In this document: positions 1 through 64,000 of the stretch, in pieces
Numbering within the stretch: position 1 is the stretch's first letter
How the letters are laid out: each line of letters starts with the position of its first letter
Source: Mesobacillus persicus
GTDB lineage: Bacteria > Bacillota > Bacilli > Bacillales > Cytobacillaceae
Length of the DNA stretch: 64,000 nucleotides
Direction: 5' to 3'
Assembly: GCF_900109925.1 (NCBI RefSeq)
Contig: NZ_FOBW01000010.1
Span: 69,710-133,709, forward strand
Position numbers and translations under genes: made by a program
Notes under the pieces: generated by a model
What the model was told of the DNA's origin: nothing
The model's database searches: none
Seen by the model: the letters and a program-made list of their open reading frames with translations, nothing else

Positions 1-93
1 TTCTACAGCTGAAATAGGTTTGTTATCCGTTTCAGCAGAACAGCCTAGTAATATAAAAGGAATTAAAAAAATAGGATATAGATACTTTCTCAT
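1..93 (-). CDS. Lipoprotein, N-terminal fragment (gene runs off the window start)
   Basis: The reverse strand starts with ATG at 93 and reads a short basic N-terminus (MRKYLYP), a hydrophobic stretch and a lipobox LLGC at residues 15-18, then SAETDNKPIS before the window ends. This is a type II signal peptide, so the product should be exported and lipidated on Cys18. A GAAAGG ribosome binding site lies about 10 bases upstream. Only 31 residues are visible, too few to assign a family or substrate. Confidence 0.75.
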   Translation of the reverse strand, partial: MRKYLYPIFLIPFILLGCSAETDNKPISAVE

Positions 94-282
94 ATTTGAT
101 CGAACCTTTCTTTAGTGTCTACCTTTATTATAATTCTAGAACAACTTTCATAGCTGAATGTAATGTGGCTATATTATTAACAGTGAGAAAGCTATTTTTA
201 TAAATTGCCGGATAAATGATATGCTAGGAACTGATGACAACCCGGGATAAGCTTCAATATAAGGAAAAAGAGAGGTGGGATT

Positions 283-1017
283 TTGGTGGAGTGGTTAATC
301 CAATATAATAAAAGGTACATTTTTGAAATGTTCTCAACCAGCCATATTCTTGTTCTTCTTCTTTTTCTAATTGGGTCTGTTACCATTTTTATTTTTCGAA
401 ATAAATTAAAAAAGGTAAAATGGAGACCCATCGAAATCGGGATTGCTCTTTCGTTGCTATTTTTTGAAGTTGCTTTTCATATATGGTTACTTGCATCTGG
501 TTATTGGGATGCGAGTGATTCAATTCCGATTGAATTATGTAGCATAAGCTTAATTTTAACAATTGTCCTGCTTTTAACGGGACGCAAATTGATATATGAA
601 CTTTTACTATTTTCGGCATTATTAGGGGCAACCCAAGCCTTGATTACGCCTGTCCTGTACTATGATTTTCCCCATTTCCGTTTCTTATATTTTTTCTATA
701 CCCATGTGATGATGATTTGGGTGGCCCTATATTTTACTTGGGTAAAGGGTTTTCGACCAACGATTTGGTCTGTTGGTAAAGTGTTTATCTTCTTAAATGT
801 TTTACTGCCCATCGTCATACTCGTCAATACACTTGTGGATGGGAATTATATGTTTTTGAGTCACAAACCCAAAACCGCAAGTCTTCTCGATTTCCTCGGC
901 CCCCATCCATGGTACATTTTATCCATGGAGGCAATTCTCCTTTCCTTAAGTTTGTTTGTCTGGTTACTTTTAAGGGAAAAAGGCGATAAAAGGGCAGTTG
1001 TTAGAAAAAGCAATTGA
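283..1017 (+). CDS. YwaF/TIGR02206-type integral membrane protein
   Basis: A 244-residue protein with about seven hydrophobic segments (near residues 19-38, 50-72, 83-99, 103-125, 133-152, 161-184 and 213-232), so it sits in the cytoplasmic membrane. The family signature is the polar stretch IPIELCSISL before the third segment and the late loop LDFLGPHPWYI before the last segment. The start is TTG at 283 (or GTG at 286), preceded by GAGGTGGG at 272-279. Function in this family is unknown. It stands alone and ends at a terminator shared with the convergent gene downstream. Confidence 0.8.
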   Translation: MVEWLIQYNKRYIFEMFSTSHILVLLLFLIGSVTIFIFRNKLKKVKWRPIEIGIALSLLFFEVAFHIWLLASGYWDASDSIPIELCSISLILTIVLLLTGRKLIYELLLFSALLGATQALITPVLYYDFPHFRFLYFFYTHVMMIWVALYFTWVKGFRPTIWSVGKVFIFLNVLLPIVILVNTLVDGNYMFLSHKPKTASLLDFLGPHPWYILSMEAILLSLSLFVWLLLREKGDKRAVVRKSN

Positions 1018-1030
1018 AACAAAGACAATA

Positions 1031-1057
1031 AAAGCTAGCCCTCAATGAGCTAGCTTT
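1031..1057. terminator. Bidirectional terminator between convergent genes
   Basis: AAAGCTAGC and GCTAGCTTT form a perfect 9-bp stem around a loop of about 9 bases. It lies 14 bases after the TIGR02206 gene and overlaps the last codon of the convergent gene ending at 1050. Confidence 0.7.
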
Positions 1058-1412
1058 CTTCGTGAATCTCCTTAAACAATCGACAATAATTGGTTAATGT
1101 ATAAAGCCTCCCAGAAAAAATATATAAATCATTCAGGTTATTCTCCATGTATTCTGTAACATCACCCCATGCAGTAACAAATCGATCTATTAACATGGGG
1201 GAAGACCTTTCATCCCAGGCGTGCATGTTTACTCGCATCAACTCATCCGCAATCGTACCTAATCGGTATTCATCAATAATGAGCTTTAACCGAAATAACT
1301 TATCAGGTTGAGAGAAATGTTTATTAGGACCATGATAAATAAGATCTACAAATTCAACGAAACTTTTAAGATTTGTCGCTAATAAAATCGCTTTTTGACG
1401 CTCCAATTCCAT
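1050..1412 (-). CDS. Hypothetical cytoplasmic protein, about 120 residues
   Basis: A soluble, probably mostly helical protein with no signal peptide, membrane segment or motif I recognise. It is rich in charged residues and Leu and contains an HGPNKHFSQPD stretch near residue 30. I place the start at ATG 1412 (MELERQ), 10 bases after AAAGGG; the in-frame GTG at 1421 overlaps that ribosome binding site. The next gene on the same strand begins at 2003. Function unknown. Confidence 0.6.
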   Translation of the reverse strand: MELERQKAILLATNLKSFVEFVDLIYHGPNKHFSQPDKLFRLKLIIDEYRLGTIADELMRVNMHAWDERSSPMLIDRFVTAWGDVTEYMENNLNDLYIFSGRLYTLTNYCRLFKEIHEES

Positions 1413-1520
1413 TTCCTTCACACCCTTTAATCAAAAATGGTCTTTAAAAGTGTATGAAGTGGCTCGAGAAGATATTTCTTGCAAAAAAAAACCACCTTAT
1501 TGGCAGCCCTCTACATCTTA

Positions 1521-2003
1521 TTATTTTTCTGCTTGTCGGTTAAAAGCATATTCTTTAAAAGAAAAGCTAAAGAGCTTACGTTCCACGCGTCCTTTTTCAC
1601 TAGTCAATTTATACCATGATTGGCCAATGTAGAACGGGTTTGAAATCATTTTATCAACTATATTAGAGATTTCAAATTCTGCTTGTTGAGGTTCAACTGT
1701 ATTTTTCACAGAGAGTGCGACGACAAAGTACGTCTTGTCCTCAACAATTTCAAGTAATTCTAGATGAAATTGACCATAATGTTTTTGGTTAAACACCGTT
1801 AAGACGTCTTCTATACTTTTTTTAACGTCTATTTCATGCTTACTTGCTTGTGTCCAATTACAAATCACTGGTTCAAAAATGGACAACGTGAGGATATAGT
1901 GAGAGGCATATTCGCGAGGGTCGAAGCTTTTTTTGCTAAACTCAGGCTTCTCCACAGGAATGACAATATATTTTTTGTAGTCAGCAAAAAATTGAGTGCT
2001 CAT
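1521..2003 (-). CDS. Hypothetical protein, 160 residues
   Basis: A soluble protein of mixed alpha/beta character (MSTQFFADYKK...). It has no signal peptide, transmembrane segment or catalytic motif I can name. The start ATG at 2003 follows an AGGTAGGT-like site. It is transcribed in the same direction as the next gene (ending 1050), with about 108 bases between them. Upstream, 2004-2144 is AT-rich and probably holds its promoter. No function is proposed. Confidence 0.6.
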   Translation of the reverse strand: MSTQFFADYKKYIVIPVEKPEFSKKSFDPREYASHYILTLSIFEPVICNWTQASKHEIDVKKSIEDVLTVFNQKHYGQFHLELLEIVEDKTYFVVALSVKNTVEPQQAEFEISNIVDKMISNPFYIGQSWYKLTSEKGRVERKLFSFSFKEYAFNRQAEK

Positions 2004-2144
2004 GTTTTGATACCTACCTTCTCCAAGAAGTTGAAATTAAACGTCAAATTTCGATTATTTATTTATTCAACAACCGCAGCTTAAAACCCTGTTAAAATTT
2101 TAAAAAAACTCTATAATATTAGGAAAACTTTTTCCAGCTAAATA

Positions 2145-2174
2145 AAGACCTAAAGGCCGAAGCCTTTAAGTCTT
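2145..2174 (-). terminator. Terminator of the metallophosphoesterase gene
   Basis: On the reverse strand AAGACTTAAAGGC, a TTCG tetraloop and GCCTTTAGGTCTT form a 13-bp stem with one wobble, followed by TATTT. It overlaps the stop codon of the gene ending at 2173. Confidence 0.8.
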
Positions 2175-3267
2175 ATTTTTTATCAAAAGTAAGATGAATG
2201 ACCATTACTTCTGATTGGCTACCTATACGAAGTGGCGGCCCCCATGTTCCAAAGCCGGAAGAAACGAGGGAATGGAGATTGCCCTTTTGAAGATAACCCC
2301 AATCATTTTCGAAAATCCTGCTCGTTATCAAATGTGCAGGGGCCATTTGTCCCCGGTGTGTATGACCTGATAGAATCAAATCAACCCCGTTTTCTTCAGC
2401 TATTCCAAGCGAGTTTGGCTGATGATCTAACATAATCAAGGGCTTTGAGTGGTCTAATTCCTTTACAAGATGGCTAATTTCTTTTCGCTTAACATCAGTT
2501 AGATCGTTTCTTCCAATTATATAAAACTGATCATTGATGAGGATCGATTCATCCATCAACATTTGAACTCCAGCCTTTTCCACCTCTTCAACAATCTCAT
2601 CAACGTCATCTCCGTAATAGTCATGGTTTCCTGTAACAGCATAGACGCCAAGAGGGGCCTTAAGTTTAGACAACGTTTCCCCCATATCCTTTTCAAGGAA
2701 AGGTTCAATATAGTCATCAACCAGATCTCCAGGAATCAAGACGATATCAGGTTTAACTTCCTCCACGATGTCAACGAGGCGCTGAAGGTGTCTTTTTCCA
2801 ACAATCTGGCCTAAATGAAGGTCTGATGCCATTAAGATTTTTATATCTTCTCCACCTGCTGTTTCTTTTTCAATAGTTAAATCATACGTTCTTACAACGG
2901 GATTCCATGCATTGTAAGACCCATAAACGAGTATGAAACCGAAAATCCCAGTAATCCCTAAACCAACCCAGAAAATCCCCCTTTTTCTCAAGAGAAACAG
3001 AAGTAAATTGGCAATGGGTAGCAGTATCAGGCTATATCCAATGATAACCAACCAAAAATAGCCGATCATCTTTAAAGGGAGAAACATGCTGAATTGCCCA
3101 ATAAACATTGATAAAGAGACTAGAGCAATTACTCCGATATATATCCATTTATTTAACTGCAAACGGGTAGACTTTAACCAAACCCAGCCATTATAACCAA
3201 CATAGAAACAAATAGCTGTATATAAAAGAATAAATAATAGAACTGCAAGCACTGCTAGAATTGACAT
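2173..3267 (-). CDS. Membrane-anchored metallophosphoesterase (YkuE/YaeI type)
   Basis: The first 130 or so residues contain four hydrophobic segments. They are followed by a calcineurin-like phosphoesterase domain with the full metal-binding series: SDLHLG, GDLVDD, GNHDYY and GHTHRGQ. Members hydrolyse phosphate esters with two metal ions; related proteins act on lipid or envelope substrates, but the substrate here is unknown. At 364 residues it fits the family with an N-terminal membrane region. It is a monocistronic gene with its own UUCG-loop terminator. Confidence 0.85.
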   Translation of the reverse strand: MSILAVLAVLLFILLYTAICFYVGYNGWVWLKSTRLQLNKWIYIGVIALVSLSMFIGQFSMFLPLKMIGYFWLVIIGYSLILLPIANLLLFLLRKRGIFWVGLGITGIFGFILVYGSYNAWNPVVRTYDLTIEKETAGGEDIKILMASDLHLGQIVGKRHLQRLVDIVEEVKPDIVLIPGDLVDDYIEPFLEKDMGETLSKLKAPLGVYAVTGNHDYYGDDVDEIVEEVEKAGVQMLMDESILINDQFYIIGRNDLTDVKRKEISHLVKELDHSKPLIMLDHQPNSLGIAEENGVDLILSGHTHRGQMAPAHLITSRIFENDWGYLQKGNLHSLVSSGFGTWGPPLRIGSQSEVMVIHLTFDKK

Positions 3268-3396
3268 AGATGTGTTACCCTTTCTTTTAGGATCTCCCCT
3301 CTATTATATACCTTGACGTTGATTGAAGTATAATTAAGGTTTGAGGAAAATATGTTTTGTTTTGGGTGAAAAGAAAATAGCTGTCTTCTACCTTTG

Positions 3397-4020
3397 TTAA
3401 AGAAGTTTTTCCTGAATACTTCTAAGGACCGATTCATAGTATGCCTTCTCATGTGGGACAAAACTTTCTCGCGAAACAGACTTACTAGTATTGGCTCTTT
3501 CTCCTTTATGATTAACAGTAAATCCCTCAACCTTGACCTCCTGTTTCTGTTCGGAAATGAGCAGAGCAAAATCGACTAATTTCACTCTAACAATCCCTGA
3601 AACCTCTTCCACTCGTAACTGAAAGTCTTCCAAATTTCCTTTCCAATTATATAAAAAGACATTGGCAAGCTCGTTATCAACAAGTTGTTCTGATACTACA
3701 GAATACTTAGCAATGCCTAGTGGCATCAACTCATCATAATCGACGGCTATACCAAGCTCTTCTTTTACTTCACGTATTCCATCCTTAACGTTTTCAGTCG
3801 CTAATAGGTGTCCAGCAGCTGTAATGTCAAAAAGGTCCGGGTAATCTTTTTTCTCTGGACTGCGAAGTTGGAAATAAAGGTGATTTTCTTCCTTTTCACG
3901 ACAAACAAACCAGCAATGAAAGGTTTCATGCCAATGGCCAAGTCTATGTACTTCCTCGCGAGTCGCTGTGCCTAGGTGACGGTATTGTTCATCAAAGATA
4001 TTTAAACGTTCAAGTTCCAT
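3397..4020 (-). CDS. NUDIX hydrolase, IPP-isomerase-like subgroup
   Basis: The Nudix box is visible as a Gly-started helix with REVKEELGI (residues about 69-91), preceded by AAGHLLATENV. The N-terminus (MELERLNIFDEQYRHLG) and the HRLGHWHETFHCWF segment are typical of the YfcD/Idi-like Nudix subgroup, which hydrolyses nucleoside diphosphate-X type compounds. It is 207 residues and soluble. The exact substrate cannot be read from sequence. It is a single gene on the reverse strand, and 3268-3396 holds no obvious gene. Confidence 0.85.
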   Translation of the reverse strand: MELERLNIFDEQYRHLGTATREEVHRLGHWHETFHCWFVCREKEENHLYFQLRSPEKKDYPDLFDITAAGHLLATENVKDGIREVKEELGIAVDYDELMPLGIAKYSVVSEQLVDNELANVFLYNWKGNLEDFQLRVEEVSGIVRVKLVDFALLISEQKQEVKVEGFTVNHKGERANTSKSVSRESFVPHEKAYYESVLRSIQEKLL

Positions 4021-4132
4021 TTATTTTCCCCTTTTTAATATTTGGCTGTCTACAGCAACTTTACTGTCTTCGAAAAAAGATAAGTCCTTTTTAAACAAGC
4101 TCTCTTTGCCCCTTTACCTTTATCCAGGGACT

Positions 4133-5743
4133 TTATTTAATTTGAATTTGGTACTCAATAGCTAGAAAGGGAAAACCGAAAATCCACATAGTATGAGTTG
4201 CCGCTAACTGATTATGTTCCCTTTCTGTAATAACAAATGTTTCGGACAAAGGCAAACGAATGGTCATATAACGGCTACGGAGGTAAATGCCTTCATCTCC
4301 GTTTCCATCAGGTCTTAATTTACTCGTTAAAATCAGGTTCTTGCCTTCATTTCTCAATTTTAGAATGCCCGTCATATTTGAAAATGGCAGTGGTAGCGCA
4401 ATATTCATATACGTTTCAGCATCTGAAGTGTGCTGAGAATAGAGCGCGACAAAAATACTTTCTTGTTGTTCATTCTTGCGTACCCATGCACGGACTTTTT
4501 CACGTCCATCCCTATTAGAATTGACGCCAATGATCTCTCCCTGCATTGTCTCCCAATGATTTCCCATTCCTAAATGTAGTTGCTGAACATGTTTGCTGAT
4601 TTTTTCATAAAGGTGAGCGAATGGCTTAAACCAAGGTGCCCAATGAATATTTGCTTTCAGGTCAAAATCACTTGTATGTTCATAAAAATCGCGAATAGAA
4701 GCAGAAAGTTTTTTATCATCGAAGTAGTCTGAGGAGTAATCGCTCATTTGATCAACCAGTCCTTTATATCCACTATCTTCAATCAAATTCTGTTTCGTTA
4801 TAAATTCTTCACCAATTCTCTTTTTTCCAAAAAGAGCACTCATTGGCTTCTTATAATAAGGGTAAGCTGGTGCTGTGTCTTCCAAAAGCCAGCCGACTAA
4901 CGCCGGGAGAACCACTCCAAACGCATTAACTACTCCATGAATAAAAATCATCGTTGGAATCGTAATTGTAACGCTGCTACTTACCCTACCAAATGCGTAA
5001 ATGAGTGAGAAAGCGATAGTCATAAGGAGTACAGCCGCCGAAAATGAAACCAAGAATTTGGCCAACTTTCTCTGAAAATGAGCGGTGAATACGAAAAAAG
5101 CATAGAAAATGAGGGCAAGAACATACACAGTCACGGCGATAAATTCGAGTTTCCGAGAGATTGTTATACCTACCGCAATCGTCATTGGTGAAGAAATAAT
5201 CACAAGCGAAACCAAAGTGTATAACCGATGACTGCTCGTTAATTTTCTTCCTATAAAACCCATAAAGATTGGTATGACAAATGCTGAGTAATGAAAGTGA
5301 ATGGCAGTTAATAGGTTCGTTAAGCTTGAAAAACTCATTATTTTTATCTCCGAGACATAAGCAAAAAACCAAAAACCGCCTAGACCTAAATAAATTAAAC
5401 CAAAATCAATGGCCGTTTCACTAATTGGCTTCCAGCCTCTCTCCAACAAACGACTTAGACCTAGCATCGTAATCAAAACGGTAAACCCAAACCAAACAAC
5501 GGAAAAGACAAACACATCCGTTACAATTGCCAGTACTGCGCTTAAAGCGGCCAAAGGATAAATAGTAGAAAGATATTTTACTAGTCGGTCGTCTTTTCGA
5601 TCGTTTCCAACTAGAAACATTGCAATTGGAACAAAGCACAACATCGACAGTAATAACAGGGCTTCAACTAGGTGAATCTGTTGCCAGTCTAGTGCAATAT
5701 ACACGAAAAAGGAGAAGACACCAAGCAGGATATTTCGTTTCAT
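4133..5743 (-). CDS. yndJ: YndJ-like multi-pass membrane protein
   Basis: A 536-residue protein. The first 290 residues hold roughly nine hydrophobic segments; the remainder is a soluble domain of mixed structure (from about ALFGKKRIGEE onward). Length, layout and gene order match Bacillus YndJ, whose function is unknown. Its ATG overlaps the stop of the DUF4166 gene (ATGA, 5740-5743), so the two are translationally coupled. It is the last gene of a yndG-yndH-yndJ-like group. Confidence 0.75.
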   Translation of the reverse strand: MKRNILLGVFSFFVYIALDWQQIHLVEALLLLSMLCFVPIAMFLVGNDRKDDRLVKYLSTIYPLAALSAVLAIVTDVFVFSVVWFGFTVLITMLGLSRLLERGWKPISETAIDFGLIYLGLGGFWFFAYVSEIKIMSFSSLTNLLTAIHFHYSAFVIPIFMGFIGRKLTSSHRLYTLVSLVIISSPMTIAVGITISRKLEFIAVTVYVLALIFYAFFVFTAHFQRKLAKFLVSFSAAVLLMTIAFSLIYAFGRVSSSVTITIPTMIFIHGVVNAFGVVLPALVGWLLEDTAPAYPYYKKPMSALFGKKRIGEEFITKQNLIEDSGYKGLVDQMSDYSSDYFDDKKLSASIRDFYEHTSDFDLKANIHWAPWFKPFAHLYEKISKHVQQLHLGMGNHWETMQGEIIGVNSNRDGREKVRAWVRKNEQQESIFVALYSQHTSDAETYMNIALPLPFSNMTGILKLRNEGKNLILTSKLRPDGNGDEGIYLRSRYMTIRLPLSETFVITEREHNQLAATHTMWIFGFPFLAIEYQIQIK

Positions 5744-6363
5744 TCGCTTCTCCTTTCGACTTCTGTAAATTTCCCCTGGTAATAAAAAAGCCTACCCACC
5801 AATGAATTCTTCACTTCAACAATAATGCGATAACATTGTTCCCCTTCATCATAGGACTCCGATATGTTAGCCACTCCATGGAGGAATTTAGGCAAGGGAA
5901 TTTTCTTCCCAAAGAGATTTAACCATTGTTTCTTAGAAGAAATCTGCATTGAACCGTTTTGATCAACAGTTATGGACAACGTGGAACCTAGGAGAGCAGG
6001 CTTGCCAAAATAATCGAAAAGCTCATCCCCACGTTCATTCAGAAACATGATGGCATCAAAATACCGAGATTTCTCTTTGAAACGGAAGGTCCGGTCCCAA
6101 TGGACAATCTGTTTTCCCTTTTCATCTAAAGTTACTTTATTAACAATTTCAAAAGGAATTTGATTCCCCCTCTCGGCAAAGAAAATTCGGTACTTCGTTC
6201 CTAGGGTGAAAACCGGGCGTACAAGAAATGAGCCTCCGGAAATCTCGTCCATTATCCCTTTCCCGATAAAATCTTTTTCCTCGGTGAGCCGATAGCGGTG
6301 TTGCAATTTTGGATGTAAATTTTTATATGAATTTCCTAAGATTTTTTCATAAATAGATGACAA
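5740..6363 (-). CDS. yndH: DUF4166 domain protein (YndH-like)
   Basis: The protein begins with the characteristic SIYEKILGNSYKNLHPKLQ segment of DUF4166 and continues as a soluble beta-rich domain. I choose TTG at 6363 as the start because AAGGGAG sits 7 bases upstream and the conserved domain begins right there. A longer frame reaching 6468 would overlap the previous gene by 77 bases and add an unrelated leader. It has 207 residues with this start. Function unknown; it is coupled to the downstream yndJ-like gene by a 4-base overlap. Confidence 0.75.
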   Translation of the reverse strand: MSSIYEKILGNSYKNLHPKLQHRYRLTEEKDFIGKGIMDEISGGSFLVRPVFTLGTKYRIFFAERGNQIPFEIVNKVTLDEKGKQIVHWDRTFRFKEKSRYFDAIMFLNERGDELFDYFGKPALLGSTLSITVDQNGSMQISSKKQWLNLFGKKIPLPKFLHGVANISESYDEGEQCYRIIVEVKNSLVGRLFYYQGKFTEVERRSE

Positions 6364-6391
6364 ATAGATTCTCCCTTTCTGCAGTCCTTTA

Positions 6392-7312
6392 CTATCCTCT
6401 TGTTCCCCTAGTTCTTCTTCTTCGGCAATTTTTAGCACTAGGTAACTGATCGCTATTGGCATACCCAATGATCGATAAACCGATCATGAGTAGATTTAAT
6501 GTAATCGGGTTAAATGGCTGGATAAAGCTATTTGGATTAGCAAACCATGCAGTTACTGTTAAAACTAACATGATTGCTGCATGTACGATAAAAAGCTTCC
6601 TTTTATTAAAGGGAAAGAGCCAAATCAATCCAAAAAGCATTTCTGCTATCCCCACGAATTGAACTGCCATTATAATGTCTATACTGGTACCAATCGTTGC
6701 TGCAAGCATGTTAACTTCTTCTGGATGGCTGACAATTAACTTTGGTACGAAACCTTGATAGAACCATACAAAGGCTAGTAAAAAGCATACTGTCCAATAA
6801 GTAAACGTCTTTTGTAAGGATTGTTTCGGGTGAAGACCACTCTCAAGCCAAAGTCTTAATGAATCAAAACTCCACGCCGTAGCCCAACCAAGCATGGGGC
6901 GAAAAAGATACGCATCGATGATCCTGCCTATCTTACCAAAGTTCGTTTCGTAGTCATACTGAGTTTCAAATTCTATGCCCTTTTTCGTTTGAGTGTACTT
7001 CCAATACCCCCGCCCCTCTTGGATAAGTGATAATGGGTGCTCTGTTGAAAATTTCAAGGATGAAATTCTTTCTCCATTTTCTTTGTGAACCTGTCCTGCT
7101 GTTTCCCCTGTTCCCGTAATGGCAAGGCCAAAGCCTATTTTTGTTTGATATAAAAATTTTTGCGGTTCATCTGGCTTTTTATCAAGATAATTGATCTCGG
7201 TAAAACGCAAATCCCAAGCAGTATGTAAATCAGGGGTCTGGGTATATTCCCAGAGTTTGTCCATTGACGTTTTTATTTCAGATTGTACGTATATTGGTTT
7301 CTGTTTACCCAT
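6392..7312 (-). CDS. yndG: SRPBCC (START-like) domain fused to DoxX-like membrane region (YndG-like)
   Basis: Residues 1-150 form a polyketide-cyclase/START-like domain (IYVQSEIKTSMDKLWEYTQ at the start, then a beta-rich body). Residues about 175-300 contain four hydrophobic segments resembling DoxX-like proteins. The start ATG at 7312 is set by AGGGAG eight bases upstream; the frame opens further but has no ribosome binding site there. It leads the yndG-yndH-yndJ-like group. A lipid-binding role is only a family-level guess. Confidence 0.75.
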   Translation of the reverse strand: MGKQKPIYVQSEIKTSMDKLWEYTQTPDLHTAWDLRFTEINYLDKKPDEPQKFLYQTKIGFGLAITGTGETAGQVHKENGERISSLKFSTEHPLSLIQEGRGYWKYTQTKKGIEFETQYDYETNFGKIGRIIDAYLFRPMLGWATAWSFDSLRLWLESGLHPKQSLQKTFTYWTVCFLLAFVWFYQGFVPKLIVSHPEEVNMLAATIGTSIDIIMAVQFVGIAEMLFGLIWLFPFNKRKLFIVHAAIMLVLTVTAWFANPNSFIQPFNPITLNLLMIGLSIIGYANSDQLPSAKNCRRRRTRGTRG

Positions 7313-7459
7313 TGATTTCTCCCTATTGTTTATTCTTCCCTTTAAGTATAAAAAAAAGAGCGCGAAATCGCACCCTTTTCGGCTCTCCAACCTTTAAAGT
7401 AATTACTTGCCTATTAGTGTCAAAAGTGCAAAGAGCCCTAACAATAATAAAACGTATTT

Positions 7460-7975
7460 TTATGCCGAGTACTTTTCAGTGATAGCGAGTTTTAATTGTT
7501 TCCTTGCTCGATGGAGGCGGGTCTTGACAGTTGTCGATTTCAAATGAAGCACTTTTGCAATCTCGACTTCCTTTAAACCGTATTGTACCCTCAAGACTAG
7601 CACTTCCTGGTATTCCTTTGACAAATGATTCAGAGACTTATACAAGTCCTCTTTCAGAAACGTAATCTCAACCTCTTCTTCTGGGTTCATCCCTGTTTCA
7701 GTAAAGGATTCAAGATAATCCATGTATGATAAGTCAGCCGGAATCCACTTTCGCCGTTTCTCCGCCCTGAGGAAGTCAATAGCTGTCCTTGTGGTAATTG
7801 CAGCTAACCAAGAACCAATTTTTCCTGAATCCTCAATTGTATCAATTTTCTTATAGGCCTTAATAAATGCTTCCTGGACAACATCCTCAGCCGTATACCA
7901 ATCCCTTGTCACAGAATAAGCAAGCAACGTCAACCTTTTGGAGAACACCGTAACAATCCCCTCAAAATCAACCAT
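7460..7975 (-). CDS. ECF-type RNA polymerase sigma factor
   Basis: A 171-residue protein with region 2 (residues 10-75: TAEDVVQEAFIKAYKKI, then IGSWLAAITTRTAIDFLR) and region 4 (105-165: LNHLSKEYQEVLVLRVQYGLK, then a helix-turn-helix TTVKTRLHRARKQLK). It should direct RNA polymerase to stress-type promoters. No anti-sigma gene is adjacent: upstream is an ABC operon on the same strand and 148 bases downstream is the yndG-like gene, which could be a target or co-transcribed. The start ATG follows AGGGGG at a 9-base spacing. Confidence 0.9.
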   Translation of the reverse strand: MVDFEGIVTVFSKRLTLLAYSVTRDWYTAEDVVQEAFIKAYKKIDTIEDSGKIGSWLAAITTRTAIDFLRAEKRRKWIPADLSYMDYLESFTETGMNPEEEVEITFLKEDLYKSLNHLSKEYQEVLVLRVQYGLKEVEIAKVLHLKSTTVKTRLHRARKQLKLAITEKYSA

Positions 7976-7995
7976 CCCATATTACCCCCTAAATT

Positions 7996-8020
7996 CTGGA
8001 TGGTGCCTGGCACCATCCAG
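7996..8020. repeat. Short palindrome with GGTGCC-T-GGCACC core, copy 1
   Basis: Two 12-base arms (CTGGATGGTGCC and GGCACCATCCAG) around a single central T form a perfect inverted repeat between the ABC permease stop (8050) and the sigma factor start (7975). It has TTTT on one side only. Related copies occur at 12389 and 18716. It may act as a terminator or as a dispersed REP-like element. Confidence 0.8.
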
Positions 8021-8049
8021 TTTTCCGCCAGTTCGTGTTTCTGTTTTTT

Positions 8050-10023
8050 CTATTTAAAATGGTTTTTAATAAATTCCGGCGTGTGTTCTTCGTCGAGGTA
8101 GAGAATGTCTGTATAGTTGTCTTGCTCAAAACGCAGAACAACGATGTACTTATGCGTTCTTCCCCAACCTGAATTGTTTAATATTTCACCTATTTCCTCT
8201 TTCTCGATTACCTTTAATACATCAGAGTTATTTTCCATTTTCTCAACGATTTGCTCTGGGAAATCATATTCATAATCTTTCTCGTTCCACTCAGCAATTT
8301 GAACACTAGAAATATCCTCAGGCATTACTCTGGCCTGGTCTAGGACCTCGCGATCCTCTAACCATTTCGTTACGCCCTTGTAAGTTGGTTTAAACTCAAA
8401 ATAAGCAAAATGATCTTTGTCTAAGAAAACCTCGATACTTGGACCTCTTCCACTAAAATAGATTTGGTCCTGATAAGACTCCGCGAGAATGTCTCCTTGT
8501 AGAACCTGAACCAATTCTTTTATTTCATCAATATCATTTATTGTAACGTTTCTTTTTCCTGGTCCATTTGCACTAATCGTTATTTGATCAATATGATTTA
8601 TGTTCAAATGAAAGATTTCATTCGTAGCACGTTTATATTCCTCTGATTCATAGATTCGCTTGTAAAAATCTTCATACACTCGTTCATAGACTTGATATTG
8701 GCGAATGACTTTCTTGCCATTTTTTAATTCATAAAGGAAAAACGCTGGAATCATGTATTCATTTTCTTTTAACTCAACAGGTATGTCTTTATCGTTTATG
8801 ATTTGCTGATGAAGCTTTTGTACCGCCGCAATATTTTCTTTCTCCTTTAAAGGGTTTGGAACAAAATTATGGTCGAAGGATGCTTGATCCATATAGACAT
8901 GTGGCGTGTCCGCAAGTAAGACACTTTGAACCTCACTTTCGTCTGGAACCTTATTTTCATAGAAGCCTAGAGTTTCAATTCCTAAAAGGAAGATACCGAC
9001 AACCAACGCATAGATTACTAGACCTTTAATGCGCCCAAAAACTCGCCAATTTTTCTGAAGCACCATTTCAGCGATATAATAACCAAAAGTTGCTCCTATT
9101 GTATAGCCGAAAATCATCCAACCAAGGCTGTTCGTTTGAACCTCTCCGAAGTACATTCCACTAAGTAGCATCGCGCAAAAGGTCACACCATATTTAAAAA
9201 ATGACCGTAGTTTCGGAAATGCGATGGCTTCCGATGCACTTTCAATTTTTCTTTTCTTATATAAAAAGAGTGATAATCCATAAAGAACAATGGTCAGTAC
9301 TATATATAGAATAATATCTTCACTTCGAAGCAGCCTGCCATTAAGTAAGGATGCATAGGTAAGTGGAGACAACGTCTCGAGATTTTTGACTAGGAAATAA
9401 TCACTTGGAAATCCATATAGAAAAAACTTCAAATTAAATAAGGTCATCAAGGTGATTCCAACTGGAAATAGAAGTAGTATATACGTCAGTACCCCCTGTA
9501 CTGCGGATATTCCAGTGATCATGGCAACGAATACGCCTGCCATAAATATCAGCAAGTTTAGAACACTCATGGTTCCAACCCAGTACAAGATATCTTTCAA
9601 TTGAAAAAACTCACCAAGGTCAAGTAGGTTATGAATGATGAATACGCTAATCGCAATCAGTCCTATTGGTAAAAGCAAAGAAACAATTCCACTCAACACA
9701 TAGTGTTGAAATATTTTTCCTCTCTTCATTGGAATACTGTGCATTAAGTCCGCAGACTGCTTAACTTGTAAAAACCGAAATAGAAATACAGAAAGGAGAA
9801 CTGGGATGACAATGAGTAAACCAATTTGAATCTCAAATGTATAATCAAATAAACTATTGACTTGCATATCATTCAAACGATACCTTTCATCAGAATATCG
9901 CATGATCATCACAAGTGGTACCGAAAAAAATAGACCTAGGAAGTATAAGATGGAAATCCAGCCTGTACTTCGGACAATTTGCAGGATTAACTCTTTATTC
10001 AACCATGATGTTATTGATGGCAT
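8050..10023 (-). CDS. ABC-2 type transporter permease with large soluble domain (YtrC/D-like)
   Basis: The N-terminal 300 residues hold six or more hydrophobic segments, followed by two more near 310-390, and then a large C-terminal domain of about 270 residues that is probably extracytoplasmic. The start is ATG 10023 (MPSITSWLNKELILQIVRS) after GGGGG; it overlaps the ATPase gene by 29 bases. With the ATPase and GntR gene upstream it forms a three-gene operon resembling the Bacillus ytr system, which responds to cell-wall antibiotics. The substrate is unknown. Confidence 0.8.
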   Translation of the reverse strand: MPSITSWLNKELILQIVRSTGWISILYFLGLFFSVPLVMIMRYSDERYRLNDMQVNSLFDYTFEIQIGLLIVIPVLLSVFLFRFLQVKQSADLMHSIPMKRGKIFQHYVLSGIVSLLLPIGLIAISVFIIHNLLDLGEFFQLKDILYWVGTMSVLNLLIFMAGVFVAMITGISAVQGVLTYILLLFPVGITLMTLFNLKFFLYGFPSDYFLVKNLETLSPLTYASLLNGRLLRSEDIILYIVLTIVLYGLSLFLYKKRKIESASEAIAFPKLRSFFKYGVTFCAMLLSGMYFGEVQTNSLGWMIFGYTIGATFGYYIAEMVLQKNWRVFGRIKGLVIYALVVGIFLLGIETLGFYENKVPDESEVQSVLLADTPHVYMDQASFDHNFVPNPLKEKENIAAVQKLHQQIINDKDIPVELKENEYMIPAFFLYELKNGKKVIRQYQVYERVYEDFYKRIYESEEYKRATNEIFHLNINHIDQITISANGPGKRNVTINDIDEIKELVQVLQGDILAESYQDQIYFSGRGPSIEVFLDKDHFAYFEFKPTYKGVTKWLEDREVLDQARVMPEDISSVQIAEWNEKDYEYDFPEQIVEKMENNSDVLKVIEKEEIGEILNNSGWGRTHKYIVVLRFEQDNYTDILYLDEEHTPEFIKNHFK

Positions 10024-10897
10024 AGCCGATATCCCCCATTTCATAAATGAAAATTTCTTCAAGGGTAAGCGGCAATAAGTCAAGTAAAACTGGTTTCGTT
10101 TTTTGGATCTGTCCAATTATTTCCTCTTCTTTGCCCCTGACAATACACAGGAAGACACTTCCCCTTTTCTCCGTGTGAAGCACATTTAATTTGCTTAATA
10201 ACTGCTCTGGTACTCCGTCTTTATATGCAACCTGAACTTTATGGACATCTGATTTTAACTCATCAAGTTCCTTCTCTATTAACAGGTTGCCTTTATGAAT
10301 GATGCCAATATGATCACATATATCCTCAATTTCACGTAAATTATGGGACGAGATTAGAATGGTCATTTCTCTATCGGCTACATCCTGAATCAACAGGTTC
10401 TTTACCTTTTTTCTAACAACTGGGTCTAACCCGTCCATTGGTTCATCAAGGATTAAAACATCTGGTTTTGCGGAAAGCGCGAGGATAAAAGCCGCCTGTC
10501 TTTGCCACCCCTTCGAAAACGTATGTATCCTTTTCTTCATATCCAGTTCAAACCAGGCAACTAAGGTTTGAAAGCGCTCATCACTCCAAGTAGGATAAAT
10601 ACTTTTATAAAATTGAGCCATTTGTTTTGTTGTGTACTGCGGTAGAAAATAGGGTTGATCCGGAATATAGAACACTCGCTCTTTTAAGCTGAGATTTTCA
10701 AAGACTAGTTCCTCTTCAATCGTTACACTTCCTTGATCTTGAAGGTAAATTCCTGCGAGAAGCTTAATTAAGGTCGTTTTTCCTGCACCATTTGAACCTA
10801 TTAACCCGTATATAGAACCTTTTTGAATAGATAAATTAACATTTTCAATTGCTTTGAACCGATCAAATGTCTTGCTGACATTTTGCATTTTAATCAT
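9995..10897 (-). CDS. ABC transporter ATP-binding protein (YtrB-like)
   Basis: Walker A is GSNGAGKTT (about residue 35). The signature region is degenerate (FSKGWQRQAAFILAL), Walker B is VLILDEP with the D-loop MDGLDP, and the switch His is in ILISSHNL. This is the ABC-2 exporter ATPase type. The start overlaps the end of the GntR gene (MIKMQNVSKTF, ATG 10897) and its 3' end overlaps the permease start, so translation is coupled. It powers the permease encoded next. Confidence 0.9.
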   Translation of the reverse strand: MIKMQNVSKTFDRFKAIENVNLSIQKGSIYGLIGSNGAGKTTLIKLLAGIYLQDQGSVTIEEELVFENLSLKERVFYIPDQPYFLPQYTTKQMAQFYKSIYPTWSDERFQTLVAWFELDMKKRIHTFSKGWQRQAAFILALSAKPDVLILDEPMDGLDPVVRKKVKNLLIQDVADREMTILISSHNLREIEDICDHIGIIHKGNLLIEKELDELKSDVHKVQVAYKDGVPEQLLSKLNVLHTEKRGSVFLCIVRGKEEEIIGQIQKTKPVLLDLLPLTLEEIFIYEMGDIGYAINNIMVE

Positions 10898-11279
10898 CAA
10901 TCTCGCCTCCCCCTTTTGAAGCGTTTAATTTTTGAACCAACTGAATCAATTCATCCGTTGTTACTCCGAGGAAGAACGCCTCAAGAATCAGTCGTTCTAG
11001 CTCTTCTTTCACGGTTGTTATTTTCTCGGAATCCTTTGTTTCATTACCCGGATGCACGAAGCTCCCTTTCCCTTTTTGTGAATAGATAAATCCTTGGCTC
11101 TCAAGTTCTCTGTAAGCTTTTTGGATTGTGTTTGGATTAATTGTAAGTTGTTGAGCTAGAGTTCGGACTGATGGAAGTTGTTCATCTGACTTCAGTACCT
11201 CATTAATAATTAATTCTTTTAGTTTGTCAACTAGCTGCTCATATATGGGTTTACGGCTCCTCGTATCAAGTTCAAACAT
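10890..11279 (-). CDS. GntR-family repressor (YtrA-like)
   Basis: A 129-residue protein beginning MFELDTRSRKPIYEQL, with a winged helix-turn-helix (LPSVRTLAQQLTINPNTIQKAYRELE) and a short C-terminal dimerisation helix. This is the compact YtrA subfamily that heads ABC operons. The start ATG 11279 follows GGGGGT; the in-frame TTG at 11291 has no site. A YtrA-type operator lies just upstream over the transcription start, indicating autorepression of the operon. Confidence 0.9.
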   Translation of the reverse strand: MFELDTRSRKPIYEQLVDKLKELIINEVLKSDEQLPSVRTLAQQLTINPNTIQKAYRELESQGFIYSQKGKGSFVHPGNETKDSEKITTVKEELERLILEAFFLGVTTDELIQLVQKLNASKGGGEIDD

Positions 11280-11318
11280 GCGGACCCCCAATCTGTACTA
11301 AGTGTATTAACTGTACCA

Positions 11319-11374
11319 AGTGTACTATTATTATTAATACAGTTGATTATAAGGGTGAATTTTCCAAAAGTAAA
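11319..11374 (-). promoter_or_regulatory. Promoter and YtrA-type operator of the GntR-ABC operon
   Basis: On the reverse strand TTTACT (11369-11374), a 17-base spacer and TATAAT (11346-11351) form a sigma-A-type promoter. Directly downstream, AGTGTA, 13 bases and TACAGT (11319-11343, read on the forward strand) match the inverted repeat AGTGTA-N13-TACACT reported for B. subtilis YtrA at 11 of 12 positions. Two direct copies of ACACTT(G/A)GTACAG follow at 11293-11325. Confidence 0.75.
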
Positions 11375-11480
11375 GGTCTTTATTCTATGAATAGTTATTG
11401 TTAAACAGAAATTTAGAAAAACAGCCAATTCTACACATGAAAAAAATCGTAAATCTAATACTAACAAGGAGGTGAATCTT

Positions 11481-12377
11481 TTGAGTTTAGCTTGGATATT
11501 TGGACTTATTTTACTAGCGCATCAAGGAGAGACGGCTCCAGAGCAAGAGTCATTATTAATTCTTCATGAACAGGATCCAGTTGTAAGAGTGAATCGAACT
11601 GATTTTTCATTGCCGATTGTTGGCTATCCGTTCATTGATGTGGAGGAATTCAATCAGTTAACAGAAGAGTTGGATAAGCATGTGAGGCAACCAGCAACAG
11701 ATGCAATCATCGATGAGCAGGGCAAGATCGTTCCTGAGAAAGCCGGAATTGAATTAAACCGGGACCGTTTTGAGAAACAGTTCTATTCGTTCTTCCATGA
11801 GAAAAATCAAAGTACGGTTGAATTGCCGTTGAGAAGTGTTTATCCTCGTGTAGACAGCGAGCTGCTTTCAAGTATTAAAACGAAATTAATTGGCCATTAT
11901 GTGACTTATTTTAATAGTCATAATGTTGAACGATCACATAATATTGGACTTGCTACAGCGGCAATTAACAACCATGTTGTATTTCCAGGTGAGACTTTTT
12001 CCTTTAACGAAATTGTAGGGATGAGAACAAAGGAGAAAGGTTACCTACCAGCTCCTATTATTGTAAGAGGCGAGCTGTCAGAGGGGATTGGCGGTGGGAT
12101 ATGTCAAGTTTCTTCGACGCTTTTTAATGCTGCGGACAGATCAGGTTTACATATTCTCAAGCGCTATTCGCATAGCAAACGTGTCCCCTATGTCCCTCCC
12201 GGAAGGGATGCAACCGTTAGCTGGTACGGTCCCGACTTCACGTTCAAAAACAAATACAATCAACCCATTCTCATTCGCGCACAGGCAAAATCAGGGATGA
12301 TGGCAATCACGATCTTTTCCTCAGATCAAGTCAATGTCAATCCCCGGAAAATCCCAAGCATGAGCTACTTCAAATGA
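11481..12377 (+). CDS. VanW family protein (YoaR-like)
   Basis: After a hydrophobic N-terminus that is probably a signal sequence or anchor, the C-terminal half is a VanW domain: NIGLATAAIN, PGETFSFNEIVG, GGGICQVSSTLFNAA and PGRDATVSW. VanW proteins are linked to glycopeptide resistance clusters and cell-wall proteins, but their biochemical role is not established. I choose TTG at 11481, eight bases after AAGGAGG; the GTG at 11472 overlaps that site. It is a single gene, divergent from the GntR-ABC operon. Confidence 0.8.
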   Translation: MSLAWIFGLILLAHQGETAPEQESLLILHEQDPVVRVNRTDFSLPIVGYPFIDVEEFNQLTEELDKHVRQPATDAIIDEQGKIVPEKAGIELNRDRFEKQFYSFFHEKNQSTVELPLRSVYPRVDSELLSSIKTKLIGHYVTYFNSHNVERSHNIGLATAAINNHVVFPGETFSFNEIVGMRTKEKGYLPAPIIVRGELSEGIGGGICQVSSTLFNAADRSGLHILKRYSHSKRVPYVPPGRDATVSWYGPDFTFKNKYNQPILIRAQAKSGMMAITIFSSDQVNVNPRKIPSMSYFK

Positions 12378-12388
12378 TGGTAAAAAAA

Positions 12389-12411
12389 TGGTAGGTGCCT
12401 GGCACCTACCA
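12389..12411. repeat. Short palindrome with GGTGCC-T-GGCACC core, copy 2
   Basis: TGGTAGGTGCC, a central T and GGCACCTACCA form a perfect inverted repeat 12 bases after the VanW stop codon. The inner core equals that of the copy at 7996, while the outer arm differs on both sides (GTAG/CTAC instead of GATG/CATC), keeping the pairing. Confidence 0.8.
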
Positions 12412-12435
12412 AAAATTATCCAAAAAACATCAAAA

Positions 12436-12467
12436 AAGGACCAAACTCATTTGAAAGTTTGGTCCTT
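12436..12467. terminator. Terminator of the NhaC-family gene
   Basis: AAGGACCAAACT and AGTTTGGTCCTT form a 12-bp stem around 8 bases. Read on the reverse strand it is followed by TTTTTTG, suiting termination of the gene ending at 12486. Confidence 0.8.
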
Positions 12468-12485
12468 ACTTATTCCTACCTACTA

Positions 12486-14069
12486 CTATACTACTTTTTC
12501 TTCAATCGGATTAACTTGCTTTGGTGATTTCCCCGATAGGAACCAAATCCCGATGAGGAATAAGATAACAACAGCTAGCGCCGCCATTGTGCTACCAGTA
12601 AATCCAACGATAATAAAGCCAATAGAAGCTATGCCTGCGCTGATAAGGGCATATGGCAATTGCGTCATTACATGGTCAATATGGTTCGATCCTGCACCTG
12701 TCGAAGACAAAATGGTTGTATCAGATATCGGAGAGCAATGGTCTCCAAACACAGCTCCAGCAAGAACTGCTGACATCGCTGGAAGAATTAAACTAATATC
12801 TGATACCGCTGCAATTTCACCAGCAATCGGAAGTAAGATCCCAAAGGAACCCCAAGATGTACCCGTTGCAAATGCCATAAAGCCAGCAAGGATAAATAGG
12901 ATAAATGGTAGATACGCAACATTTAGGTTTGCATTCTCTACCACTCCCGCTAAGTACGTTCCTGTTTCAAGTCTACCAATAAGGTCACCGATAGCCCAAG
13001 CGAATATCAGGATGTACACCGCAGGGAGCATGGATTTTAATCCTGCTATTACCCCACTACCTAAAACATTTGCTTCAACACCACGTAGTACCAAAGCCTG
13101 CCTTGCAAACATGATCATCGAAACAATAAAGCCTAACAAACCGCCTAGGATCAAGGATAAAGTAACATCGGTGTTTTCAAAGATTCCTAAGATTGTCGTT
13201 TCACCCTCAATAGCTTGCGCACCTGTCCATAGCATTGCACCGACTGTACCGACAAAAAGACCAAGAATTGGCCAAATTAAATCACCAATCGTTCCAGTTC
13301 TACTAGTTGGTAAATCTTCTTTCAACTCACCAGGAATTGTTTTGTCTGGATTGAAGACTTCCCCTGTGCTAATCGCTCGGTCCTCATGGACTTTCATAGA
13401 ACCTAGATTCATATTTCTGATAGCCACGATAAACACCATTCCAATAGCTGCCCAAACATAAAAATTCATTGGTACCATTTGCATAAATGCAGAGAATGCG
13501 CTATATTCCGTTACACCGTGAGAAGCTAGAATCGTTCCGATCAATACAATGATTGTTGCACCCCAGCTAGAAACCGGCGAAACGACGCAAATCGGGGCAG
13601 AAGTTGAGTCAATAATATACGCAAGTTTTGCTCTAGAAACCTTTTGTCTATCGGTAATTGGACGGGTAACTTGTCCAACGGCAAGAGCATTAAAATAGTC
13701 ATCAATAAAAATAATAATTCCTAAAATAGCACCGACGAGTTGTGCGCCAACACGTGTTTTCACACGTTTCATTGCCCAGTCCCCAAATGCTCTGCTTCCA
13801 CCTGAAATCGAAATGAACGCAGTAATGATTCCTAGCAAAAGTAGGAACAAGATAATGTAGACGCTTGATGTGTTTATAGCCCCTTCTGAAACGAAGATGC
13901 CTTTCACTGCATCCCAAGTAATCGCAAACGTCTCACCAATCTTAAAGTCAGCGAGCAATAATGCGGAAACAATAATTCCTACACCTAATGATAAGAGTAC
14001 TCGTCTTGTTATCACTACCATCAATATTGCTAAAATCGGTGGTAGTATTGAAAAAATTGTGTTTTCCAT
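12486..14069 (-). CDS. NhaC-family antiporter-like transporter under lysine riboswitch control (LysW-type)
   Basis: A 527-residue protein with about eleven to twelve hydrophobic segments and NhaC-family features (FIDDYFNALAVG, TSAPICVVSPVSSWG, FGDHCSPISDTTILSS). By sequence alone it would be called a Na+/H+ antiporter. The leader, however, carries a lysine riboswitch, and riboswitch-controlled NhaC members in Firmicutes (LysW) are predicted lysine transporters. Lysine uptake is therefore the more likely role, with cation/proton coupling. The ATG at 14069 follows AGGAGGAGG. It is monocistronic. Confidence 0.85.
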   Translation of the reverse strand: MENTIFSILPPILAILMVVITRRVLLSLGVGIIVSALLLADFKIGETFAITWDAVKGIFVSEGAINTSSVYIILFLLLLGIITAFISISGGSRAFGDWAMKRVKTRVGAQLVGAILGIIIFIDDYFNALAVGQVTRPITDRQKVSRAKLAYIIDSTSAPICVVSPVSSWGATIIVLIGTILASHGVTEYSAFSAFMQMVPMNFYVWAAIGMVFIVAIRNMNLGSMKVHEDRAISTGEVFNPDKTIPGELKEDLPTSRTGTIGDLIWPILGLFVGTVGAMLWTGAQAIEGETTILGIFENTDVTLSLILGGLLGFIVSMIMFARQALVLRGVEANVLGSGVIAGLKSMLPAVYILIFAWAIGDLIGRLETGTYLAGVVENANLNVAYLPFILFILAGFMAFATGTSWGSFGILLPIAGEIAAVSDISLILPAMSAVLAGAVFGDHCSPISDTTILSSTGAGSNHIDHVMTQLPYALISAGIASIGFIIVGFTGSTMAALAVVILFLIGIWFLSGKSPKQVNPIEEKVV

Positions 14070-14151
14070 TCCTTTGTCCTCCTCCTATTTTTTGAAGGGG
14101 GGAACTTACCATGATGAGAAATGCTAGATTTATCTATAGCGCTCTTTTCAA

Positions 14152-14403
14152 GCAAAATAAAAAAGAGCAACGATAGAGAAAAATCTATCGTTGCTCTTTG
14201 TAAGCAACTAGTTTCTCCATCACGATCTGTAGCTCCTCATTATGAGGGAATCCTCATAATGACAGTGTTACTCTTATTCAAAGTAACCCCAGCAATTAAC
14301 TTTAGACAAGTTTAATTACTTCGGCAGTATTTCCTTTTAACTGTGGTCATTGTTGTCATCCTCACACAGTCTACTCTTAAATCCTGCACCTCTACCCCAT
14401 CGG
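14152..14403 (-). promoter_or_regulatory. Lysine riboswitch (L box) with terminator
   Basis: Reading the reverse strand from 14403, the leader shows the L-box landmarks in order: GTAGAGGTGC, AAGAGTA, TGCCGAAG, TTGCTGG, TTTGAATAAGAGTAA, CACTGTCA and the closing CTAC..ATCG strand that pairs with CGAT..GTAG at the 5' end (aptamer 14219-14403). It is followed by an intrinsic terminator at 14152-14199 (15-bp stem, then TTTTTTATTTT). Lysine binding should favour the terminator and switch off the transporter gene. Confidence 0.93.
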
Positions 14404-14454
14404 AATGATAAGGTGAATATTTAATTTTCTATATCAATATACCAAATTCAGACC

Positions 14455-15219
14455 TTATTTGACAACATAAAAATCATTTGTATTCAAAAAAATTTGCTCA
14501 TAAACATTATCAAGAAGATAACGTTTAATGCTTGAAATTTCAGTCATTATCCCATGTATCATTGCCGGTCTAGTTCTCTTCCCTGCAAACGGTCCCTCGA
14601 AGGGCCATGGTCCATCCGTTTCTAGCATTATTTTATTCAATGGATAATATTGAACAAGCTTTTTAATTTCACTTTCGTAAACAACATCAGGTGTAACCGA
14701 AATAAAATAACCATTTGCCGCTAATCTTTCAACGATTTTATCATCACCCTTAAACCAGTGAAAATGGGCTTTCTCAATTGTATGTTTTTCAAGTAAATCA
14801 CATACAATATGGGCATCATCATAGACGGCGTGTAGAGCGATAGGCTTACCTAATTGTTTTGCTAATACAATGAAGGCTTCTAAGTATTCGATGTATTGAT
14901 CGTAGGACTGAAGTAACTTCCCTTTCCTACGCAAATAATATGGAAGACCTACTTCACCGATCGCAACCGCTTTTTCTTTGTTCGTCTTAATCCATGAAAA
15001 TAATTCTTGCATACCCTCTTCTGTGGGAAGTTCTTGTTCGGGGTGGAAACCAAATGCTGGCCGTACTGTTGGGTAGCGTTGTGATAATGCCGCATTTTGT
15101 TCACAGGATTTTAAGTCATTTGAAACAGCAACAAGTGCTGCGGCGTCTGTGATAATTTCACTTATTTCAGCTTCAGGATATTTATCCAAATGTATATGGG
15201 CATCAATTACTTTCCGCAA
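14455..15219 (-). CDS. TatD-family metal-dependent hydrolase
   Basis: An amidohydrolase-fold protein with metal-ligand motifs DAHIHLDKYP, GEVGLPY, ALHAVYDD, HFHWFKGD and LETDGPWPF, as in TatD-type nucleases/hydrolases. I choose TTG 15219 (then RKVIDAHIH), 7 bases after GGAGGG; the upstream in-frame ATGs at 15240/15237 would overlap that site. It is about 254 residues and cytoplasmic. The substrate is not known; TatD members often have DNase activity. It is divergent from the PBP gene. Confidence 0.85.
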   Translation of the reverse strand: MRKVIDAHIHLDKYPEAEISEIITDAAALVAVSNDLKSCEQNAALSQRYPTVRPAFGFHPEQELPTEEGMQELFSWIKTNKEKAVAIGEVGLPYYLRRKGKLLQSYDQYIEYLEAFIVLAKQLGKPIALHAVYDDAHIVCDLLEKHTIEKAHFHWFKGDDKIVERLAANGYFISVTPDVVYESEIKKLVQYYPLNKIMLETDGPWPFEGPFAGKRTRPAMIHGIMTEISSIKRYLLDNVYEQIFLNTNDFYVVK

Positions 15220-15309
15220 AACAGGTCCCTCCAGCATCATTCTAATTATATTCTAGTAAATCATATACTAAGCTGATACGTCCGGGAAAGGGCTACAGGA
15301 GGTGCACTT

Positions 15310-17370
15310 ATGACTAAGGAAAAATCCCCTATCTCCATGAGAATCAATATGTTATTCTTTCTTGTTTTCCTCCTCTTTTCCCTGCTTATTTTAAGACTAG
15401 GAATTGTCCAAATCGTTCATGGTGAAGATTATCAACGGGAAATTGATAGGAAAGATGATATAACAGTAAATAATCCCGTGCCCCGTGGTCGTATCGTGGA
15501 TCGAAATCTTGCAATTATCGTCGATAATGAAGCAAGAAAAGCGATTACCTATACAAATGAGGGACATAATCAAGAAGAAAAGCTTCGTATAGCCGAAAAT
15601 CTTGCGAAACTAATTGATAAAAAAACGGACCGAGTGCGTTTAAGAGATAAAAAGGATTTTTGGATAATGAAAAATCCAAAACTGGCAGACAAGCTGATTA
15701 CCAACCAGGAAAAAATATTAGTTAAACAAAAGAAACTCAGCCAACAAGAGCTATATAGACTTAAATTAGAAAGAATTACAGAAACAGATTTAAATCAATT
15801 GAGTGAGGAGGATTTAGAGGTATTAGCCATTTTTCGTTTACTAAACCTTGGTTCTAAATTTTCTCCGCAAATTGTAAAAAATGAAGAAGTCACACCTGAG
15901 GAATTTGCCTTGGTAAGCGAACATCTCGAAGACCTACCTGGCATTAATACAACAATCGACTGGGAACGTTCTTATCGGTTTGACCATACGCTTAGGACTG
16001 TATTAGGATCTGTTAGCTCCTCTGAAGAAGGACTTCCAGCTGATCAACTAAATGATTTCCTATCACGTGGATATACAATGAATGATCGTGTTGGTAAAAG
16101 CTACTTGGAAAGCCAATATGAAGATGTCCTCCACGGAAGAGAAGAAAAAGTCGTTCATATAACAGATAAAAAAGGACACTTAATTAGCACAGAAGTCAAG
16201 GATGAAGGAAACCGTGGAAAGGATTTGATTCTTTCCATAGATATGGAATTGCAACAGAAGGTTGATCAAATTATTGAAAAAGAACTTTGGGCGGCCAAGA
16301 ATAGTCCCGGTACCAAACTGCTTGACCGGGCCTATGTAGTATTAATGGATCCATTTACTGGGGAAGTATTAAGTATGTCCGGAAGAAGATTGGTCAAGGA
16401 CGAAAAAACAGGCGAACGAAAAATGATTGATGATGCACTCGGGACAATCACCACAACCTATAGTGTTGGTTCTGCGGTCAAGGGTGCTACCATTTTAACT
16501 GGTTACAAAACGGGCGCAATTAAGCCTAATACTTATTTTGACGATAAGGGCCTTAAAATCAAAGCTACCCCATTAAAGGCTTCTTATGCTTACCTCGGAT
16601 TCCTAAATGAAGTAGATGCCTTAAAGAAGTCGTCAAATGTGTATATGTTTCACACTGCGATAAAGATTGGGAATGGTCAGTATGAATATAATAAACCTTT
16701 AAACCTAGAATCTGCTGCATTTGAAACGATTCGAAATTCATTTGCCTCATTTGGACTTGGGGTGAGAACAGGGATCGACCTTCCAAACGAACAGTCTGGC
16801 TATAAAGGAGCTAGCAGACTTCCAGGCTATGCATTAGACCTTGTTATTGGTCAGTATGATACCTATTCGACCATGCAACTCGCTCAATATGTATCAGCAA
16901 TTGCAAACGGTGGTTATAGGATGCAACCGAGAGTGGTCAAGGAAATCTTTGAGCCAGAAACTTCTCAAGAACAAATTGGAACTATTTACCATGAGTTTGA
17001 GCCGAATGTATTAAATACGATTGATGTAAAGGAAGAATGGTTAAACCGTGTCCAACTTGGCTTTAAAAAAGCATTGACGGAAGCTGGTGGTACCGGGGTT
17101 AACTTCTTTGGTGATGCCCCCTACTCACCAGCAGGGAAAACAGGAACAGCTGAGGCTTTTTATGACGGGCCATTAAGAGGCAATTATGGAAAAGTCCCAC
17201 CAGAGGTACTCAACCTAAGCCTGGTTGCATATGCTCCCTATAAAAATCCTGAGGTTGCGATGGCTGTTGTTGTCCCTTGGGCTTACCAAGGTAAAAAAGA
17301 TCACAAAGCTAATTTGAAAATTGGTCGAAAGGTAATGGATGCCTATTTTCAACACAGCAGAAATCGATGA
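15310..17370 (+). CDS. Class B penicillin-binding protein 2 (PbpA/PbpH type transpeptidase)
   Basis: A single membrane anchor (residues about 11-33) precedes the dimerisation domain and the transpeptidase domain with S388-AVK391, S441-S-N443 and K610-T-G612. It cross-links peptidoglycan on the outer face of the membrane. The rod-shape PBP2A/PbpH group is the best fit by length (686 residues) and by the PRGRIVDRN motif after the anchor. AGGAGG precedes ATG at 15310. It is a single gene with its own terminator. Confidence 0.9.
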   Translation: MTKEKSPISMRINMLFFLVFLLFSLLILRLGIVQIVHGEDYQREIDRKDDITVNNPVPRGRIVDRNLAIIVDNEARKAITYTNEGHNQEEKLRIAENLAKLIDKKTDRVRLRDKKDFWIMKNPKLADKLITNQEKILVKQKKLSQQELYRLKLERITETDLNQLSEEDLEVLAIFRLLNLGSKFSPQIVKNEEVTPEEFALVSEHLEDLPGINTTIDWERSYRFDHTLRTVLGSVSSSEEGLPADQLNDFLSRGYTMNDRVGKSYLESQYEDVLHGREEKVVHITDKKGHLISTEVKDEGNRGKDLILSIDMELQQKVDQIIEKELWAAKNSPGTKLLDRAYVVLMDPFTGEVLSMSGRRLVKDEKTGERKMIDDALGTITTTYSVGSAVKGATILTGYKTGAIKPNTYFDDKGLKIKATPLKASYAYLGFLNEVDALKKSSNVYMFHTAIKIGNGQYEYNKPLNLESAAFETIRNSFASFGLGVRTGIDLPNEQSGYKGASRLPGYALDLVIGQYDTYSTMQLAQYVSAIANGGYRMQPRVVKEIFEPETSQEQIGTIYHEFEPNVLNTIDVKEEWLNRVQLGFKKALTEAGGTGVNFFGDAPYSPAGKTGTAEAFYDGPLRGNYGKVPPEVLNLSLVAYAPYKNPEVAMAVVVPWAYQGKKDHKANLKIGRKVMDAYFQHSRNR

Positions 17371-17407
17371 GGTTGCCGTAGCATTTATACTGCAGCCTCA
17401 TTTTTTT
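17368..17407 (+). terminator. Terminator of the class B PBP gene
   Basis: TGAGGTTGC (starting at the stop codon) pairs with GCAGCCTCA, one wobble, followed by seven T. Confidence 0.85.
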
Positions 17408-17469
17408 GTTCTATCTTGAAACTTCCGAATATTTATAATCGTATAATATAATTAGAGAGGAGTGTTATC

Positions 17470-17844
17470 ATGGATCCAATGAATACAGGGAATTTCTTGT
17501 TCCAGTTTGGACCAATTTTTATTGGGATTGTTTTTATAATTGTAATTGGTGGAATTATCTTTTCCATTGTCAAAGGAGTTGGCCAATGGCAGAAAAATAA
17601 TAACTCCCCACGTCTCACCGTCTATGCAGTAGTTACCTCAAAGCGGACCCATGTTTCCCGAAGAGCTAGCAACGAGCACCATCATACCCATACATCATAT
17701 TATGTAACTTTTGAATTTGAGAGTGGGGACCGCTTAGAACTCAAGCTGTCGGGAACCGACTACGGTCAATTATCAGAAGGAGATAAAGGATTCCTTGCCT
17801 TTCAAGGCACAAGGTATCTTGGATTTGAGCGGGAATCTAACTAA
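17470..17844 (+). CDS. DUF2500 domain membrane protein
   Basis: A 124-residue protein with one transmembrane helix (residues about 12-35) and a cytoplasmic or extracytoplasmic beta-rich domain. The PRLTVYAVVTSKRTHV start, the His-rich insert HHHTHTSYYVTFEF and the FLAFQGTRYLGFER end are characteristic of DUF2500. Function unknown. GAGAGGAG lies upstream of ATG 17470. It is a short single gene ahead of a HAD hydrolase. Confidence 0.85.
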   Translation: MDPMNTGNFLFQFGPIFIGIVFIIVIGGIIFSIVKGVGQWQKNNNSPRLTVYAVVTSKRTHVSRRASNEHHHTHTSYYVTFEFESGDRLELKLSGTDYGQLSEGDKGFLAFQGTRYLGFERESN

Positions 17845-17907
17845 CGATACTGAAGCTTTTCTGTTATAGTAATAGTTGAAATAGCAGGAAAGGAATTAAA
17901 ACATACA

Positions 17908-18705
17908 ATGAAATGTTTTTCAATTGATCTTGATGGGACATTATTAAATTCACAGCATGAAATCTCGGAGGAAAACTTAAAGACTTTAAGTGACTTGCAA
18001 GCACAAGGGCATTGCCTTATTTTAAACACTGGGAGGGCTTATGCGGACGTTAAGAAAATTAAAGCCATCCAAGAGATGAAACTCCCCATCTTTTGTGTGA
18101 ATGGGTCTGTTTTATTCTCCGAAAACGGAGAGTTATTATACGAAGCAACGATTCCGATCCCCGTATATAAGGACCTATTTTCGTTTCTAAAAGAAATGGG
18201 CGTAGGAATTCTCGTCTATACAAATGACGGTGGGTTCCCTTCTACCTTGCCTCCATTACATCATAAAAGCAAGGAAGAGCTTGATGCCATTTTCACGCAG
18301 TTCAACTATGATGCAATTCTTGAAAAAGAGGAGCTCAAAATCTATAAACTCATTGCGCTTGTTCACATTGATCAACTAGCACGGATTGATGAAGTAAAAA
18401 AATCCTTATTCGGCAAATTCGATCTTACAATGGCTTCCTCCTTTCCCAATAATATCGAAATTACCTCAGGGGAAGCTCATAAAGGCAAGGCATTAATCCG
18501 CTACCAGCAAATGATGAATCAAAAATTCGAAGAGATTATTGCCTTTGGAGACGGTGGCAATGACCTTGGCCAATTCGAGGTTGCAGACATTGCCGTCGCG
18601 ATGGGCAATGCTCCTCGTCACATCCAACAAGCAGCCAACATCGTCACAAAATCAAATGATGAAGATGGATTTTCCTATGCAGTCCGCCATCTGTTAAATT
18701 CTTAA
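17908..18705 (+). CDS. Cof-type HAD-IIB family phosphatase
   Basis: A 265-residue HAD hydrolase with motif I DLDGTLLN (residues 7-14), motif II LNTGRAY, a IIB cap in the middle, the motif III lysine region and motif IV FGDGGNDLG (near 213). Cof-type enzymes dephosphorylate sugar phosphates, nucleotides or PLP-like metabolites; the substrate cannot be inferred here. It ends just before palindrome copy 3, which probably terminates it. Confidence 0.9.
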   Translation: MKCFSIDLDGTLLNSQHEISEENLKTLSDLQAQGHCLILNTGRAYADVKKIKAIQEMKLPIFCVNGSVLFSENGELLYEATIPIPVYKDLFSFLKEMGVGILVYTNDGGFPSTLPPLHHKSKEELDAIFTQFNYDAILEKEELKIYKLIALVHIDQLARIDEVKKSLFGKFDLTMASSFPNNIEITSGEAHKGKALIRYQQMMNQKFEEIIAFGDGGNDLGQFEVADIAVAMGNAPRHIQQAANIVTKSNDEDGFSYAVRHLLNS

Positions 18706-18710
18706 AATCC

Positions 18711-18745
18711 AAAAACTGGATGGCGCCTGGCACCATCCAGTTTTT
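18711..18745. repeat. Short palindrome with GGCGCC-T-GGCACC core, copy 3; likely terminator
   Basis: AAAAACTGGATGG and CCATCCAGTTTTT flank a GCGCCTGGCAC core. The stem is 17 bp with one imperfect pair, followed by TTTTT on the forward strand, six bases after the HAD stop codon. It is the same family as 7996-8020 and 12389-12411. Confidence 0.8.
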
Positions 18746-18771
18746 GGTTAATCCACTCATTCACATGAATC

Positions 18772-19299
18772 CTATAAAAAGCTATTCCTTACATGGTTAG
18801 AATCTAAATACTTTTTGACTATTTGATCTGCACAAGCTTCCAAACTTTCCATACTAGTATTTACTTCAATATCATAGGGTTCTTTTTGCTGATGCACATA
18901 TTTCAGTTGTGTTGTTGCCAGACCTAAGTACCGATCACCTCGTTCCTTCTCTCTTCGTTCTAACTCATCTTGTGAGCAATGAACTCCTACGAAGAAAACC
19001 GGATACCCTTTGAGTGCAGTGAGACAATCTTGTAGGGTTTCGTCATTATGTAAAATTTGATCGACAACTACGTTAATACCTGAATCAGAAAACATTCGGA
19101 TTGTTCGATGAAAATAGTACTCTGTCGACACTGGAATTAACCTTTGATTTTCACGGTCCTCCATTCGCTCAATCACTAAATCAAAATCATCAATGCTATA
19201 GTGAAAATGATCAGGAAGCTTATTCACCAACACTTTCGATAAAGAAGATTTCCCAGAACTTGATACCCCATTTAATAAAATAATTCTTCCCTGTGCCAT
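18772..19299 (-). CDS. P-loop kinase-like protein (chloramphenicol phosphotransferase-like)
   Basis: A 175-residue protein with Walker A GVSSSGKSS (residues 10-18), a DDFD acidic motif near 35 and a GVHCSQDELERREKERGDR lid-like segment, as in the CPT-like family of small-molecule kinases. The ATG at 19299 follows GGAGG; an upstream in-frame ATG at 19347 has no site. The substrate is unknown and resistance is not implied. It is a single gene on the reverse strand. Confidence 0.75.
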   Translation of the reverse strand: MAQGRIILLNGVSSSGKSSLSKVLVNKLPDHFHYSIDDFDLVIERMEDRENQRLIPVSTEYYFHRTIRMFSDSGINVVVDQILHNDETLQDCLTALKGYPVFFVGVHCSQDELERREKERGDRYLGLATTQLKYVHQQKEPYDIEVNTSMESLEACADQIVKKYLDSNHVRNSFL

Positions 19300-19429
19300 C
19301 TTCGGCCTCCATATTCCATTGAATACTAGTAGAATACGCCAAAGCATCTCTTTATGGCAATAGAACTTTTCAATAAAAAAACATTACCATCTTTAACTCC
19401 CTAGACGATAAAAAAGGCGAAAAACGCCT

Positions 19430-20599
19430 TTAGTTTGCTTGGTGATAGGAACGTTGATCTATTAAACGCTTCTCCTCTTTGTTTAAGCTCCCCGGTGCGA
19501 CCTTTTTTACCACAGGGGTAACACGAATAGTCTCTTGCAGCTTCTTAACTAAGTTAGGGTTTACCTTCTGGTCGGATTCAATCGATATTTCAAGGATGTC
19601 TTGTTCACGATCCTTGATAACAATTGCTTGAAAATGGGGATACCCTTCTTGCTCTAAAACTTGCGCAAGCTGCTTTTCTCGAACAAACATCCCTTTTACC
19701 TTTACCCCATCGCTTACACGTCCAAGGATGCCTTTTATCCGTTTTCCTTCATGACCTTCAACCCACGCTGATAAATCCCCAGTGCCAAACCGGATTAGTG
19801 GGTAGCTTTTATCAAAAAGGGTGACCACAATTTCACCTTCACCGGAATCAACTTCCCTGCCAGTCAATGGGTCACAAATCTGTACAATGGCGGAACTCGT
19901 CAACTTTAATCCTTGACCTTCTTTGTCTTCGAATGCAAGGCATCCGCAATCCGCGGTACCGTACCCCTCATAAACTACAATTCCATTTTCCTCACATTTA
20001 GTTCTCATCGTAGGGGTGAGCATTTCCGCTGTGAAAAACGCTTTTTTAATCGAAAGGTCCCTTTCAACAGACCATCCTTTTTCTTCAATCGCGTCAAGTA
20101 AAATAGAGAAAAAGCTCGGTGTACCCACATACCCTGTTACTCCTAAATCCTTCATAACTTGAATTTGTAATTCCCGATTTCCTGTTCCGGCCGGAATAAC
20201 GGTAGCTCCTATTTGCCTTAGTGCAGAGTCAAACATAAAGCCTGCAGGTGAGAGATGATAAGAAAAAGTGTTTTGAACAATGTCTTTTTCCGTTATTCCT
20301 GCAGTACGAAGAGCCTCTGCGAACCTCCAAAAATCATTCTCATGGGTTTGTGGGTCATAGATGGGACCAGGGGACATAAAAATTCGGGCCATTTCCTTTG
20401 AATCTATTGTAGTTAAGTTGGCAAATGGTCCATTATCCGCCTGTAACTCAGGTAACCGGTCTTTTTTCAGCACCGGAATTTTCACAAGGTCCCCCACTGT
20501 CAAGATATCAGATGGCCGAATCTCTGCCTGATCCATGTGGTTTTTGAAGCCACTCGCATGATCGTATCCGTACTGAATGATTTCACGTAAACGATCCAT
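19430..20599 (-). CDS. Phenylacetate-CoA ligase-like AMP-forming enzyme (PaaK family)
   Basis: A 389-residue adenylate-forming enzyme of the short PaaK type. It has RIFMSPGPIYDP near the nucleotide-binding loop, then YEGYGTADCG, then RFGTGDLSAW and a C-terminal lid (GRVSDGVKVKGMFV). It should activate an aromatic or other carboxylic acid to the CoA thioester. Its ATG overlaps the stop of the LivF-like gene by one base (TAATG), making it the last gene of the transporter operon. The P-loop is atypical (SPGP rather than SSGTTG), so the substrate may be unusual. Confidence 0.8.
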   Translation of the reverse strand: MDRLREIIQYGYDHASGFKNHMDQAEIRPSDILTVGDLVKIPVLKKDRLPELQADNGPFANLTTIDSKEMARIFMSPGPIYDPQTHENDFWRFAEALRTAGITEKDIVQNTFSYHLSPAGFMFDSALRQIGATVIPAGTGNRELQIQVMKDLGVTGYVGTPSFFSILLDAIEEKGWSVERDLSIKKAFFTAEMLTPTMRTKCEENGIVVYEGYGTADCGCLAFEDKEGQGLKLTSSAIVQICDPLTGREVDSGEGEIVVTLFDKSYPLIRFGTGDLSAWVEGHEGKRIKGILGRVSDGVKVKGMFVREKQLAQVLEQEGYPHFQAIVIKDREQDILEISIESDQKVNPNLVKKLQETIRVTPVVKKVAPGSLNKEEKRLIDQRSYHQAN

Positions 20600-21387
20600 T
20601 ATAACCACCGCTTCCTTCTTTTGTAGGATTTAATATTTTTATAGCTTTTCCTTCCCTTCTCACCCATTCCTAGGTAAAATTCGCGGACATCCTGATTGGA
20701 TAGTAGCTTATCTACGGTCCCGTCCATGACAATTCTGCCGTTCTCCATGATGTATCCGTAGTCAGCGATTGATAGAGCAATATTGGCATTTTGTTCAACG
20801 ACAAGGATAGTGGTCCCTTCTTCTTCATTAATTTTTTTAATAATAGCAAAGATCTCTTTTACTAAAAGCGGAGCCAAACCAAGCGAAGGCTCATCTAAAA
20901 GTAGTACCTTTGGTTTTGCCATGATTCCGCGACCAATCGCGAGCATTTGCTGTTCCCCGCCAGACAAATAACCCGCTTGGCGAGACTTAAGCATTTCTAA
21001 CTTTGGAAAATAGTGATAAACCTTTTGGATATCTTGTTTGATGTTTTTCCGATCTTTCCTTGTATGAGCACCCGCCATTAAATTTTCCTCCACGGATAAA
21101 TGCTCAAACACTCTTCTCCCTTCCATGCACTGAAAAATGCCCTTTTTTACAATCGCTTCCGCGTCACTGACTTCAATCCGTTCTCCGTCCATTTCAATAA
21201 ACCCGTCGGTCACCTCACCATTCTCACTCTTTAATAAACCTGAGATGGCTTTCAAGGTTGTCGTTTTTCCCGCTCCGTTGCTTCCCAATAAAGCGACGAT
21301 TTTGCCCTGTGGTACCTCCATTGACATTCCTTTTAAAACTAAAATTACCCGGTCATACATGACTTCAACATTGTTAATAGTTAGCAA
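20599..21387 (-). CDS. LivF-type ABC transporter ATP-binding protein
   Basis: Walker A GSNGAGKTT (residues 35-43), signature YLSGGEQQM, Walker B VLLLDEPSLGL and the switch His-loop in TTILVVEQNA are all present. The QGKIVALLGSNG layout and 262-residue length fit the LivF half of a branched-chain amino-acid-type importer. It starts at TTG 21387 after AAGGGGGG. It works with the LivG-type ATPase at 26633-27403 on the two permeases encoded between them. Confidence 0.9.
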   Translation of the reverse strand: MLTINNVEVMYDRVILVLKGMSMEVPQGKIVALLGSNGAGKTTTLKAISGLLKSENGEVTDGFIEMDGERIEVSDAEAIVKKGIFQCMEGRRVFEHLSVEENLMAGAHTRKDRKNIKQDIQKVYHYFPKLEMLKSRQAGYLSGGEQQMLAIGRGIMAKPKVLLLDEPSLGLAPLLVKEIFAIIKKINEEEGTTILVVEQNANIALSIADYGYIMENGRIVMDGTVDKLLSNQDVREFYLGMGEKGRKSYKNIKSYKRRKRWL

Positions 21388-21451
21388 TCGAGTCCCCCCT
21401 TTATTTACTTAAAGAAAGGCGATCCAACTTTCGACCGCCTCCTATGCCCAC

Positions 21452-22648
21452 TTAGTACCCGATATACTCTGTGAATATTTCAAACTTCCCGTCTTTTACT
21501 TCTGCAAGTCGGATTTGATTCGTCCCAGCATGATTGTCTGAACTAAAGGAAACTGGCGCCGCCAATCCACCTAAATCAAGATTGTTCAGCTTTTCTAGAC
21601 CACCCCGAATCCCTTCACCTGTCGTTGGATCATCCGCGAGCTTCATTCCTTCGATCATAATTTTCGCGGATACCCAGCCTTGGATGAACTTTTGGTCTTT
21701 TTCTTCTAATTTTTCACCTTTAGTTTCTAAATACGCCTTGATTTCATCCATTCCTGGCAGATCCTCATATGGAAATGCATGCGTCACTACGCCGATAAAG
21801 CCTTCTGCCGCATCGCCAGCGATTGGGATTAACCCCTCTCCAGTCGCCCAGTTTAAGCCAATGAATTGTGTATCGATTCCAAGTTTTTTCGCATCCTTTA
21901 AAATCGTTGCCGTTGCTCCCCATGTTTGCTGAATAATCGCGTAGTCAGGGTTTTTCTTTTCCATATTTAATAACTGTGAAGTCGCATCAAGAGCCTGTAG
22001 GTCCACCACTTGTTCATCGACCACTTCAATGCCATTTTCCTCCGCGAATTTTTTGGCATCTTCAATTGGGGATTTTCCAAAGGCGGTGTCATTATAAAGG
22101 AAAGCGATAGTTGGTGACCCTCCGCTGTGATTATCCTTAATCCATTTAATCGCCGATCTCGCTTGGTCAGAATACGTTGCCGCCGCTAAGAAGTTATATG
22201 GACTCTCTTCAATGTTTTTAAGATTTTCAGAATAAGAGCCAGAGATATAAGGAAGTTTATCTGCTGCAATTTGCTGACGGAGGGCTTCGGTATCCCCTGT
22301 TCCCCAGCCTAAGATCGCAGAAACTTTGTCTTTTGATTTTAATTTTTGATACATTTTCTGCGCTTCTGGAATTTTATAAGCATAATCGTCGCCAATAATC
22401 TCGACATTGTACCCGTTAATCAATTCCCCTTTTAATGAGTCAAAATAAGCCTCTGCCCCTTCAGCATAAGGTGTCCCAACATCGCCTGTGCCACCAGTCA
22501 GGTCGAAGATGCCGCCGAATTTAACGGTGCCTTTTGCCCCTCCAGAACTCTTTTCATCCCCTGATCCCTTCTCATCGCCACCGGAACAAGCTGCTAGGAC
22601 CCCAACTACCAACAAGATTGCTAGAAAACCAGACCATACCTTTCTCAT
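21452..22648 (-). CDS. Substrate-binding lipoprotein of the Liv-type ABC importer
   Basis: A type II signal peptide with lipobox VLAAC (Cys near residue 21) is followed by a Gly/Ser/Lys-rich linker and a periplasmic-binding fold (VKFGGIFDLTGGTGDVGTPYAEGAEAYFD), the Leu/Ile/Val-binding family. It is anchored outside the membrane and delivers ligand to the permeases. Members also bind amides, aromatic acids and other carboxylates; the linked CoA ligases favour an organic acid. 398 residues. Confidence 0.9.
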   Translation of the reverse strand: MRKVWSGFLAILLVVGVLAACSGGDEKGSGDEKSSGGAKGTVKFGGIFDLTGGTGDVGTPYAEGAEAYFDSLKGELINGYNVEIIGDDYAYKIPEAQKMYQKLKSKDKVSAILGWGTGDTEALRQQIAADKLPYISGSYSENLKNIEESPYNFLAAATYSDQARSAIKWIKDNHSGGSPTIAFLYNDTAFGKSPIEDAKKFAEENGIEVVDEQVVDLQALDATSQLLNMEKKNPDYAIIQQTWGATATILKDAKKLGIDTQFIGLNWATGEGLIPIAGDAAEGFIGVVTHAFPYEDLPGMDEIKAYLETKGEKLEEKDQKFIQGWVSAKIMIEGMKLADDPTTGEGIRGGLEKLNNLDLGGLAAPVSFSSDNHAGTNQIRLAEVKDGKFEIFTEYIGY

Positions 22649-22729
22649 ACTTTTCCCCCTTGTTATGTTTTTCTTTTAAAATAAATTATCCATTGAAGCA
22701 ATTTCAGATTGAAATTACTAACAATCTAG

Positions 22730-23791
22730 CTAATAAGAAAACGGCCACAGTTTAAAATAGTCTTTAATGTTTTTCCAGATCTTCGCCAACCCTTGTGGCT
22801 CGTAAATGAGGAACAGGATAATCACTAGACCAAAGGCGACTTCTTTTAAACCGATTAAGACTGCTGAAAGTTCTGGAAAGACTCCGCTTAATAACTCAAC
22901 CCCTGCCCGCAGCACGACTGGGAGCAAGGTAATAAACACCGCTCCATAGATGGAACCAAACACACTTCCCAGTCCCCCGACGAGAATGATTGCCAAATAC
23001 TCAATTGAAACAGTAATGCTATACATTTCCGGACTCACAATCATTGTGTAATGTCCTAGTAAGGCGCCCGCAATGCCGATAAAAAACGAACTGACCACAA
23101 ACGCTAATACCTTGTATTTAAACAAATCAATCCCCATAACTTCTGCGGCAATATCACGGTCACGAACCGCAATAAATGCCCTACCAACACGTGAGCGAAA
23201 TAGATTTAGCGTAAAAATGGTCGTCAACACCAGGATGGTGAACATGAGATAGTAATAGCTTCGCTCACTGTAAAAAGCAAAATTGCCGATTTCAGGCCGA
23301 GATAACACGAGCCCCGCGGTCCCGCCTGTAACCGCATCCCACCTCGAAATGATAAACAAAATGATTACCTGAGCAGCTAATGTGGCAATCGCTAAGTACA
23401 GGCCTTTTAACCTCAAAGAAGGCAGACCAAACAATCCACCGACGATGGCTGTAATAATCCCAGCCATGGGCATCGCAAGCCAAAAGCTCAAGCCCAGCTT
23501 GGCCGTCAGAATCGCCGAGGTATATCCACCTACGCCAAGAAAAGCGCCAACACCAATTGAAATCTGCCCTGTGAAGCCGGTTAAAATATTGAGGCCAATC
23601 GCCCCAATCGCGGCAATGCCACAAAGGGTCGCGAGCCCAATCAAATAGTCGGAGGAAATGAGCGGCAAGAGAGCAAATACAGCAATTAATAGAAACACTC
23701 GCCACCTGACACGGGCAATTTTCCAAATCCTCATGTCTTGCTTATAATTCACATGGAATTCACCACAGTCCATTACAAAGGGATTCTTCAT
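22730..23791 (-). CDS. LivM-type ABC transporter permease
   Basis: About ten hydrophobic segments with LivM landmarks (LNILTGFTGQISIGVGAFLGVGGY and the late AIILVGGLGSVFGSIYGA). I choose ATG 23791 (MKNPFV), four bases past the LivH stop and after GAGAGGG. It forms the membrane channel together with the LivH-type subunit. A gap of about 80 bases separates it from the binding protein downstream. Confidence 0.9.
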   Translation of the reverse strand: MKNPFVMDCGEFHVNYKQDMRIWKIARVRWRVFLLIAVFALLPLISSDYLIGLATLCGIAAIGAIGLNILTGFTGQISIGVGAFLGVGGYTSAILTAKLGLSFWLAMPMAGIITAIVGGLFGLPSLRLKGLYLAIATLAAQVIILFIISRWDAVTGGTAGLVLSRPEIGNFAFYSERSYYYLMFTILVLTTIFTLNLFRSRVGRAFIAVRDRDIAAEVMGIDLFKYKVLAFVVSSFFIGIAGALLGHYTMIVSPEMYSITVSIEYLAIILVGGLGSVFGSIYGAVFITLLPVVLRAGVELLSGVFPELSAVLIGLKEVAFGLVIILFLIYEPQGLAKIWKNIKDYFKLWPFSY

Positions 23792-23795
23792 GCCG

Positions 23796-24680
23796 CTACA
23801 CCCTCTCGATTTCTTTTTTACCAAACAGTCCGTAAGGCTTGAACATTAGAATAAATACAAGGATCACGAACGGCATCACCTCTTTTAAGCCCCCGCCAAC
23901 CAAAGGATCTAAGTAGCCGCCAGTCATACTCTCTATTACGCCAATGATGAGGCCACCAATAATCGCACCTGGAATGCTATCAAGTCCACCGAGAATGGCG
24001 ACTGGCAACACCTTCAGGCCAATCGCAGAAAGGGAGGCATTAACACCATTGATATTCCCGAGCAGGACGCCACCGACCGCGGAAACAATCGCGGCAATCG
24101 CCCATGCAACCGCAAAGATCGCTTTTACACTAATCCCCATCGACATCGCTGCTTGCTGGTCATCTGCTGTGGCTCGCATCGCAATGCCCATTTTTGAATA
24201 CTTGAAAAATAGGGTAAAAATAAGAAGCATGATGATGACAATTAAAAGCGACCATAAATAAACAGGGGCGATGACGATTTCACCTAAACGAACCGGCTGG
24301 TCCGAAAAAATCTGCGGGAAAACCCGCGTCTCATGGCCCCAAATGATATGGACGATTCCCGCCAGGACGCTCGATAACCCGATTGTCGCCATGATCATTG
24401 AAATCACCGGTTCCCCAATAAACGGTCTAAGCACAATCCTTTCAATGGCGAACCCAAGAACTGCGCTAAACAGGAGCGCGATTAACAGAGCTGCGATAAA
24501 GGGAATATTGTACGAGGTGATAAGCGTCAAACAGACATACGTACCAATCAGCAAGAACTCCCCTTGAGCAAAGTTGATGGCATCACTAGATTTATAGATT
24601 AGAACAAAGCCAAGCGCGACAAGGGCGTAGACACTGCCAACCACAAGCCCTGTTACAAGCATTTGTAAAAAAAAGTCCAT
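23796..24680 (-). CDS. LivH-type ABC transporter permease
   Basis: A 294-residue membrane protein with about eight segments and LivH landmarks (GSVYALVALGFVLIYKSSDAIN at the start and VAILGGLDSIPGAIIGGLIIG). Its ATG overlaps the stop of the acyl-CoA ligase gene by one base (TAATG). It pairs with the LivM-type subunit to form the translocation path. Confidence 0.92.
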   Translation of the reverse strand: MDFFLQMLVTGLVVGSVYALVALGFVLIYKSSDAINFAQGEFLLIGTYVCLTLITSYNIPFIAALLIALLFSAVLGFAIERIVLRPFIGEPVISMIMATIGLSSVLAGIVHIIWGHETRVFPQIFSDQPVRLGEIVIAPVYLWSLLIVIIMLLIFTLFFKYSKMGIAMRATADDQQAAMSMGISVKAIFAVAWAIAAIVSAVGGVLLGNINGVNASLSAIGLKVLPVAILGGLDSIPGAIIGGLIIGVIESMTGGYLDPLVGGGLKEVMPFVILVFILMFKPYGLFGKKEIERV

Positions 24681-26596
24681 TATGCCGCCCCCTCCCCTTC
24701 TTCCATAAAAATCACCTGAAGTGTCGTTTGGATGGTTTGCTCTGCTCCATCCCGGTATTTTATTTTTCCAAACACTTCAATCTGTTCATCTTCAGAGTAC
24801 ATACCTTCAATTAAATCCTCGTATTTCTTGGCGACGAACTGACGGCGGACCTTTTTGGTTCTGGTCAATTCTTCGTCATCTGCATCAAGTTCCTTGTACA
24901 ATAGGACAAACTTTTTGATTTTAGCCTTATCAGGTAAAGATTGGTTGATTTCGTTAACCTGCTTTTGAATCAACTCAAGCACCTCAGGTTTCGAGGATAA
25001 GTCTGTATAGGTGGTATAACTGACCTGGTTTTTTTCGGCCCAGCGCCCGACATTTTTCATATCAATATTAATAATGCCAACCACATACGGACGATCTTTC
25101 CCAATGGCCACAGCTTCCTGAATATAAGAGCTGAACTTTAACTTATTTTCAATAAACTGCGGGGAATACATTTCGCCCGATTGTAGGCGGATAACATCTT
25201 TTACACGGTCGATGACATAGAGATGGCCTTCTTCATCCAGTCTTCCGGCATCTCCCGTATGGAGCCATCCTGATTGAATCGTGTCTTTCGTCGATTTTTC
25301 ATTTTTATAATAACCAGCACACACGCTAGAACTTTTAATTAAAATCTCTCCTGTTTCAGAGATTTTCACTTCTGTACCAGGCAATGGAAGCCCGACGCTA
25401 TCAAATTTAATATCCCCATCGCGGTGAACAATCGATATCCCCGAAACTTCCGTCTGGCCGTAGATGCTTTTAACATTGACCCCAATACTATGAAAAAATT
25501 CAAATACATCAGGACCAAGTGGCGCACCACCTGTATAGGCACGTTTGATTTGGGCTAACCCGAGGTGATCGCGAATCGCACTGAAGAGGAGGTAGTCTGC
25601 GAGTTTATATTGCAGCTTTGTTGTCAATGGAATCGGTCTGTTGGTAAAATGAGCTTCCGCTATCTTTTTACCAATCGGTTTGCTCCATTCATAGACTTTT
25701 CTTTTCAACCAACCAGCATCCTGAATTTTTACCTGGAATCTTGAAACCATATCTTCATAGATTCTTGGCGGCGAGAACATGACTTGCGGTCCAATTTCAC
25801 GCAAATTTTCTAAAACCGTTGTCGGTTCTTCTGGGAAGTTGATGGTCATTCCGTTATAAAGCCCCATGGCAATCGACATCATTTGTTCGCCAATCCAGGC
25901 TAATGGCAGGAAGGATAAGTATTCATCCTTCTCCGAAAGTGGGTCAATACTTGATAGATTTTTCGCCATGTCGAGCAAATTTTTATAAGAGAGCATCGTT
26001 CCTTTTGGATTTCCTGTCGTTCCTGAGGTATACGAGAAGATGGCAATGTCATCACTTTGTCCTTTTTCTACCTCGCGTTGGAAATAATCAGGGTCCAGCT
26101 TCTCTTGTTCTCTCCCTAAATCTAGTACCTCTTCAAACGCTAGAAGAAAGGATTCATCGTATGCCCTCATTCCGCGAGGGTCGTAGTAGATGATGGATTT
26201 TACATGAGGTATTTCAGATTTGATTTCTAATAGTTTATCTACTTGCTCTTGATCCTCTGCGACAACGATGCTTGCCTCACAATCATTTAGGATATAGCTA
26301 AGCTCATTTGTTAGCGACTCTTGATAGATTCCAACCGAAATCCCACCTAAACTTTGAGCGGCCATTTCGCTAATGACCCATTCAGGCCGGTTATCGCCAA
26401 TAATCCCGAGCTTATCTCCGCGTACTAGCCCGAGCTTAGCCAGTCCGAGACTAAAGAATTTTACCTTGTGTAGATATTCCTCATAGGTAACTTCATTCCA
26501 AATCCCAAAGTCCTTTTCTCGTAACGCAACCTTCTCCCCAGAATGCCTCGCCCATTCTATTAAAAGTTGAGGAAACGTATTTTGCTCCTTAGACAT
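24680..26596 (-). CDS. AMP-forming acyl-CoA ligase (long-chain type) inside the transporter operon
   Basis: The adenylation motif SYTSGTTGNPKGTML (about residues 185-199), SIYGQTE, and the hinge/lid GWLHTGDAGRLDEEGHLYVIDR with VKDVIRLQSGE are present. At 638 residues it matches long-chain acyl-CoA synthetases. I choose the third ATG (26596, MSKEQN), eight bases after GGAGGG. Its place between the LivG ATPase and LivH suggests that the imported acid is activated on entry. Confidence 0.9.
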   Translation of the reverse strand: MSKEQNTFPQLLIEWARHSGEKVALREKDFGIWNEVTYEEYLHKVKFFSLGLAKLGLVRGDKLGIIGDNRPEWVISEMAAQSLGGISVGIYQESLTNELSYILNDCEASIVVAEDQEQVDKLLEIKSEIPHVKSIIYYDPRGMRAYDESFLLAFEEVLDLGREQEKLDPDYFQREVEKGQSDDIAIFSYTSGTTGNPKGTMLSYKNLLDMAKNLSSIDPLSEKDEYLSFLPLAWIGEQMMSIAMGLYNGMTINFPEEPTTVLENLREIGPQVMFSPPRIYEDMVSRFQVKIQDAGWLKRKVYEWSKPIGKKIAEAHFTNRPIPLTTKLQYKLADYLLFSAIRDHLGLAQIKRAYTGGAPLGPDVFEFFHSIGVNVKSIYGQTEVSGISIVHRDGDIKFDSVGLPLPGTEVKISETGEILIKSSSVCAGYYKNEKSTKDTIQSGWLHTGDAGRLDEEGHLYVIDRVKDVIRLQSGEMYSPQFIENKLKFSSYIQEAVAIGKDRPYVVGIINIDMKNVGRWAEKNQVSYTTYTDLSSKPEVLELIQKQVNEINQSLPDKAKIKKFVLLYKELDADDEELTRTKKVRRQFVAKKYEDLIEGMYSEDEQIEVFGKIKYRDGAEQTIQTTLQVIFMEEGEGAA

Positions 26597-26632
26597 CATC
26601 ATATCCCTCCATTCATACGAAATCGATGTAGG

Positions 26633-27403
26633 TTAAACTGTGTTTTCTTCTCCCAGGTACGCTTCAATAACTTTTTGATTATTCTGAATTTCATTCGGAG
26701 TCCCATAGCCAATTAATTTTCCAAAATCAAGGACTGCAATATGATCGGACAGGTCCATCACGACCCCCATATCATGTTCAATTAACACAATCGTGGTCTG
26801 CATTTCTTCATGGATATCAATGATATAACGAGCCATATCCTCTTTTTCCTCAGTATTCATTCCCGCCATGGGCTCATCTAATAGTAGTAAATCCGGCTCA
26901 AGCGACAGAGCTCTTCCCACTTCGACCCGTTTTTGGAGACCATAAGATAAAGTCCCAACCGGAGTATTTCGGATGTGTTCAATTTCTAGGAAATCAATTA
27001 CCTGCTCGACCTTTTCACGGTGCTCGATCTCTTCTCGCTGCGCTTTCCCAAAAAAGACTCCACCGGCTAAAACCCCCGTCTTCATGCGGACATGTCGCCC
27101 AAGCATCAGGTTGTCTAAAACAGACAAATGAGGAAAAAGTTCAATATTTTGAAATGCCCTCGCAATCCCTAAACTAGCTCGTTTATACGGCTTCAAATTT
27201 GTGATAGGAGAATCCTTAAATTGGATTGAGCCTTCATTCGGACGGTACAACCCGCTGATACAATTCAACATACTCGTCTTCCCCGCACCGTTTGGCCCAA
27301 TTAACGAAAAAATCTCCCCTTCCTTCACCTCATACGACACATCATCTAAAGCAACCACTCCCCCAAACCTAAGAGTGAGATTTTTAACTTCTAGAATTCC
27401 CAC
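26633..27403 (-). CDS. LivG-type ABC transporter ATP-binding protein
   Basis: First gene of the operon. Walker A GPNGAGKTS (near residue 37), signature TLSYGLQKRVEVGRAL, Walker B LLLLDEPMAGM and IVLIEHDMGVVMDLSD with the LivG-type C-terminal tail. It starts at GTG 27403 after AAGGGGG. It forms the ATPase dimer with the LivF-type subunit encoded later in the operon. Confidence 0.92.
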   Translation of the reverse strand: MGILEVKNLTLRFGGVVALDDVSYEVKEGEIFSLIGPNGAGKTSMLNCISGLYRPNEGSIQFKDSPITNLKPYKRASLGIARAFQNIELFPHLSVLDNLMLGRHVRMKTGVLAGGVFFGKAQREEIEHREKVEQVIDFLEIEHIRNTPVGTLSYGLQKRVEVGRALSLEPDLLLLDEPMAGMNTEEKEDMARYIIDIHEEMQTTIVLIEHDMGVVMDLSDHIAVLDFGKLIGYGTPNEIQNNQKVIEAYLGEENTV

Positions 27404-27427
27404 AACTCGTCCCCCTTACCTCCTATA

Positions 27428-27441
27428 TAAAAGCGCTTACA
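27428..27441. promoter_or_regulatory. Candidate cre (CcpA) site upstream of the Liv-type operon
   Basis: TAAAAGCGCTTACA differs at one position from the Bacillus cre pattern TGWAARCGYTWNCW and lies 25-38 bases upstream of the GTG start, between promoter and ribosome binding site. That position would repress transcription on good carbon sources. The rest of the gene-free stretch 27404-27732 holds only AT-rich promoter sequence and the terminator at 27663-27697. Confidence 0.6.
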
Positions 27442-27662
27442 TTTTTGTAAAAAAACAATTCTCTACTAGTTTCAAGTGCATAGCTTTTCTCACTTTTCAA
27501 ACTTATGCCGGAATCCATTTTGATATTCCTTTAAAGTTTTAGATCTTCAATTATACAAATAAAACCATCCTAGTACTTTTAATAGGCGGCTATCGTATTC
27601 CATTAAACTCAAATCTTATCTAGCCAAAAAACATTTATATATGTAGGTGCTTAATGCCATCT

Positions 27663-27697
27663 AAAAAAACAACTCCGTCTGGACAAACGGAGTTGTT
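27663..27697 (-). terminator. Terminator of the methyltransferase gene
   Basis: On the reverse strand AACAACTCCGT and ACGGAGTTGTT form an 11-bp stem around 8 bases, followed by a run of seven T. Confidence 0.85.
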
Positions 27698-27732
27698 TCC
27701 TTTTGGTTCTATGTATGATATCCCTTACAGAC

Positions 27733-28329
27733 TTACTTCCTTAGGATTCCCTGGATTACGTGAGCCATTCCGGTGTGTAGGATTCCTTCTTCCCGATTTT
27801 GTTCGCCGTAGAAAAAATGCTTTACCTCAAATCCTTTGCTCCATTCTAACAAATGTTGCGGATTATAAAGCATATCTTCCGTTTTTGGACCTCCTGTTTG
27901 ATAGCGAAGCTGTTCCTCCGAATACACTTCAAATAATACCAGGCCACCTGGCTTTACAGTTGAAAGCAATTTATCGAATACCGTTTTTTGGTTTTCTTTC
28001 GGGAAATGTCCAAACACCATAATACCTACGTCAAACTCCTCAGTAATAACTTGATCGTGAATTAAGTCTTTTTGCTCTGTTTCTACTCTAACATTGTATT
28101 GGTTCGCCAGTTGTTCTGTTTTCTTTAAGCCGTTTACTGAATAATCCCAAGCGGTCACATCATGCCCCTGCTTTGCAAGAAAAACAGCGTTTCTGCCCTC
28201 TCCTTCTGCAAACGCTACTACCTTTTTCTTTCCTTCTAATAGGCTCACTTGTGATTCAATAAAGGCATTCGGCTTTTCCCCATAAACAAAAACATCTGAT
28301 CCGAATCGTTCGTCCCAATGGTTTCCCAT
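27733..28329 (-). CDS. Class I SAM-dependent methyltransferase (TehB-like)
   Basis: A 198-residue soluble protein with SAM-binding motif I VVAFAEGEGRNAVFLA (near 37-52), the acidic end of beta-2 in VTAWDYS, motif post-I EFDVGIMVF and a GGLVLFEVYS strand. The N-terminus MGNHWDERFGSDVFVYGEKPN is typical of small TehB/thiopurine-like methyltransferases. The start is ATG 28329 after AAGGTG; GTG 28335 is too close to that site. The substrate is unknown. Confidence 0.85.
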   Translation of the reverse strand: MGNHWDERFGSDVFVYGEKPNAFIESQVSLLEGKKKVVAFAEGEGRNAVFLAKQGHDVTAWDYSVNGLKKTEQLANQYNVRVETEQKDLIHDQVITEEFDVGIMVFGHFPKENQKTVFDKLLSTVKPGGLVLFEVYSEEQLRYQTGGPKTEDMLYNPQHLLEWSKGFEVKHFFYGEQNREEGILHTGMAHVIQGILRK

Positions 28330-28511
28330 ACACACACCTTCTTATATTTTTTTTACTATAAATCTAAATCTAGGCTAAATATCATTATAACCTCTCAAGA
28401 AGAGAAAATTCGCATGCAACGTATCGAATAAAATGGAAAGGATAGCCTAACTTGTATAATTGAACTAGATTAAAGGACAAATAAAATTTAATAGTATGGA
28501 GGTACTAGTTG

Positions 28512-28832
28512 ATGGCAGAACTCACTTCAATTGAACAGGTTGAACAATTTATTAAGGATAATGAACTTAGTTTTATTTATGTGTTAACTGACAGCTGAAG
28601 TGTTTGTCACGGTTTGCTTCCTCAGGTTGAGGATGTTCTTAAAGATTTCCCACGAATCAAAATAGGGGTTATTAATGGCGAAACAGTTCCCGAAATAGCA
28701 GGATACTTAATGGCTTTTACAGTACCTGTCCTTGTCTTATATTTTGACGGGAAAGAGGTGTTAAGAGAAGCACGAATGGTACATATGGAAAAGTTTCATG
28801 AAAAAATTACGAGGATTTACGACTCCATCTAA
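28512..28832 (+). CDS. Thioredoxin-like protein with in-frame TGA at the first active-site Cys: candidate selenoprotein (UxxC)
   Basis: ATG 28512 follows GGAGGT by eight bases. The frame reads 28 codons, meets TGA at 28596-28598, then continues in the same frame for 77 codons to TAA and a terminator. Read through, it is a 106-residue thioredoxin fold: strand SFIYVLTDS, active site U29-S-V-C32, helix GLLPQVEDVLKDF, and the cis-proline loop FTVPVLVLYFDGKE (P72). The TGA falls exactly where relatives carry the first Cys of CxxC, and no other lesion is present. A hairpin 21-35 bases after TGA resembles a bacterial SECIS. Alternatives: a Cys-to-stop point mutation (TGT/TGC to TGA) or a base-call error. 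No Sec machinery gene lies in this window. Confidence 0.7.
28599..28636 (+). promoter_or_regulatory. SECIS-like hairpin directly downstream of the in-frame TGA
   Basis: TCCTCA (28619-28624), loop GGT (28625-28627) and TGAGGA (28628-28633) form a perfect 6-bp stem, extended by two pairs below a T-T mismatch. The loop starts 27 bases after the TGA and has G at its first two positions. Both agree with the general model for bacterial SECIS elements (stem-loop within the coding region shortly after UGA, small G-starting apical loop, GGU as in E. coli fdhF). Such a short stem can arise by chance. Confidence 0.5.
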
Positions 28833-28839
28833 TTTATAT

Positions 28840-28870
28840 AAAAAACCTTCACAACATGTGAAGGTTTTTT
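28840..28870. terminator. Bidirectional terminator between the thioredoxin-like gene and the small spore-type gene
   Basis: AAAAAACCTTCACA and TGTGAAGGTTTTTT are perfect 14-base arms around ACA, with T-runs on both strands. It closes the forward gene ending at 28832 and the reverse gene ending at 28885. Confidence 0.9.
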
Positions 28871-28884
28871 GTCTTATAAACGAC

Positions 28885-29067
28885 TTAATGCATACCTTTC
28901 CATTCGCCTTGGTTTTTAGATGATTTTTTTCTCTTTTCTTTTTCCTTATGTGCTCGGTTAGCGGCCGCACTTCCAAATTCTTTGGAGAATTCCGAATCCG
29001 TTTTTGCTGCGTCGAAACCTTGTTTATTCTTTTGGTCTGCATCATTTTTCTTCGTTCGCTTTGCCAT
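28885..29067 (-). CDS. Small basic hydrophilic protein, probably spore-associated
   Basis: A 60-residue protein, very rich in Lys, Ala, Asn and Glu, with no hydrophobic core (MAKRTKKNDADQKN at the start, SEFSKEFGSAAANRAHKEKE in the middle). The composition and the EF..A pattern recall small acid-soluble spore proteins, but I cannot place it in a named Ssp family. AAGGAGGG lies upstream of ATG 29067. A sigma-G-like promoter precedes it, supporting forespore expression. Confidence 0.65.
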   Translation of the reverse strand: MAKRTKKNDADQKNKQGFDAAKTDSEFSKEFGSAAANRAHKEKEKRKKSSKNQGEWKGMH

Positions 29068-29088
29068 GTGTATCCCTCCTTCAATGTT

Positions 29089-29117
29089 TATTATGGGAGG
29101 TAAAAAAAGAATTATTC
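29089..29117 (-). promoter_or_regulatory. Sigma-G-like promoter of the small spore-type gene
   Basis: Reverse strand GAATA (29113-29117), a 17-base spacer and CATAATA (29089-29095) resemble the forespore sigma-G pattern GMATR-N17/18-CATWHTA. It lies 22 bases upstream of the start codon. Confidence 0.5.
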
Positions 29118-29219
29118 TCAATGTTTTTTGTTGCATAGTGGATAGTTTTTAGATGATGTTCTTTTAAATTTATGGCAAAAACTTAAAACAAGGGCTTCAA
29201 ACAAAATAGGTCTTCTTTG

Positions 29220-30197
29220 TTAGTCTTTTGTATCTAATGGCTCTAGTCTTGCTTCAATTTCTTCCCGCTGGTCTTCAAAATAGGGTGGTAATGCAAGGCG
29301 TTCGCCGAGATGCTCAAAATCTTCATCTCCCTCAAAGCCAGGTCCATCGGTCGCGAGTTCAAATAGAATGCCATTCGGCTCGCGGAAATAGAGAGAGCGG
29401 AAATAATACCTTTCTACAAATCCCGTATTGGGAATGCGATTTTGTTTTAGGAGCGTTACCCACTTTCGTAATTCCTCTTCGCTCTCCACACGAAAAGCTA
29501 CATGATGGACACTCCCTCGACCTGCACGTTCCCGCGGAAGATCTGCACGCACTAACACATGAAGTTCAGCACCATTGCCTCCTTCTCCTGTTTCAAATAC
29601 CATTACCTCACCATCACTACCAGAGAGACCATATTTTCCGCTTTCACGATAACCTAACAGCTGTGTCAAGATCTGTTTAGTAGGTGCAAGATTAGCAACT
29701 GTCAACATGACCGGACCAAGTCCAATTATTCCATGCTCTTGTGGAACCGGGCTATTTGCCCAGGGCCTTCCACCTGATACACCAGTGTTCTTTTCATCAG
29801 AAATCAAAGCAAGTCGTTGTTCTTCAAAATCCCTGAAAAATAATGCCTTTCGCCCATTCATTTTAGTAATTTCATCATGATCCACCTTAAATTCTTTAAA
29901 GCGGTCTTTCCAATAATCGAGTGACTCATCCGTCGGGACCCTTAAAGTTGTTAGCGAAATACTATTAGTACCTGGATACGTTCGCCCAGCATTTCGAATC
30001 TCAAAGAAAGTCAAATCCGTACCAGGGTTCCCCCTCTCGTCAGCATAAAACAGATGATACATCGAGGTTTCATCTTGATTGACGGTTTTCTTCACTAGCC
30101 TCATCCCAAGAAGCTTCGTATAAAAATCATAATTTTTCGTTGCACTTTTAGTAATTGCTGATACATGATGCTGTCCTTTTAATGGTTTTAACTCCAC
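29220..30197 (-). CDS. Ring-cleaving dioxygenase, tandem VOC domains (MhqO/MhqE type)
   Basis: About 325 residues with two glyoxalase/VOC repeats: LKGQHHVSAITKSA at the N-terminus carries the first metal His, GSVHHVAFRV the second and FREPNGILFELATDGPGF the Glu. This is the extradiol/hydroquinone dioxygenase subgroup that Bacilli use against quinones. The start is GTG 30197 after AAGGGGG; the longer upstream frame has no site. It is a single gene. Substrate class is inferred from family only. Confidence 0.85.
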   Translation of the reverse strand: MELKPLKGQHHVSAITKSATKNYDFYTKLLGMRLVKKTVNQDETSMYHLFYADERGNPGTDLTFFEIRNAGRTYPGTNSISLTTLRVPTDESLDYWKDRFKEFKVDHDEITKMNGRKALFFRDFEEQRLALISDEKNTGVSGGRPWANSPVPQEHGIIGLGPVMLTVANLAPTKQILTQLLGYRESGKYGLSGSDGEVMVFETGEGGNGAELHVLVRADLPRERAGRGSVHHVAFRVESEEELRKWVTLLKQNRIPNTGFVERYYFRSLYFREPNGILFELATDGPGFEGDEDFEHLGERLALPPYFEDQREEIEARLEPLDTKD

Positions 30198-30435
30198 TAT
30201 ACTACCCCCTTTAATTTTCGGCTTCGTTTCATTGTAATTGTTACACTCTAGCTTTTCCAACAGCATGTTTTTAACTTATTACATTTATTTAAATATCGTC
30301 CACTAGTAGTTGTTTTAAATGAAGATTTTGTGAAATATTTATCAAAATTGCAGAATCGAATCCGTTTTATGTAAAAATATAGAAGTAGACATGTAAATGG
30401 TTTATCCCTCATTTCCTGAATTGGAGGTGCATGAT

Positions 30436-30999
30436 ATGCACATGCAAAAGCCGTTAAAGGGGAGCTTGGTGGTGTTAGATAATATTACAGAAGAGGATCT
30501 GCCTGAGTTATGGGAAATCATCTATGATACAGAGCATCCGGAATGGAGGAAATGGGATTCTCCCTATGTTACCTTGCACCCAATGGATTACGAAAAGTTT
30601 CATGATCAAATGCTCAATTTAATAAAGCATAAGCTCGATAAGCAGTTCCTAATAAAGGCAAACGACGAAATTATCGGCATCATCTTTTACGATTGGGAGC
30701 ATGAATCATCAAATTCATTAGAAGTTGGTTTAACCATTTACCGCCACGAATACCTAAATAGAGGATATGAATTAGACACCTTGAAGACTTGGGTTGATTA
30801 CTTATTTGACAACTTTCCGATTCCGCGGATTGGATTAACTACCTGGTCAGGAAATGAACGTCTGCTTTCAATTGGAAAGGAGTTAGGAATGATGGTCGAA
30901 GGTCGCATTCGTAAAAGCCGCCTTTACCGTGGGAGATATTATGATAGTGTGAAGCTTGGCATATTGAGGGAAGAATGGGAAGAACAGCAGCATCAATAA
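30436..30999 (+). CDS. GNAT-family N-acetyltransferase (RimJ/RimL-like)
   Basis: A 187-residue acetyltransferase with a RimL-like layout: LEVGLTIYRHEYLNRGYELDTLKTW around the acetyl-CoA site (in place of the usual RGxGxG) and a late RIRKSRLYRGRYYDSVKLGIL that is typical of ribosomal-protein or spermidine-type acetylases. The ATG at 30436 follows GGAGGT by seven bases. The acceptor is unknown. Confidence 0.85.
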   Translation: MHMQKPLKGSLVVLDNITEEDLPELWEIIYDTEHPEWRKWDSPYVTLHPMDYEKFHDQMLNLIKHKLDKQFLIKANDEIIGIIFYDWEHESSNSLEVGLTIYRHEYLNRGYELDTLKTWVDYLFDNFPIPRIGLTTWSGNERLLSIGKELGMMVEGRIRKSRLYRGRYYDSVKLGILREEWEEQQHQ

Positions 31000-31035
31000 A
31001 AATTCCAGCCTATTTTTTTAGATAGGCTGGAATTT
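31000..31035 (+). terminator. Terminator of the GNAT gene
   Basis: AAATTCCAGCCTAT and ATAGGCTGGAATTT form perfect 14-base arms with an AT loop right after the stop codon. Confidence 0.75.
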
Positions 31036-31114
31036 ATTAAAGCTTATTTACAAAGTATATTGATACGACTCGAAATCAACCTTCTCAATATAAACATCAT
31101 CCTTTAAAACAAAC

Positions 31115-31136
31115 GCCTCCTAGATGATTAGGAGGC
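31115..31136 (-). terminator. Terminator of nadE
   Basis: GCCTCCTA and TAGGAGGC form an 8-bp stem, followed on the reverse strand by GTTTGTTTT, 27 bases after the nadE stop. Confidence 0.65.
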
Positions 31137-31162
31137 AGTAATCAGTTGGTTCTTTTTCGGTT

Positions 31163-31984
31163 TTACTCTTTCCACCAATCATCAAAAATGGTAGCAGGCA
31201 ATTGACGTTTATGTTCAGTAGCTAGGTACCGCTTCTCAATCTTTTCAGCCACTTCAGATGCAACTTTTTTCCCTTCAAGATAATCGTCAAGTGCATCATA
31301 GGAGATGCCAAGTTCGGTTTCATCTGCTTGGCCAGGCTTTTGATCTAATAAATCAGCCGTTGGAACCTTTAAATATATTCTCTCCTCTGCCCCAAGTTCC
31401 TGCAACAATGCTCTTCCTTGGCGTTTACTCAAGCCAGAAAGTGGGAGAATGTCAGCTCCACCATCCCCATACTTGGTATAGAATCCAGTTACAGCTTCTG
31501 CCGCATGATCCGTACCGATCACAAGTAGGCCTTCTTCACCGCCAATTGCGTATTGGGCGATCATTCTCATTCTAGCTTTAACATTACCTTTTTGATAATC
31601 ACTTAACGGTGTGTCCGCCATTTCGTCATATTCTGCTTTTGTCGCATCAACGGCTTCTTTGATATTAAAGACGTATTCTTTGTCCGCTTTAATAAAATCA
31701 AGCGCAGCCTGCGCATCGTCTTCATCTTTTTGTACACCATATGGTAAACGGACGGCAATAAATTTGGCGTTATACCCATCCCCTCTAGCATCCTCAACCG
31801 CTAATTGGGCAAGCCTTCCCGCCAAACTTGAGTCCTGTCCACCACTGATTCCTAGAACAAAGCCCTTCGCTCCTGATTTTTTTAGGTAATCCTTCAAAAA
31901 ACCAATCCGATCTTTCACTTCCTGTTTTGCATCAATCTCTGGTTTCACGTTCAATGCTTCAACTATCTTCTTTTGTATGCTCAT
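31163..31984 (-). CDS. nadE: NH3-dependent NAD+ synthetase NadE
   Basis: A 273-residue enzyme that amidates nicotinic acid adenine dinucleotide to NAD+. Visible motifs: P-loop [10 protein letters not shown] (near residue 45), [25 protein letters not shown], and [17 protein letters not shown] with [13 protein letters not shown]; the length matches Bacillus NadE. ATG 31984 (MSIQKK) follows GAGGTGG; the GTG at 31993 lies inside that site. It has its own terminator. Confidence 0.97.
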
Positions 31985-32090
31985 CGTATCCACCTCTTAT
32001 TTAACATAGTAAAAGTGTAATACTTTCTAGCTGTAGTTTCAAATTGTTGAGAATCTCTCTCATAAATACAACATTTTTCCATTGGTGTTA

Positions 32091-32143
32091 TTCGACACAG
32101 ATGACGCAAAATCCCCAGGAAATTCGCTATCTTTGACGAACCG
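32091..32143 (+). promoter_or_regulatory. Candidate Spo0A box and sigma-H promoter of racA
   Basis: TTCGACA (32091-32097) is the complement of the Spo0A box TGTCGAA. Downstream, CCAGGAAAT (32115-32123), 11 bases and GACGAACCG (32135-32143) resemble the sigma-H pattern RNAGGAWWW-N11/12-RNNGAATWW. This would suit early-sporulation expression. Confidence 0.4.
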
Positions 32144-32216
32144 AAACTTGTTTTGTCAGATAGAAAGGATTCTGTTTTTAAGCATCGAATGTAAGTAGTA
32201 TCGGGGAGGGATTCGT

Positions 32217-32738
32217 ATGAATACAAATGCAGTTGCAAAGTTACTTGGTGTTTCACCGAGCACCATCCAGCGCTGGGTGAAACATGCCAATCTAACGATG
32301 AATCGTAATGAGCTGGGTCATTATGTTTTTAATGAAGATGACATTGAAGTGATGAAGAAAATCCAAGAACAGATCAATAATGGAGTCCTCCTACAAGATA
32401 TAGCTGCGGCAGCAAAGAAGACAAGACAAGCAACAATAAAAAAAGAAACTCGGCAACCTGATTATGGAAGTCTAGTAACGAAAATCAAAGAGTTGGAAAT
32501 GAAATTAGACCGAAAAGCAGATGAGCATGTTTCTTACCAACTGCTCCAACATCGGAGAGAAATCGAAGAGCTCCATAATAAAATCGAAGTATTAACGGAG
32601 AAAATTGAGCTGTTAGAAGGCAAAACAGCCAAAGAGGAACATAACCCTGAAGAAATGGTTGCAGCTACCGCCGAGGAAAATAAGATATTTAAAAGATTAA
32701 AAAAGAAAAACTTTATTAGTTCATTATTCGGTTTTTAA
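32217..32738 (+). CDS. racA: Chromosome-anchoring protein RacA
   Basis: The MerR-like N-terminus MNTNAVAKLLGVSPSTIQRWVKHANL with RNELGHYVFNEDDIEVMK is the RacA DNA-binding domain. It is followed by a long coiled coil (about residues 80-145) and a basic, Phe-rich tail (KKKNFISSLFGF). RacA binds origin-proximal DNA and ties it to DivIVA at the cell pole when sporulation begins. GGGGAGGG precedes ATG 32217. At 173 residues it is close to B. subtilis RacA. Its presence marks a spore former. Confidence 0.95.
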   Translation: MNTNAVAKLLGVSPSTIQRWVKHANLTMNRNELGHYVFNEDDIEVMKKIQEQINNGVLLQDIAAAAKKTRQATIKKETRQPDYGSLVTKIKELEMKLDRKADEHVSYQLLQHRREIEELHNKIEVLTEKIELLEGKTAKEEHNPEEMVAATAEENKIFKRLKKKNFISSLFGF

Positions 32739-32739
32739 C

Positions 32740-32768
32740 AAAAAGCACATTCGAAAAATGTGCTTTTT
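32740..32768. terminator. Terminator of racA
   Basis: AAAAAGCACATT and AATGTGCTTTTT form a 12-bp stem around CGAAA right after the racA stop; T-runs occur on both strands. Confidence 0.85.
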
Positions 32769-32833
32769 ATTTGGAAACAGATGAATTCCTTATAAGTTAG
32801 CTAGGATATAAGGAACCATAGTTAATGATTTTA

Positions 32834-33859
32834 TCATTTAATTTTTTTATAGGTTAGTTCATCACAAATAACAAACATTTTCGCGTTGTTTGAGATTTTT
32901 TCATTTGAGCGTCGGGCTAGATCTAAATGACTACCATCGGATATTAGTGTGGCACCCTGTTCAAAGAGTTCCATTGCAGCATCCTTATAAGTAATCCAAT
33001 GAGGTTTTTTCTCTATCTCGTAAAGATTTTCTCCTTCTGTCTTACTTAACAACTGCTCAAACAACTTACTTGAACCATGATGAATGGCCGCTTGCGCCAT
33101 TAACCGAGAAAGGGAATCACTCGAAAGAATGAATTCATCTACATTCGCGTGCTCGAATAAAACCATATGTCGTTCCTTCTTGATTTCCACTACCGAGTAG
33201 ATGTTCCGGTTGTGTTTTTTTGAAAGATGCTCCACTTGTGATGCAATTAATAGTGTTTTGCCATCGGCGTATTCCGCATGTTGATTTCCTTCACCTGAAA
33301 ATATCGCAACAGATTTTGCCTCAAGAATATTTGCCTGCATCAGCACCTCTTCATCAGCAGGGTTCCCACTGACAAAATGAACCTTATTATGTTCAATCGG
33401 AGAACGGTCTGCATGGTCGATGACAACAACATCACCATTTTGATTGCTAAGGAGGATTTCTTCGAGAATACTTCCCAACTTATCTCTTGAAGAGCCTATC
33501 AGAATGTAATGATTTTTCCCGTCATATTTCAATTTCCCTGCCTCCTTCAACCTTCTGTATAATGTAAAGCTTTCAAAAATCTTACCGACAAGAATCCCCA
33601 TTGCACCAATCCCGAATGTGTAAATCAGTGTCATCGTAAAAATCTGTCCGAAAGCTGTTTTGGGATATAAGTCTCCGTAACCGACTGTAACAAGCGTTGT
33701 CATCGTCCACCAAAGTGCATCAATGTAACTTGGGAATGTTTCTGGTTCAATTGTTCTCATTAAAATACTGCTTAAAATAATTAAAAAAACAGCAATTCCT
33801 GAAGCCTGCCATAGGCTTATATTAATTAATTTCGAAAGAATTCGGTGTAAGATTCCCAT
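32834..33859 (-). CDS. Potassium channel with RCK/TrkA-N domain (YugO-like)
   Basis: Two transmembrane helices flank the selectivity filter TLVTVGYGD (near residues 55-63). A regulatory NAD-binding domain follows (YILIGSSRDKLGSILEEIL) with a C-terminal region of about 150 residues. This is the two-TM MthK/YugO layout; YugO in B. subtilis carries K+ efflux linked to biofilm signalling. AGGAG precedes ATG 33859. 341 residues, single gene. Confidence 0.88.
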   Translation of the reverse strand: MGILHRILSKLINISLWQASGIAVFLIILSSILMRTIEPETFPSYIDALWWTMTTLVTVGYGDLYPKTAFGQIFTMTLIYTFGIGAMGILVGKIFESFTLYRRLKEAGKLKYDGKNHYILIGSSRDKLGSILEEILLSNQNGDVVVIDHADRSPIEHNKVHFVSGNPADEEVLMQANILEAKSVAIFSGEGNQHAEYADGKTLLIASQVEHLSKKHNRNIYSVVEIKKERHMVLFEHANVDEFILSSDSLSRLMAQAAIHHGSSKLFEQLLSKTEGENLYEIEKKPHWITYKDAAMELFEQGATLISDGSHLDLARRSNEKISNNAKMFVICDELTYKKIK

Positions 33860-34151
33860 GTTTACTCCTCTCTTTCCGTATTCTTTTTCCGATTCTCATA
33901 TGTAAATACCCATTCTTTCTATTATACCGCTTTTAATGCTCATTTTAAATCTCACGATAAATATCGTCTTTATAACAGAGCTATAAAAAAGGCCGATATA
34001 TAACCAGGAGAGGTCTCACCTTTTCCATTGCTCCTGCGGGACACTGATTAACATCCACGCACGAGAAAAGTACAGTTCATTTTCTAGGAGCCAAGCGCCT
34101 TCCACTTCAATCATCGGTTAATAAAATATAGACGACCCTTTAACAAAGCCT
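33860..34151. other. Gene-free stretch with a degenerate repeat-like segment
   Basis: No coding region is supported between the K+ channel start and the terminator at 34152. The first 120 bases are AT-rich and should hold the channel promoter. From about 34005 to 34110 the composition changes to a GC-richer block. Read on the reverse strand it contains GGCGCTTGGCTCCTAG and GTCCCGCAGGAGCAATGG, which recalls the dispersed structured repeats of Bacillus genomes but is too decayed to align with the two intact copies here. Confidence 0.4.
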
Positions 34152-34181
34152 AAAAAAAGAACGGCAGTAAAAACACCGTTC
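34152..34181 (-). terminator. Terminator of ykuK
   Basis: Reverse strand GAACGG and CCGTTC pair around an 11-base loop and are followed by seven T. Confidence 0.7.
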
Positions 34182-34228
34182 CAAATAGTACGTATTTTAT
34201 TTGGATTATCCCCTTTACCTAACCAATA

Positions 34229-34762
34229 TCACTTCGTAAACTTATTTGCATAACTGGAGGCAACAAACGCTTCTGGTTTGATCTTTGGCTCGACACCAAT
34301 GGACTCAAGTCTTGATACCATTTCTTGAACAAAAATTCTTGTTTTATTTCTTTGTCCTGCACCAATATCTAGATGTCCCTCCATTGTAAAGGTAGCTCCT
34401 TTATAAATAAATGGGAGAACGACATCAATCATCTTGTTCTTGCGTTCCTCTGTAAACATGTAGACTACTTCCTCTGTAAGCGAGGTTTCATAACTAATTC
34501 GTTCATGTAATTGAAGCATTTTTCGAGGAATAATCGTTTTCTTTATACAGGCCCAGGCTCCCTTTCCTTCGTTTTGAATGACAATCCCCGTAATAAAAAC
34601 AGTCCTGTCCACATGGACTTGAGAATCTGTCCCAACCATTAACCGATAATTTCCGTTAGGCTTCCGTTTCATAAACTTTAAGATTCTCTCAAAAACTACT
34701 TCAAACGTCATGTACCGTTCTTGTAAATTTTGAAAAACATGTTTTTGTTCTAGAGGTCCCAC
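34229..34762 (-). CDS. ykuK: YkuK family protein (RNase H-like fold)
   Basis: A 177-residue protein closely matching the Bacillus YkuK pattern: YRLMVGTDSQVH near residue 40 (the RNase H-like first strand with Asp), GKGAWACIKKTIIPRKM, FTMEGHLDIGAGQRNKTR and the C-terminal KIKPEAFVASSYANKFTK. It is predicted to have an RNase H-like fold; no biochemical function is established. GTG 34762 follows GGGTGAT. Confidence 0.92.
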   Translation of the reverse strand: MGPLEQKHVFQNLQERYMTFEVVFERILKFMKRKPNGNYRLMVGTDSQVHVDRTVFITGIVIQNEGKGAWACIKKTIIPRKMLQLHERISYETSLTEEVVYMFTEERKNKMIDVVLPFIYKGATFTMEGHLDIGAGQRNKTRIFVQEMVSRLESIGVEPKIKPEAFVASSYANKFTK

Positions 34763-34893
34763 CCGTTATCACCCACAATATATGGGATAGTAAAGGTTTC
34801 AGAACACACCTTTATATCCTTAGATACTATTAGTATATTGAGGGACTAGTGGGATGTTGTCTCTTTTTCTAAAGTTTTAGATGGACACGCACA

Positions 34894-36441
34894 TTAAATT
34901 CCAGTTGGCCAAGTTGACAGTAGACGCTCCCCTTTTTCTCGTTTAGAGGTTAATAGGTATTCAAGGGACTGGCATAAAAACTTTCGAGTATCGGCAGGTT
35001 CAATGACATCATCAATTAAATGTTTGGCTGCCGCTTTATAAGGTGAACTGTCAAATGACCAATGCTTGAGAAGCTCTTGCCTCATTTCTTTCGGATTTTC
35101 AGCACGTGCGAGCTCTCGACCGAACACGACATTCACACCAACCTCAGGACCAGTAAAATTGATCTCAGCGGTTGGCCAAGCGACAACTAAGTCACCACCC
35201 ATTCCCGGTCCTGACATATTGCCATATGCAGCACCAATACTTTTCCGAATAACCACTGAGATCTTAGGCACAGTTGATAAGGCTAGTGCTTGATTCCAAA
35301 CCATAATTTTTGTTGGCATTTTTGCCTTCTCTGCATCTGAGCTGATCCTAAATCCAGGCGTGTCATGGAGAAAAACTAAAGGAATATGATAAGAGTCACA
35401 AAGGCAAATGAATTCGGTTGCCTTTTGACATTCTTGAGGACCAGGAGCCCCGGCGAATTGGTTCGGTTGGTTCGCAATAATCCCCACCGTATGCCCATTT
35501 AAATGAGCAAAAGCTGTAATTAAGCCTTTCCCAAACTTCGGCTGAACCTCAAAAATCTTCCCATCATCAACGAGGACACCGATGATTTTCTTCATATCGT
35601 AGACTCGATTTCTCTGCTGGGGAAGAATATCTAATACTTCCTCAACCCTTCGGTATGGATCATCACTTGTTCCTCTCATCTTTGGGCGTTCATCCGCATT
35701 TTGGGGCATATAGTCAAAATACTCTTTAAGCTGATCAATACATTCTTCTTCTGTGACCCCATCTTGGTCAATCTGACCAGTATTCTTATTATGAACATCT
35801 ACCCCACCCAGTTCTTCTGGAGGTATTTTTTGACCATTAGCAAGCTCAAGCATCCTCGGTCCTGCAATGGCCATACAAGTTCCATGGAGCTGGGTAACAA
35901 AATCGGAGGAAACCGCCATCCATGTTGGGCCACCAAAGCTATCACCCAAAATCGCTGTCATTGTCGGAACTTTTCGATGATGAGTTAACATTTCCGGCGG
36001 AAACAATTTGTCACTGATTCCATCAGAACCCATTCCATCCGGCATCCGTAAGCCACCACCTTCGTGTAAAAAGAACATAGGCAGTCCATTCCGGATTGCA
36101 AAATCATGAACCATCCGAGATTTTCGAATGTGAACATTTCCCTCTGTGGCAGCAAAAACAGTTTTATCCCCAGCCTGTACAACAGCTGGTCGCCCATTTA
36201 CCTTACATACACCAGCCACTAAACCGTCCCCATAGCTTTTGTTTTCCGTACCACTAACATCTGAGGTGTTTAGCATTCCGAGTTCCATAAATGTGTCGGA
36301 ATCAGCTAGTTTTTCAATTCGCTCACGGGCTGTCAGGAAACCGCGTTCATGTTGATTTTGAATTTTTTCTACTCCGCCTCCAAGACGAGCTGATGCTTTT
36401 CGTTCTTGCAGGTCCTCTACTTGCCTTCTAATCGTATCCAT
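34894..36441 (-). CDS. Acyl-CoA carboxylase carboxyltransferase subunit (PccB/YqjD-like)
   Basis: A 515-residue carboxyltransferase with the two crotonase-like halves: GGLRMPDG and GDSFGGPTWMAVSSDF in the first, LFLHDTPGFR and SVVIRKSIGAAYGNMSGPGMGGDLVVAWP in the second. It would transfer CO2 from biotin to propionyl-, methylcrotonyl- or acetyl-CoA. No biotin carboxylase or biotin carrier gene lies next to it, so its partners are elsewhere. AGGAGGG precedes ATG 36441. Upstream at 36612-36625 is a weak cre-like sequence; 36442-36728 is otherwise an AT-rich divergent promoter region. Confidence 0.88.
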   Translation of the reverse strand: MDTIRRQVEDLQERKASARLGGGVEKIQNQHERGFLTARERIEKLADSDTFMELGMLNTSDVSGTENKSYGDGLVAGVCKVNGRPAVVQAGDKTVFAATEGNVHIRKSRMVHDFAIRNGLPMFFLHEGGGLRMPDGMGSDGISDKLFPPEMLTHHRKVPTMTAILGDSFGGPTWMAVSSDFVTQLHGTCMAIAGPRMLELANGQKIPPEELGGVDVHNKNTGQIDQDGVTEEECIDQLKEYFDYMPQNADERPKMRGTSDDPYRRVEEVLDILPQQRNRVYDMKKIIGVLVDDGKIFEVQPKFGKGLITAFAHLNGHTVGIIANQPNQFAGAPGPQECQKATEFICLCDSYHIPLVFLHDTPGFRISSDAEKAKMPTKIMVWNQALALSTVPKISVVIRKSIGAAYGNMSGPGMGGDLVVAWPTAEINFTGPEVGVNVVFGRELARAENPKEMRQELLKHWSFDSSPYKAAAKHLIDDVIEPADTRKFLCQSLEYLLTSKREKGERLLSTWPTGI

Positions 36442-36728
36442 AGTACCCTCCTAAAACATTTTCTACCAACATCCCAACCAGTTAGTATAATGAGTTCATA
36501 AAACTGCATTGGGTGTCTGTGTCCACACAATGAATCAAACCGGTTTACAACTATGGTGTGGATGATATTCAAAATTTTCAGAATTAACCTTATGTTTTAT
36601 CATAATACTTTTGAAAGCGTTTAACAAATATTTTAATAGTTTACTCTGTTCTCATTTGGTTATCTGTTAAGTGCAATCTTTTCAATCAATTGTTAGAATT
36701 AGATATCACTTATTTATGGAGGTTTATC

Positions 36729-37118
36729 ATGAACGGAATCATCTTATTTGACGGCGAATGCCACTTTTGTGACCAGAGTGTTCAATTTATTATAAAAAGA
36801 GATCCTCATGCATATTTTAAATTTGCCTCATTACAGAGTGACCTCGGGCAACAATTATGTAAAGAACACGATATCTACTCAAATATAGACAGTTTGGTTC
36901 TCATCGAAGGCAACCAATCTTATATTAAATCTACTGCCGTTTTTCGTATTTGCAGAAACTTAAAGGGTGCATGGAAAGCTCTTGCATTTTTGCAAGTCCT
37001 TCCAGCACCCCTCCGAAACTTTGGTTATGATGTTTTCGCAAAAAACAGACATAAATGGTTTGGAACAAAGGATACATGTGAACTGCCTCCCCCTGAAATT
37101 AGAAAGAGGTTTTTATAG
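36729..37118 (+). CDS. DCC family thiol-disulfide oxidoreductase-like protein (YuxK type)
   Basis: A 129-residue protein with the founding motif FDGECHFCDQSVQFIIKRD (DxxCxxC, residues 7-13), a SLVLIEG strand and the C-terminal YDVFAKNRHKWFG. The family is predicted to have a thioredoxin-like fold with a redox CxxC; its partner is unknown. ATG 36729 follows GGAGGT by six bases. Confidence 0.9.
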   Translation: MNGIILFDGECHFCDQSVQFIIKRDPHAYFKFASLQSDLGQQLCKEHDIYSNIDSLVLIEGNQSYIKSTAVFRICRNLKGAWKALAFLQVLPAPLRNFGYDVFAKNRHKWFGTKDTCELPPPEIRKRFL

Positions 37119-37162
37119 CTTCCACCCAAAAAGCCTCCTCTAATTCAGAATTTGACTAGCGT

Positions 37163-37720
37163 CTATAATTTAAATCTTTCTTTAATGGTTTCGGTAACTT
37201 CTTTCGCACTGAGAGTCGTATTGTTTATTTTTATATAATTTTCCTTGATGATTTCACCTGGAAAAGAGTTTAATCTGTATTGATCCATGCTTGCTTTTAG
37301 TTCATTTTCTGACCATTCAATGTTCCGCTTTGATGGCTTATGTTCTAGTCGATTTGAAGTTTTATTCCGCTCAAGCCTCTCCTTCATTTCTGCTTCAAGC
37401 TCGACAAAGTAGACGCTTCCACCTTTGCTCTCAAAGATTTGGCATAGGTCCTCTACAAATTTCCAGTCATCCTCTTCATTAAAAGCCCAAACATAGGTGA
37501 AAATTAACCCTTCTAATTTACTATTAGCAGCTGCTTTAAAGATTTCGAAACGAAACAGGGTCGATAGTCTCCATGTTTCAGAACTAAATCCGAAAAGAGG
37601 GGGTAGTAATTCAAGAGTCATATGATTATGGAAAAGTTTTAATTCTGTCAGTTTTTCAAGTTCTTGTCCTACCGTCATTTTGCCGACTGCTTGAGGACCA
37701 AAAATCAACACTAGTTTCAT
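37163..37720 (-). CDS. P-loop NTPase / small kinase-like protein
   Basis: A 185-residue soluble protein with Walker A IFGPQAVGKMT (residues 6-16), a helical body and a C-terminal region rich in charged residues (RLERNKTSNRLEHKP). The overall layout resembles shikimate kinase-like or adenylate kinase-like proteins often annotated only as AAA/shikimate kinase. The unusual QAVGKM loop does not identify a substrate. It precedes a GNAT gene's end by 16 bases, so the two may be co-transcribed. Confidence 0.75.
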   Translation of the reverse strand: MKLVLIFGPQAVGKMTVGQELEKLTELKLFHNHMTLELLPPLFGFSSETWRLSTLFRFEIFKAAANSKLEGLIFTYVWAFNEEDDWKFVEDLCQIFESKGGSVYFVELEAEMKERLERNKTSNRLEHKPSKRNIEWSENELKASMDQYRLNSFPGEIIKENYIKINNTTLSAKEVTETIKERFKL

Positions 37721-37736
37721 TAATATTCACTCTTCT

Positions 37737-38237
37737 CTATAGAAATAACACCATATGTTCTTCGTCTAAATAGGTTCCATCTTCGAATTTTAAAGCATGT
37801 CTTTCCCTTCCAAACACCTCAAAACCTAGTGAGGTATACAAGTTCTTGGCAGGTTCGTTTGTTGCGACTACGGTTAAATTCAATTGCTCGATTCCATCGA
37901 TTGTATTTGCCTGATTAATTGCTTCTAACAATAATTTTTTCCCAACCCCCAAGCCACGTTTGTCAGGTTGAACATACATAGCAAAGATATTCGCTTTATG
38001 ACTTAACTTCAAATATTTCTCTCTAAACAACGTCACTGTTCCAACCAATTCAGCTTCTTGAAAAGCACCAATTGTAATGGATTCATCTGACGCCAACCTC
38101 TCGGCATAGGTTTCAATGGACCTGTCCTTCTCCTCTGCATAACTAGATCCGAAGGCTTCAGGATTATTCTTTAATGCTTCTAATCTAACTTTCTGATAGG
38201 ATTTAGCATCTTCCGACTTCAATCTTCTAATTTCCAT
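37737..38237 (-). CDS. GNAT-family N-acetyltransferase
   Basis: A 166-residue acetyltransferase with the acetyl-CoA motif YVQPDKRGLGVGKKLLLEAI (near residues 90-110) and the late NEPAKNLYTSLGFEVFGRE. ATG 38237 follows GAGGTG; an upstream in-frame TTG overlaps that site. It is immediately upstream of the P-loop gene, probably in one transcript. The acceptor is unknown. Confidence 0.9.
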   Translation of the reverse strand: MEIRRLKSEDAKSYQKVRLEALKNNPEAFGSSYAEEKDRSIETYAERLASDESITIGAFQEAELVGTVTLFREKYLKLSHKANIFAMYVQPDKRGLGVGKKLLLEAINQANTIDGIEQLNLTVVATNEPAKNLYTSLGFEVFGRERHALKFEDGTYLDEEHMVLFL

Positions 38238-38292
38238 TTTACACCTCAATTTTTTTATTCATTATACACGATTTCCTTATGGGTAATATAGG

Positions 38293-38329
38293 AAAAAGGT
38301 GCCCCAACGCTTATGGAACACCTTTTTTA
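38293..38329 (-). terminator. Terminator of the second GntR-ABC operon
   Basis: Reverse strand AAAAAAGGTG and CACCTTTTT pair around the loop, with a T-run, eight bases past the stop at 38337. Confidence 0.7.
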
Positions 38330-38336
38330 TACTAAT

Positions 38337-38999
38337 TTATTTATCAACTACTTCTAAATAAACATTTTCAGCATTTAATTCAAGATCTCTAGGTACCCTT
38401 AGATAGATAAATGACTCCCCGCTACTAAAGTAATGATTCTGAATAAATTCCCCGGTGAATTGTCTTATTGGATAACTATTCGTCGCAATCGATAAATCTA
38501 TATTCTGCCTAATGGGGACGATAGAAAGAGTGTGACCAGCCAACTCGATATCGGGCAACTTAATAATATTAGAAAAGTCGTATCCATCCACAGTTAATTC
38601 GTTTCCATATAAAAACAACTCAACCGTGGAATCCTCCCCTTGTTTCTTTTCCACAAAAACTTGTGACCCGTAATCGGGGCTTGCAGTAATCGTTAACGTT
38701 TGATTTTGGTAGTTATCAAATTTGATCTCTTTTATTAAATATTCATCGGCCTTATCGATTTGCCCTTTGCTTAGGTTGGTATATAAGGAACTCAAGCCTT
38801 CGTCATGGACTTCCTGCCCCCCTTTTGCCTGACTTATCGTTTCTTCAGTCAAAACAGCAACAGCAATAGTGGAAAGAACCAGTACACTGGTATAAACAAC
38901 TAATAACCAGTGGGTTATTTTTATGGTTACAAAGCTATTCCCAGCTTTAATCATATAAAAGATCAACCCACCTAAAAGTACGATCAGTAGCAAGCTCAT
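38337..38999 (-). CDS. Membrane-anchored accessory protein of the ABC operon
   Basis: Two N-terminal hydrophobic segments (residues 2-18 and 27-52) are followed by a domain of about 165 residues that is probably extracytoplasmic, beta-rich and without a motif I recognise. The start overlaps the permease stop (ATGA, 38996-38999), so it belongs to the GntR-ABC operon and likely assists or senses for the exporter. No named family. Confidence 0.65.
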   Translation of the reverse strand: MSLLLIVLLGGLIFYMIKAGNSFVTIKITHWLLVVYTSVLVLSTIAVAVLTEETISQAKGGQEVHDEGLSSLYTNLSKGQIDKADEYLIKEIKFDNYQNQTLTITASPDYGSQVFVEKKQGEDSTVELFLYGNELTVDGYDFSNIIKLPDIELAGHTLSIVPIRQNIDLSIATNSYPIRQFTGEFIQNHYFSSGESFIYLRVPRDLELNAENVYLEVVDK

Positions 39000-39739
39000 C
39001 GTCTAACCTCCAATCGATTTAAGATGCTGATGGCCGCTATGAACAATGCGACAGCAGTTAATACAGTCTTTCCTACAAATAAGAAGAGGACAGATTCCAT
39101 CGCATAAAACTTATAAACATTCGATACGATAAATCCATTAGTAACTACACCTTCCAGAAATAATAGTCCAATAAATAGGATTGGAAAGAGAAGGACAAAC
39201 AATTTACTTACTTGGATTAACGAACCAATCAAATATCCACATGCGCCAATTAACATTAAATAAAGAAAAGCCACGACAAATCCAAGTACCATATGTTCAG
39301 CACCACTACCTATGTTGTACAACTGTTCATTTAAAATCAAATAAGAAATCATCTGAAGCAAATTCCCTGAAAGCAAAGCTGTTACGCTTCCTAGAACACT
39401 TGCCGTGACAAGGAAAAGGATATTCGAAAGGCTGCTACTTAGTCGACTAGTCACAAAAGAAAAGTCATGGTTCCTATAGGGTCTAGTTGTGATTGTAACC
39501 GCCGTAATAAACGACCAAATAAGGGTGAAAACAAGCACCAAATCCGGGGAATAATATTTTACATTCACATTGACAAAACTTCCCCCCATGCCAGACGAAC
39601 TGATGCCACCTAACGAAAACAGAATAGCCAATATTTGAATTCCAACGAGCGAACTAAAAGAATCAATATTCGCTTTTAGCTTATAAAAATACTGTTTTTT
39701 TACTGTTTCTGCTAAACTAGTTGTTGTTAAAGACATCAT
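38996..39739 (-). CDS. ABC-2 type transporter permease
   Basis: About 247 residues with six hydrophobic segments typical of a small ABC-2 exporter membrane subunit (VGIQILAILFSLGGISS first, VLTAVALFIAAISIL last). It overlaps the ATPase gene by about 23 bases and is preceded by AAAGGAGG, so I place the start at ATG 39739 (39736 is equally possible). It forms the channel for the ATPase encoded upstream; the substrate is unknown. Confidence 0.8.
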   Translation of the reverse strand: MMSLTTTSLAETVKKQYFYKLKANIDSFSSLVGIQILAILFSLGGISSSGMGGSFVNVNVKYYSPDLVLVFTLIWSFITAVTITTRPYRNHDFSFVTSRLSSSLSNILFLVTASVLGSVTALLSGNLLQMISYLILNEQLYNIGSGAEHMVLGFVVAFLYLMLIGACGYLIGSLIQVSKLFVLLFPILFIGLLFLEGVVTNGFIVSNVYKFYAMESVLFLFVGKTVLTAVALFIAAISILNRLEVRR

Positions 39740-40619
39740 CAATTCCTCCTTTCGTTTCTGTTGTCAGGTACACAAACAGATCACTTGAACGAACAGGTGT
39801 TAATTCTAACCCCAATTGATGTGCTTTATTAAGTGCTTCCTCAGAAAAATCATTTTTAACAACGACATATAGAGTGTTCATCCCCACGGAATTCTTATAA
39901 AGAACTTCTCTCTCCTTTGTGAAGTCGAGAACATCTTCAGAAGCTCCCTTCACTCCAATTGCCCACTCTTTTAAATCAGAGACTGGCATATGCAAAAGTA
40001 TCATGCCATTATGGATTAACAAAACATCCTCCAACAAATCTTCAATTTCGTCAAGATGGTGACTTGATAGTATGATTGTTCGCGGATAGTCAATATAATC
40101 CTTGAGTAAGGCACGGTAGAAATCCTTCCTAACCGCTTCATCCATTCCAGTTGTCGGTTCATCAAAAATGGTCAACGGACATCTCGATGCCAATCCGATT
40201 ATCATATTGAACGTGCTTGTTTTTCCTTTCGAAAGTCGATTGTGATACCCCTTCGCATCAAAAGAAAAATAGTTAAACAACTTTCGTGCCAGTTGGTCAT
40301 CCCAATTTGGATAAAAACGAGCGGCTTCGTTTAATAATTCACCTAGCTGTAATGCTGGGGGGAAGCTCATTTGGTCGTCAACAAAAATCGAATTAACGGA
40401 TACGTTTAAGCTATTGAAGGGAGTTTCTGAAAAAACATTCATCTTACCTGATGTCTCCCGAATAAATCCCGCGATAATTTTAAGTAACGTCGTTTTCCCC
40501 GCTCCATTTCGACCAATTAATCCCGTTATCTTGTTTTCCTCAATCGAAAAAGTAAGCTCTTTTAAAACCTGTTTACGAAAATAATTCTTCGTTATCCCCT
40601 TAGATTCAATTACCTTCAT
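39717..40619 (-). CDS. ABC transporter ATP-binding protein (YhcG/YtrB-like)
   Basis: Walker A GRNGAGKTT (near residue 38), signature LSKGKTSTFNMIIGLA (degenerate, as is common in this subgroup), Walker B LTIFDEPTTGMD and ILSSHHLDEIE. A C-terminal domain of about 80 residues follows. It starts at ATG 40619, overlapping the GntR stop by four bases. Confidence 0.9.
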   Translation of the reverse strand: MKVIESKGITKNYFRKQVLKELTFSIEENKITGLIGRNGAGKTTLLKIIAGFIRETSGKMNVFSETPFNSLNVSVNSIFVDDQMSFPPALQLGELLNEAARFYPNWDDQLARKLFNYFSFDAKGYHNRLSKGKTSTFNMIIGLASRCPLTIFDEPTTGMDEAVRKDFYRALLKDYIDYPRTIILSSHHLDEIEDLLEDVLLIHNGMILLHMPVSDLKEWAIGVKGASEDVLDFTKEREVLYKNSVGMNTLYVVVKNDFSEEALNKAHQLGLELTPVRSSDLFVYLTTETKGGIDDVFNNN

Positions 40620-40993
40620 TTTCCGCCCTCCTCAGCCATTTTCTCTCTCAACATCGCGAATAAATCATCATTACTAATTTGTAGTCTTCTTGCCTCTAAT
40701 ACTAACTCTTGTACTAAGTGCTTTAACGTTTGATTTTTCCGTTTATTGAGGATGATTTCTCTCGCTTCACCCGTAACAAACATGCCCAACCCCCGCTTTT
40801 TATATAAAATGTTTTCTTCAACAAGCAAATTGAGTCCCTTTGCGGCCGTGGCGGGATTAATCGTGTACATTTCAGCTAATTGGTATTGTGAATACACCTT
40901 TTGATCGCTGTGAAAATGTCCATTTAGAATTTCTGATTCAATCCACTCTGCAATTTGCACATAAATAGGCTTAGTACTATCCGTATTAAGAAT
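40616..40993 (-). CDS. GntR-family repressor (YhcF/YtrA-like), probable non-canonical ATT start
   Basis: The winged helix runs SQYQLAEMYTINPATAAKGLNLLVEE. The first canonical start is GTG 40960, but the frame continues upstream as ILNTDSTKPIYV, which is the conserved KPIYxQ lead-in of this family, as in the YtrA-like protein at 10890 (RSRKPIYEQL). No ATG, GTG or TTG exists there. ATT at 40991-40993 sits eight bases after GGGAGG and is the likely start; ACG 40994-40996 is the alternative. 125 residues. Confidence 0.8.
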   Translation of the reverse strand: MLNTDSTKPIYVQIAEWIESEILNGHFHSDQKVYSQYQLAEMYTINPATAAKGLNLLVEENILYKKRGLGMFVTGEAREIILNKRKNQTLKHLVQELVLEARRLQISNDDLFAMLREKMAEEGGK

Positions 40994-41017
40994 CGTCCTC
41001 GCCTCCCTCTAATATAG

Positions 41018-41065
41018 TGCATTACTGTTGTAATGTAGTATATAACGTACATTGAGAAACTTCAA
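41018..41065 (-). promoter_or_regulatory. Promoter and operator of the second GntR-ABC operon
   Basis: Reverse strand TTGAAG (41060-41065), 17 bases and TATACT (41037-41042) form a sigma-A-type promoter. Immediately downstream TGCATTAC-TGTT-GTAATGTA (41018-41037) is a near-perfect inverted repeat over the expected transcription start, a likely site for the GntR protein. It differs from the YtrA operator upstream of the other operon. The remaining gene-free bases to 41339 hold only the terminator at 41111. Confidence 0.65.
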
Positions 41066-41110
41066 TGGGTTTTACCAAAAAAGGGCATTTATCTACGAAA
41101 CTTTCCAAAT

Positions 41111-41142
41111 AAAAAACAGTCCAAGAATGATATGGACTGTTT
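41111..41142 (-). terminator. Terminator-like hairpin
   Basis: AAACAGTCCA and TGGACTGTTT are perfect 10-base arms with six T following on the reverse strand. It lies about 200 bases past the GNAT stop at 41340, the nearest gene it could serve. Confidence 0.6.
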
Positions 41143-41339
41143 ATTCTTTACAACTTATTATCAGTTTCCCAACCTTTGACTATGGCATTGTTTCGCTACC
41201 ATCTGAACTACAGCGAGTTGATTCTCTCCAACTTTTTCTAAGATAATGGATTATGACAAGTAGGCTATGTATTTTTTAAAGAAACTCAAAACCAATGAAA
41301 ATAGGATCATATATAAGTCCTTCATAATTACCGAAAGTC

Positions 41340-41870
41340 TTATCCCTTATCATCGCTTCCGATCTTGCTCCATTCATGTTCCAACATACTCATTTCCCAG
41401 AGACTCCAATATTCATCCTCAAATTTGCAGGTATCTCTTAACAATCCCTCTTTTTTGAATCCTACCTTTTCATAACAAGCAATAGCCGTCAGATTGAAGT
41501 CAAATACCCCCAGACTTACTCGGTGCAGCTTTAATTCTTCAAATGCTATTCGTAGGATCTCATTTACCATTAATTCCCCAATCCCTTGTCCTCGAACAAT
41601 CGGATCTCCAACCAAGACTCTCCCGATTCTAGCGGATTTGTTTGTCTGATCAATCCTAGCTAACGATATATGACCAATAACCTTGCTAGTACCTTTCTGA
41701 TAAACACTATATGCTAGAATCGTAGGGTCTTGTTTATATTTATTTAATTGTTCGTCATCTAGAGGATATTGAAAGCTAGAACCAGCCCATTGCAACAAAA
41801 AGGCAGGTGATTGAACCCAATTGATTAATTGAGGGAAATGTGAACGCTCAAAAGGTTTCAATTCAATCAT
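41340..41870 (-). CDS. GNAT-family N-acetyltransferase (RimJ/RimL-like)
   Basis: A 176-residue enzyme with acetyl-CoA motif RIGRVLVGDPIVRGQGIGELM (near residues 80-100) and the late LTAIACYEKVGFKKEGLLRD. GGAGGAG precedes ATG 41870. It is a single gene of unknown acceptor. Confidence 0.9.
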   Translation of the reverse strand: MIELKPFERSHFPQLINWVQSPAFLLQWAGSSFQYPLDDEQLNKYKQDPTILAYSVYQKGTSKVIGHISLARIDQTNKSARIGRVLVGDPIVRGQGIGELMVNEILRIAFEELKLHRVSLGVFDFNLTAIACYEKVGFKKEGLLRDTCKFEDEYWSLWEMSMLEHEWSKIGSDDKG

Positions 41871-41958
41871 GATCTAACTCCTCCAATAAAATGTCATTAA
41901 TTTAAATAATTGAGGAGTTGCACTAGCAACCCCCTTGTCCTTTTCTTGCTGATTGTAC

Positions 41959-42321
41959 TTAGTGTAATTGAATATCGTCTCTAAGTGAACCGACTTTTTC
42001 TAATGCTTGTCCAATATCAGATTCGCTCACACCGTAGTGTGTCAGTGCATCATGTAGATGGGTAACAATAGCATTAAAATGTTCAGGTTGAATATTCATC
42101 CCTTCATGGGCCTTTTCCATTGATTTTCCAGAATACTGATGGGGACCACCCAATGCGAAGCTGATAAACTTCGTTTGATGGCGAATTTGTTTTTCCATAT
42201 CAGTACCTTCAAAGTAGTGGTTTACCGAATCATCCTTTAGCACCAATTGATGATAAAAATAGTCCACCACTTTCGCAATCGCTTCTTCTCCGCCAACTTT
42301 CTCGTACAGGCTTTGTTCCAT
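41959..42321 (-). CDS. Group 1 truncated haemoglobin
   Basis: A 120-residue 2-over-2 globin: LYEKVGGEEAIAKVVDYFYHQL with the B-helix Tyr, ISFALGGPHQYSGKSMEKAHEGM with the proximal His in AHEGM, and HFNAIVTHLHDALTHYGV. It binds haem and O2 or NO. ATG 42321 follows GAGGTG; the in-frame ATG nine bases upstream (42330) does not. It could support NO or oxygen handling near the respiratory genes, but no direct link is visible. Confidence 0.92.
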   Translation of the reverse strand: MEQSLYEKVGGEEAIAKVVDYFYHQLVLKDDSVNHYFEGTDMEKQIRHQTKFISFALGGPHQYSGKSMEKAHEGMNIQPEHFNAIVTHLHDALTHYGVSESDIGQALEKVGSLRDDIQLH

Positions 42322-42584
42322 TAAGTACACCTCTTTTTATTTAATATAGGAATTATTTTCTTCAGAAAATAAATTTATATCCATTTTTTTCTAAGACGTT
42401 TAGAGGTAAGAGCCTTCCTACGCATTAACTTATATAAAAAAAGCTGCTCAATAAGCATATCTGCCAATTAAACCTATGGACCAAAATTTATGTATAATTA
42501 ATAAATACTAAAGTTTAAAGATTGAACGCAACCTTCGTATCTATCAAGTTATGAAAGACTTCAAACTATTATTGAGGTGATAAA

Positions 42585-43052
42585 ATGATATTACACATTA
42601 GTCCTATGAATGAACATTATGCATACCAAATCCTAACCTGGCAGTATGAGCCACCTTATGATTTTTACAATAATAACTTTAGCGATAGTGCTTTGCAAGA
42701 GTTGCTTGAGAACCCCTATTATGCGGTAATAGATAATCATGATCAATTAATCGGATTTTTTTGTACTGGAATATCAGCACAAGTGCCAGCTGATTCCATG
42801 GTGGATGTCTATTCAGAACAGAAACTCGATATCGGGGTCGGAATGAAACCCGAGTTAACGGGGCTAGGCAATGGAAAGGCATTTTTTTCGTTTGTTCTCA
42901 ACTACCTTCAAAAGTGCTATAATGACGTACCCTTTCGCTTGACCGTGGCTAAATTTAACAAGAGAGCCATTCGCCTCTATAAACAGTTAGGTTTCAGTGA
43001 GGAAACAGAATTTACACGTGGCTCTACCGTTTTTATAACGATGATACGGTGA
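42585..43052 (+). CDS. GNAT-family N-acetyltransferase
   Basis: A 155-residue acetyltransferase with LDIGVGMKPELTGLGNGKAFFSFVL in the acetyl-CoA motif and the late KFNKRAIRLYKQLGFSEETEF. TGAGGTGAT precedes ATG 42585. It is a single gene followed by a strong terminator. Confidence 0.88.
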   Translation: MILHISPMNEHYAYQILTWQYEPPYDFYNNNFSDSALQELLENPYYAVIDNHDQLIGFFCTGISAQVPADSMVDVYSEQKLDIGVGMKPELTGLGNGKAFFSFVLNYLQKCYNDVPFRLTVAKFNKRAIRLYKQLGFSEETEFTRGSTVFITMIR

Positions 43053-43064
43053 ATAAGCATGAAA

Positions 43065-43098
43065 AAAAGGCAGGAAAACGTATCTGCCTTTTCTTTTA
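43065..43098 (+). terminator. Terminator of the GNAT gene
   Basis: AAAAGGCAG and CTGCCTTTT form a 9-bp stem around 10 bases, followed by CTTTT. Confidence 0.8.
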
Positions 43099-43108
43099 AT
43101 TGACTTTT

Positions 43109-43372
43109 TCAATGGCCTCTTCTAATGCGAAGGATCTTTCGGTATCTTTTAAGGAATGTAACAAACTTGGACTTTAAAAACATGTTCATCCACTTTGATT
43201 CTCTGATTGAAGCACGGAGATTCTGATAGGAGCTCACTAGCCTATCCTTTAGTTTCCCTTCTTTCTTCTCACGTGGACCATTTATGTATCGTTTCCAGAA
43301 AAACTGGACCAGTTCCTCGATCACAAGGAGTAAAACAATTGGTATCAGGGCTATCAACACCCATTTCAACAT
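43109..43372 (-). CDS. Small membrane protein, hypothetical
   Basis: An 87-residue protein with one N-terminal transmembrane helix (LKWVLIALIPIVLLLVIEEL) and a strongly basic cytoplasmic tail. ATG 43372 follows AAAGGAG. No family is recognised. It faces the GNAT gene, sharing the intergenic terminator. Confidence 0.65.
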   Translation of the reverse strand: MLKWVLIALIPIVLLLVIEELVQFFWKRYINGPREKKEGKLKDRLVSSYQNLRASIRESKWMNMFLKSKFVTFLKRYRKILRIRRGH

Positions 43373-43660
43373 AGTTCCAGCTCCTTTCATCAAAAATAAC
43401 TGTTTCCTATAAAATATATGAAACTATCACCATATCATTCCTTTTGAGACATATTTAGTTACTTTAAAGTTCCCCCCCTTAAACCGTTGTAAACCTGAGA
43501 CTCTTCATCTTAAGTTGACCCTTACTCCAAACGGTCTAAATTGTTCAACTTTTCCCTTTGCTGCTACAGTTCCTTTACTACATCTGACATCTTCCATGCA
43601 CTATTAAAGGACCTAAGATATTATTTCGACAAATTCCATACATTTCCTGTTTTTACTTTC

Positions 43661-43955
43661 TTAAGAACATAAGCGCAAGCGCCTTGGTCAGCCCCGTGAG
43701 TCTAGACGAGCCGGCCAGAAGGTTGTCCTTTAACCTTCTTGACGGATTGTACGAAAAGCGGAGGCGACTGCACAGGGACGACAAGCATAAGACGCGCCCT
43801 GTAAGAAGGTGCTTTTTACCTTCTGAAAGGGAGTGGCTTATGTCTTCCGAGTCCCTAGGAGCTGCAGATAGACAAGCTTATGACCCGAGGGGCTAGGCGA
43901 TGGAGCTGGATGCAGAGAACGAACACAATTATCCACATCCTTAACTTTTTATAAA
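43661..43955. repeat. Dispersed structured repeat, copy 1 (about 295 bp)
   Basis: A GC-richer block in a 600-base gene-free stretch (43373-43996), about 85% identical by eye to 48363-48656 and in the same orientation. It contains two internal hairpins (arms ending GAAGGTT/AACCTTC at about 43718-43745 and AGAAGGT/ACCTTCT at about 43805-43825) and distal arms AGCCCC (43690-43695) and GGGGCT (43888-43893). The open frame through it is a by-product. The preceding 43400-43660 shows no gene. Confidence 0.85.
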
Positions 43956-43961
43956 AACAAA

Positions 43962-43987
43962 CAAAAAAACGCCATTTGGCGTTTTTT
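43962..43987 (-). terminator. Terminator of the 77-residue hypothetical gene
   Basis: AAAAAACGCC and GGCGTTTTTT pair tightly around ATTT; it is usable in both directions and lies ten bases past the stop at 43997. Confidence 0.85.
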
Positions 43988-43996
43988 CTCTATTGC

Positions 43997-44230
43997 CTAT
44001 ACATTCTTAACGACCATAGAAAGACGACGGTTCCGCTCTTCCTTTTCTGCTTCGCTAGCTAAATCATATTTTTTGAGAAGGTGGAAAACTTCATTTAGGA
44101 TATCCTGAGTATGTTCGTCTGCAAAGAACCCTTGGAACAATGGTTTTAATTCTTCTGGTAAAAACGGTTTCTGTTCCTCGTATTTTTTCCTTACATCATC
44201 GTGGCTGTGATCTAGTTTGCATTCTCCCAT
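43997..44230 (-). CDS. Hypothetical protein, 77 residues
   Basis: A small soluble, acidic and mostly helical protein (MGECKLDHSHDDVRKKYEEQ at the start, EEERNRRLSMVVKNV-like basic end). There is no motif beyond a possible metal-binding C..DHSHDD cluster near the N-terminus. AAGGAGG precedes ATG 44230 and a good terminator follows, which supports a real gene. Confidence 0.7.
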   Translation of the reverse strand: MGECKLDHSHDDVRKKYEEQKPFLPEELKPLFQGFFADEHTQDILNEVFHLLKKYDLASEAEKEERNRRLSMVVKNV

Positions 44231-44377
44231 GGCATAGCGCCTCCTTAAGATATTCTTCCTTTAGAATACCAAACTTTTTAGGGATTACGCTTTAACATCT
44301 AATATTTTATAGAATTTTGTTCTTAATTATAATTGGTTTACACTATGGGTGAGCCTATAAAAAAAAGAGGAATTTTT

Positions 44378-45328
44378 ATGATACGCACATTAGCCATTAC
44401 TAGAAATAATGATGTTCACTATGATATACCTGTAAAAGAGCTTGTCAGCGGGGATTACGCTTGGTTTTGGATTGATTTTTATCAACCTTCGAAGGAAGAA
44501 GTTGTTCTCTTAAGAAATCCACTAAGGTTCCATCCATTAGCAATCGAAGACTGTCTACATACTTTACAAAGGCCTAAGCTGGATTATTATCAGGACCATA
44601 CATTTTTCGTCTTCCATTCACTTAACCAGAAAAGTTTAGAAAAAGAAGAAGTCGATTTATTTCTTTCGGAAAAATATATTGTCACGTTCCATCTACATCC
44701 ATCATCTGAAATCAATGAGGTATGGAAAAGACTAAAATATTCAACGGACCCTAGCATTTTAAGTCCATCGAACTGTTTGTATCATATCCTTGATAAGATA
44801 GTTGATAATTACTTTCCACTTGTCTACGAGATTGAGGACATATTAAATGATTTAGATGAAAATTCAAATCAGGAAACAATGGAATCCCTTCTAGAACGGT
44901 TATTTGATACTCGACACGACCTACTATCATTAAGGCATACGGTTAGCCCTATGCGTGATCTAGTCTATCGAATGCTTAATTCGCAAAGGATAGCTGAACT
45001 GTTTACGAATATCGAATACTTTTCAGATATTCATGACCACTTACTAAAATTGACTGAGATGGTCGAAGCGAACCGAGAACTAACAACAGATATCCGTGAC
45101 AGTTATCTTTCCCTGAATTCACACGAAACGAATCGAGTGATGAAGGTCCTCACAGTGATTACGACCATTTTTATGCCTTTAACGTTTATAGCTGGAATCT
45201 ATGGAATGAATTTTGAGAACATGCCAGAGCTAACATGGGAATACGGCTATTTTGTTACTCTATTAGTTATGCTTGTTATCGGCCTAGGCATGTTTCTATG
45301 GTTTAGAAAAAAAGGGTGGTTCAAATGA
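44378..45328 (+). CDS. CorA-family divalent cation transporter (YfjQ-like)
   Basis: A 316-residue transporter. It has a long cytoplasmic N-terminal domain, the stalk helix and two C-terminal transmembrane helices, the first followed by the essential GMN motif (FIAGIYGMNFENMPEL) and the last by a basic tail KKGWFK. It forms pentameric Mg2+/Co2+ channels in the membrane. ATG 44378 (MIRTLAITRN) follows AGAGGA; the longer upstream frame has no site. Confidence 0.92.
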   Translation: MIRTLAITRNNDVHYDIPVKELVSGDYAWFWIDFYQPSKEEVVLLRNPLRFHPLAIEDCLHTLQRPKLDYYQDHTFFVFHSLNQKSLEKEEVDLFLSEKYIVTFHLHPSSEINEVWKRLKYSTDPSILSPSNCLYHILDKIVDNYFPLVYEIEDILNDLDENSNQETMESLLERLFDTRHDLLSLRHTVSPMRDLVYRMLNSQRIAELFTNIEYFSDIHDHLLKLTEMVEANRELTTDIRDSYLSLNSHETNRVMKVLTVITTIFMPLTFIAGIYGMNFENMPELTWEYGYFVTLLVMLVIGLGMFLWFRKKGWFK

Positions 45329-45433
45329 ACCTCTCATCACTAAAGTAACGAGTGTTCTAGGGAACAACTATACATCAAATCAATCATTACTATACACAAC
45401 ATGCAATAGTGAATGGAGAATAAAAGAATGAAC

Positions 45434-45469
45434 AAAAAAACAAGCCATTCCACCTGACAGAATGGCTTG
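45434..45469 (-). terminator. Terminator of the CBO0543-type gene
   Basis: CAAGCCATT and AATGGCTTG form a 9-bp stem; reverse-strand T-run of seven follows. Confidence 0.8.
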
Positions 45470-45504
45470 CGATTGTGCGTATATAGATCTTTACATACAA
45501 ACTA

Positions 45505-46032
45505 CTATCTGAATACATCATTGGGCACTTCAAAAATATTCCATAAAAAAACAACAAATAACAGTGAGAGAATCCACGCAACCCAAGTTTTTAAGTAATG
45601 AATTCGCAGGATTGTAAACAGAACAAAATCAAACAGAATAGACCAATAGAAATTCCAACCATTATTATATTGAATCAGATTAAGTTTTAGATCTATCCAT
45701 TCATTTACAGCATATATCACAACCCATAACAACAAATACAAGAATTGTTTAATCTTTTTCCCTTCAGGAAATTTAGACAAAAATATAAAAACTGTTGCTG
45801 GGTATTTAATCAACATTACCGATAAAGAAACATGTGTGTTCGTTAACCCGATTTGCTCATCCATTCCTCTCGGGTTATATGTCCACATAGGATATAGGTC
45901 GGATAATAGATAAAGATACAGAAAATCTCCTAACATAAAAAAAAGAAGAGTCGGATAGTATTTTTGCCAATTTTTCAGATCCCCCCATATGAGCAGAGGA
46001 AGTAACCAAACTAAAGCGTATATTGCATTCAA
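45505..46032 (-). CDS. CBO0543-family membrane protein
   Basis: A 175-residue protein with five hydrophobic segments and the pattern FFMLGDFLYLYLLSD, TYNPRGMDEQIGLTNTHVSL and VVIYAVNEWIDLK typical of this family, whose function is unknown. It starts at TTG 46032 after GGGTG. It is divergent from pbpF. Confidence 0.75.
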   Translation of the reverse strand: MNAIYALVWLLPLLIWGDLKNWQKYYPTLLFFMLGDFLYLYLLSDLYPMWTYNPRGMDEQIGLTNTHVSLSVMLIKYPATVFIFLSKFPEGKKIKQFLYLLLWVVIYAVNEWIDLKLNLIQYNNGWNFYWSILFDFVLFTILRIHYLKTWVAWILSLLFVVFLWNIFEVPNDVFR

Positions 46033-46229
46033 AGTTCACACCCACTAAATTCCAGATATTAACATTATATCCACATAACGTCGTTTTATTTACATTTATT
46101 GGGACAAAAGCCATTTCGCTCTTTTCCAACTTCAAGAAAATCTATATAATGATGAAAACACTATCTGAAACCAAGATTAGCCGTTTTACGTATTAGTATA
46201 TATAGCACTTCATGAAGATAGGAGATCGA

Positions 46230-48365
46230 ATGGATAAAATCAAACAAAGAATCAAAGCAGTTCTAAAACGAATATGGGACGCACTCATTCTCTTTTGGCA
46301 AAGAAAACATATTACTCAAATTTTGTTATTAACTATATTGGTCATTGTCCTCCTATCCATCCTTTGGTTCGCCTTTATTGCCAGCCAAGCGAACGTCCAA
46401 AGCCTAAAGGACGGACTAGATCAGTCAACCATTATTTATGATAAGGATGGGGATAGTGCCGGGAGTGTTGCAAATAACCGCACCAATCGTGTAGTTTTCA
46501 CCCAACTTCCAGACCATATTACCAACGCTGTGATAGCAATTGAAGATGAACGATTCTATGAACATAACGGTTTTGATATTAAAGGAATTGCTAGGGCCTT
46601 TTTCGGTAATCTCTTTGCGGGGAGTATTACTGGTGGTGGCAGTACGCTCACCCAACAACTAACAAAAAACGCTCTACTGTCTCAAGAACAAACCTATAAA
46701 CGAAAAGTGGAAGAATTGTTCCTCGCTGTAGAGATTGAAAAAGCCTACGAAAAAGAAGAAATCCTTGAAATGTATTTGAATCAAAGTTACTTTGGAAGCG
46801 GTGCTTGGGGGATTGGTAATGCTTCAAGAAAGTATTTTAACAAGGATATCCAAAATGTGACCATTAGTGAAGCAGCCCTTCTTGCTGGGTTACTCAAGGC
46901 TCCTTCTAGCCTTGACCCCTATAAAAATTACGACGGTGCAGTGAATAGAAGAAATATCGTCCTTGATAAAATGCATGAACTTGGAATGATTACAGATACC
47001 GAACATGAACTAGCTAAAAAAGAGCAAATCACTTTGAAAGACGGCGGCGGTAGTCTGTACGAACGTAAATTCCCTTACTACATGGATGCTATTTTAGACG
47101 AAGCAATTAATGAATACGGACTAACCCAAGAAGAAATTTTAACGAGAGGCTATGTCATTCATACTCAGCTTGATCAAAATTTACAAACTAGCCTTGAAAA
47201 GGTCTATGCGAATGACTCTAATTTCCCGAGAAGTAGTGGTAAGCAGAAGGTCCAAAGTGGTGCTGTCCTCCTTGATCCCGGTACAGGCGGAATCCGTGCA
47301 CTTGTTGGAGGGCGTGGGGATTATGTGTTCCGTGGCTTTAACAGAGCAACTCATTTGAGGGCGCAGCCAGGTTCAACAATGAAGCCTCTAGCTGTCTATA
47401 CTCCTGCACTTGAAAATGGTTTTAAATATGACTCCATGTTAGTGGATGAACAAATGGCCTTTGCCAATTATAAACCAGAGAATTTCTCGAAAACATACCA
47501 GGGAGAAGTTCCAATGTATGAAGCAGTAGAAAAGTCAATCAACCTTCCTGCGGTATGGCTTTTAAATGAAATTGGCCTTAAAAAAGGGATAGATAGCATA
47601 AAGAAGTTTGGAATTCCCGTACAAGAAGAAGATCAAAACCTTGCGATTGCTCTTGGAGGGATGCATAAAGGGGTTTCCCCTCAGCAACTTGCTGAAGCTT
47701 ACTCTGCTTATCCAAATGAAGGCGAACGGATGGAAAGTCATATTATTACCAAGATTATTGGACCTACAGGGAATACCATTGCAGAATATAAGGGAAATTC
47801 CGTTCGAGTGACCTCCAAAAAAGCAGCCGAGGAAATGACATCCATGCTTCTTAATGTTGTTGAAACAGGAACAGGACAAGCGACTAAAATCGATGGTTTA
47901 AGTATCGCCGGGAAAACGGGCTCCACTCAGCTCCCTTTTAATGACATCAGGGGGACGAAGGATCAGTGGTTTGTTGGCTATACCCCTACTATTGTTGGTG
48001 CAGTCTGGATTGGTTATGATAAAACAGATCGTGAGCACTATTTACCAAACAGTAGCGCTCAAACCGTTGTTCCGATTTTTCGGAAGATAATGGAGCAAGC
48101 TTCTCCTCATATCGAAGAAGGCCAATTTAATGTCGAGTCAGTGAACTCGAGGCTTGAGGGTTCGGAACCAAACAAATTGGATGAAGAAGAGTTAAAAGAA
48201 CAGGCTAAGAAGCTTGAAGACGAATTGAAAAAGGCTGCAGAAAAAGTAGAAGAGAAAATCAAAGAAGAAGCACCAAAGTGGAAAGATGTTTGGGAGAAAG
48301 CCAAAGAGGATGCCGATTCACTCGGAGGATTGGTTAAAGATAAACTTAGGGAATGGGCTCCGTAA
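46230..48365 (+). CDS. pbpF: Class A penicillin-binding protein (PbpF/PBP2c type)
   Basis: Cytoplasmic basic start, one membrane anchor (about residues 30-52), a glycosyltransferase domain (EDERFYEHNGFDIKGIARA, GGSTLTQQLTKN, RKVEELFLAVEIE) and a transpeptidase domain with S382-TMK, SIN and KTGST. It polymerises and cross-links peptidoglycan; PbpF acts in spore germ-wall synthesis. The C-terminus is a charged Lys/Glu tail of about 70 residues. ATG 46230 follows TAGGAGA. The TAA stop coincides with the first bases of repeat copy 2. Confidence 0.92.
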   Translation: MDKIKQRIKAVLKRIWDALILFWQRKHITQILLLTILVIVLLSILWFAFIASQANVQSLKDGLDQSTIIYDKDGDSAGSVANNRTNRVVFTQLPDHITNAVIAIEDERFYEHNGFDIKGIARAFFGNLFAGSITGGGSTLTQQLTKNALLSQEQTYKRKVEELFLAVEIEKAYEKEEILEMYLNQSYFGSGAWGIGNASRKYFNKDIQNVTISEAALLAGLLKAPSSLDPYKNYDGAVNRRNIVLDKMHELGMITDTEHELAKKEQITLKDGGGSLYERKFPYYMDAILDEAINEYGLTQEEILTRGYVIHTQLDQNLQTSLEKVYANDSNFPRSSGKQKVQSGAVLLDPGTGGIRALVGGRGDYVFRGFNRATHLRAQPGSTMKPLAVYTPALENGFKYDSMLVDEQMAFANYKPENFSKTYQGEVPMYEAVEKSINLPAVWLLNEIGLKKGIDSIKKFGIPVQEEDQNLAIALGGMHKGVSPQQLAEAYSAYPNEGERMESHIITKIIGPTGNTIAEYKGNSVRVTSKKAAEEMTSMLLNVVETGTGQATKIDGLSIAGKTGSTQLPFNDIRGTKDQWFVGYTPTIVGAVWIGYDKTDREHYLPNSSAQTVVPIFRKIMEQASPHIEEGQFNVESVNSRLEGSEPNKLDEEELKEQAKKLEDELKKAAEKVEEKIKEEAPKWKDVWEKAKEDADSLGGLVKDKLREWAP

Positions 48366-48656
48366 GAACAAAAGCGCAAGCGACTTGATCAGGCCCGTGA
48401 GTCTAGACGAGCCGTCAAGAAGGTTGCCCTTTAACCTTCTTGACGGATTGTACGAAAAGCGGAGGCGACTGCACAGGGACAACAAGCATAAGACGCGCCC
48501 TTTCAGAAGGTGCTTTTTACCTTCTGAAAGGGCGTGGCTTATGCCTTCGTGTCCCTAGGAGCCGCAGCTAGACAGACTTATGACCCGAGGGCCTAGGCGC
48601 TGGAGCTGGATTCAGAGAACGAACACAATTTTATTCACACCTTTAACTTTTATAAA
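48363..48656. repeat. Dispersed structured repeat, copy 2 (about 294 bp)
   Basis: Same element as 43661-43955. Its two internal hairpins are perfect here: 14-base arms starting CCGTCAAGAAGGTT and ending AACCTTCTTGACGG, then 15-base arms GCCCTTTCAGAAGGT and ACCTTCTGAAAGGGC, extended by GCATAAG/CTTATGC. The distal arm is AGGCCC/GGGCCT, where copy 1 has AGCCCC/GGGGCT, so both sides changed together. It begins at the pbpF stop codon. With the terminator at 48667 it fills the gene-free 48366-48725. Confidence 0.85.
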
Positions 48657-48666
48657 CGATTATAAG

Positions 48667-48694
48667 AACGCTTGGGAATAAGCTCCCAAGCGTT
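48667..48694 (-). terminator. Terminator of the alpha/beta hydrolase gene
   Basis: AACGCTTGGGA and TCCCAAGCGTT are perfect 11-base arms around six bases; the following T-tract on the reverse strand is weak. Confidence 0.65.
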
Positions 48695-48725
48695 TACTTA
48701 TTTGTGCCCTGCTGACTGCCATTCA

Positions 48726-49676
48726 TTAGCTTGAGACAGTTGTTATATGTTTTTGAGTCCAATCTCTTAAAACAGAGTACAACTCTTGACTTAATGGCTT
48801 ATGAATACTTTTTTTATAAATTGACTTCACCTTCAACATTGATACCGGTTCATCCTGGTCACGTAAGAGATGGTTCATCCCCTCAATAACATGCGCTTCT
48901 GCTTCACCATTAACATTTTTAGCAAGAAGATAAACATGTTGCGGGTTTACCTGAACATCCTTACTCCCTGTTATCGCAAGAATCGGACACTTAATAGCTG
49001 CGAGATCTTCGGTAATTTCATACTGAAAGTGTTCTCGCAGCCATTTGGCATTTACTTTAGCTAGACCCTTTCTAATCACTGTTTCATTCGATTGCGCAAT
49101 TTCATCAAATAATTTTCGTTGCTTGGAAGCTGAGGTTTTATGTACCTTCAATCGTCTGAGCAACCATCCTTGAAATCCCTTCATGCTAGAGACTTCCTCT
49201 TCTAAGAGTTTTACCTGCAATTCTGAGGCATTACGAACATTGTCTGCCTGACCCGCAATAAATATAAGCCCTGCAGCATCAACTTCTTTATTTATTGCTG
49301 GTAATAATGTACATCCTTCGCTATGTCCTAGAAGAAAGACCTTATTAGGGTCAATTTCGGGGAGCTGCCATGCGGCTTTTACAGCTGCAATTCCATCGTC
49401 CACTAAGTCCTTCATACCGGTATGATAGAAGTCTCCCTCACTTGCTCCTGCGCCGCGTTTGTCATATGTAATACTAGCGACCCCTAAGGAAAAAAAGAAC
49501 TCCGCAAGATCCTTATAAGCATTCATTTTCATTCCTTTTACATTGCCATCTCGATCAACTGGTCCTGAGCCATGAATCAAGACAATAATGGGGAGCTTCC
49601 CTCCTTGATTATCTGGAACTCTGACTGTCCCTTTCAAGGTTACATCAGTGTCAAAATGAATCTCACGCGTTTCCAC
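48726..49676 (-). CDS. Alpha/beta hydrolase, acyl-peptidase/BAAT-like
   Basis: A 316-residue cytoplasmic hydrolase with oxyanion region IVLIHGSGPVDRDGN, nucleophile elbow LLGHSEGCTL (Ser near residue 120), a helical cap, DVQVNPQH with the acid residue and VIEGMNHLLR with the catalytic His. It starts at GTG 49676 after AAGGAGGG. Substrate unknown; esterase or thioesterase activity is the family expectation. Confidence 0.88.
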   Translation of the reverse strand: METREIHFDTDVTLKGTVRVPDNQGGKLPIIVLIHGSGPVDRDGNVKGMKMNAYKDLAEFFFSLGVASITYDKRGAGASEGDFYHTGMKDLVDDGIAAVKAAWQLPEIDPNKVFLLGHSEGCTLLPAINKEVDAAGLIFIAGQADNVRNASELQVKLLEEEVSSMKGFQGWLLRRLKVHKTSASKQRKLFDEIAQSNETVIRKGLAKVNAKWLREHFQYEITEDLAAIKCPILAITGSKDVQVNPQHVYLLAKNVNGEAEAHVIEGMNHLLRDQDEPVSMLKVKSIYKKSIHKPLSQELYSVLRDWTQKHITTVSS

Positions 49677-49936
49677 TTGATTCCCTCCTTTTGTTGTGTA
49701 GCAGCTTGGCTATGCACGTTCAATGTATTTTGTATACTTCAATTTTATCCCAATGCCTTTATTTATAATAGCAGCTAATAAGCCCTTAATTAGTTGGTCT
49801 TTTAAAATAATTTCAAAATGCTTCCAGTCCTGACACTAAATCTTCACGAACTTCACTTGTTAAGCAGCCTTTTATAAAGAAATTTTTATTATAATGGTGA
49901 TATTGCTATAAATTAATAAGATAGGAATGAGACTTC

Positions 49937-50584
49937 ATGGGAAAATTGCTTTATGTGACTGCCAATCCGAAGGGTTTAGATAAATCCAAGGGTTTACAAA
50001 TTGGAGAAACCTTTATTGAGGCATTTCAATCCGAGCGACCTGATGTTGAAATTACCAGGCTTGATTTGTTTCAGTTTGATATTCCAGCCATGGATGCTGA
50101 ATTGGTTTCCGCACGTGCGAAGGTTGGTGGATATAGAATTCCAATCGATCAACTTGAAGAAGGAGAAAGAACCAAATTAATAAAAATGCATTCATTAGCT
50201 GAGGATTTTAAGAGCTATGATTATTATGTATTTGTCTCCCCTGTCTGGAACCTTGGTTCCCCAGCGGTCTTAAAGGCCTTTTTAGACAACCTTTTTGTCC
50301 ATGGAAAGACATTCGCCTTCACCCCTGAAGGACCTAAAGGATATCTCACGGACAAGAAAGGCATCCACATTCAAACACGTGGAGGAGTTTATACCCACGG
50401 GCCTATGAAAGATTTAGAATCTGGGGACAGGTATTTACAGATTGCTCTCAAATTTCTCGGCATTACTATGATGGACACTGTAGTTGCTGAAGGTTTTGAC
50501 CATTTTCCAAATGATATACCAGAAATTGTTGCCAAAGCTAAAGAAAATGCGATTGTGGCTGCAAAGAAAATGGCTAGAAACTAA
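49937..50584 (+). CDS. FMN-dependent NADH-azoreductase (AzoR-like)
   Basis: A 215-residue flavodoxin-like reductase: LLYVTANPKGLDKSKGLQIGE is the FMN-phosphate loop and YYVFVSPVWNLGSPAVLKAFLDN with QTRGGVY contacts the flavin. Bacilli use such enzymes to reduce quinones and azo compounds by two electrons. ATG 49937 follows TAGGAATGAGA. It is a single gene, possibly complementing the ring-cleaving dioxygenase at 29220 in quinone handling. Confidence 0.9.
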   Translation: MGKLLYVTANPKGLDKSKGLQIGETFIEAFQSERPDVEITRLDLFQFDIPAMDAELVSARAKVGGYRIPIDQLEEGERTKLIKMHSLAEDFKSYDYYVFVSPVWNLGSPAVLKAFLDNLFVHGKTFAFTPEGPKGYLTDKKGIHIQTRGGVYTHGPMKDLESGDRYLQIALKFLGITMMDTVVAEGFDHFPNDIPEIVAKAKENAIVAAKKMARN

Positions 50585-50718
50585 AGATGGTTTAGCGTTA
50601 GTCCTAAAACTAAAGGAGTTATAAGGGCTGGATAAAAACCCGCATTTTCGCAGACACTATAAATGATATTCATCAAGAATATCTCCCGTTTCAACTATAC
50701 CATCCAAGAGGTGATTTG

Positions 50719-50874
50719 ATGAGTTACAGAGATTTCTTAGACCCACAATCACAGCGCTTCGTGAAAAACACGACGAGACCGAAACACTTAAGCGCTCAAA
50801 TTAATGGTGAAACGAAAAGAAGCCAGAGCAATACAATTGCGTTTAGTAATTCCAAAGCGCATAGGATGTTTTGA
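50719..50874 (+). CDS. Small basic protein, 51 residues
   Basis: ATG 50719 follows AAGAGGTGA at good spacing and reads MSYRDFLDPQSQRF, a Thr/Lys/Ser-rich middle and NSKAHRMF before TGA, then a strong terminator 20 bases on. No family is recognised and no membrane segment or Cys is present. The ribosome binding site and terminator make a real small gene likely. It converges with the response regulator gene. Confidence 0.6.
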   Translation: MSYRDFLDPQSQRFVKNTTRPKHLSAQINGETKRSQSNTIAFSNSKAHRMF

Positions 50875-50894
50875 TAACGGGATAAGTGAAAGTG

Positions 50895-50924
50895 AAAAAA
50901 GGCGCATTTATTTGCGCCTTTTTT
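50895..50924. terminator. Bidirectional terminator
   Basis: AAAAAAGGCGCA and TGCGCCTTTTTT form a 12-bp stem around 6 bases between the 51-residue gene and the response regulator gene ending at 50958. Confidence 0.9.
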
Positions 50925-50957
50925 CATTTGTCCAAAAACATTCAATTTGTTTTAAAA

Positions 50958-51578
50958 TTAGAAGACATTGTACCTTTTTGCAATTCCTACCCATTCGAAC
51001 CGTTTTTGGGTTTCAAGCTTCTCACCGATTTTTTGACGGTGATTTTCCACAGTCTTAACAGTTATATTAAGTTTATCGGCAATATCCTTTTGCGAATAGC
51101 CCATTACTGTTAGGACGAATACTTCTTTTTCTCGTTTAGAAATAGGAAGGTCTAATTGGTAGAAGCTATCAGAGGCAGATTCTTCTTCGAGAACTTGATT
51201 AGTAAACACTTTTTTATTAGCTAAAATTAAATCGAGTGATTCAATTAATTCTTCTTTTTTAAGTTGCTTTATTAAATATCCATCTGCCCCGCAATCATAT
51301 GCTTTCTTTTGGTAGCCAATATCATCAAACATTGAAAAGATAACAATTTTTGATTCGGGTAAAATTTTTTTGAGTTTTTCAATTGTAGAAAGTCCATCGA
51401 GCCCTCCTGGCATCGATACATCTAAGAGAATTAAGTCTGCAGCAAAATCCTCTGCTAGCTTAATTGCCTCATAACCATCGGAAGCAAATTTTTTCGAATC
51501 AATACAAAAGGATTGCTGTAAAAGCATGGCTAATCCATCCCGCACGATTTCATGATCATCTACTACCATTAAATTCAC
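50958..51578 (-). CDS. NarL/FixJ-family response regulator
   Basis: A 206-residue regulator: receiver domain with D7-D8, phosphoacceptor D53 in LILLDVSMPGG and Lys in GYLIKQLKKEE, then a LuxR-type helix-turn-helix (ISKREKEVFVLTVMGYSQKDIADKLNITVKTVENH). Its ATG overlaps the kinase stop, so the pair is co-translated. The likely role is to switch on the molybdoenzyme operon upstream. Confidence 0.92.
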   Translation of the reverse strand: MNLMVVDDHEIVRDGLAMLLQQSFCIDSKKFASDGYEAIKLAEDFAADLILLDVSMPGGLDGLSTIEKLKKILPESKIVIFSMFDDIGYQKKAYDCGADGYLIKQLKKEELIESLDLILANKKVFTNQVLEEESASDSFYQLDLPISKREKEVFVLTVMGYSQKDIADKLNITVKTVENHRQKIGEKLETQKRFEWVGIAKRYNVF

Positions 51579-52594
51579 TACTGAACTCCTCCATCTTTTA
51601 TAAGTGAGACAAACCCTTCAACTTTGGTTGGACCACCTAATTTGCTACTCCATCGTATATCCCCGTCAAGTATTCTACTTCTTTCTAAAATGTGCCTTAA
51701 ACCTAGGCCTTTATAGTTGTTCTCCATTTCAAAACCTGTTCCATTGTCATATATCGTAAAAAAGATATATTGTTGATGCAATTTTAAGTGAATCGAAATC
51801 ATGTCTGCCTTTCCGTGTCTAACGGCATTGACAACTGCTTCTTGAATGATTCTAAAGAGATGAAGTTCTTTCTCTCTGTCAAAAGAACCGTTATCTTCAA
51901 AATCTAGGTCAAGCTCAATAACAATTTGATATAAATTCATCCAGTTTCTTATTGCTTCACGTAATGATTCTTTAATACCAACATGAAATAGCATTTCTGA
52001 TCTTAGACTTTTCGTTAATTGTTTGATATCGTCAAGCGTTTCCCCCATAACGTTCACCATATTTGAAATATGACTTTGATAGATTGGATCTTGAACATTT
52101 TGTTTAATGACCTCAAGGCCAAGAAAGATACTGTAAACACCTTGCCCAATATGATCATGGAGCTCCCTAGCAATCCTTTTTCTTTCTGCTTCTTGGGCAA
52201 GCATCGTCTCTTGGACAAGGAGTTCATGAAATCTGGCACGTTCACTATGCTCATTTTCCACTGGCTGTCGTATACGAAGGACGAAGAATAGCTGATCGTT
52301 AATGAGAAGTTTCTTTAAAGACATCTCAAACTCTTCCATTCCTTCATATACCGCCATATGTGAGTTGAAGAATGGAATGGACTGTTCAGATGTCAGTATA
52401 CATCGGTTTTCGTCATCTTCTATTTCTCTTTGGCTACAATAAGAACAATAGGGAACACTCCCACCTAACATCCAACCGGTCATAGCCGACGCTTTGTAAT
52501 TCATATAATGAATGATTCTCGCTTCGTCCATTAAGATAATGCCCTCGGGAAGGTGTTCCACAATTTTCGAAAAAGATTCTTTGGGTATTTCCAT
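51578..52594 (-). CDS. Cytoplasmic sensor histidine kinase with Cys-containing PAS-like input domain
   Basis: A 338-residue kinase without transmembrane segments. Residues 1-115 form a PAS-like domain with C50-X2-C53-X11-C65. The HisKA_3 dimerisation domain carries H146 (RIARELHDHIGQG), followed by the ATPase region with IIQEAVVNAVRHGKAD and DNGTGF. The Cys spacing equals the first three Cys of the oxygen-sensing FeS kinase NreB (CX2CX11CX2C), but the fourth position is Thr here. Redox or oxygen sensing is inferred. Confidence 0.85.
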   Translation of the reverse strand: MEIPKESFSKIVEHLPEGIILMDEARIIHYMNYKASAMTGWMLGGSVPYCSYCSQREIEDDENRCILTSEQSIPFFNSHMAVYEGMEEFEMSLKKLLINDQLFFVLRIRQPVENEHSERARFHELLVQETMLAQEAERKRIARELHDHIGQGVYSIFLGLEVIKQNVQDPIYQSHISNMVNVMGETLDDIKQLTKSLRSEMLFHVGIKESLREAIRNWMNLYQIVIELDLDFEDNGSFDREKELHLFRIIQEAVVNAVRHGKADMISIHLKLHQQYIFFTIYDNGTGFEMENNYKGLGLRHILERSRILDGDIRWSSKLGGPTKVEGFVSLIKDGGVQ

Positions 52595-52653
52595 CCAACT
52601 TCCTCCACAACCTATTTACGATTAATTTAAATTGAATATAGTTTTATTTTACC

Positions 52654-52693
52654 TTTATATCGAGACTATAGATTGTGAAATTTTAAACATTAT
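52654..52693 (-). promoter_or_regulatory. Promoter box of the two-component genes, shared with the molybdoenzyme operon
   Basis: TGTGAAA-N5-AACATTAT at 52674-52693 (forward strand) is followed, toward the kinase gene, by a candidate -10 TATAAA (52654-52659, reverse strand) after 14 bases. The same box occurs at 57125-57144. The TTGTGAAAT part resembles the ResD-type box TTTGTGAAT and one half of a CRP/FNR-family site. Confidence 0.5.
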
Positions 52694-52702
52694 TTGAATA
52701 AT

Positions 52703-52728
52703 AGCCTGGACAAGGAATCGTCCAGGCT
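52703..52728 (-). terminator. Terminator of the molybdoenzyme operon
   Basis: AGCCTGGAC and GTCCAGGCT form a 9-bp stem around 8 bases, 12 bases past the NrfD-type stop. It separates the enzyme operon from the kinase gene. Confidence 0.75.
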
Positions 52729-52739
52729 ACTTCTAACGT

Positions 52740-53645
52740 TTAGAAAAAAGAGATTGGCACAGCTGCCAATAAAACTAACATACGAAGGATGAATCCTCCA
52801 GCTAGGACTGCACTTTCTGTTATAAGTGTAGCCGCAATTCCATGTGACCCTGAGGCTGCAACTTGAAGCCCTACCGGATCATGCTCGAATTTCTTTTTAG
52901 ATAAAAGCTCTAATGCTTCAATGACAATTGGCAACACCAGTCCTACACCTATTAAACCAACCCAGAACAGCATGCTATATTGCCCTGAAACAATCATTGA
53001 AATCGACTCTGCTGCAGCAACATTCGTAGAAGATGTAATCAAAAACATCGTAAAGATTAAGAATACTTCTGCTACCAATAGAGATAAGTGAATCTTTTTG
53101 ACTGAAATGACGTGATGAACCATCTTTTTATCAATAAAGGCGGACACGAGCATGGTTGCTGCAATCCCCGTTGACAAGCCGGAAACTACGAACAAGATTG
53201 GAAGAATAGCAGTGTTCCATAAAGGTACAGTTTGTACGACACCAATAAGGAAGCCCGTATAAATGGCTACTGCCCCTGCAAAGAAAATTCCAATGTACTC
53301 CACAATTTTGTTTACATCCTTTTTCAGGAATTCCATTAAGGCAATATAAGCTGCTGCCATCATGAAGAAACTGATGAAATAGGTTCCGATCGTCATAACA
53401 GAACTAAAATTAGTAAAGAGGTAAATGAACCTTAACGGGTCTTTCAAACCAGCCTCTGCGTCGACAATCAATAACAGTAAACCTACTCCCATTAATACCG
53501 GGCTGATAAACCTACCTACTTTCCTAATAATAGTTGCTTCCGGATATTTACGGGCAACATAGGAAGAAGTTAAAAACGCTCCTGCACTTAACCCTGCTAG
53601 GAATAAATAGGCTGCGATAATTGTTCCCCAAACCATCATACTCAC
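52740..53645 (-). CDS. NrfD/PsrC-type membrane anchor subunit
   Basis: A 301-residue membrane protein with about eight segments (GTIIAAYLFLAGLSAGAFLTSSYVARK at the start is the typical NrfD/PsrC lead). It anchors the enzyme and passes electrons from menaquinol to the FeS subunit. Its start overlaps the FeS gene by four bases (53642-53645). Confidence 0.9.
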   Translation of the reverse strand: MSMMVWGTIIAAYLFLAGLSAGAFLTSSYVARKYPEATIIRKVGRFISPVLMGVGLLLLIVDAEAGLKDPLRFIYLFTNFSSVMTIGTYFISFFMMAAAYIALMEFLKKDVNKIVEYIGIFFAGAVAIYTGFLIGVVQTVPLWNTAILPILFVVSGLSTGIAATMLVSAFIDKKMVHHVISVKKIHLSLLVAEVFLIFTMFLITSSTNVAAAESISMIVSGQYSMLFWVGLIGVGLVLPIVIEALELLSKKKFEHDPVGLQVAASGSHGIAATLITESAVLAGGFILRMLVLLAAVPISFF

Positions 53646-54178
53646 CTCGCGTAATAGATTTTTGATTTTCCTAAGTCCGGCCTTAACGGCTGGGCATTAT
53701 GTTTTACAATTGCTTTTGATACCTCGCTATTTGGATCATCAAGGTCACCGAAAATCCTTGCATCACTGATACATGTACTTACACACGAAGGCTGTTTTCC
53801 TTCAGCAACTAAATCAGCACAGAAGCGGCATTTATTAATGACACCGGTATGATGATCCTGTGTTCTTGCTCCATAAGGACAAGCCACTACACAATACTTA
53901 CATCCAATACATTTGTCTTCATCCATCAAGACAATTCCGTCTTCTGTCGTATAAGTTGCCTTTGTCGGACATACAGTTTCGCATGGTGCATCTTCACAGT
54001 GTTGGCACTGAACCGGGATGATTTCATTTCGAACATTTGGGAAAATCCCTGTCTCTTGTTCGTGGAAATGGATATATGAAATCTCAACCGGCAGCTCATT
54101 CTGCATTTGGCAAGTTACACGGCAAGCATAACAACCCACGCATTTTTTCGTATCAATAAACATTCCATATCGTGCCAT
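53642..54178 (-). CDS. 4Fe-4S electron-transfer subunit (PsrB/DmsB type)
   Basis: A 178-residue ferredoxin with four cluster motifs: CVGCYACRVTC (residues 13-23), CQHCEDAPCETVC, CIGCKYCVVACPYG and CRFC..CVSTC. It has no export signal of its own and is presumably carried along with the catalytic subunit. It relays electrons from the NrfD-type anchor to the molybdenum site. Its start overlaps the catalytic subunit stop by one base. Confidence 0.95.
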   Translation of the reverse strand: MARYGMFIDTKKCVGCYACRVTCQMQNELPVEISYIHFHEQETGIFPNVRNEIIPVQCQHCEDAPCETVCPTKATYTTEDGIVLMDEDKCIGCKYCVVACPYGARTQDHHTGVINKCRFCADLVAEGKQPSCVSTCISDARIFGDLDDPNSEVSKAIVKHNAQPLRPDLGKSKIYYAR

Positions 54179-56373
54179 CAGCCTTCCACCTTCCTCACTT
54201 TAACGATTACTTCATGGATATTTCCTGAACCACTCCACTTTTCAAAGTCAAACGGAACATGTTCCATGTAGCCAAATCCAATGCCATATCCGATTTTTTG
54301 ATCCTTAGAAGTAATACCATAATGGCTTGGAACAAAGATAGCTTCGGGATGAATCCTTTCGGTCACCTTGACTCTAATTTTACTGGTTGCCTCACTAGAA
54401 GTTACTTCCACCATATCCCCTTCTTTAATACCTAAGGCTTTTGCTCTTGCTGGGTTGATCCAAATTCTCTCTAAATCATAATCTTTCGTAATTTGCATCA
54501 AAATGGATATATTTGCGGTTTGAGTATGACTATGGATGGCTTGTTTTCCTGTGATCAAACGGAAAGAGTTTTTATCTGGGTTGACCTTTGGTTCGACCCA
54601 TTCAACAACCGGGTTGAATCCCGCATTCTTATAGGTCTCGCTATAGAATTCGACTTTCCCTGATGGTGTTTTAAGCTTAGGCATTTCACCAAGTGTAATC
54701 GCTTGATCTGGGAACATGATGGTCCCTTTTTCTTTTAACTCCTGATAGGAAATTCCTGTAGGCTTAAGCATGGCTTCATTTAATTCATCAAGGGTAAAAT
54801 TAAAGTATTGCCCCACCCCGCATGCCTCAGCAAGTTCCTTGTAAATTACATCAATCGGCTTCGTTTGCGGGTGCACCTTGTCAACGATTTGCTGCCTTAG
54901 TGCCATACCCGGAGTTTTCCCTTTTAGTCCTTCAATTGCTTCCGTTCTTTCAATATAACTAACATCTGGTAGAATATAATGTGACAGCAGAGCTGTTTCA
55001 GACATCTGAACATCAATCGATACAACTAAATCCAATTTTGAAAGTGCTTCCTTCATCACTTTTGGATTTCCGTAACCTAAAGCAGCATTTGAATGGTTAT
55101 AAATAGCTGCCTTCATTTTTCCTTCAAGTGCTTCTTTTGCGACAATCGTCGCCACTCCGTTCGATTCATAAGCAAGAGGGAATTCTTTCACGCCTGCTTT
55201 AGGTAGTTCGGGTTCTTTTGGGGAAGGGTGTTTTGCCGAATCCAACTTTCCAAGGTTCGGTTTTCCACTAAAGACGCTTCCACCCTTTTGCTGTAGATTT
55301 CCTAGCAATGCGTTGAACATCGCTACAGCACGCCCTGTTTCTGTACTATTTTCATAGTTACAGCCAAATGCACCTCTCCAGGATTGTTCGATTAAAGCTT
55401 TCGGTTTCGCTTTCCCCATGTCAATGGCAATGCGAGAAATCGTATCTGCTGGAATGCCCGTTAATTCTTCAGCCCACTCTGGAGTATATTTCTTAAGAAC
55501 TTTTGCGTACTCCTCGAATCCTACAGTGTTCTTTTCGATGAATGCTTTATCATGAAGATTCTCCCTGATTAGAACATGCGACATCGCCAATACTAACGCA
55601 AGGTCCATACCTGGACGAATCGCTAACCATTCCGTTGCCAAATTTCCTGTATTGTTTAATCTCGGGTCAACGATGACAATTTTAGCACCATTGTCCTTTG
55701 CTTCAGCAAGGGCTTTAACAGAACTAGGGCGAATCGCATCTCCATAGCTTCTACCAATGAACATAATGTACTTTGCACTGCCAATATCAGCACTCGTAGA
55801 CGTAGCTCCAACAGTATGAAGGAACCCTGCATCACGGGCATTTGAGCAAACAACATGATGTGTATAATAGTTGGCAGACCCCAAAGCATTAATGAAGCGT
55901 GGAGAATAATATTTCCCTGAAGCTCGTGGATCCTCTGTTAGAGATATACTTTCTGGTCCGTGATCTTTAATAATCTGATTTAGTTTCTCAGCAATCTCCT
56001 TATATGCTTGGTCCCATGATATTGGTTCAAACTTTCCTTCGCCAACTCTTTTCAAAGGTTCAGTCAACCGGTCTGGAGAGTATACCAACGTCGCATACCC
56101 GTGTCCCCTTGCACATAATTTTCCTTTTGCATAAGGATGATCAGGGTGCCCTGTGATTTTCCATAATCTCCCGTTTTTTACATGTCCGATAATTCCGCAT
56201 TTACTTGAACATCCATTACATGTACTTGGGATTTCTAGTACTTCAACGTTCTCACTTGCCTTTACATACTCATTAGACCATTGATTAAATCCAACAGTAC
56301 CAACAGAAGCTAAAGCAGCTGTAGCCGTGGATGCTTTAATAAAACCTCTCCTTGATAGTTTCGTATCTAGCAT
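54178..56373 (-). CDS. Molybdopterin oxidoreductase catalytic subunit (polysulfide/thiosulfate reductase-like)
   Basis: A 731-residue DMSO-reductase-family enzyme. The Tat signal SRRGFIKAS (residues 7-15) sends it across the membrane folded. A 4Fe-4S motif follows (C52-X2-C55-X3-C59-X27-C87). The expected molybdenum ligand is C176 in HHVVCSNAR, as in the Psr/Phs and nitrate/arsenate-like branches with Cys or related ligands, not Ser. The C-terminal MGD-binding domain contains RLITGKQAIHSHTQ and SHYG. It probably reduces polysulfide, thiosulfate, tetrathionate or a Se/As oxyanion; the substrate cannot be settled by eye. Confidence 0.88.
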   Translation of the reverse strand: MLDTKLSRRGFIKASTATAALASVGTVGFNQWSNEYVKASENVEVLEIPSTCNGCSSKCGIIGHVKNGRLWKITGHPDHPYAKGKLCARGHGYATLVYSPDRLTEPLKRVGEGKFEPISWDQAYKEIAEKLNQIIKDHGPESISLTEDPRASGKYYSPRFINALGSANYYTHHVVCSNARDAGFLHTVGATSTSADIGSAKYIMFIGRSYGDAIRPSSVKALAEAKDNGAKIVIVDPRLNNTGNLATEWLAIRPGMDLALVLAMSHVLIRENLHDKAFIEKNTVGFEEYAKVLKKYTPEWAEELTGIPADTISRIAIDMGKAKPKALIEQSWRGAFGCNYENSTETGRAVAMFNALLGNLQQKGGSVFSGKPNLGKLDSAKHPSPKEPELPKAGVKEFPLAYESNGVATIVAKEALEGKMKAAIYNHSNAALGYGNPKVMKEALSKLDLVVSIDVQMSETALLSHYILPDVSYIERTEAIEGLKGKTPGMALRQQIVDKVHPQTKPIDVIYKELAEACGVGQYFNFTLDELNEAMLKPTGISYQELKEKGTIMFPDQAITLGEMPKLKTPSGKVEFYSETYKNAGFNPVVEWVEPKVNPDKNSFRLITGKQAIHSHTQTANISILMQITKDYDLERIWINPARAKALGIKEGDMVEVTSSEATSKIRVKVTERIHPEAIFVPSHYGITSKDQKIGYGIGFGYMEHVPFDFEKWSGSGNIHEVIVKVRKVEG

Positions 56374-56455
56374 AATACAGACCCTCCTTTTTCTTTCAAC
56401 GCTTCTTTCCTATTGTTAATGTTTCTTATTCCCAACTGGAAGTAACTGGTTCTAA

Positions 56456-57061
56456 TTATTTTTCTCTCCTTAGGTCCATGAGGATTTCCATCAATAAACC
56501 TGTCATTTGAAGATAGAATACATTCTTATCCCCAGTTGCTTCTATTAACTTTTTATAGAACTGTTCTAGCCAATCGAAGTGGTCATCGATAAACTGCTGA
56601 ACAAATTCCTCAGAGGAGTTATCAATAAAATATGCCAGCAGTTCAAGTAAAATCGTTAAATGATCTGGTGTACTTGCATATTCTGCCGGAATCTCAATTT
56701 CAAACTCTTTTAAGATATGGCGAATATGTAAAGCCGAATCTCCTAGTAAATAGCCTGTACTTTTAGAGAATGGGAGTGTACAAGTTCGGTCTTCTGTCCA
56801 TTGTTTGTATAGAGACTCTACTGGATAGGCTGCTGTTTCTACTTGATTCGATAACGTTTGGATATAGAGGTTCTGCAATTCTTCAAGACTTTGAGGTATT
56901 CTTACACCCCATTTGCTATATGTTGCTCTGTTATTGATGTTATCTACGAATTCACCCGATACTAAATAATGCCAAAATTCTCTTGTTGGAGGTTGGTACA
57001 CTTCTGCGAAGAGAGAAATTATTTCAGCAGTAGTTCCTCTTAATTCTTGTACTTCATTCAT
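56456..57061 (-). CDS. TorD/DmsD-family molybdoenzyme assembly chaperone
   Basis: A 201-residue all-helical protein (MNEVQELRGTTAEIISLFAEVYQPP..., DSALHIRHILKEFEIEIP, EEFVQQFIDDHFDWLEQFYKKL) typical of the TorD-like chaperones that bind the Tat signal and aid cofactor insertion. It is the first gene of the operon, 82 bases ahead of the catalytic subunit gene, in keeping with a dedicated chaperone. Confidence 0.85.
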   Translation of the reverse strand: MNEVQELRGTTAEIISLFAEVYQPPTREFWHYLVSGEFVDNINNRATYSKWGVRIPQSLEELQNLYIQTLSNQVETAAYPVESLYKQWTEDRTCTLPFSKSTGYLLGDSALHIRHILKEFEIEIPAEYASTPDHLTILLELLAYFIDNSSEEFVQQFIDDHFDWLEQFYKKLIEATGDKNVFYLQMTGLLMEILMDLRREK

Positions 57062-57105
57062 ACGCTTTCACCACCTTCTTTGAAACATCTGCTCCCTACA
57101 TGTCC

Positions 57106-57144
57106 ACTATATGAAAAACCACTATGTGAAACAACGAACATTAT
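57106..57144 (-). promoter_or_regulatory. Promoter box of the molybdoenzyme operon
   Basis: TGTGAAA-N5-AACATTAT (57125-57144) lies upstream of a candidate -10 TATAGT (57106-57111, reverse strand) at 13 bases, covering the -35 position as expected of an activator site. It is identical to the box at 52674-52693 at all 15 non-spacer positions. A further TTTGTGAAC is at 57272-57280. The rest of 57062-57347 shows no gene. Confidence 0.5.
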
Positions 57145-57347
57145 GTGGCTATTTAGTTGAAAGTAACTAGAGGATATCACCTAAAAAGAGATTGATAACC
57201 GTATTCAGTTAGGCTTAGATCATGAAGAAACAAGTACTATATAGACTTCAGCTAAGTTTTTTCCTCATTACTTTGTGAACAGATTCTTACTATTGTATGA
57301 AAACCTCAGACAAATTTCGGCAATTAACTTAGCATAAAAATGAATAA

Positions 57348-57370
57348 ACGAGCTAGGAAACCCAGCTCGT
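57348..57370 (-). terminator. Terminator of the ykoS-ykoT-gtrA operon
   Basis: ACGAGCT and AGCTCGT pair around GGAAACCC-type loop sequence; the reverse strand then reads TTTATTCATTTTTAT, 38 bases past the GtrA stop. Confidence 0.65.
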
Positions 57371-57407
57371 CTTCAAATCTTTTATAAGTTAATACGTTTT
57401 TATGTTC

Positions 57408-57842
57408 TTACTCTTCGGATAGTTTTCGAAAAACAAAACTCTTTTGTCCCAGATAATTCGTGAGTGTGTAGAGAATCGCCCCTCCCAAAATGGCTAACTC
57501 ATCTTGAGTTACAAAGTTTGTAGCCCAGTTCGGGATGCTAACGTAGTCTGCAACTACTTCACTCATGGAATAGGAAATAAGGTAACAAATGAAGATAACA
57601 ACAACAAACTTAGGCATTCCTTCTGACACATTTAGTTTGCTATTAAAGGTAAACGAACGATTCAAAAAATAACTGACCACTGCACCTATCGAATTCCCAG
57701 TAAAAGTTGCCAACCAGTAAGTCCACCCAAACAGGTTCAACAAAACAAACATGGTCGATAAACCAATGAAAGTATTTGCTACCCCTACAAGAAGGAAGCG
57801 GAAGAAAGAATTAGTTCGTTTCAGTCTGTTCACCGCGATCAT
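57408..57842 (-). CDS. GtrA-family membrane protein
   Basis: A protein of about 144 residues with four transmembrane segments (FFRFLLVGVANTFIGLSTMFVLLNLFGW first, LAILGGAILYTLTNYLGQKSFVF last), the GtrA pattern. GtrA proteins help flip or use polyprenyl-phosphate sugars in the membrane. I place the start at ATG 57842 (or TTG 57845) after AAGGAG; it overlaps the glycosyltransferase gene by 32 bases. It probably works on the product of that enzyme. Confidence 0.85.
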   Translation of the reverse strand: MIAVNRLKRTNSFFRFLLVGVANTFIGLSTMFVLLNLFGWTYWLATFTGNSIGAVVSYFLNRSFTFNSKLNVSEGMPKFVVVIFICYLISYSMSEVVADYVSIPNWATNFVTQDELAILGGAILYTLTNYLGQKSFVFRKLSEE

Positions 57843-58884
57843 CAATAATAGACTCCTTGTTTGCATTTATAAGATTGGTTCGCTCATTTAAAGAACTTGA
57901 AAAGAGGGGTGCATCCACGATATCAGGTCTACCTAAACTAAGTAAATCAATATCAACATTGTATTTTGGACGCCGCTTCGTTTCTTTATAGATTTTTCCA
58001 ATATATTCCCCAACGAGTCCCAAGCCAATTAGCTGTAGCCCGCCGATTAACCAAATCGAGGTTATTAACGAAGTCCAGCCCGTTTCCGTTTCCCCAAAGA
58101 ACTTCAATGAAAGAAAATAGCTTCCGAAAAGAAAACTAACGAAAAACGAAATGAAGCCAATCAGTAGGACTAGCCTGATAGGTGTAACAGAAAAGGACGT
58201 AATCCCATCTAAGGCAAATGCTAACATCTTCTTTAGTGGATATTTCGTTTCCCCTGCAAGACGTTCCTTCCGATCATAAAAAACAGAAGTCGTTTGAAAA
58301 CCTATAAGGGGCACAATTCCTCGTAAGAACAGATTCGATTCCTGGTAACGCTCAAGCTCTTGAACCGCCCGCTTACTCATCAATCGGTAATCAGCATGAT
58401 TATAAACCAAGTTGACTCCCATTTTTCTCATAAGCTTATAAAATCCTTCTGCCGACGTTCGTTTAAAGAAACTATCTGTATCCCGCTTAGCTCTAACCCC
58501 ATAAACGACCTCATAGCCTTCCTTAAACTTAACAATGAATTCTCGCATGACTTCAATATCATCCTGCAAATCAGCATCAATACTAATCACACAGTCAGAC
58601 CTGTCCTTGGCTGAAAAAAGGCCAGCTAACAAAGCATTTTGGTGGCCAACATTCCGCGCAAGCTTCAACCCCCTAATGTGTTCGCCTTTAATACTTTCTT
58701 TATAGATCAAATTCCATGTATCGTCCTTACTTCCATCATCAACAAACAGAATCCGACTTGCTCCGGAAATATCATTTCTTCGTATCATGCCCTTAAGAAA
58801 TTCCTTTAGTTTATTGAAGGTGACTGGCAGAACATCTTCTTCGTTATAACATGGAACCACAATCGTTAGTACTGGTTCTTCCAT
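57811..58884 (-). CDS. ykoT: GT2-family polyprenyl-phosphate glycosyltransferase (YkoT/GtrB-like)
   Basis: A GT2 domain with VVPCYNEEDVLPVTF, VDDGSKDDTW, SIDADLQDD and a GVRAKRDTDSFFKR acceptor loop, followed by two transmembrane helices near residues 225-290. This is the DPM1/GtrB layout: it links a sugar to a polyprenyl phosphate at the inner face. AAGGAGG precedes ATG 58884. With the flanking GtrA and YkoS-like genes it forms a cell-surface glycosylation operon. Confidence 0.9.
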   Translation of the reverse strand: MEEPVLTIVVPCYNEEDVLPVTFNKLKEFLKGMIRRNDISGASRILFVDDGSKDDTWNLIYKESIKGEHIRGLKLARNVGHQNALLAGLFSAKDRSDCVISIDADLQDDIEVMREFIVKFKEGYEVVYGVRAKRDTDSFFKRTSAEGFYKLMRKMGVNLVYNHADYRLMSKRAVQELERYQESNLFLRGIVPLIGFQTTSVFYDRKERLAGETKYPLKKMLAFALDGITSFSVTPIRLVLLIGFISFFVSFLFGSYFLSLKFFGETETGWTSLITSIWLIGGLQLIGLGLVGEYIGKIYKETKRRPKYNVDIDLLSLGRPDIVDAPLFSSSLNERTNLINANKESIIDDRGEQTETN

Positions 58885-58921
58885 CGCTGTATCCTCCTTG
58901 GTGCAACTTGCACTTACTATT

Positions 58922-60610
58922 TTAAATTGCTCTGTATAAATGTATTTTCCAAGCAGATTTATCGGAGTGGAACACTTCCTCTAAAGTTAAGCCGTTTTCT
59001 GCTGCGTTATCAATTGGTATGGCCGAAAAAATATATCTCCCACCCATATTCTTAAATTGAAGGATATTGAGTTCTAGATTCTTCAAACTTTTCTTCGAAT
59101 TCTTCTTAAACATATAGTGCTTACCTAACTCATCGGTAAAGATATAACAACGTCCGCCCCACTCATCAAAATAGGTTCGAATCTTCTTATTTTTTTCTAA
59201 TTCCTTTTCAATAATTTTACGGAACTCATATTTATAAGAAAGTGGATAAAAATTGTTGTATGTATCAAGTGTAAAAAAGCCATTATATTGGGCAATCGCA
59301 GGATGAATACCTATACTAGCAACCCGATACTCCTCCTGTGGAAGCCCTATATGGTTTTTGATTTCAGAGAATTGTTCAACTGCGTAAAACTCGCCAACTG
59401 AAGGCTTATTTTTGAAGATAATCTCTTCATTAGCAAAAATGAGCAATGCAATTTGTGCAGCTGTCAGCCACGGAACAATTTTTCTCCACGATGGGCCGCT
59501 TTGCCAAATAACTTTCAACCCAATGGCAAATAAAACATAGATAATCAGTGGCCGTAAAAAATGGTAGCGAGCAAAATTAAAAGTATCAAGAAAATGAAAA
59601 CGTTCAGTCAATGGGAGCCATCCTTTATAGAACCAGAAGGCATACCAAGCAGAAAGGGCAAAGTTTAGGAAAAACAAAAAAACAAACACTCTTTCCTTAT
59701 GCCACCAGTTTTTGAACCATATCAGAATGAAAGCCAGAAACATAACAGGCTGAATGAAGATTGTATGGACGGTTAACACATGATTATGGCCAAGAAAGTA
59801 GTTCTTAAAGGTCAGTCTGACTGAATGCCAAAAGGTTAACCGGGCATGAAAATATTCATCCCTGCTGTTTGGCTCGTGATCAAAAAGGAAGGAATAGACA
59901 AGTCGGTATTCGACTAGCATAAAAATTAATGTCATATATACAATTGAAAATAAAAACGGCCAATTCCATCCTTTCCCCCTAATAACATCAACTACCCAGA
60001 AAACTCCCATTGCACTTAGAAAAAAGAAAAAACCTAGAACAATGCTGGAATATAACGGGAGTAGTGTAAGAACTAAATAATACTTCCATGAGAGGTTGCC
60101 ATTTCGGATGTGTAGAAATGCCCATAATGCCAGTGGCATTCCAAGGGTACTGAGCATTCCTGATGGCCAGAATGGGGTCATCGCAAAAGCGAGGGCAACT
60201 CCCACTCGGATCAGTGCCCATTTCTTATCTGGTACGAAATGGGACTTCAAGAGTAGGTACATTCCCAAAAAGGCCACAAATCTAGTAACGGCTTGGCTGA
60301 TCCCGTAGGCAACCATCGTAGGAAACAAAGCGTGTAACCAAACAATTAGACTAAACTCCGTTCCAAAGGCATTCCGCTGTAATTCACCATTGATTACTTG
60401 GGGAATCCTCGCGTCTGTTGCCCCTACTAGCTCGCCACTCTCGGCTAGTACCTTGTACCAAGCCAAATTTGAATCTAAATTATCATGTACTCTAATATGG
60501 GCATCCTCACCAAGTATGAACGGTGGAGAAAGGAATAACGCCAAAAAGATAAGAGCACCTATTAATAGTTTCTTTTCAGTATTAGATTCTGTTAAACCCA
60601 ATCTTTCCAC
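58922..60610 (-). CDS. ykoS: DUF6044 multi-pass membrane protein (YkoS-like), probable glycan-transfer enzyme
   Basis: A 562-residue protein with about eleven hydrophobic segments. The first extracytoplasmic loop (ILGEDAHIRVHDNLDSNLAWYK) carries the acidic residues typical of GT-C-like enzymes, and the C-terminal soluble region is about 180 residues. It heads the ykoS-ykoT-gtrA order known from Bacillus. The start is GTG 60610 or TTG 60601; GGGGTGG favours the latter. It probably moves the lipid-linked sugar onto a surface acceptor. Confidence 0.8.
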   Translation of the reverse strand: MERLGLTESNTEKKLLIGALIFLALFLSPPFILGEDAHIRVHDNLDSNLAWYKVLAESGELVGATDARIPQVINGELQRNAFGTEFSLIVWLHALFPTMVAYGISQAVTRFVAFLGMYLLLKSHFVPDKKWALIRVGVALAFAMTPFWPSGMLSTLGMPLALWAFLHIRNGNLSWKYYLVLTLLPLYSSIVLGFFFFLSAMGVFWVVDVIRGKGWNWPFLFSIVYMTLIFMLVEYRLVYSFLFDHEPNSRDEYFHARLTFWHSVRLTFKNYFLGHNHVLTVHTIFIQPVMFLAFILIWFKNWWHKERVFVFLFFLNFALSAWYAFWFYKGWLPLTERFHFLDTFNFARYHFLRPLIIYVLFAIGLKVIWQSGPSWRKIVPWLTAAQIALLIFANEEIIFKNKPSVGEFYAVEQFSEIKNHIGLPQEEYRVASIGIHPAIAQYNGFFTLDTYNNFYPLSYKYEFRKIIEKELEKNKKIRTYFDEWGGRCYIFTDELGKHYMFKKNSKKSLKNLELNILQFKNMGGRYIFSAIPIDNAAENGLTLEEVFHSDKSAWKIHLYRAI

Positions 60611-60730
60611 CCCATAATTGCCGTAATCTTACGCTTAAGTTGTACTTTCCCCCTTGTTTCTATTCCCTCGATTTCCAAGATTGAGTATTTACGGGATAGA
60701 TTTCATTTATTAAATAAATTGCTAACGTTA

Positions 60731-60762
60731 CATAAAAGAAGAGCACCAACTTCATGGCGCTC
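60731..60762 (-). terminator. Terminator of the acidic hypothetical gene
   Basis: Reverse strand GAGCGCC and GGTGCTC pair with one wobble around 8 bases and are followed by TTCTTTT. Confidence 0.7.
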
Positions 60763-60776
60763 TTTTTACACATTTA

Positions 60777-61514
60777 TTAAAATTCATCATACCCAGTTAA
60801 GGAATCCATATGACTGGCTATCATGGCAATAATCGTACCTGCTTCTTCCTTAGTGAAAATAAAGTTCGATTCGTCCTTAATCAATTCATCATCTTCAGTC
60901 CATAATCGGTTAATACGTCGTAAAACACCGTCCCCAGTATCAGTGACAACCCCAAATTGATAGGTGACTTCAACCTCATCTTCCTTTTGGAAGGCAGTAA
61001 CTTCTGGAGTTTCCCATTCCACATCGATTTCTTCGAAGATATCTCCGTCTTCATTCATGACTTCCCCAACGTAGTATTCATCTACATCATCGTCATCTTC
61101 AACATAATATTCCACTTCAAATTCATTTTCTTCATCTTCATCTTCGTCTACAAAATAAACCTCTGTGTCGTCCTCATTTAAGAAATCATGGAAGCTCTCA
61201 TGGACGGCATCCACAATATCATCAATGTCTGCAAGGATGGTACGTGAAGGCTGTTCAAGGTCCACATCAAACGTCTCAACATAAAACTCTTCATTATGAG
61301 GGTCAAAAAACAAGGTGCAGAAATATTCTCTTTCATCGTCCTCTGTTTCCACAAAAAACTCAATTCGTGGGTGTTTTGCACTGCGATCAATGGACATATG
61401 ACCAGTTTGATCAAACTTTTCACAAATTGATTCCAAATGTTCCTGTAGTTCTCCTGTTACCCTGTCAAACCATTCTAATGACAAGAGCCTCACATCCTTT
61501 CGATTTACTCGCAA
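60777..61514 (-). CDS. Highly acidic hypothetical protein, 245 residues
   Basis: A soluble protein with no signal peptide. Residues about 115-165 are almost entirely Asp, Glu, Val and Tyr (VDEDEDEENEFEVEYYVEDD and on), flanked by two folded-looking parts. This composition is unusual but in a clean gene with a terminator. No family is recognised; a DNA-mimic, ion-binding or protein-interaction role would be speculation. Confidence 0.7.
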   Translation of the reverse strand: MRVNRKDVRLLSLEWFDRVTGELQEHLESICEKFDQTGHMSIDRSAKHPRIEFFVETEDDEREYFCTLFFDPHNEEFYVETFDVDLEQPSRTILADIDDIVDAVHESFHDFLNEDDTEVYFVDEDEDEENEFEVEYYVEDDDDVDEYYVGEVMNEDGDIFEEIDVEWETPEVTAFQKEDEVEVTYQFGVVTDTGDGVLRRINRLWTEDDELIKDESNFIFTKEEAGTIIAMIASHMDSLTGYDEF

Positions 61515-61705
61515 GTATTATGTCCGTTTTTTGCCACCTAATCCCTAATCTAGTTTCCTCCAATATCTACCATCCTAGGTACCTGTACAATAATACTCGG
61601 TTAAGCTTGAGCGAGCGTTTTCCTCTTTTCATGAAATTACCATCTCATTTCCTTTATATAAAATTTATAATTAGAGGAGATGAATGAAGGAGATGGATGG
61701 ACTGA

Positions 61706-63451
61706 ATGATGAACAGATCAAAGCTTATCTCTAAACTACTCCCCTTTTTAGTGATTTTTCTAATTGGATCCATAGTAGCTTTTACTTGGTTTCTACAACA
61801 ACCAAGCAACAAGATCACCGTCCCTTTTCCAACGTTGGTTCAAACCGTTGAAGCTCTCGGTTCCAATTCTGCGACGCTAACAGAAAAGGCGAACGGGGTT
61901 TTAGAACTCGAGACAAAAGACGCAATTTATATCTCCCAGGTTCCACCAAACAGCCAGATGATAGCTAATCTACTCGAATCCAATAATATTATCTATAGTT
62001 ACTCTAGTAGCAGTGAATACGGCCCGTTAATATTAGGAGGTGTCTTGTTCCTTCTTGTTATCGGCGCGTTAGCCCTCCAGCGGAAAGCACAAGGTGGTAT
62101 TTCGCTTGGCAATAAAATGAAAAGTAGCTTAACCAAACCAACCCAGTTGCCCTCGATTTCATTAGATGATATTGGAGGGTTACAGGATGAAATGAAGGAG
62201 GAAATTCTTCAAACCCTCTCCATCCTAAGGCAACCTGAACAATCATTAAAAATGGGTATCAAAGCCCCAAAGGGAATTCTTTTCTATGGCCCCCCAGGAA
62301 CAGGGAAAACCTTACTTGCACAGGCCATTGCCCATGAGTTGGGCGCTACTTTCTTTTCTAGTAGTGGGTCTGCTTTTAATGAGATGTTTATTGGAGTTGG
62401 TGCCTCACGGGTCCGTAACCTTTTTGCAAATGCACGGAAACAAGGGCCTGCTGTTATTTTTATTGATGAAGTTGATGCCCTTGCAGGAAAAAGGAAGCCA
62501 CATGGCGGGGAAGAAGGCGAAAAAACACTTACTGAACTTCTTGTCCAACTAGATGGGGGTCATGCGAATGATGGAATTTTGTTTATTGCAGCAACAAATC
62601 GGAAAGATATGCTAGATGACGCTTTCCTCCGTCCTGGCAGGATTGACTTTACCTTCCAAGTTCCACTTCCAGATACAAAGGGTAGAAGAGAGATCATCGA
62701 AATTCATACAAAAGGGAAAAATCTCTCCGATGATGTTCGAAATTCGCTAGATGAACTAGCCGAAAGCACTTCCGGTTTTTCCGGTGCTGAAATTGCCTCA
62801 TTATTCGCCAATGCTGGTCGACTCGCACTCAGGAATGGTCGTGATTCATTGGTCAAGAGTGACCTTGATTCGGCGCTCGACCGAACAATCCTTGGTAGCA
62901 GTTCTCGTGCTCTTCAAGATGCCAACGTAAAACGCAGAGTGGCTATCCATGAAGCTGGACATGCACTACTTTCCGCTGTAACAAACCCTGGGTCTATTAG
63001 GAAAGCAACCATTGTCCCACGAGGACAAGCACTTGGATATGTAGCACCCATTGCGAAGGAACTTCAATTATCTACAACTAGTGAATTGCTAGACCGAGTT
63101 GCCATGATACTTGCTGGGGGAGTTGCTGAGCGTATCTACCTTGGCGAACATAGTATCGGCGTAAGTGGTGATGTTCAGCAGGCCAAGCAAATCATTGAAC
63201 AAATGGTAGACACCGGTCTATTACAGGATGAATTTACGCTCACGTTTAACAAAGAAGATAAAGAGGCAAAAATGCAGGTCCTTTTCGAGAATGCTCTCGA
63301 ACGTTCAAAAACGATCATTCGAACTCATGAAGACCAGTTTCAAGGACTTGTTGAAGCACTCTTAAAGAAAGAAACACTTGAAGGAACTGAAATCGAAGAA
63401 ATCGTAAACCAGAACAACCATAAAGCTCCAGAAATGCTAGCTTTCGTATAA
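61706..63451 (+). CDS. FtsH-like AAA+ membrane metalloprotease (second FtsH type)
   Basis: Two N-terminal transmembrane helices (about 11-31 and 107-127) flank a small outer domain, as in FtsH. The AAA domain has Walker A G195-PPGTGKT, Walker [10 protein letters not shown], the second region of homology [19 protein letters not shown], and the protease domain has H415-EAGH419. At 581 residues it is shorter than housekeeping FtsH (about 640) and lacks its C-terminal tail. It is probably a paralogue degrading specific membrane or cytosolic proteins. The start is ATG 61706 or 61709; a nine-codon frame just upstream ends over this start. Confidence 0.88.
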
Positions 63452-63457
63452 AAAATG

Positions 63458-63496
63458 AGCAGTGATAAATCTAGAAGATTTTCACTGCTTTTTTAT
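63458..63496 (+). terminator. Terminator of the FtsH-like gene
   Basis: AGCAGTGA and TCACTGCT, plus inner AAATCT/AGATTT, form a long stem followed by TTTTTT. Confidence 0.85.
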
Positions 63497-63501
63497 TAGA
63501 C

Positions 63502-63747
63502 CTAAAACCATACCTTCTGCAGTTCTCTTAAAAATCCTACGTTTATAGGAACCCCTGAGCTCTCCCCGATGATTGAGTCTATGCCGCAATAAGGACATAT
63601 GGCCGTTTCACCATTATCCACCCATTCATCGATTTCTCTAGGATGGAAGATTTTCAAACAGTGAAAACAACCACAAACATGATCCTTCGTCAATTCATTT
63701 CTGTTTTGGCTACTAAACCGATGTGCTTCTGCTAACTCTTTTTTCAT
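63502..63747 (-). CDS. Small zinc-ribbon-like cytoplasmic protein
   Basis: An 81-residue protein with CGCFHC (residues 25-30), then HPREIDEW and CPYCG (about 51-55), giving a four-Cys zinc-binding arrangement, and a GFLREL helix at the end. It belongs to a family annotated only as cytoplasmic protein; function unknown. AGGAG precedes ATG 63747. Confidence 0.75.
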   Translation of the reverse strand: MKKELAEAHRFSSQNRNELTKDHVCGCFHCLKIFHPREIDEWVDNGETAICPYCGIDSIIGESSGVPINVGFLRELQKVWF

Positions 63748-63817
63748 TTTTTCTCCTTTTTTTCATGTGCCCGAAGAATTTGCGCCTAGAAAAGACTCCC
63801 TACCAGCCTTTCTACAT

Positions 63818-64000
63818 CTAACATTTCCATTCTAAAAGTTCAATCCTATTTCCAAAAGGATCATTCACATAAAAGCGATTGGCGCCTGGTAGCTGATTGT
63901 CTTCAGTAAAAGGAATCCCGTTATTCATTAAGTGAACTTTTAACTCCTCAATATTCTCAACTTCAAATGCAGGATGTGCTTTTTTAGCTGGCGAAAAAGG
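63818..64000 (-). CDS. VOC (glyoxalase/bleomycin-resistance-like) protein, C-terminal part; gene runs off the window end
   Basis: The 60 visible residues read PFSPAKKAHPAFEVENIEEL, then NNGIPFTEDNQLPGANRFY, then VNDPFGNRIELLEWKC and TAG. The DPFGNRIELLE end with the metal-ligand Glu is the standard VOC-family C-terminus. The 5' part lies beyond the window, so length and substrate cannot be judged. Confidence 0.85.
   Translation of the reverse strand, partial: PFSPAKKAHPAFEVENIEELKVHLMNNGIPFTEDNQLPGANRFYVNDPFGNRIELLEWKC

Follow-up and report, generated by a model that had tools for sequence, protein, structure and literature searches.

What protein is made from a thioredoxin-like gene whose reading frame meets a stop codon at the active site is the question raised by a locus of Mesobacillus persicus, which lies in the stretch of 64,000 nucleotides analysed here (the window). 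We put at about 0.95 the probability that the internal TGA of 28512–28832 is read as selenocysteine (Sec), judging from comparison of this sequence with those of its relatives. The gene, thioredoxin-like and resembling YdfQ, occupies 28512–28832 on the + strand and runs for 106 codons, one of them the TGA, from an ATG (28512–28514) to a TAA stop (28830–28832). The in-frame TGA is codon 29 (28596–28598, +), the first position of a UxxC motif, and the codon of the putative resolving residue, Cys32, follows at 28605–28607 (+); the translation MAEL...TDS*SVCHG...IYDSI* accordingly gives U-S-V-C at the active site. By eye, a GGAGG ribosome binding site (28498–28502, +) stands 9 nt before the ATG, and an intrinsic terminator, a hairpin (ccttcaca-aca-tgtgaagg) followed by six T, lies at 28846–28870 (+), although the latter is absent from the list of a simple terminator scan. 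Ribosome binding site, ATG, in-frame TGA, stop and terminator are all present where an earlier note on this DNA had placed them, and the translation bears out its claim that the TGA takes the first Cys position of a CxxC. A frame with a single TGA is in itself not rare by chance, as eight frames with at least 25 codons before and at least 70 after the TGA occur in the window (five on the + strand and three on the − strand); what raises this candidate beyond chance is that the TGA, the downstream frame and a hairpin are kept in 50 family orthologues. Elsewhere in the window, a lysine riboswitch at 14222–14402 (−; 125.4 bits) is the sole Rfam match over the gathering score.

The protein is predicted with confidence to adopt the thioredoxin fold, as the earlier note had claimed. 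An AlphaFold2 model, built from 17 aligned sequences with position 29 as Cys, has a pLDDT of 94.6 and a pTM of 0.87, and in this model a helix (residues 30–43) begins directly after residue 29, the place of the attacking Cys. Cys32 and Pro72, the latter at the cis-proline position, are invariant in the 17-row alignment, so that the modelled protein combines a CxxC-type site before a helix with the proline of a cis-Pro loop, the features by which we assign it to the thioredoxin fold. Foldseek returns thioredoxin matches from E ~1e-9, and thioredoxins, or proteins designed with that fold, make up most of the 50 best PDB matches. Against family models the protein scores below the cut-offs: PF00085 gives E = 1.5e-4 and 22.1 bits, just under the Pfam gathering cut-off of 23.5, TIGR01068 gives 24.4 bits against a cut-off of 96.8, and all matched NCBIfam thioredoxin models score far below their cut-offs. 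The classical TrxA motif is WCGPC; the active site here reads DSUSVCH instead, which places the protein outside classical TrxA.

The source genome (4.64 Mb, 99.99% complete) contains the whole set of Sec genes, selA, selB, selC (tRNA-Sec) and selD, for which the earlier note had proposed to look. SelB (366.9 bits, cut-off 242.25) is encoded on the same contig as the selenogene, about 42 kb away, the tRNA-Sec scores 63.5 bits, over the gathering score, with anticodon tca, and selA scores 576.2 bits. The selD gene (395.3 bits; G000:C28:288762–289688, L094), about 1.5 kb from selA, has an in-frame TGA at G-U-GCK, and the SelD of this genome is likely to be a selenoprotein itself. Two formate-dehydrogenase-like genes carry one TGA each (G000:C33:114955–115707, +, and G000:C24:54196–56217, −, L096); the best formate dehydrogenase match of the genome has its TGA at RT-U-H, and both genes likely encode further selenoproteins, the TGA site having been read for the C24 copy only. 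We take G-U-GCK in SelD and RT-U-H in formate dehydrogenase to be the usual Sec sites, and TGA at these sites makes it very likely that other genes of the organism are recoded. The window also holds a molybdopterin oxidoreductase gene related to formate dehydrogenase (54310–56223, −; 282.9 bits, under the cut-off) with no internal TGA. The earlier note's view that most Bacillaceae lack a Sec system does not hold for this group, where 170 of the 193 genomes of the GTDB family have a selB match above the cut-off. Close to selB at one locus lies a radical SAM/SPASM protein of TIGR04053 (505.5 bits, over the cut-off; L083 5109–6299), and a similar protein is found near selB and the selenogene at another (L085).

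Across relatives, the column occupied by the TGA is filled by TGA or by Cys, a point that the earlier note had proposed to check. Among the same 193 family genomes, with the gene called at E ≤ 1e-12, the gene is present in 57, with TGA at the active-site column in 50 and Cys in 7 (four TGC, three TGT). Within the genus, five of seven genomes (the source included) have the TGA gene, and the other two yield weak thioredoxin matches only. A second collection, the best 80 of 352 relatives in named genomes, comprises 37 TGA and 43 Cys loci, one of the latter (L155) read by eye, and a Cys codon stands in every row that has no TGA (7 of 57 in the family; 43 of 80 named loci). The TGA form is seen in records under the names Mesobacillus, Cytobacillus, Litchfieldia, Sediminibacillus and Planococcus/Planomicrobium as well as further ones, and the Cys form in records such as those of Oceanobacillus, Anoxybacillus and Psychrobacillus; the plasmid homologues (L183–L186, from 4 of the 16 records of a plasmid search) have Cys, not TGA. 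In a tree built from 90 of 137 rows (the 80 named loci plus 10 chosen family rows; 108 columns), 39 Sec rows form one group (SH-aLRT 97), while L072, L073 and L075 fall apart from it among Cys rows. The tree has two Sec/Cys changes in all, with 56 of its 86 inner branches open; Sec may have arisen on two occasions or disappeared repeatedly, and on so weakly resolved a tree we claim no count of origins. Copies in records titled Chryseobacterium, Pseudomonas, Paenibacillus and Roseburia (L104, L111, L123 and L154) group with Bacillaceae copies in the same tree, and the titles of these four records may be mislabelled.

The TGA form also tracks selB. SelB is found in 49 of the 50 family genomes with the TGA form versus 3 of the 7 with the Cys form, and in 9 of 9 TGA versus 9 of 40 Cys genomes of a second set, counts that are not independent because the presence of selB is phylogenetically clustered. 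The sole TGA genome of the family without a selB match (G085) is 66% complete. The second set consists of 49 genomes reached through the named loci (9 of the 37 TGA loci and 40 of the 43 Cys loci), and two of the 9, L110 and L157, overlap the family set, with identical selB places. Physical linkage follows the same line, with selB inside the fetched flanks (up to 4 kb) of 11 of 37 TGA loci and of 0 of 43 Cys loci; in one genus (g15) the selenogene often lies a few kb from selB.

The frame beyond the TGA is conserved as coding sequence. Over 38 distinct TGA sequences, the median dN/dS is 0.091 after the TGA (up to 68 codons, 309 pairs) and 0.208 before it (up to 22 codons, 227 pairs), once pairs with saturated dS (475 of 703 upstream, 356 of 666 downstream) and 37 downstream pairs of unequal length are dropped, which indicates that the downstream frame is under purifying selection. 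In 48 of the 50 family TGA rows the frame stays open for at least 77 codons after the TGA; early ends are seen at 63 codons (L021/L113) and at 69 codons (L059/L124).

Shortly after the TGA lies a candidate bacterial SECIS hairpin (28617–28635, +), composed in the window copy of CTTCCTC, the loop AGGTT and GAGGATG, with one T-T mismatch; across TGA forms the typical letters are CTTCCTC-AGGTT-GAGGAAG. Bacterial SECIS elements are hairpins situated shortly 3′ of the UGA with a G in the loop. Here the hairpin starts 18 nt after the UGA, its loop beginning 28 nt downstream from the T of the TGA, a distance that, together with the G-rich loop, presumably agrees with such elements. In the 50 TGA forms the codons involved are nearly frozen (Leu+7 as CTT in 45, Pro+8 as CCT in 48, Gln+9 as CAG and Glu+11 as GAG in all 50), Val+10 being freer (GTT in 39); other conserved codons mostly alternate between several synonyms, with a bias also at a few of them, for example Tyr-6, Asn+26 and Asp+50. 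Folding 58 nt of the window copy alone gives nothing out of the ordinary (z −0.43), and since such a single-sequence fold is uninformative, the hairpin was tested by 500 synonymous-codon reshufflings of the distinct 60-nt regions of both sets (53 TGA, 49 Cys). The mean hairpin energy of the TGA forms is −10.9 kcal/mol versus −3.6 kcal/mol after reshuffling, with 0 of 500 reshufflings as low, and that of the Cys forms is −1.5 kcal/mol, with 482 of 500 as low. An inner stem of at least four pairs is formed in 51 of the 53 distinct TGA regions versus 0 of 49 Cys regions, and GGT stands in the loop in 53 of 53 versus 12 of 49. These comparisons indicate that the hairpin is maintained at the synonymous level, and in TGA forms only. 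The argument for pairing is thus one of synonymous constraint and not of covariation, as the stem hardly varies and compensatory changes are found at none of its seven pairs in 36 sequences; in the alignment used (A2) the row L018 is cut 6 nt late and lacks the TGA, its stem columns being aligned. One stem pair is broken in two TGA rows (L020 and L021). A model of the hairpin (R1), of which the window copy is part, finds the selenogene in the source genome at E = 2.3e-13 and its next match at E = 1.39; with no second convincing match in that genome, R1 is blind to the recoding signals of selD or formate dehydrogenase. The simple scan had listed 28619–28633 as terminator-like, a reading that we rejected on the ground that the hairpin is kept only where the TGA is present.

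How far other explanations of the TGA account for these data can now be weighed. Were the gene a decayed thioredoxin pseudogene, hit at the active-site codon by chance nonsense or by a sequencing error, the eight single-TGA frames of similar size in the window would give it some footing, but the same TGA recurs in 50 of 57 family orthologues and at the Planococcus, Litchfieldia and Sediminibacillus loci, the median dN/dS after it is 0.09 and nearly all family TGA rows (48 of 50) run on for at least 77 codons, so that decay or error is hardly credible. It is equally hard to credit that the UGA ends a peptide of 28 residues and that the remainder is a separate gene of 72 amino acids begun at an internal TTG: an open reading frame with such a start does exist (28614–28832), yet the part before the TGA contributes the opening strands and helix of the fold and shows conservation in the frame of the rest, the Cys orthologues are single open frames, and a hairpin confined to TGA forms would have no explanation if the gene were separate. 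UGA is the leakiest stop codon, and read-through by an ordinary tRNA (Trp or other) in place of the Sec system could appeal to this property. That reading is nevertheless very improbable, given that Cys is the alternative residue in all rows without TGA, that the TGA tracks selB, and that the hairpin is present along with selA, selB, selD and tRNA-Sec in the genome.

The earlier note had preferred Sec over random nonsense, and this preference is supported by the Sec genes, the conserved TGA column and Cys as the alternative at that column. Under Sec decoding, SelB would deliver Sec-tRNA(UCA) to UGA codon 29 under the guidance of the hairpin, giving the full protein of 106 residues, in which, within U-S-V-C, Sec29 would attack as a selenolate and the thiol of Cys32 would act as the resolving group. 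Both would sit near Pro72, at the cis-proline position of thioredoxins as judged from the fold, and the protein would most likely serve to reduce persulfides or disulfides when the cell is under sulfur or selenium stress.

The neighbourhood of the gene bears on this proposed role. A TehB-like SAM methyltransferase gene (27733–28335, −) is the divergent neighbour of the selenogene and is linked with it in many relatives: close copies (E ≤ 1e-80) are found in 40 of the 193 family genomes, and comparison by eye places them immediately next to the TGA gene in 39, the exception being G099. Elsewhere the two genes are convergent in Planococcus (Sec) and co-directional in Psychrobacillus and Lederbergia (Cys), and the tally of linkage at Cys loci depends on the query, being 5 of 43 with the window protein and 7 of 43 with that of Psychrobacillus. 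In one genome of the same genus (G004:C72:4628–5008) the methyltransferase gene next to the selenogene is reduced to a broken copy interrupted by stops. Among the 80 named loci, rhodanese-metallo-beta-lactamase genes lie near four Sec loci (Planococcus/Planomicrobium) and five Cys loci. The four Sec loci also encode a DUF302 protein and a protein that, by eye, we call CsoR-like, and in Planococcus all three genes, where listed, are on the strand opposite to the selenogene; at the five Cys loci (Psychrobacillus and FJAT-50079) a TauE exporter stands beside the rhodanese-metallo-beta-lactamase type. Pfam assignment of neighbours covers the proteins of L177, L152 and L137 only. The Cys homologues on plasmids neighbour TusA and TauE in B. 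licheniformis, and a sulfurtransferase, a metal-sensing repressor and YtxJ in Priestia. Within the fetched flanks, nothing matching rhodanese-lactamase, TauE or CsoR turns up at the loci of Mesobacillus and Cytobacillus. The account of the B. licheniformis chromosomal cluster in PMC9918477 includes ydfQ, a hypothetical thioredoxin, describes YrkD of the YdfQ cluster as CstR-like and sensing sulfane sulfur, and reports poorer growth with sulfide and sulfane sulfur of a mutant without yrkE-ydfQ, a phenotype that is not specific to ydfQ as several genes are missing in that mutant.

On this evidence, the window protein has about an even chance of being the Sec form of a YdfQ-type thioredoxin that acts, most likely, on persulfides or disulfides, a proposal based on the sulfane-sulfur genes beside some Sec and Cys homologues and on the TehB-like methyltransferase as a frequent neighbour. 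A true selenoprotein with a general role in thiol-disulfide or peroxide redox chemistry, and not in that of sulfane sulfur, is a serious competitor at slightly under even odds; it is favoured by a fold and best family matches that are those of a plain thioredoxin and by the Mesobacillus and Cytobacillus loci, where the selenogene has no sulfane-sulfur gene match beside it, and is opposed by the sulfane-sulfur genes that lie beside some Cys homologues and beside the Sec forms of Planococcus, and by the B. licheniformis cluster. Returning to the persulfide role, we raise as a speculative and rather unlikely extension that the Sec thioredoxin of this group of Bacilli strips sulfane sulfur (or selenium) from persulfides and that the TehB-like methyltransferase methylates the sulfide or selenide released. 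If true, the two genes would form a chalcogen detoxification module in which selenium chemistry handles reactive sulfur and selenium.

Gene callers that take TGA as a stop would close the gene at codon 29 or open it only downstream of the TGA, as a mechanical listing of open reading frames does, and the protein is probably missing from or truncated in annotations, those of Mesobacillus, Cytobacillus, Planococcus and relatives being the genomes probably affected. For Bacillales, a 2006 survey gives three selenoproteins in three families in the part that concerns this order (PMC1794560), to which the present gene would add a thioredoxin-like selenoprotein, and a 2026 review states, in its treatment of the subject, that selenoproteins are rarely retained by aerobic bacteria (PMC13188914). 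Orthologues that are close to one another but differ in Sec or Cys, and in having the hairpin or not, provide a natural set for asking what Sec brings to a thioredoxin. In literature on selenoproteins in Bacillaceae, Mesobacillus, Planococcus, Cytobacillus and Bacillus, titles and abstracts contain no description of the gene that we could find, though one may exist elsewhere, and a term search of the available text of PMC12013277 and PMC5029168 finds no thioredoxin.

Several known proteins can be set beside the window protein. The candidate for YdfQ itself is a stretch that lies unannotated on a plasmid of B. licheniformis, with TauE on one side and a PAS/histidine kinase gene pair on the other; this order fits that of the cluster as outlined in PMC9918477, and from it we infer that the stretch is ydfQ. 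It is 44.6% identical to the window protein over residues 22–104, with CTVCH at the site and hence Cys where the window protein has Sec, and it is probably broken, since the first 21 residues are not continued in frame. The best sequence match among solved structures, PDB 4euy (E = 7.5e-15, residues 5–99), is an uncharacterized protein whose entry name gives no function and which has CGVC where the window protein has USVC. SaoT (NF040730) and the HUIPC motif (NF047660), as far as they are covered in PMC13188914, are UxxC thioredoxin-like selenoproteins too, and neither is among the NCBIfam matches of the window protein up to E = 1. The kind of protein is known from other bacteria, and for its well-supported member in these Bacilli we found no description. 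UxxC thioredoxin selenoproteins of PF00085 appear in Geobacter, Anaeromyxobacter, Carboxydothermus and Treponema in Table 3 of PMC1794560, and rows for a thioredoxin selenoprotein family stand also in the tabulated parts of PMC13188914 and PMC9312934. These proteins likewise have Sec in the UxxC of a thioredoxin, and their hosts, as given in that part of PMC1794560, are anaerobic and belong to other groups.
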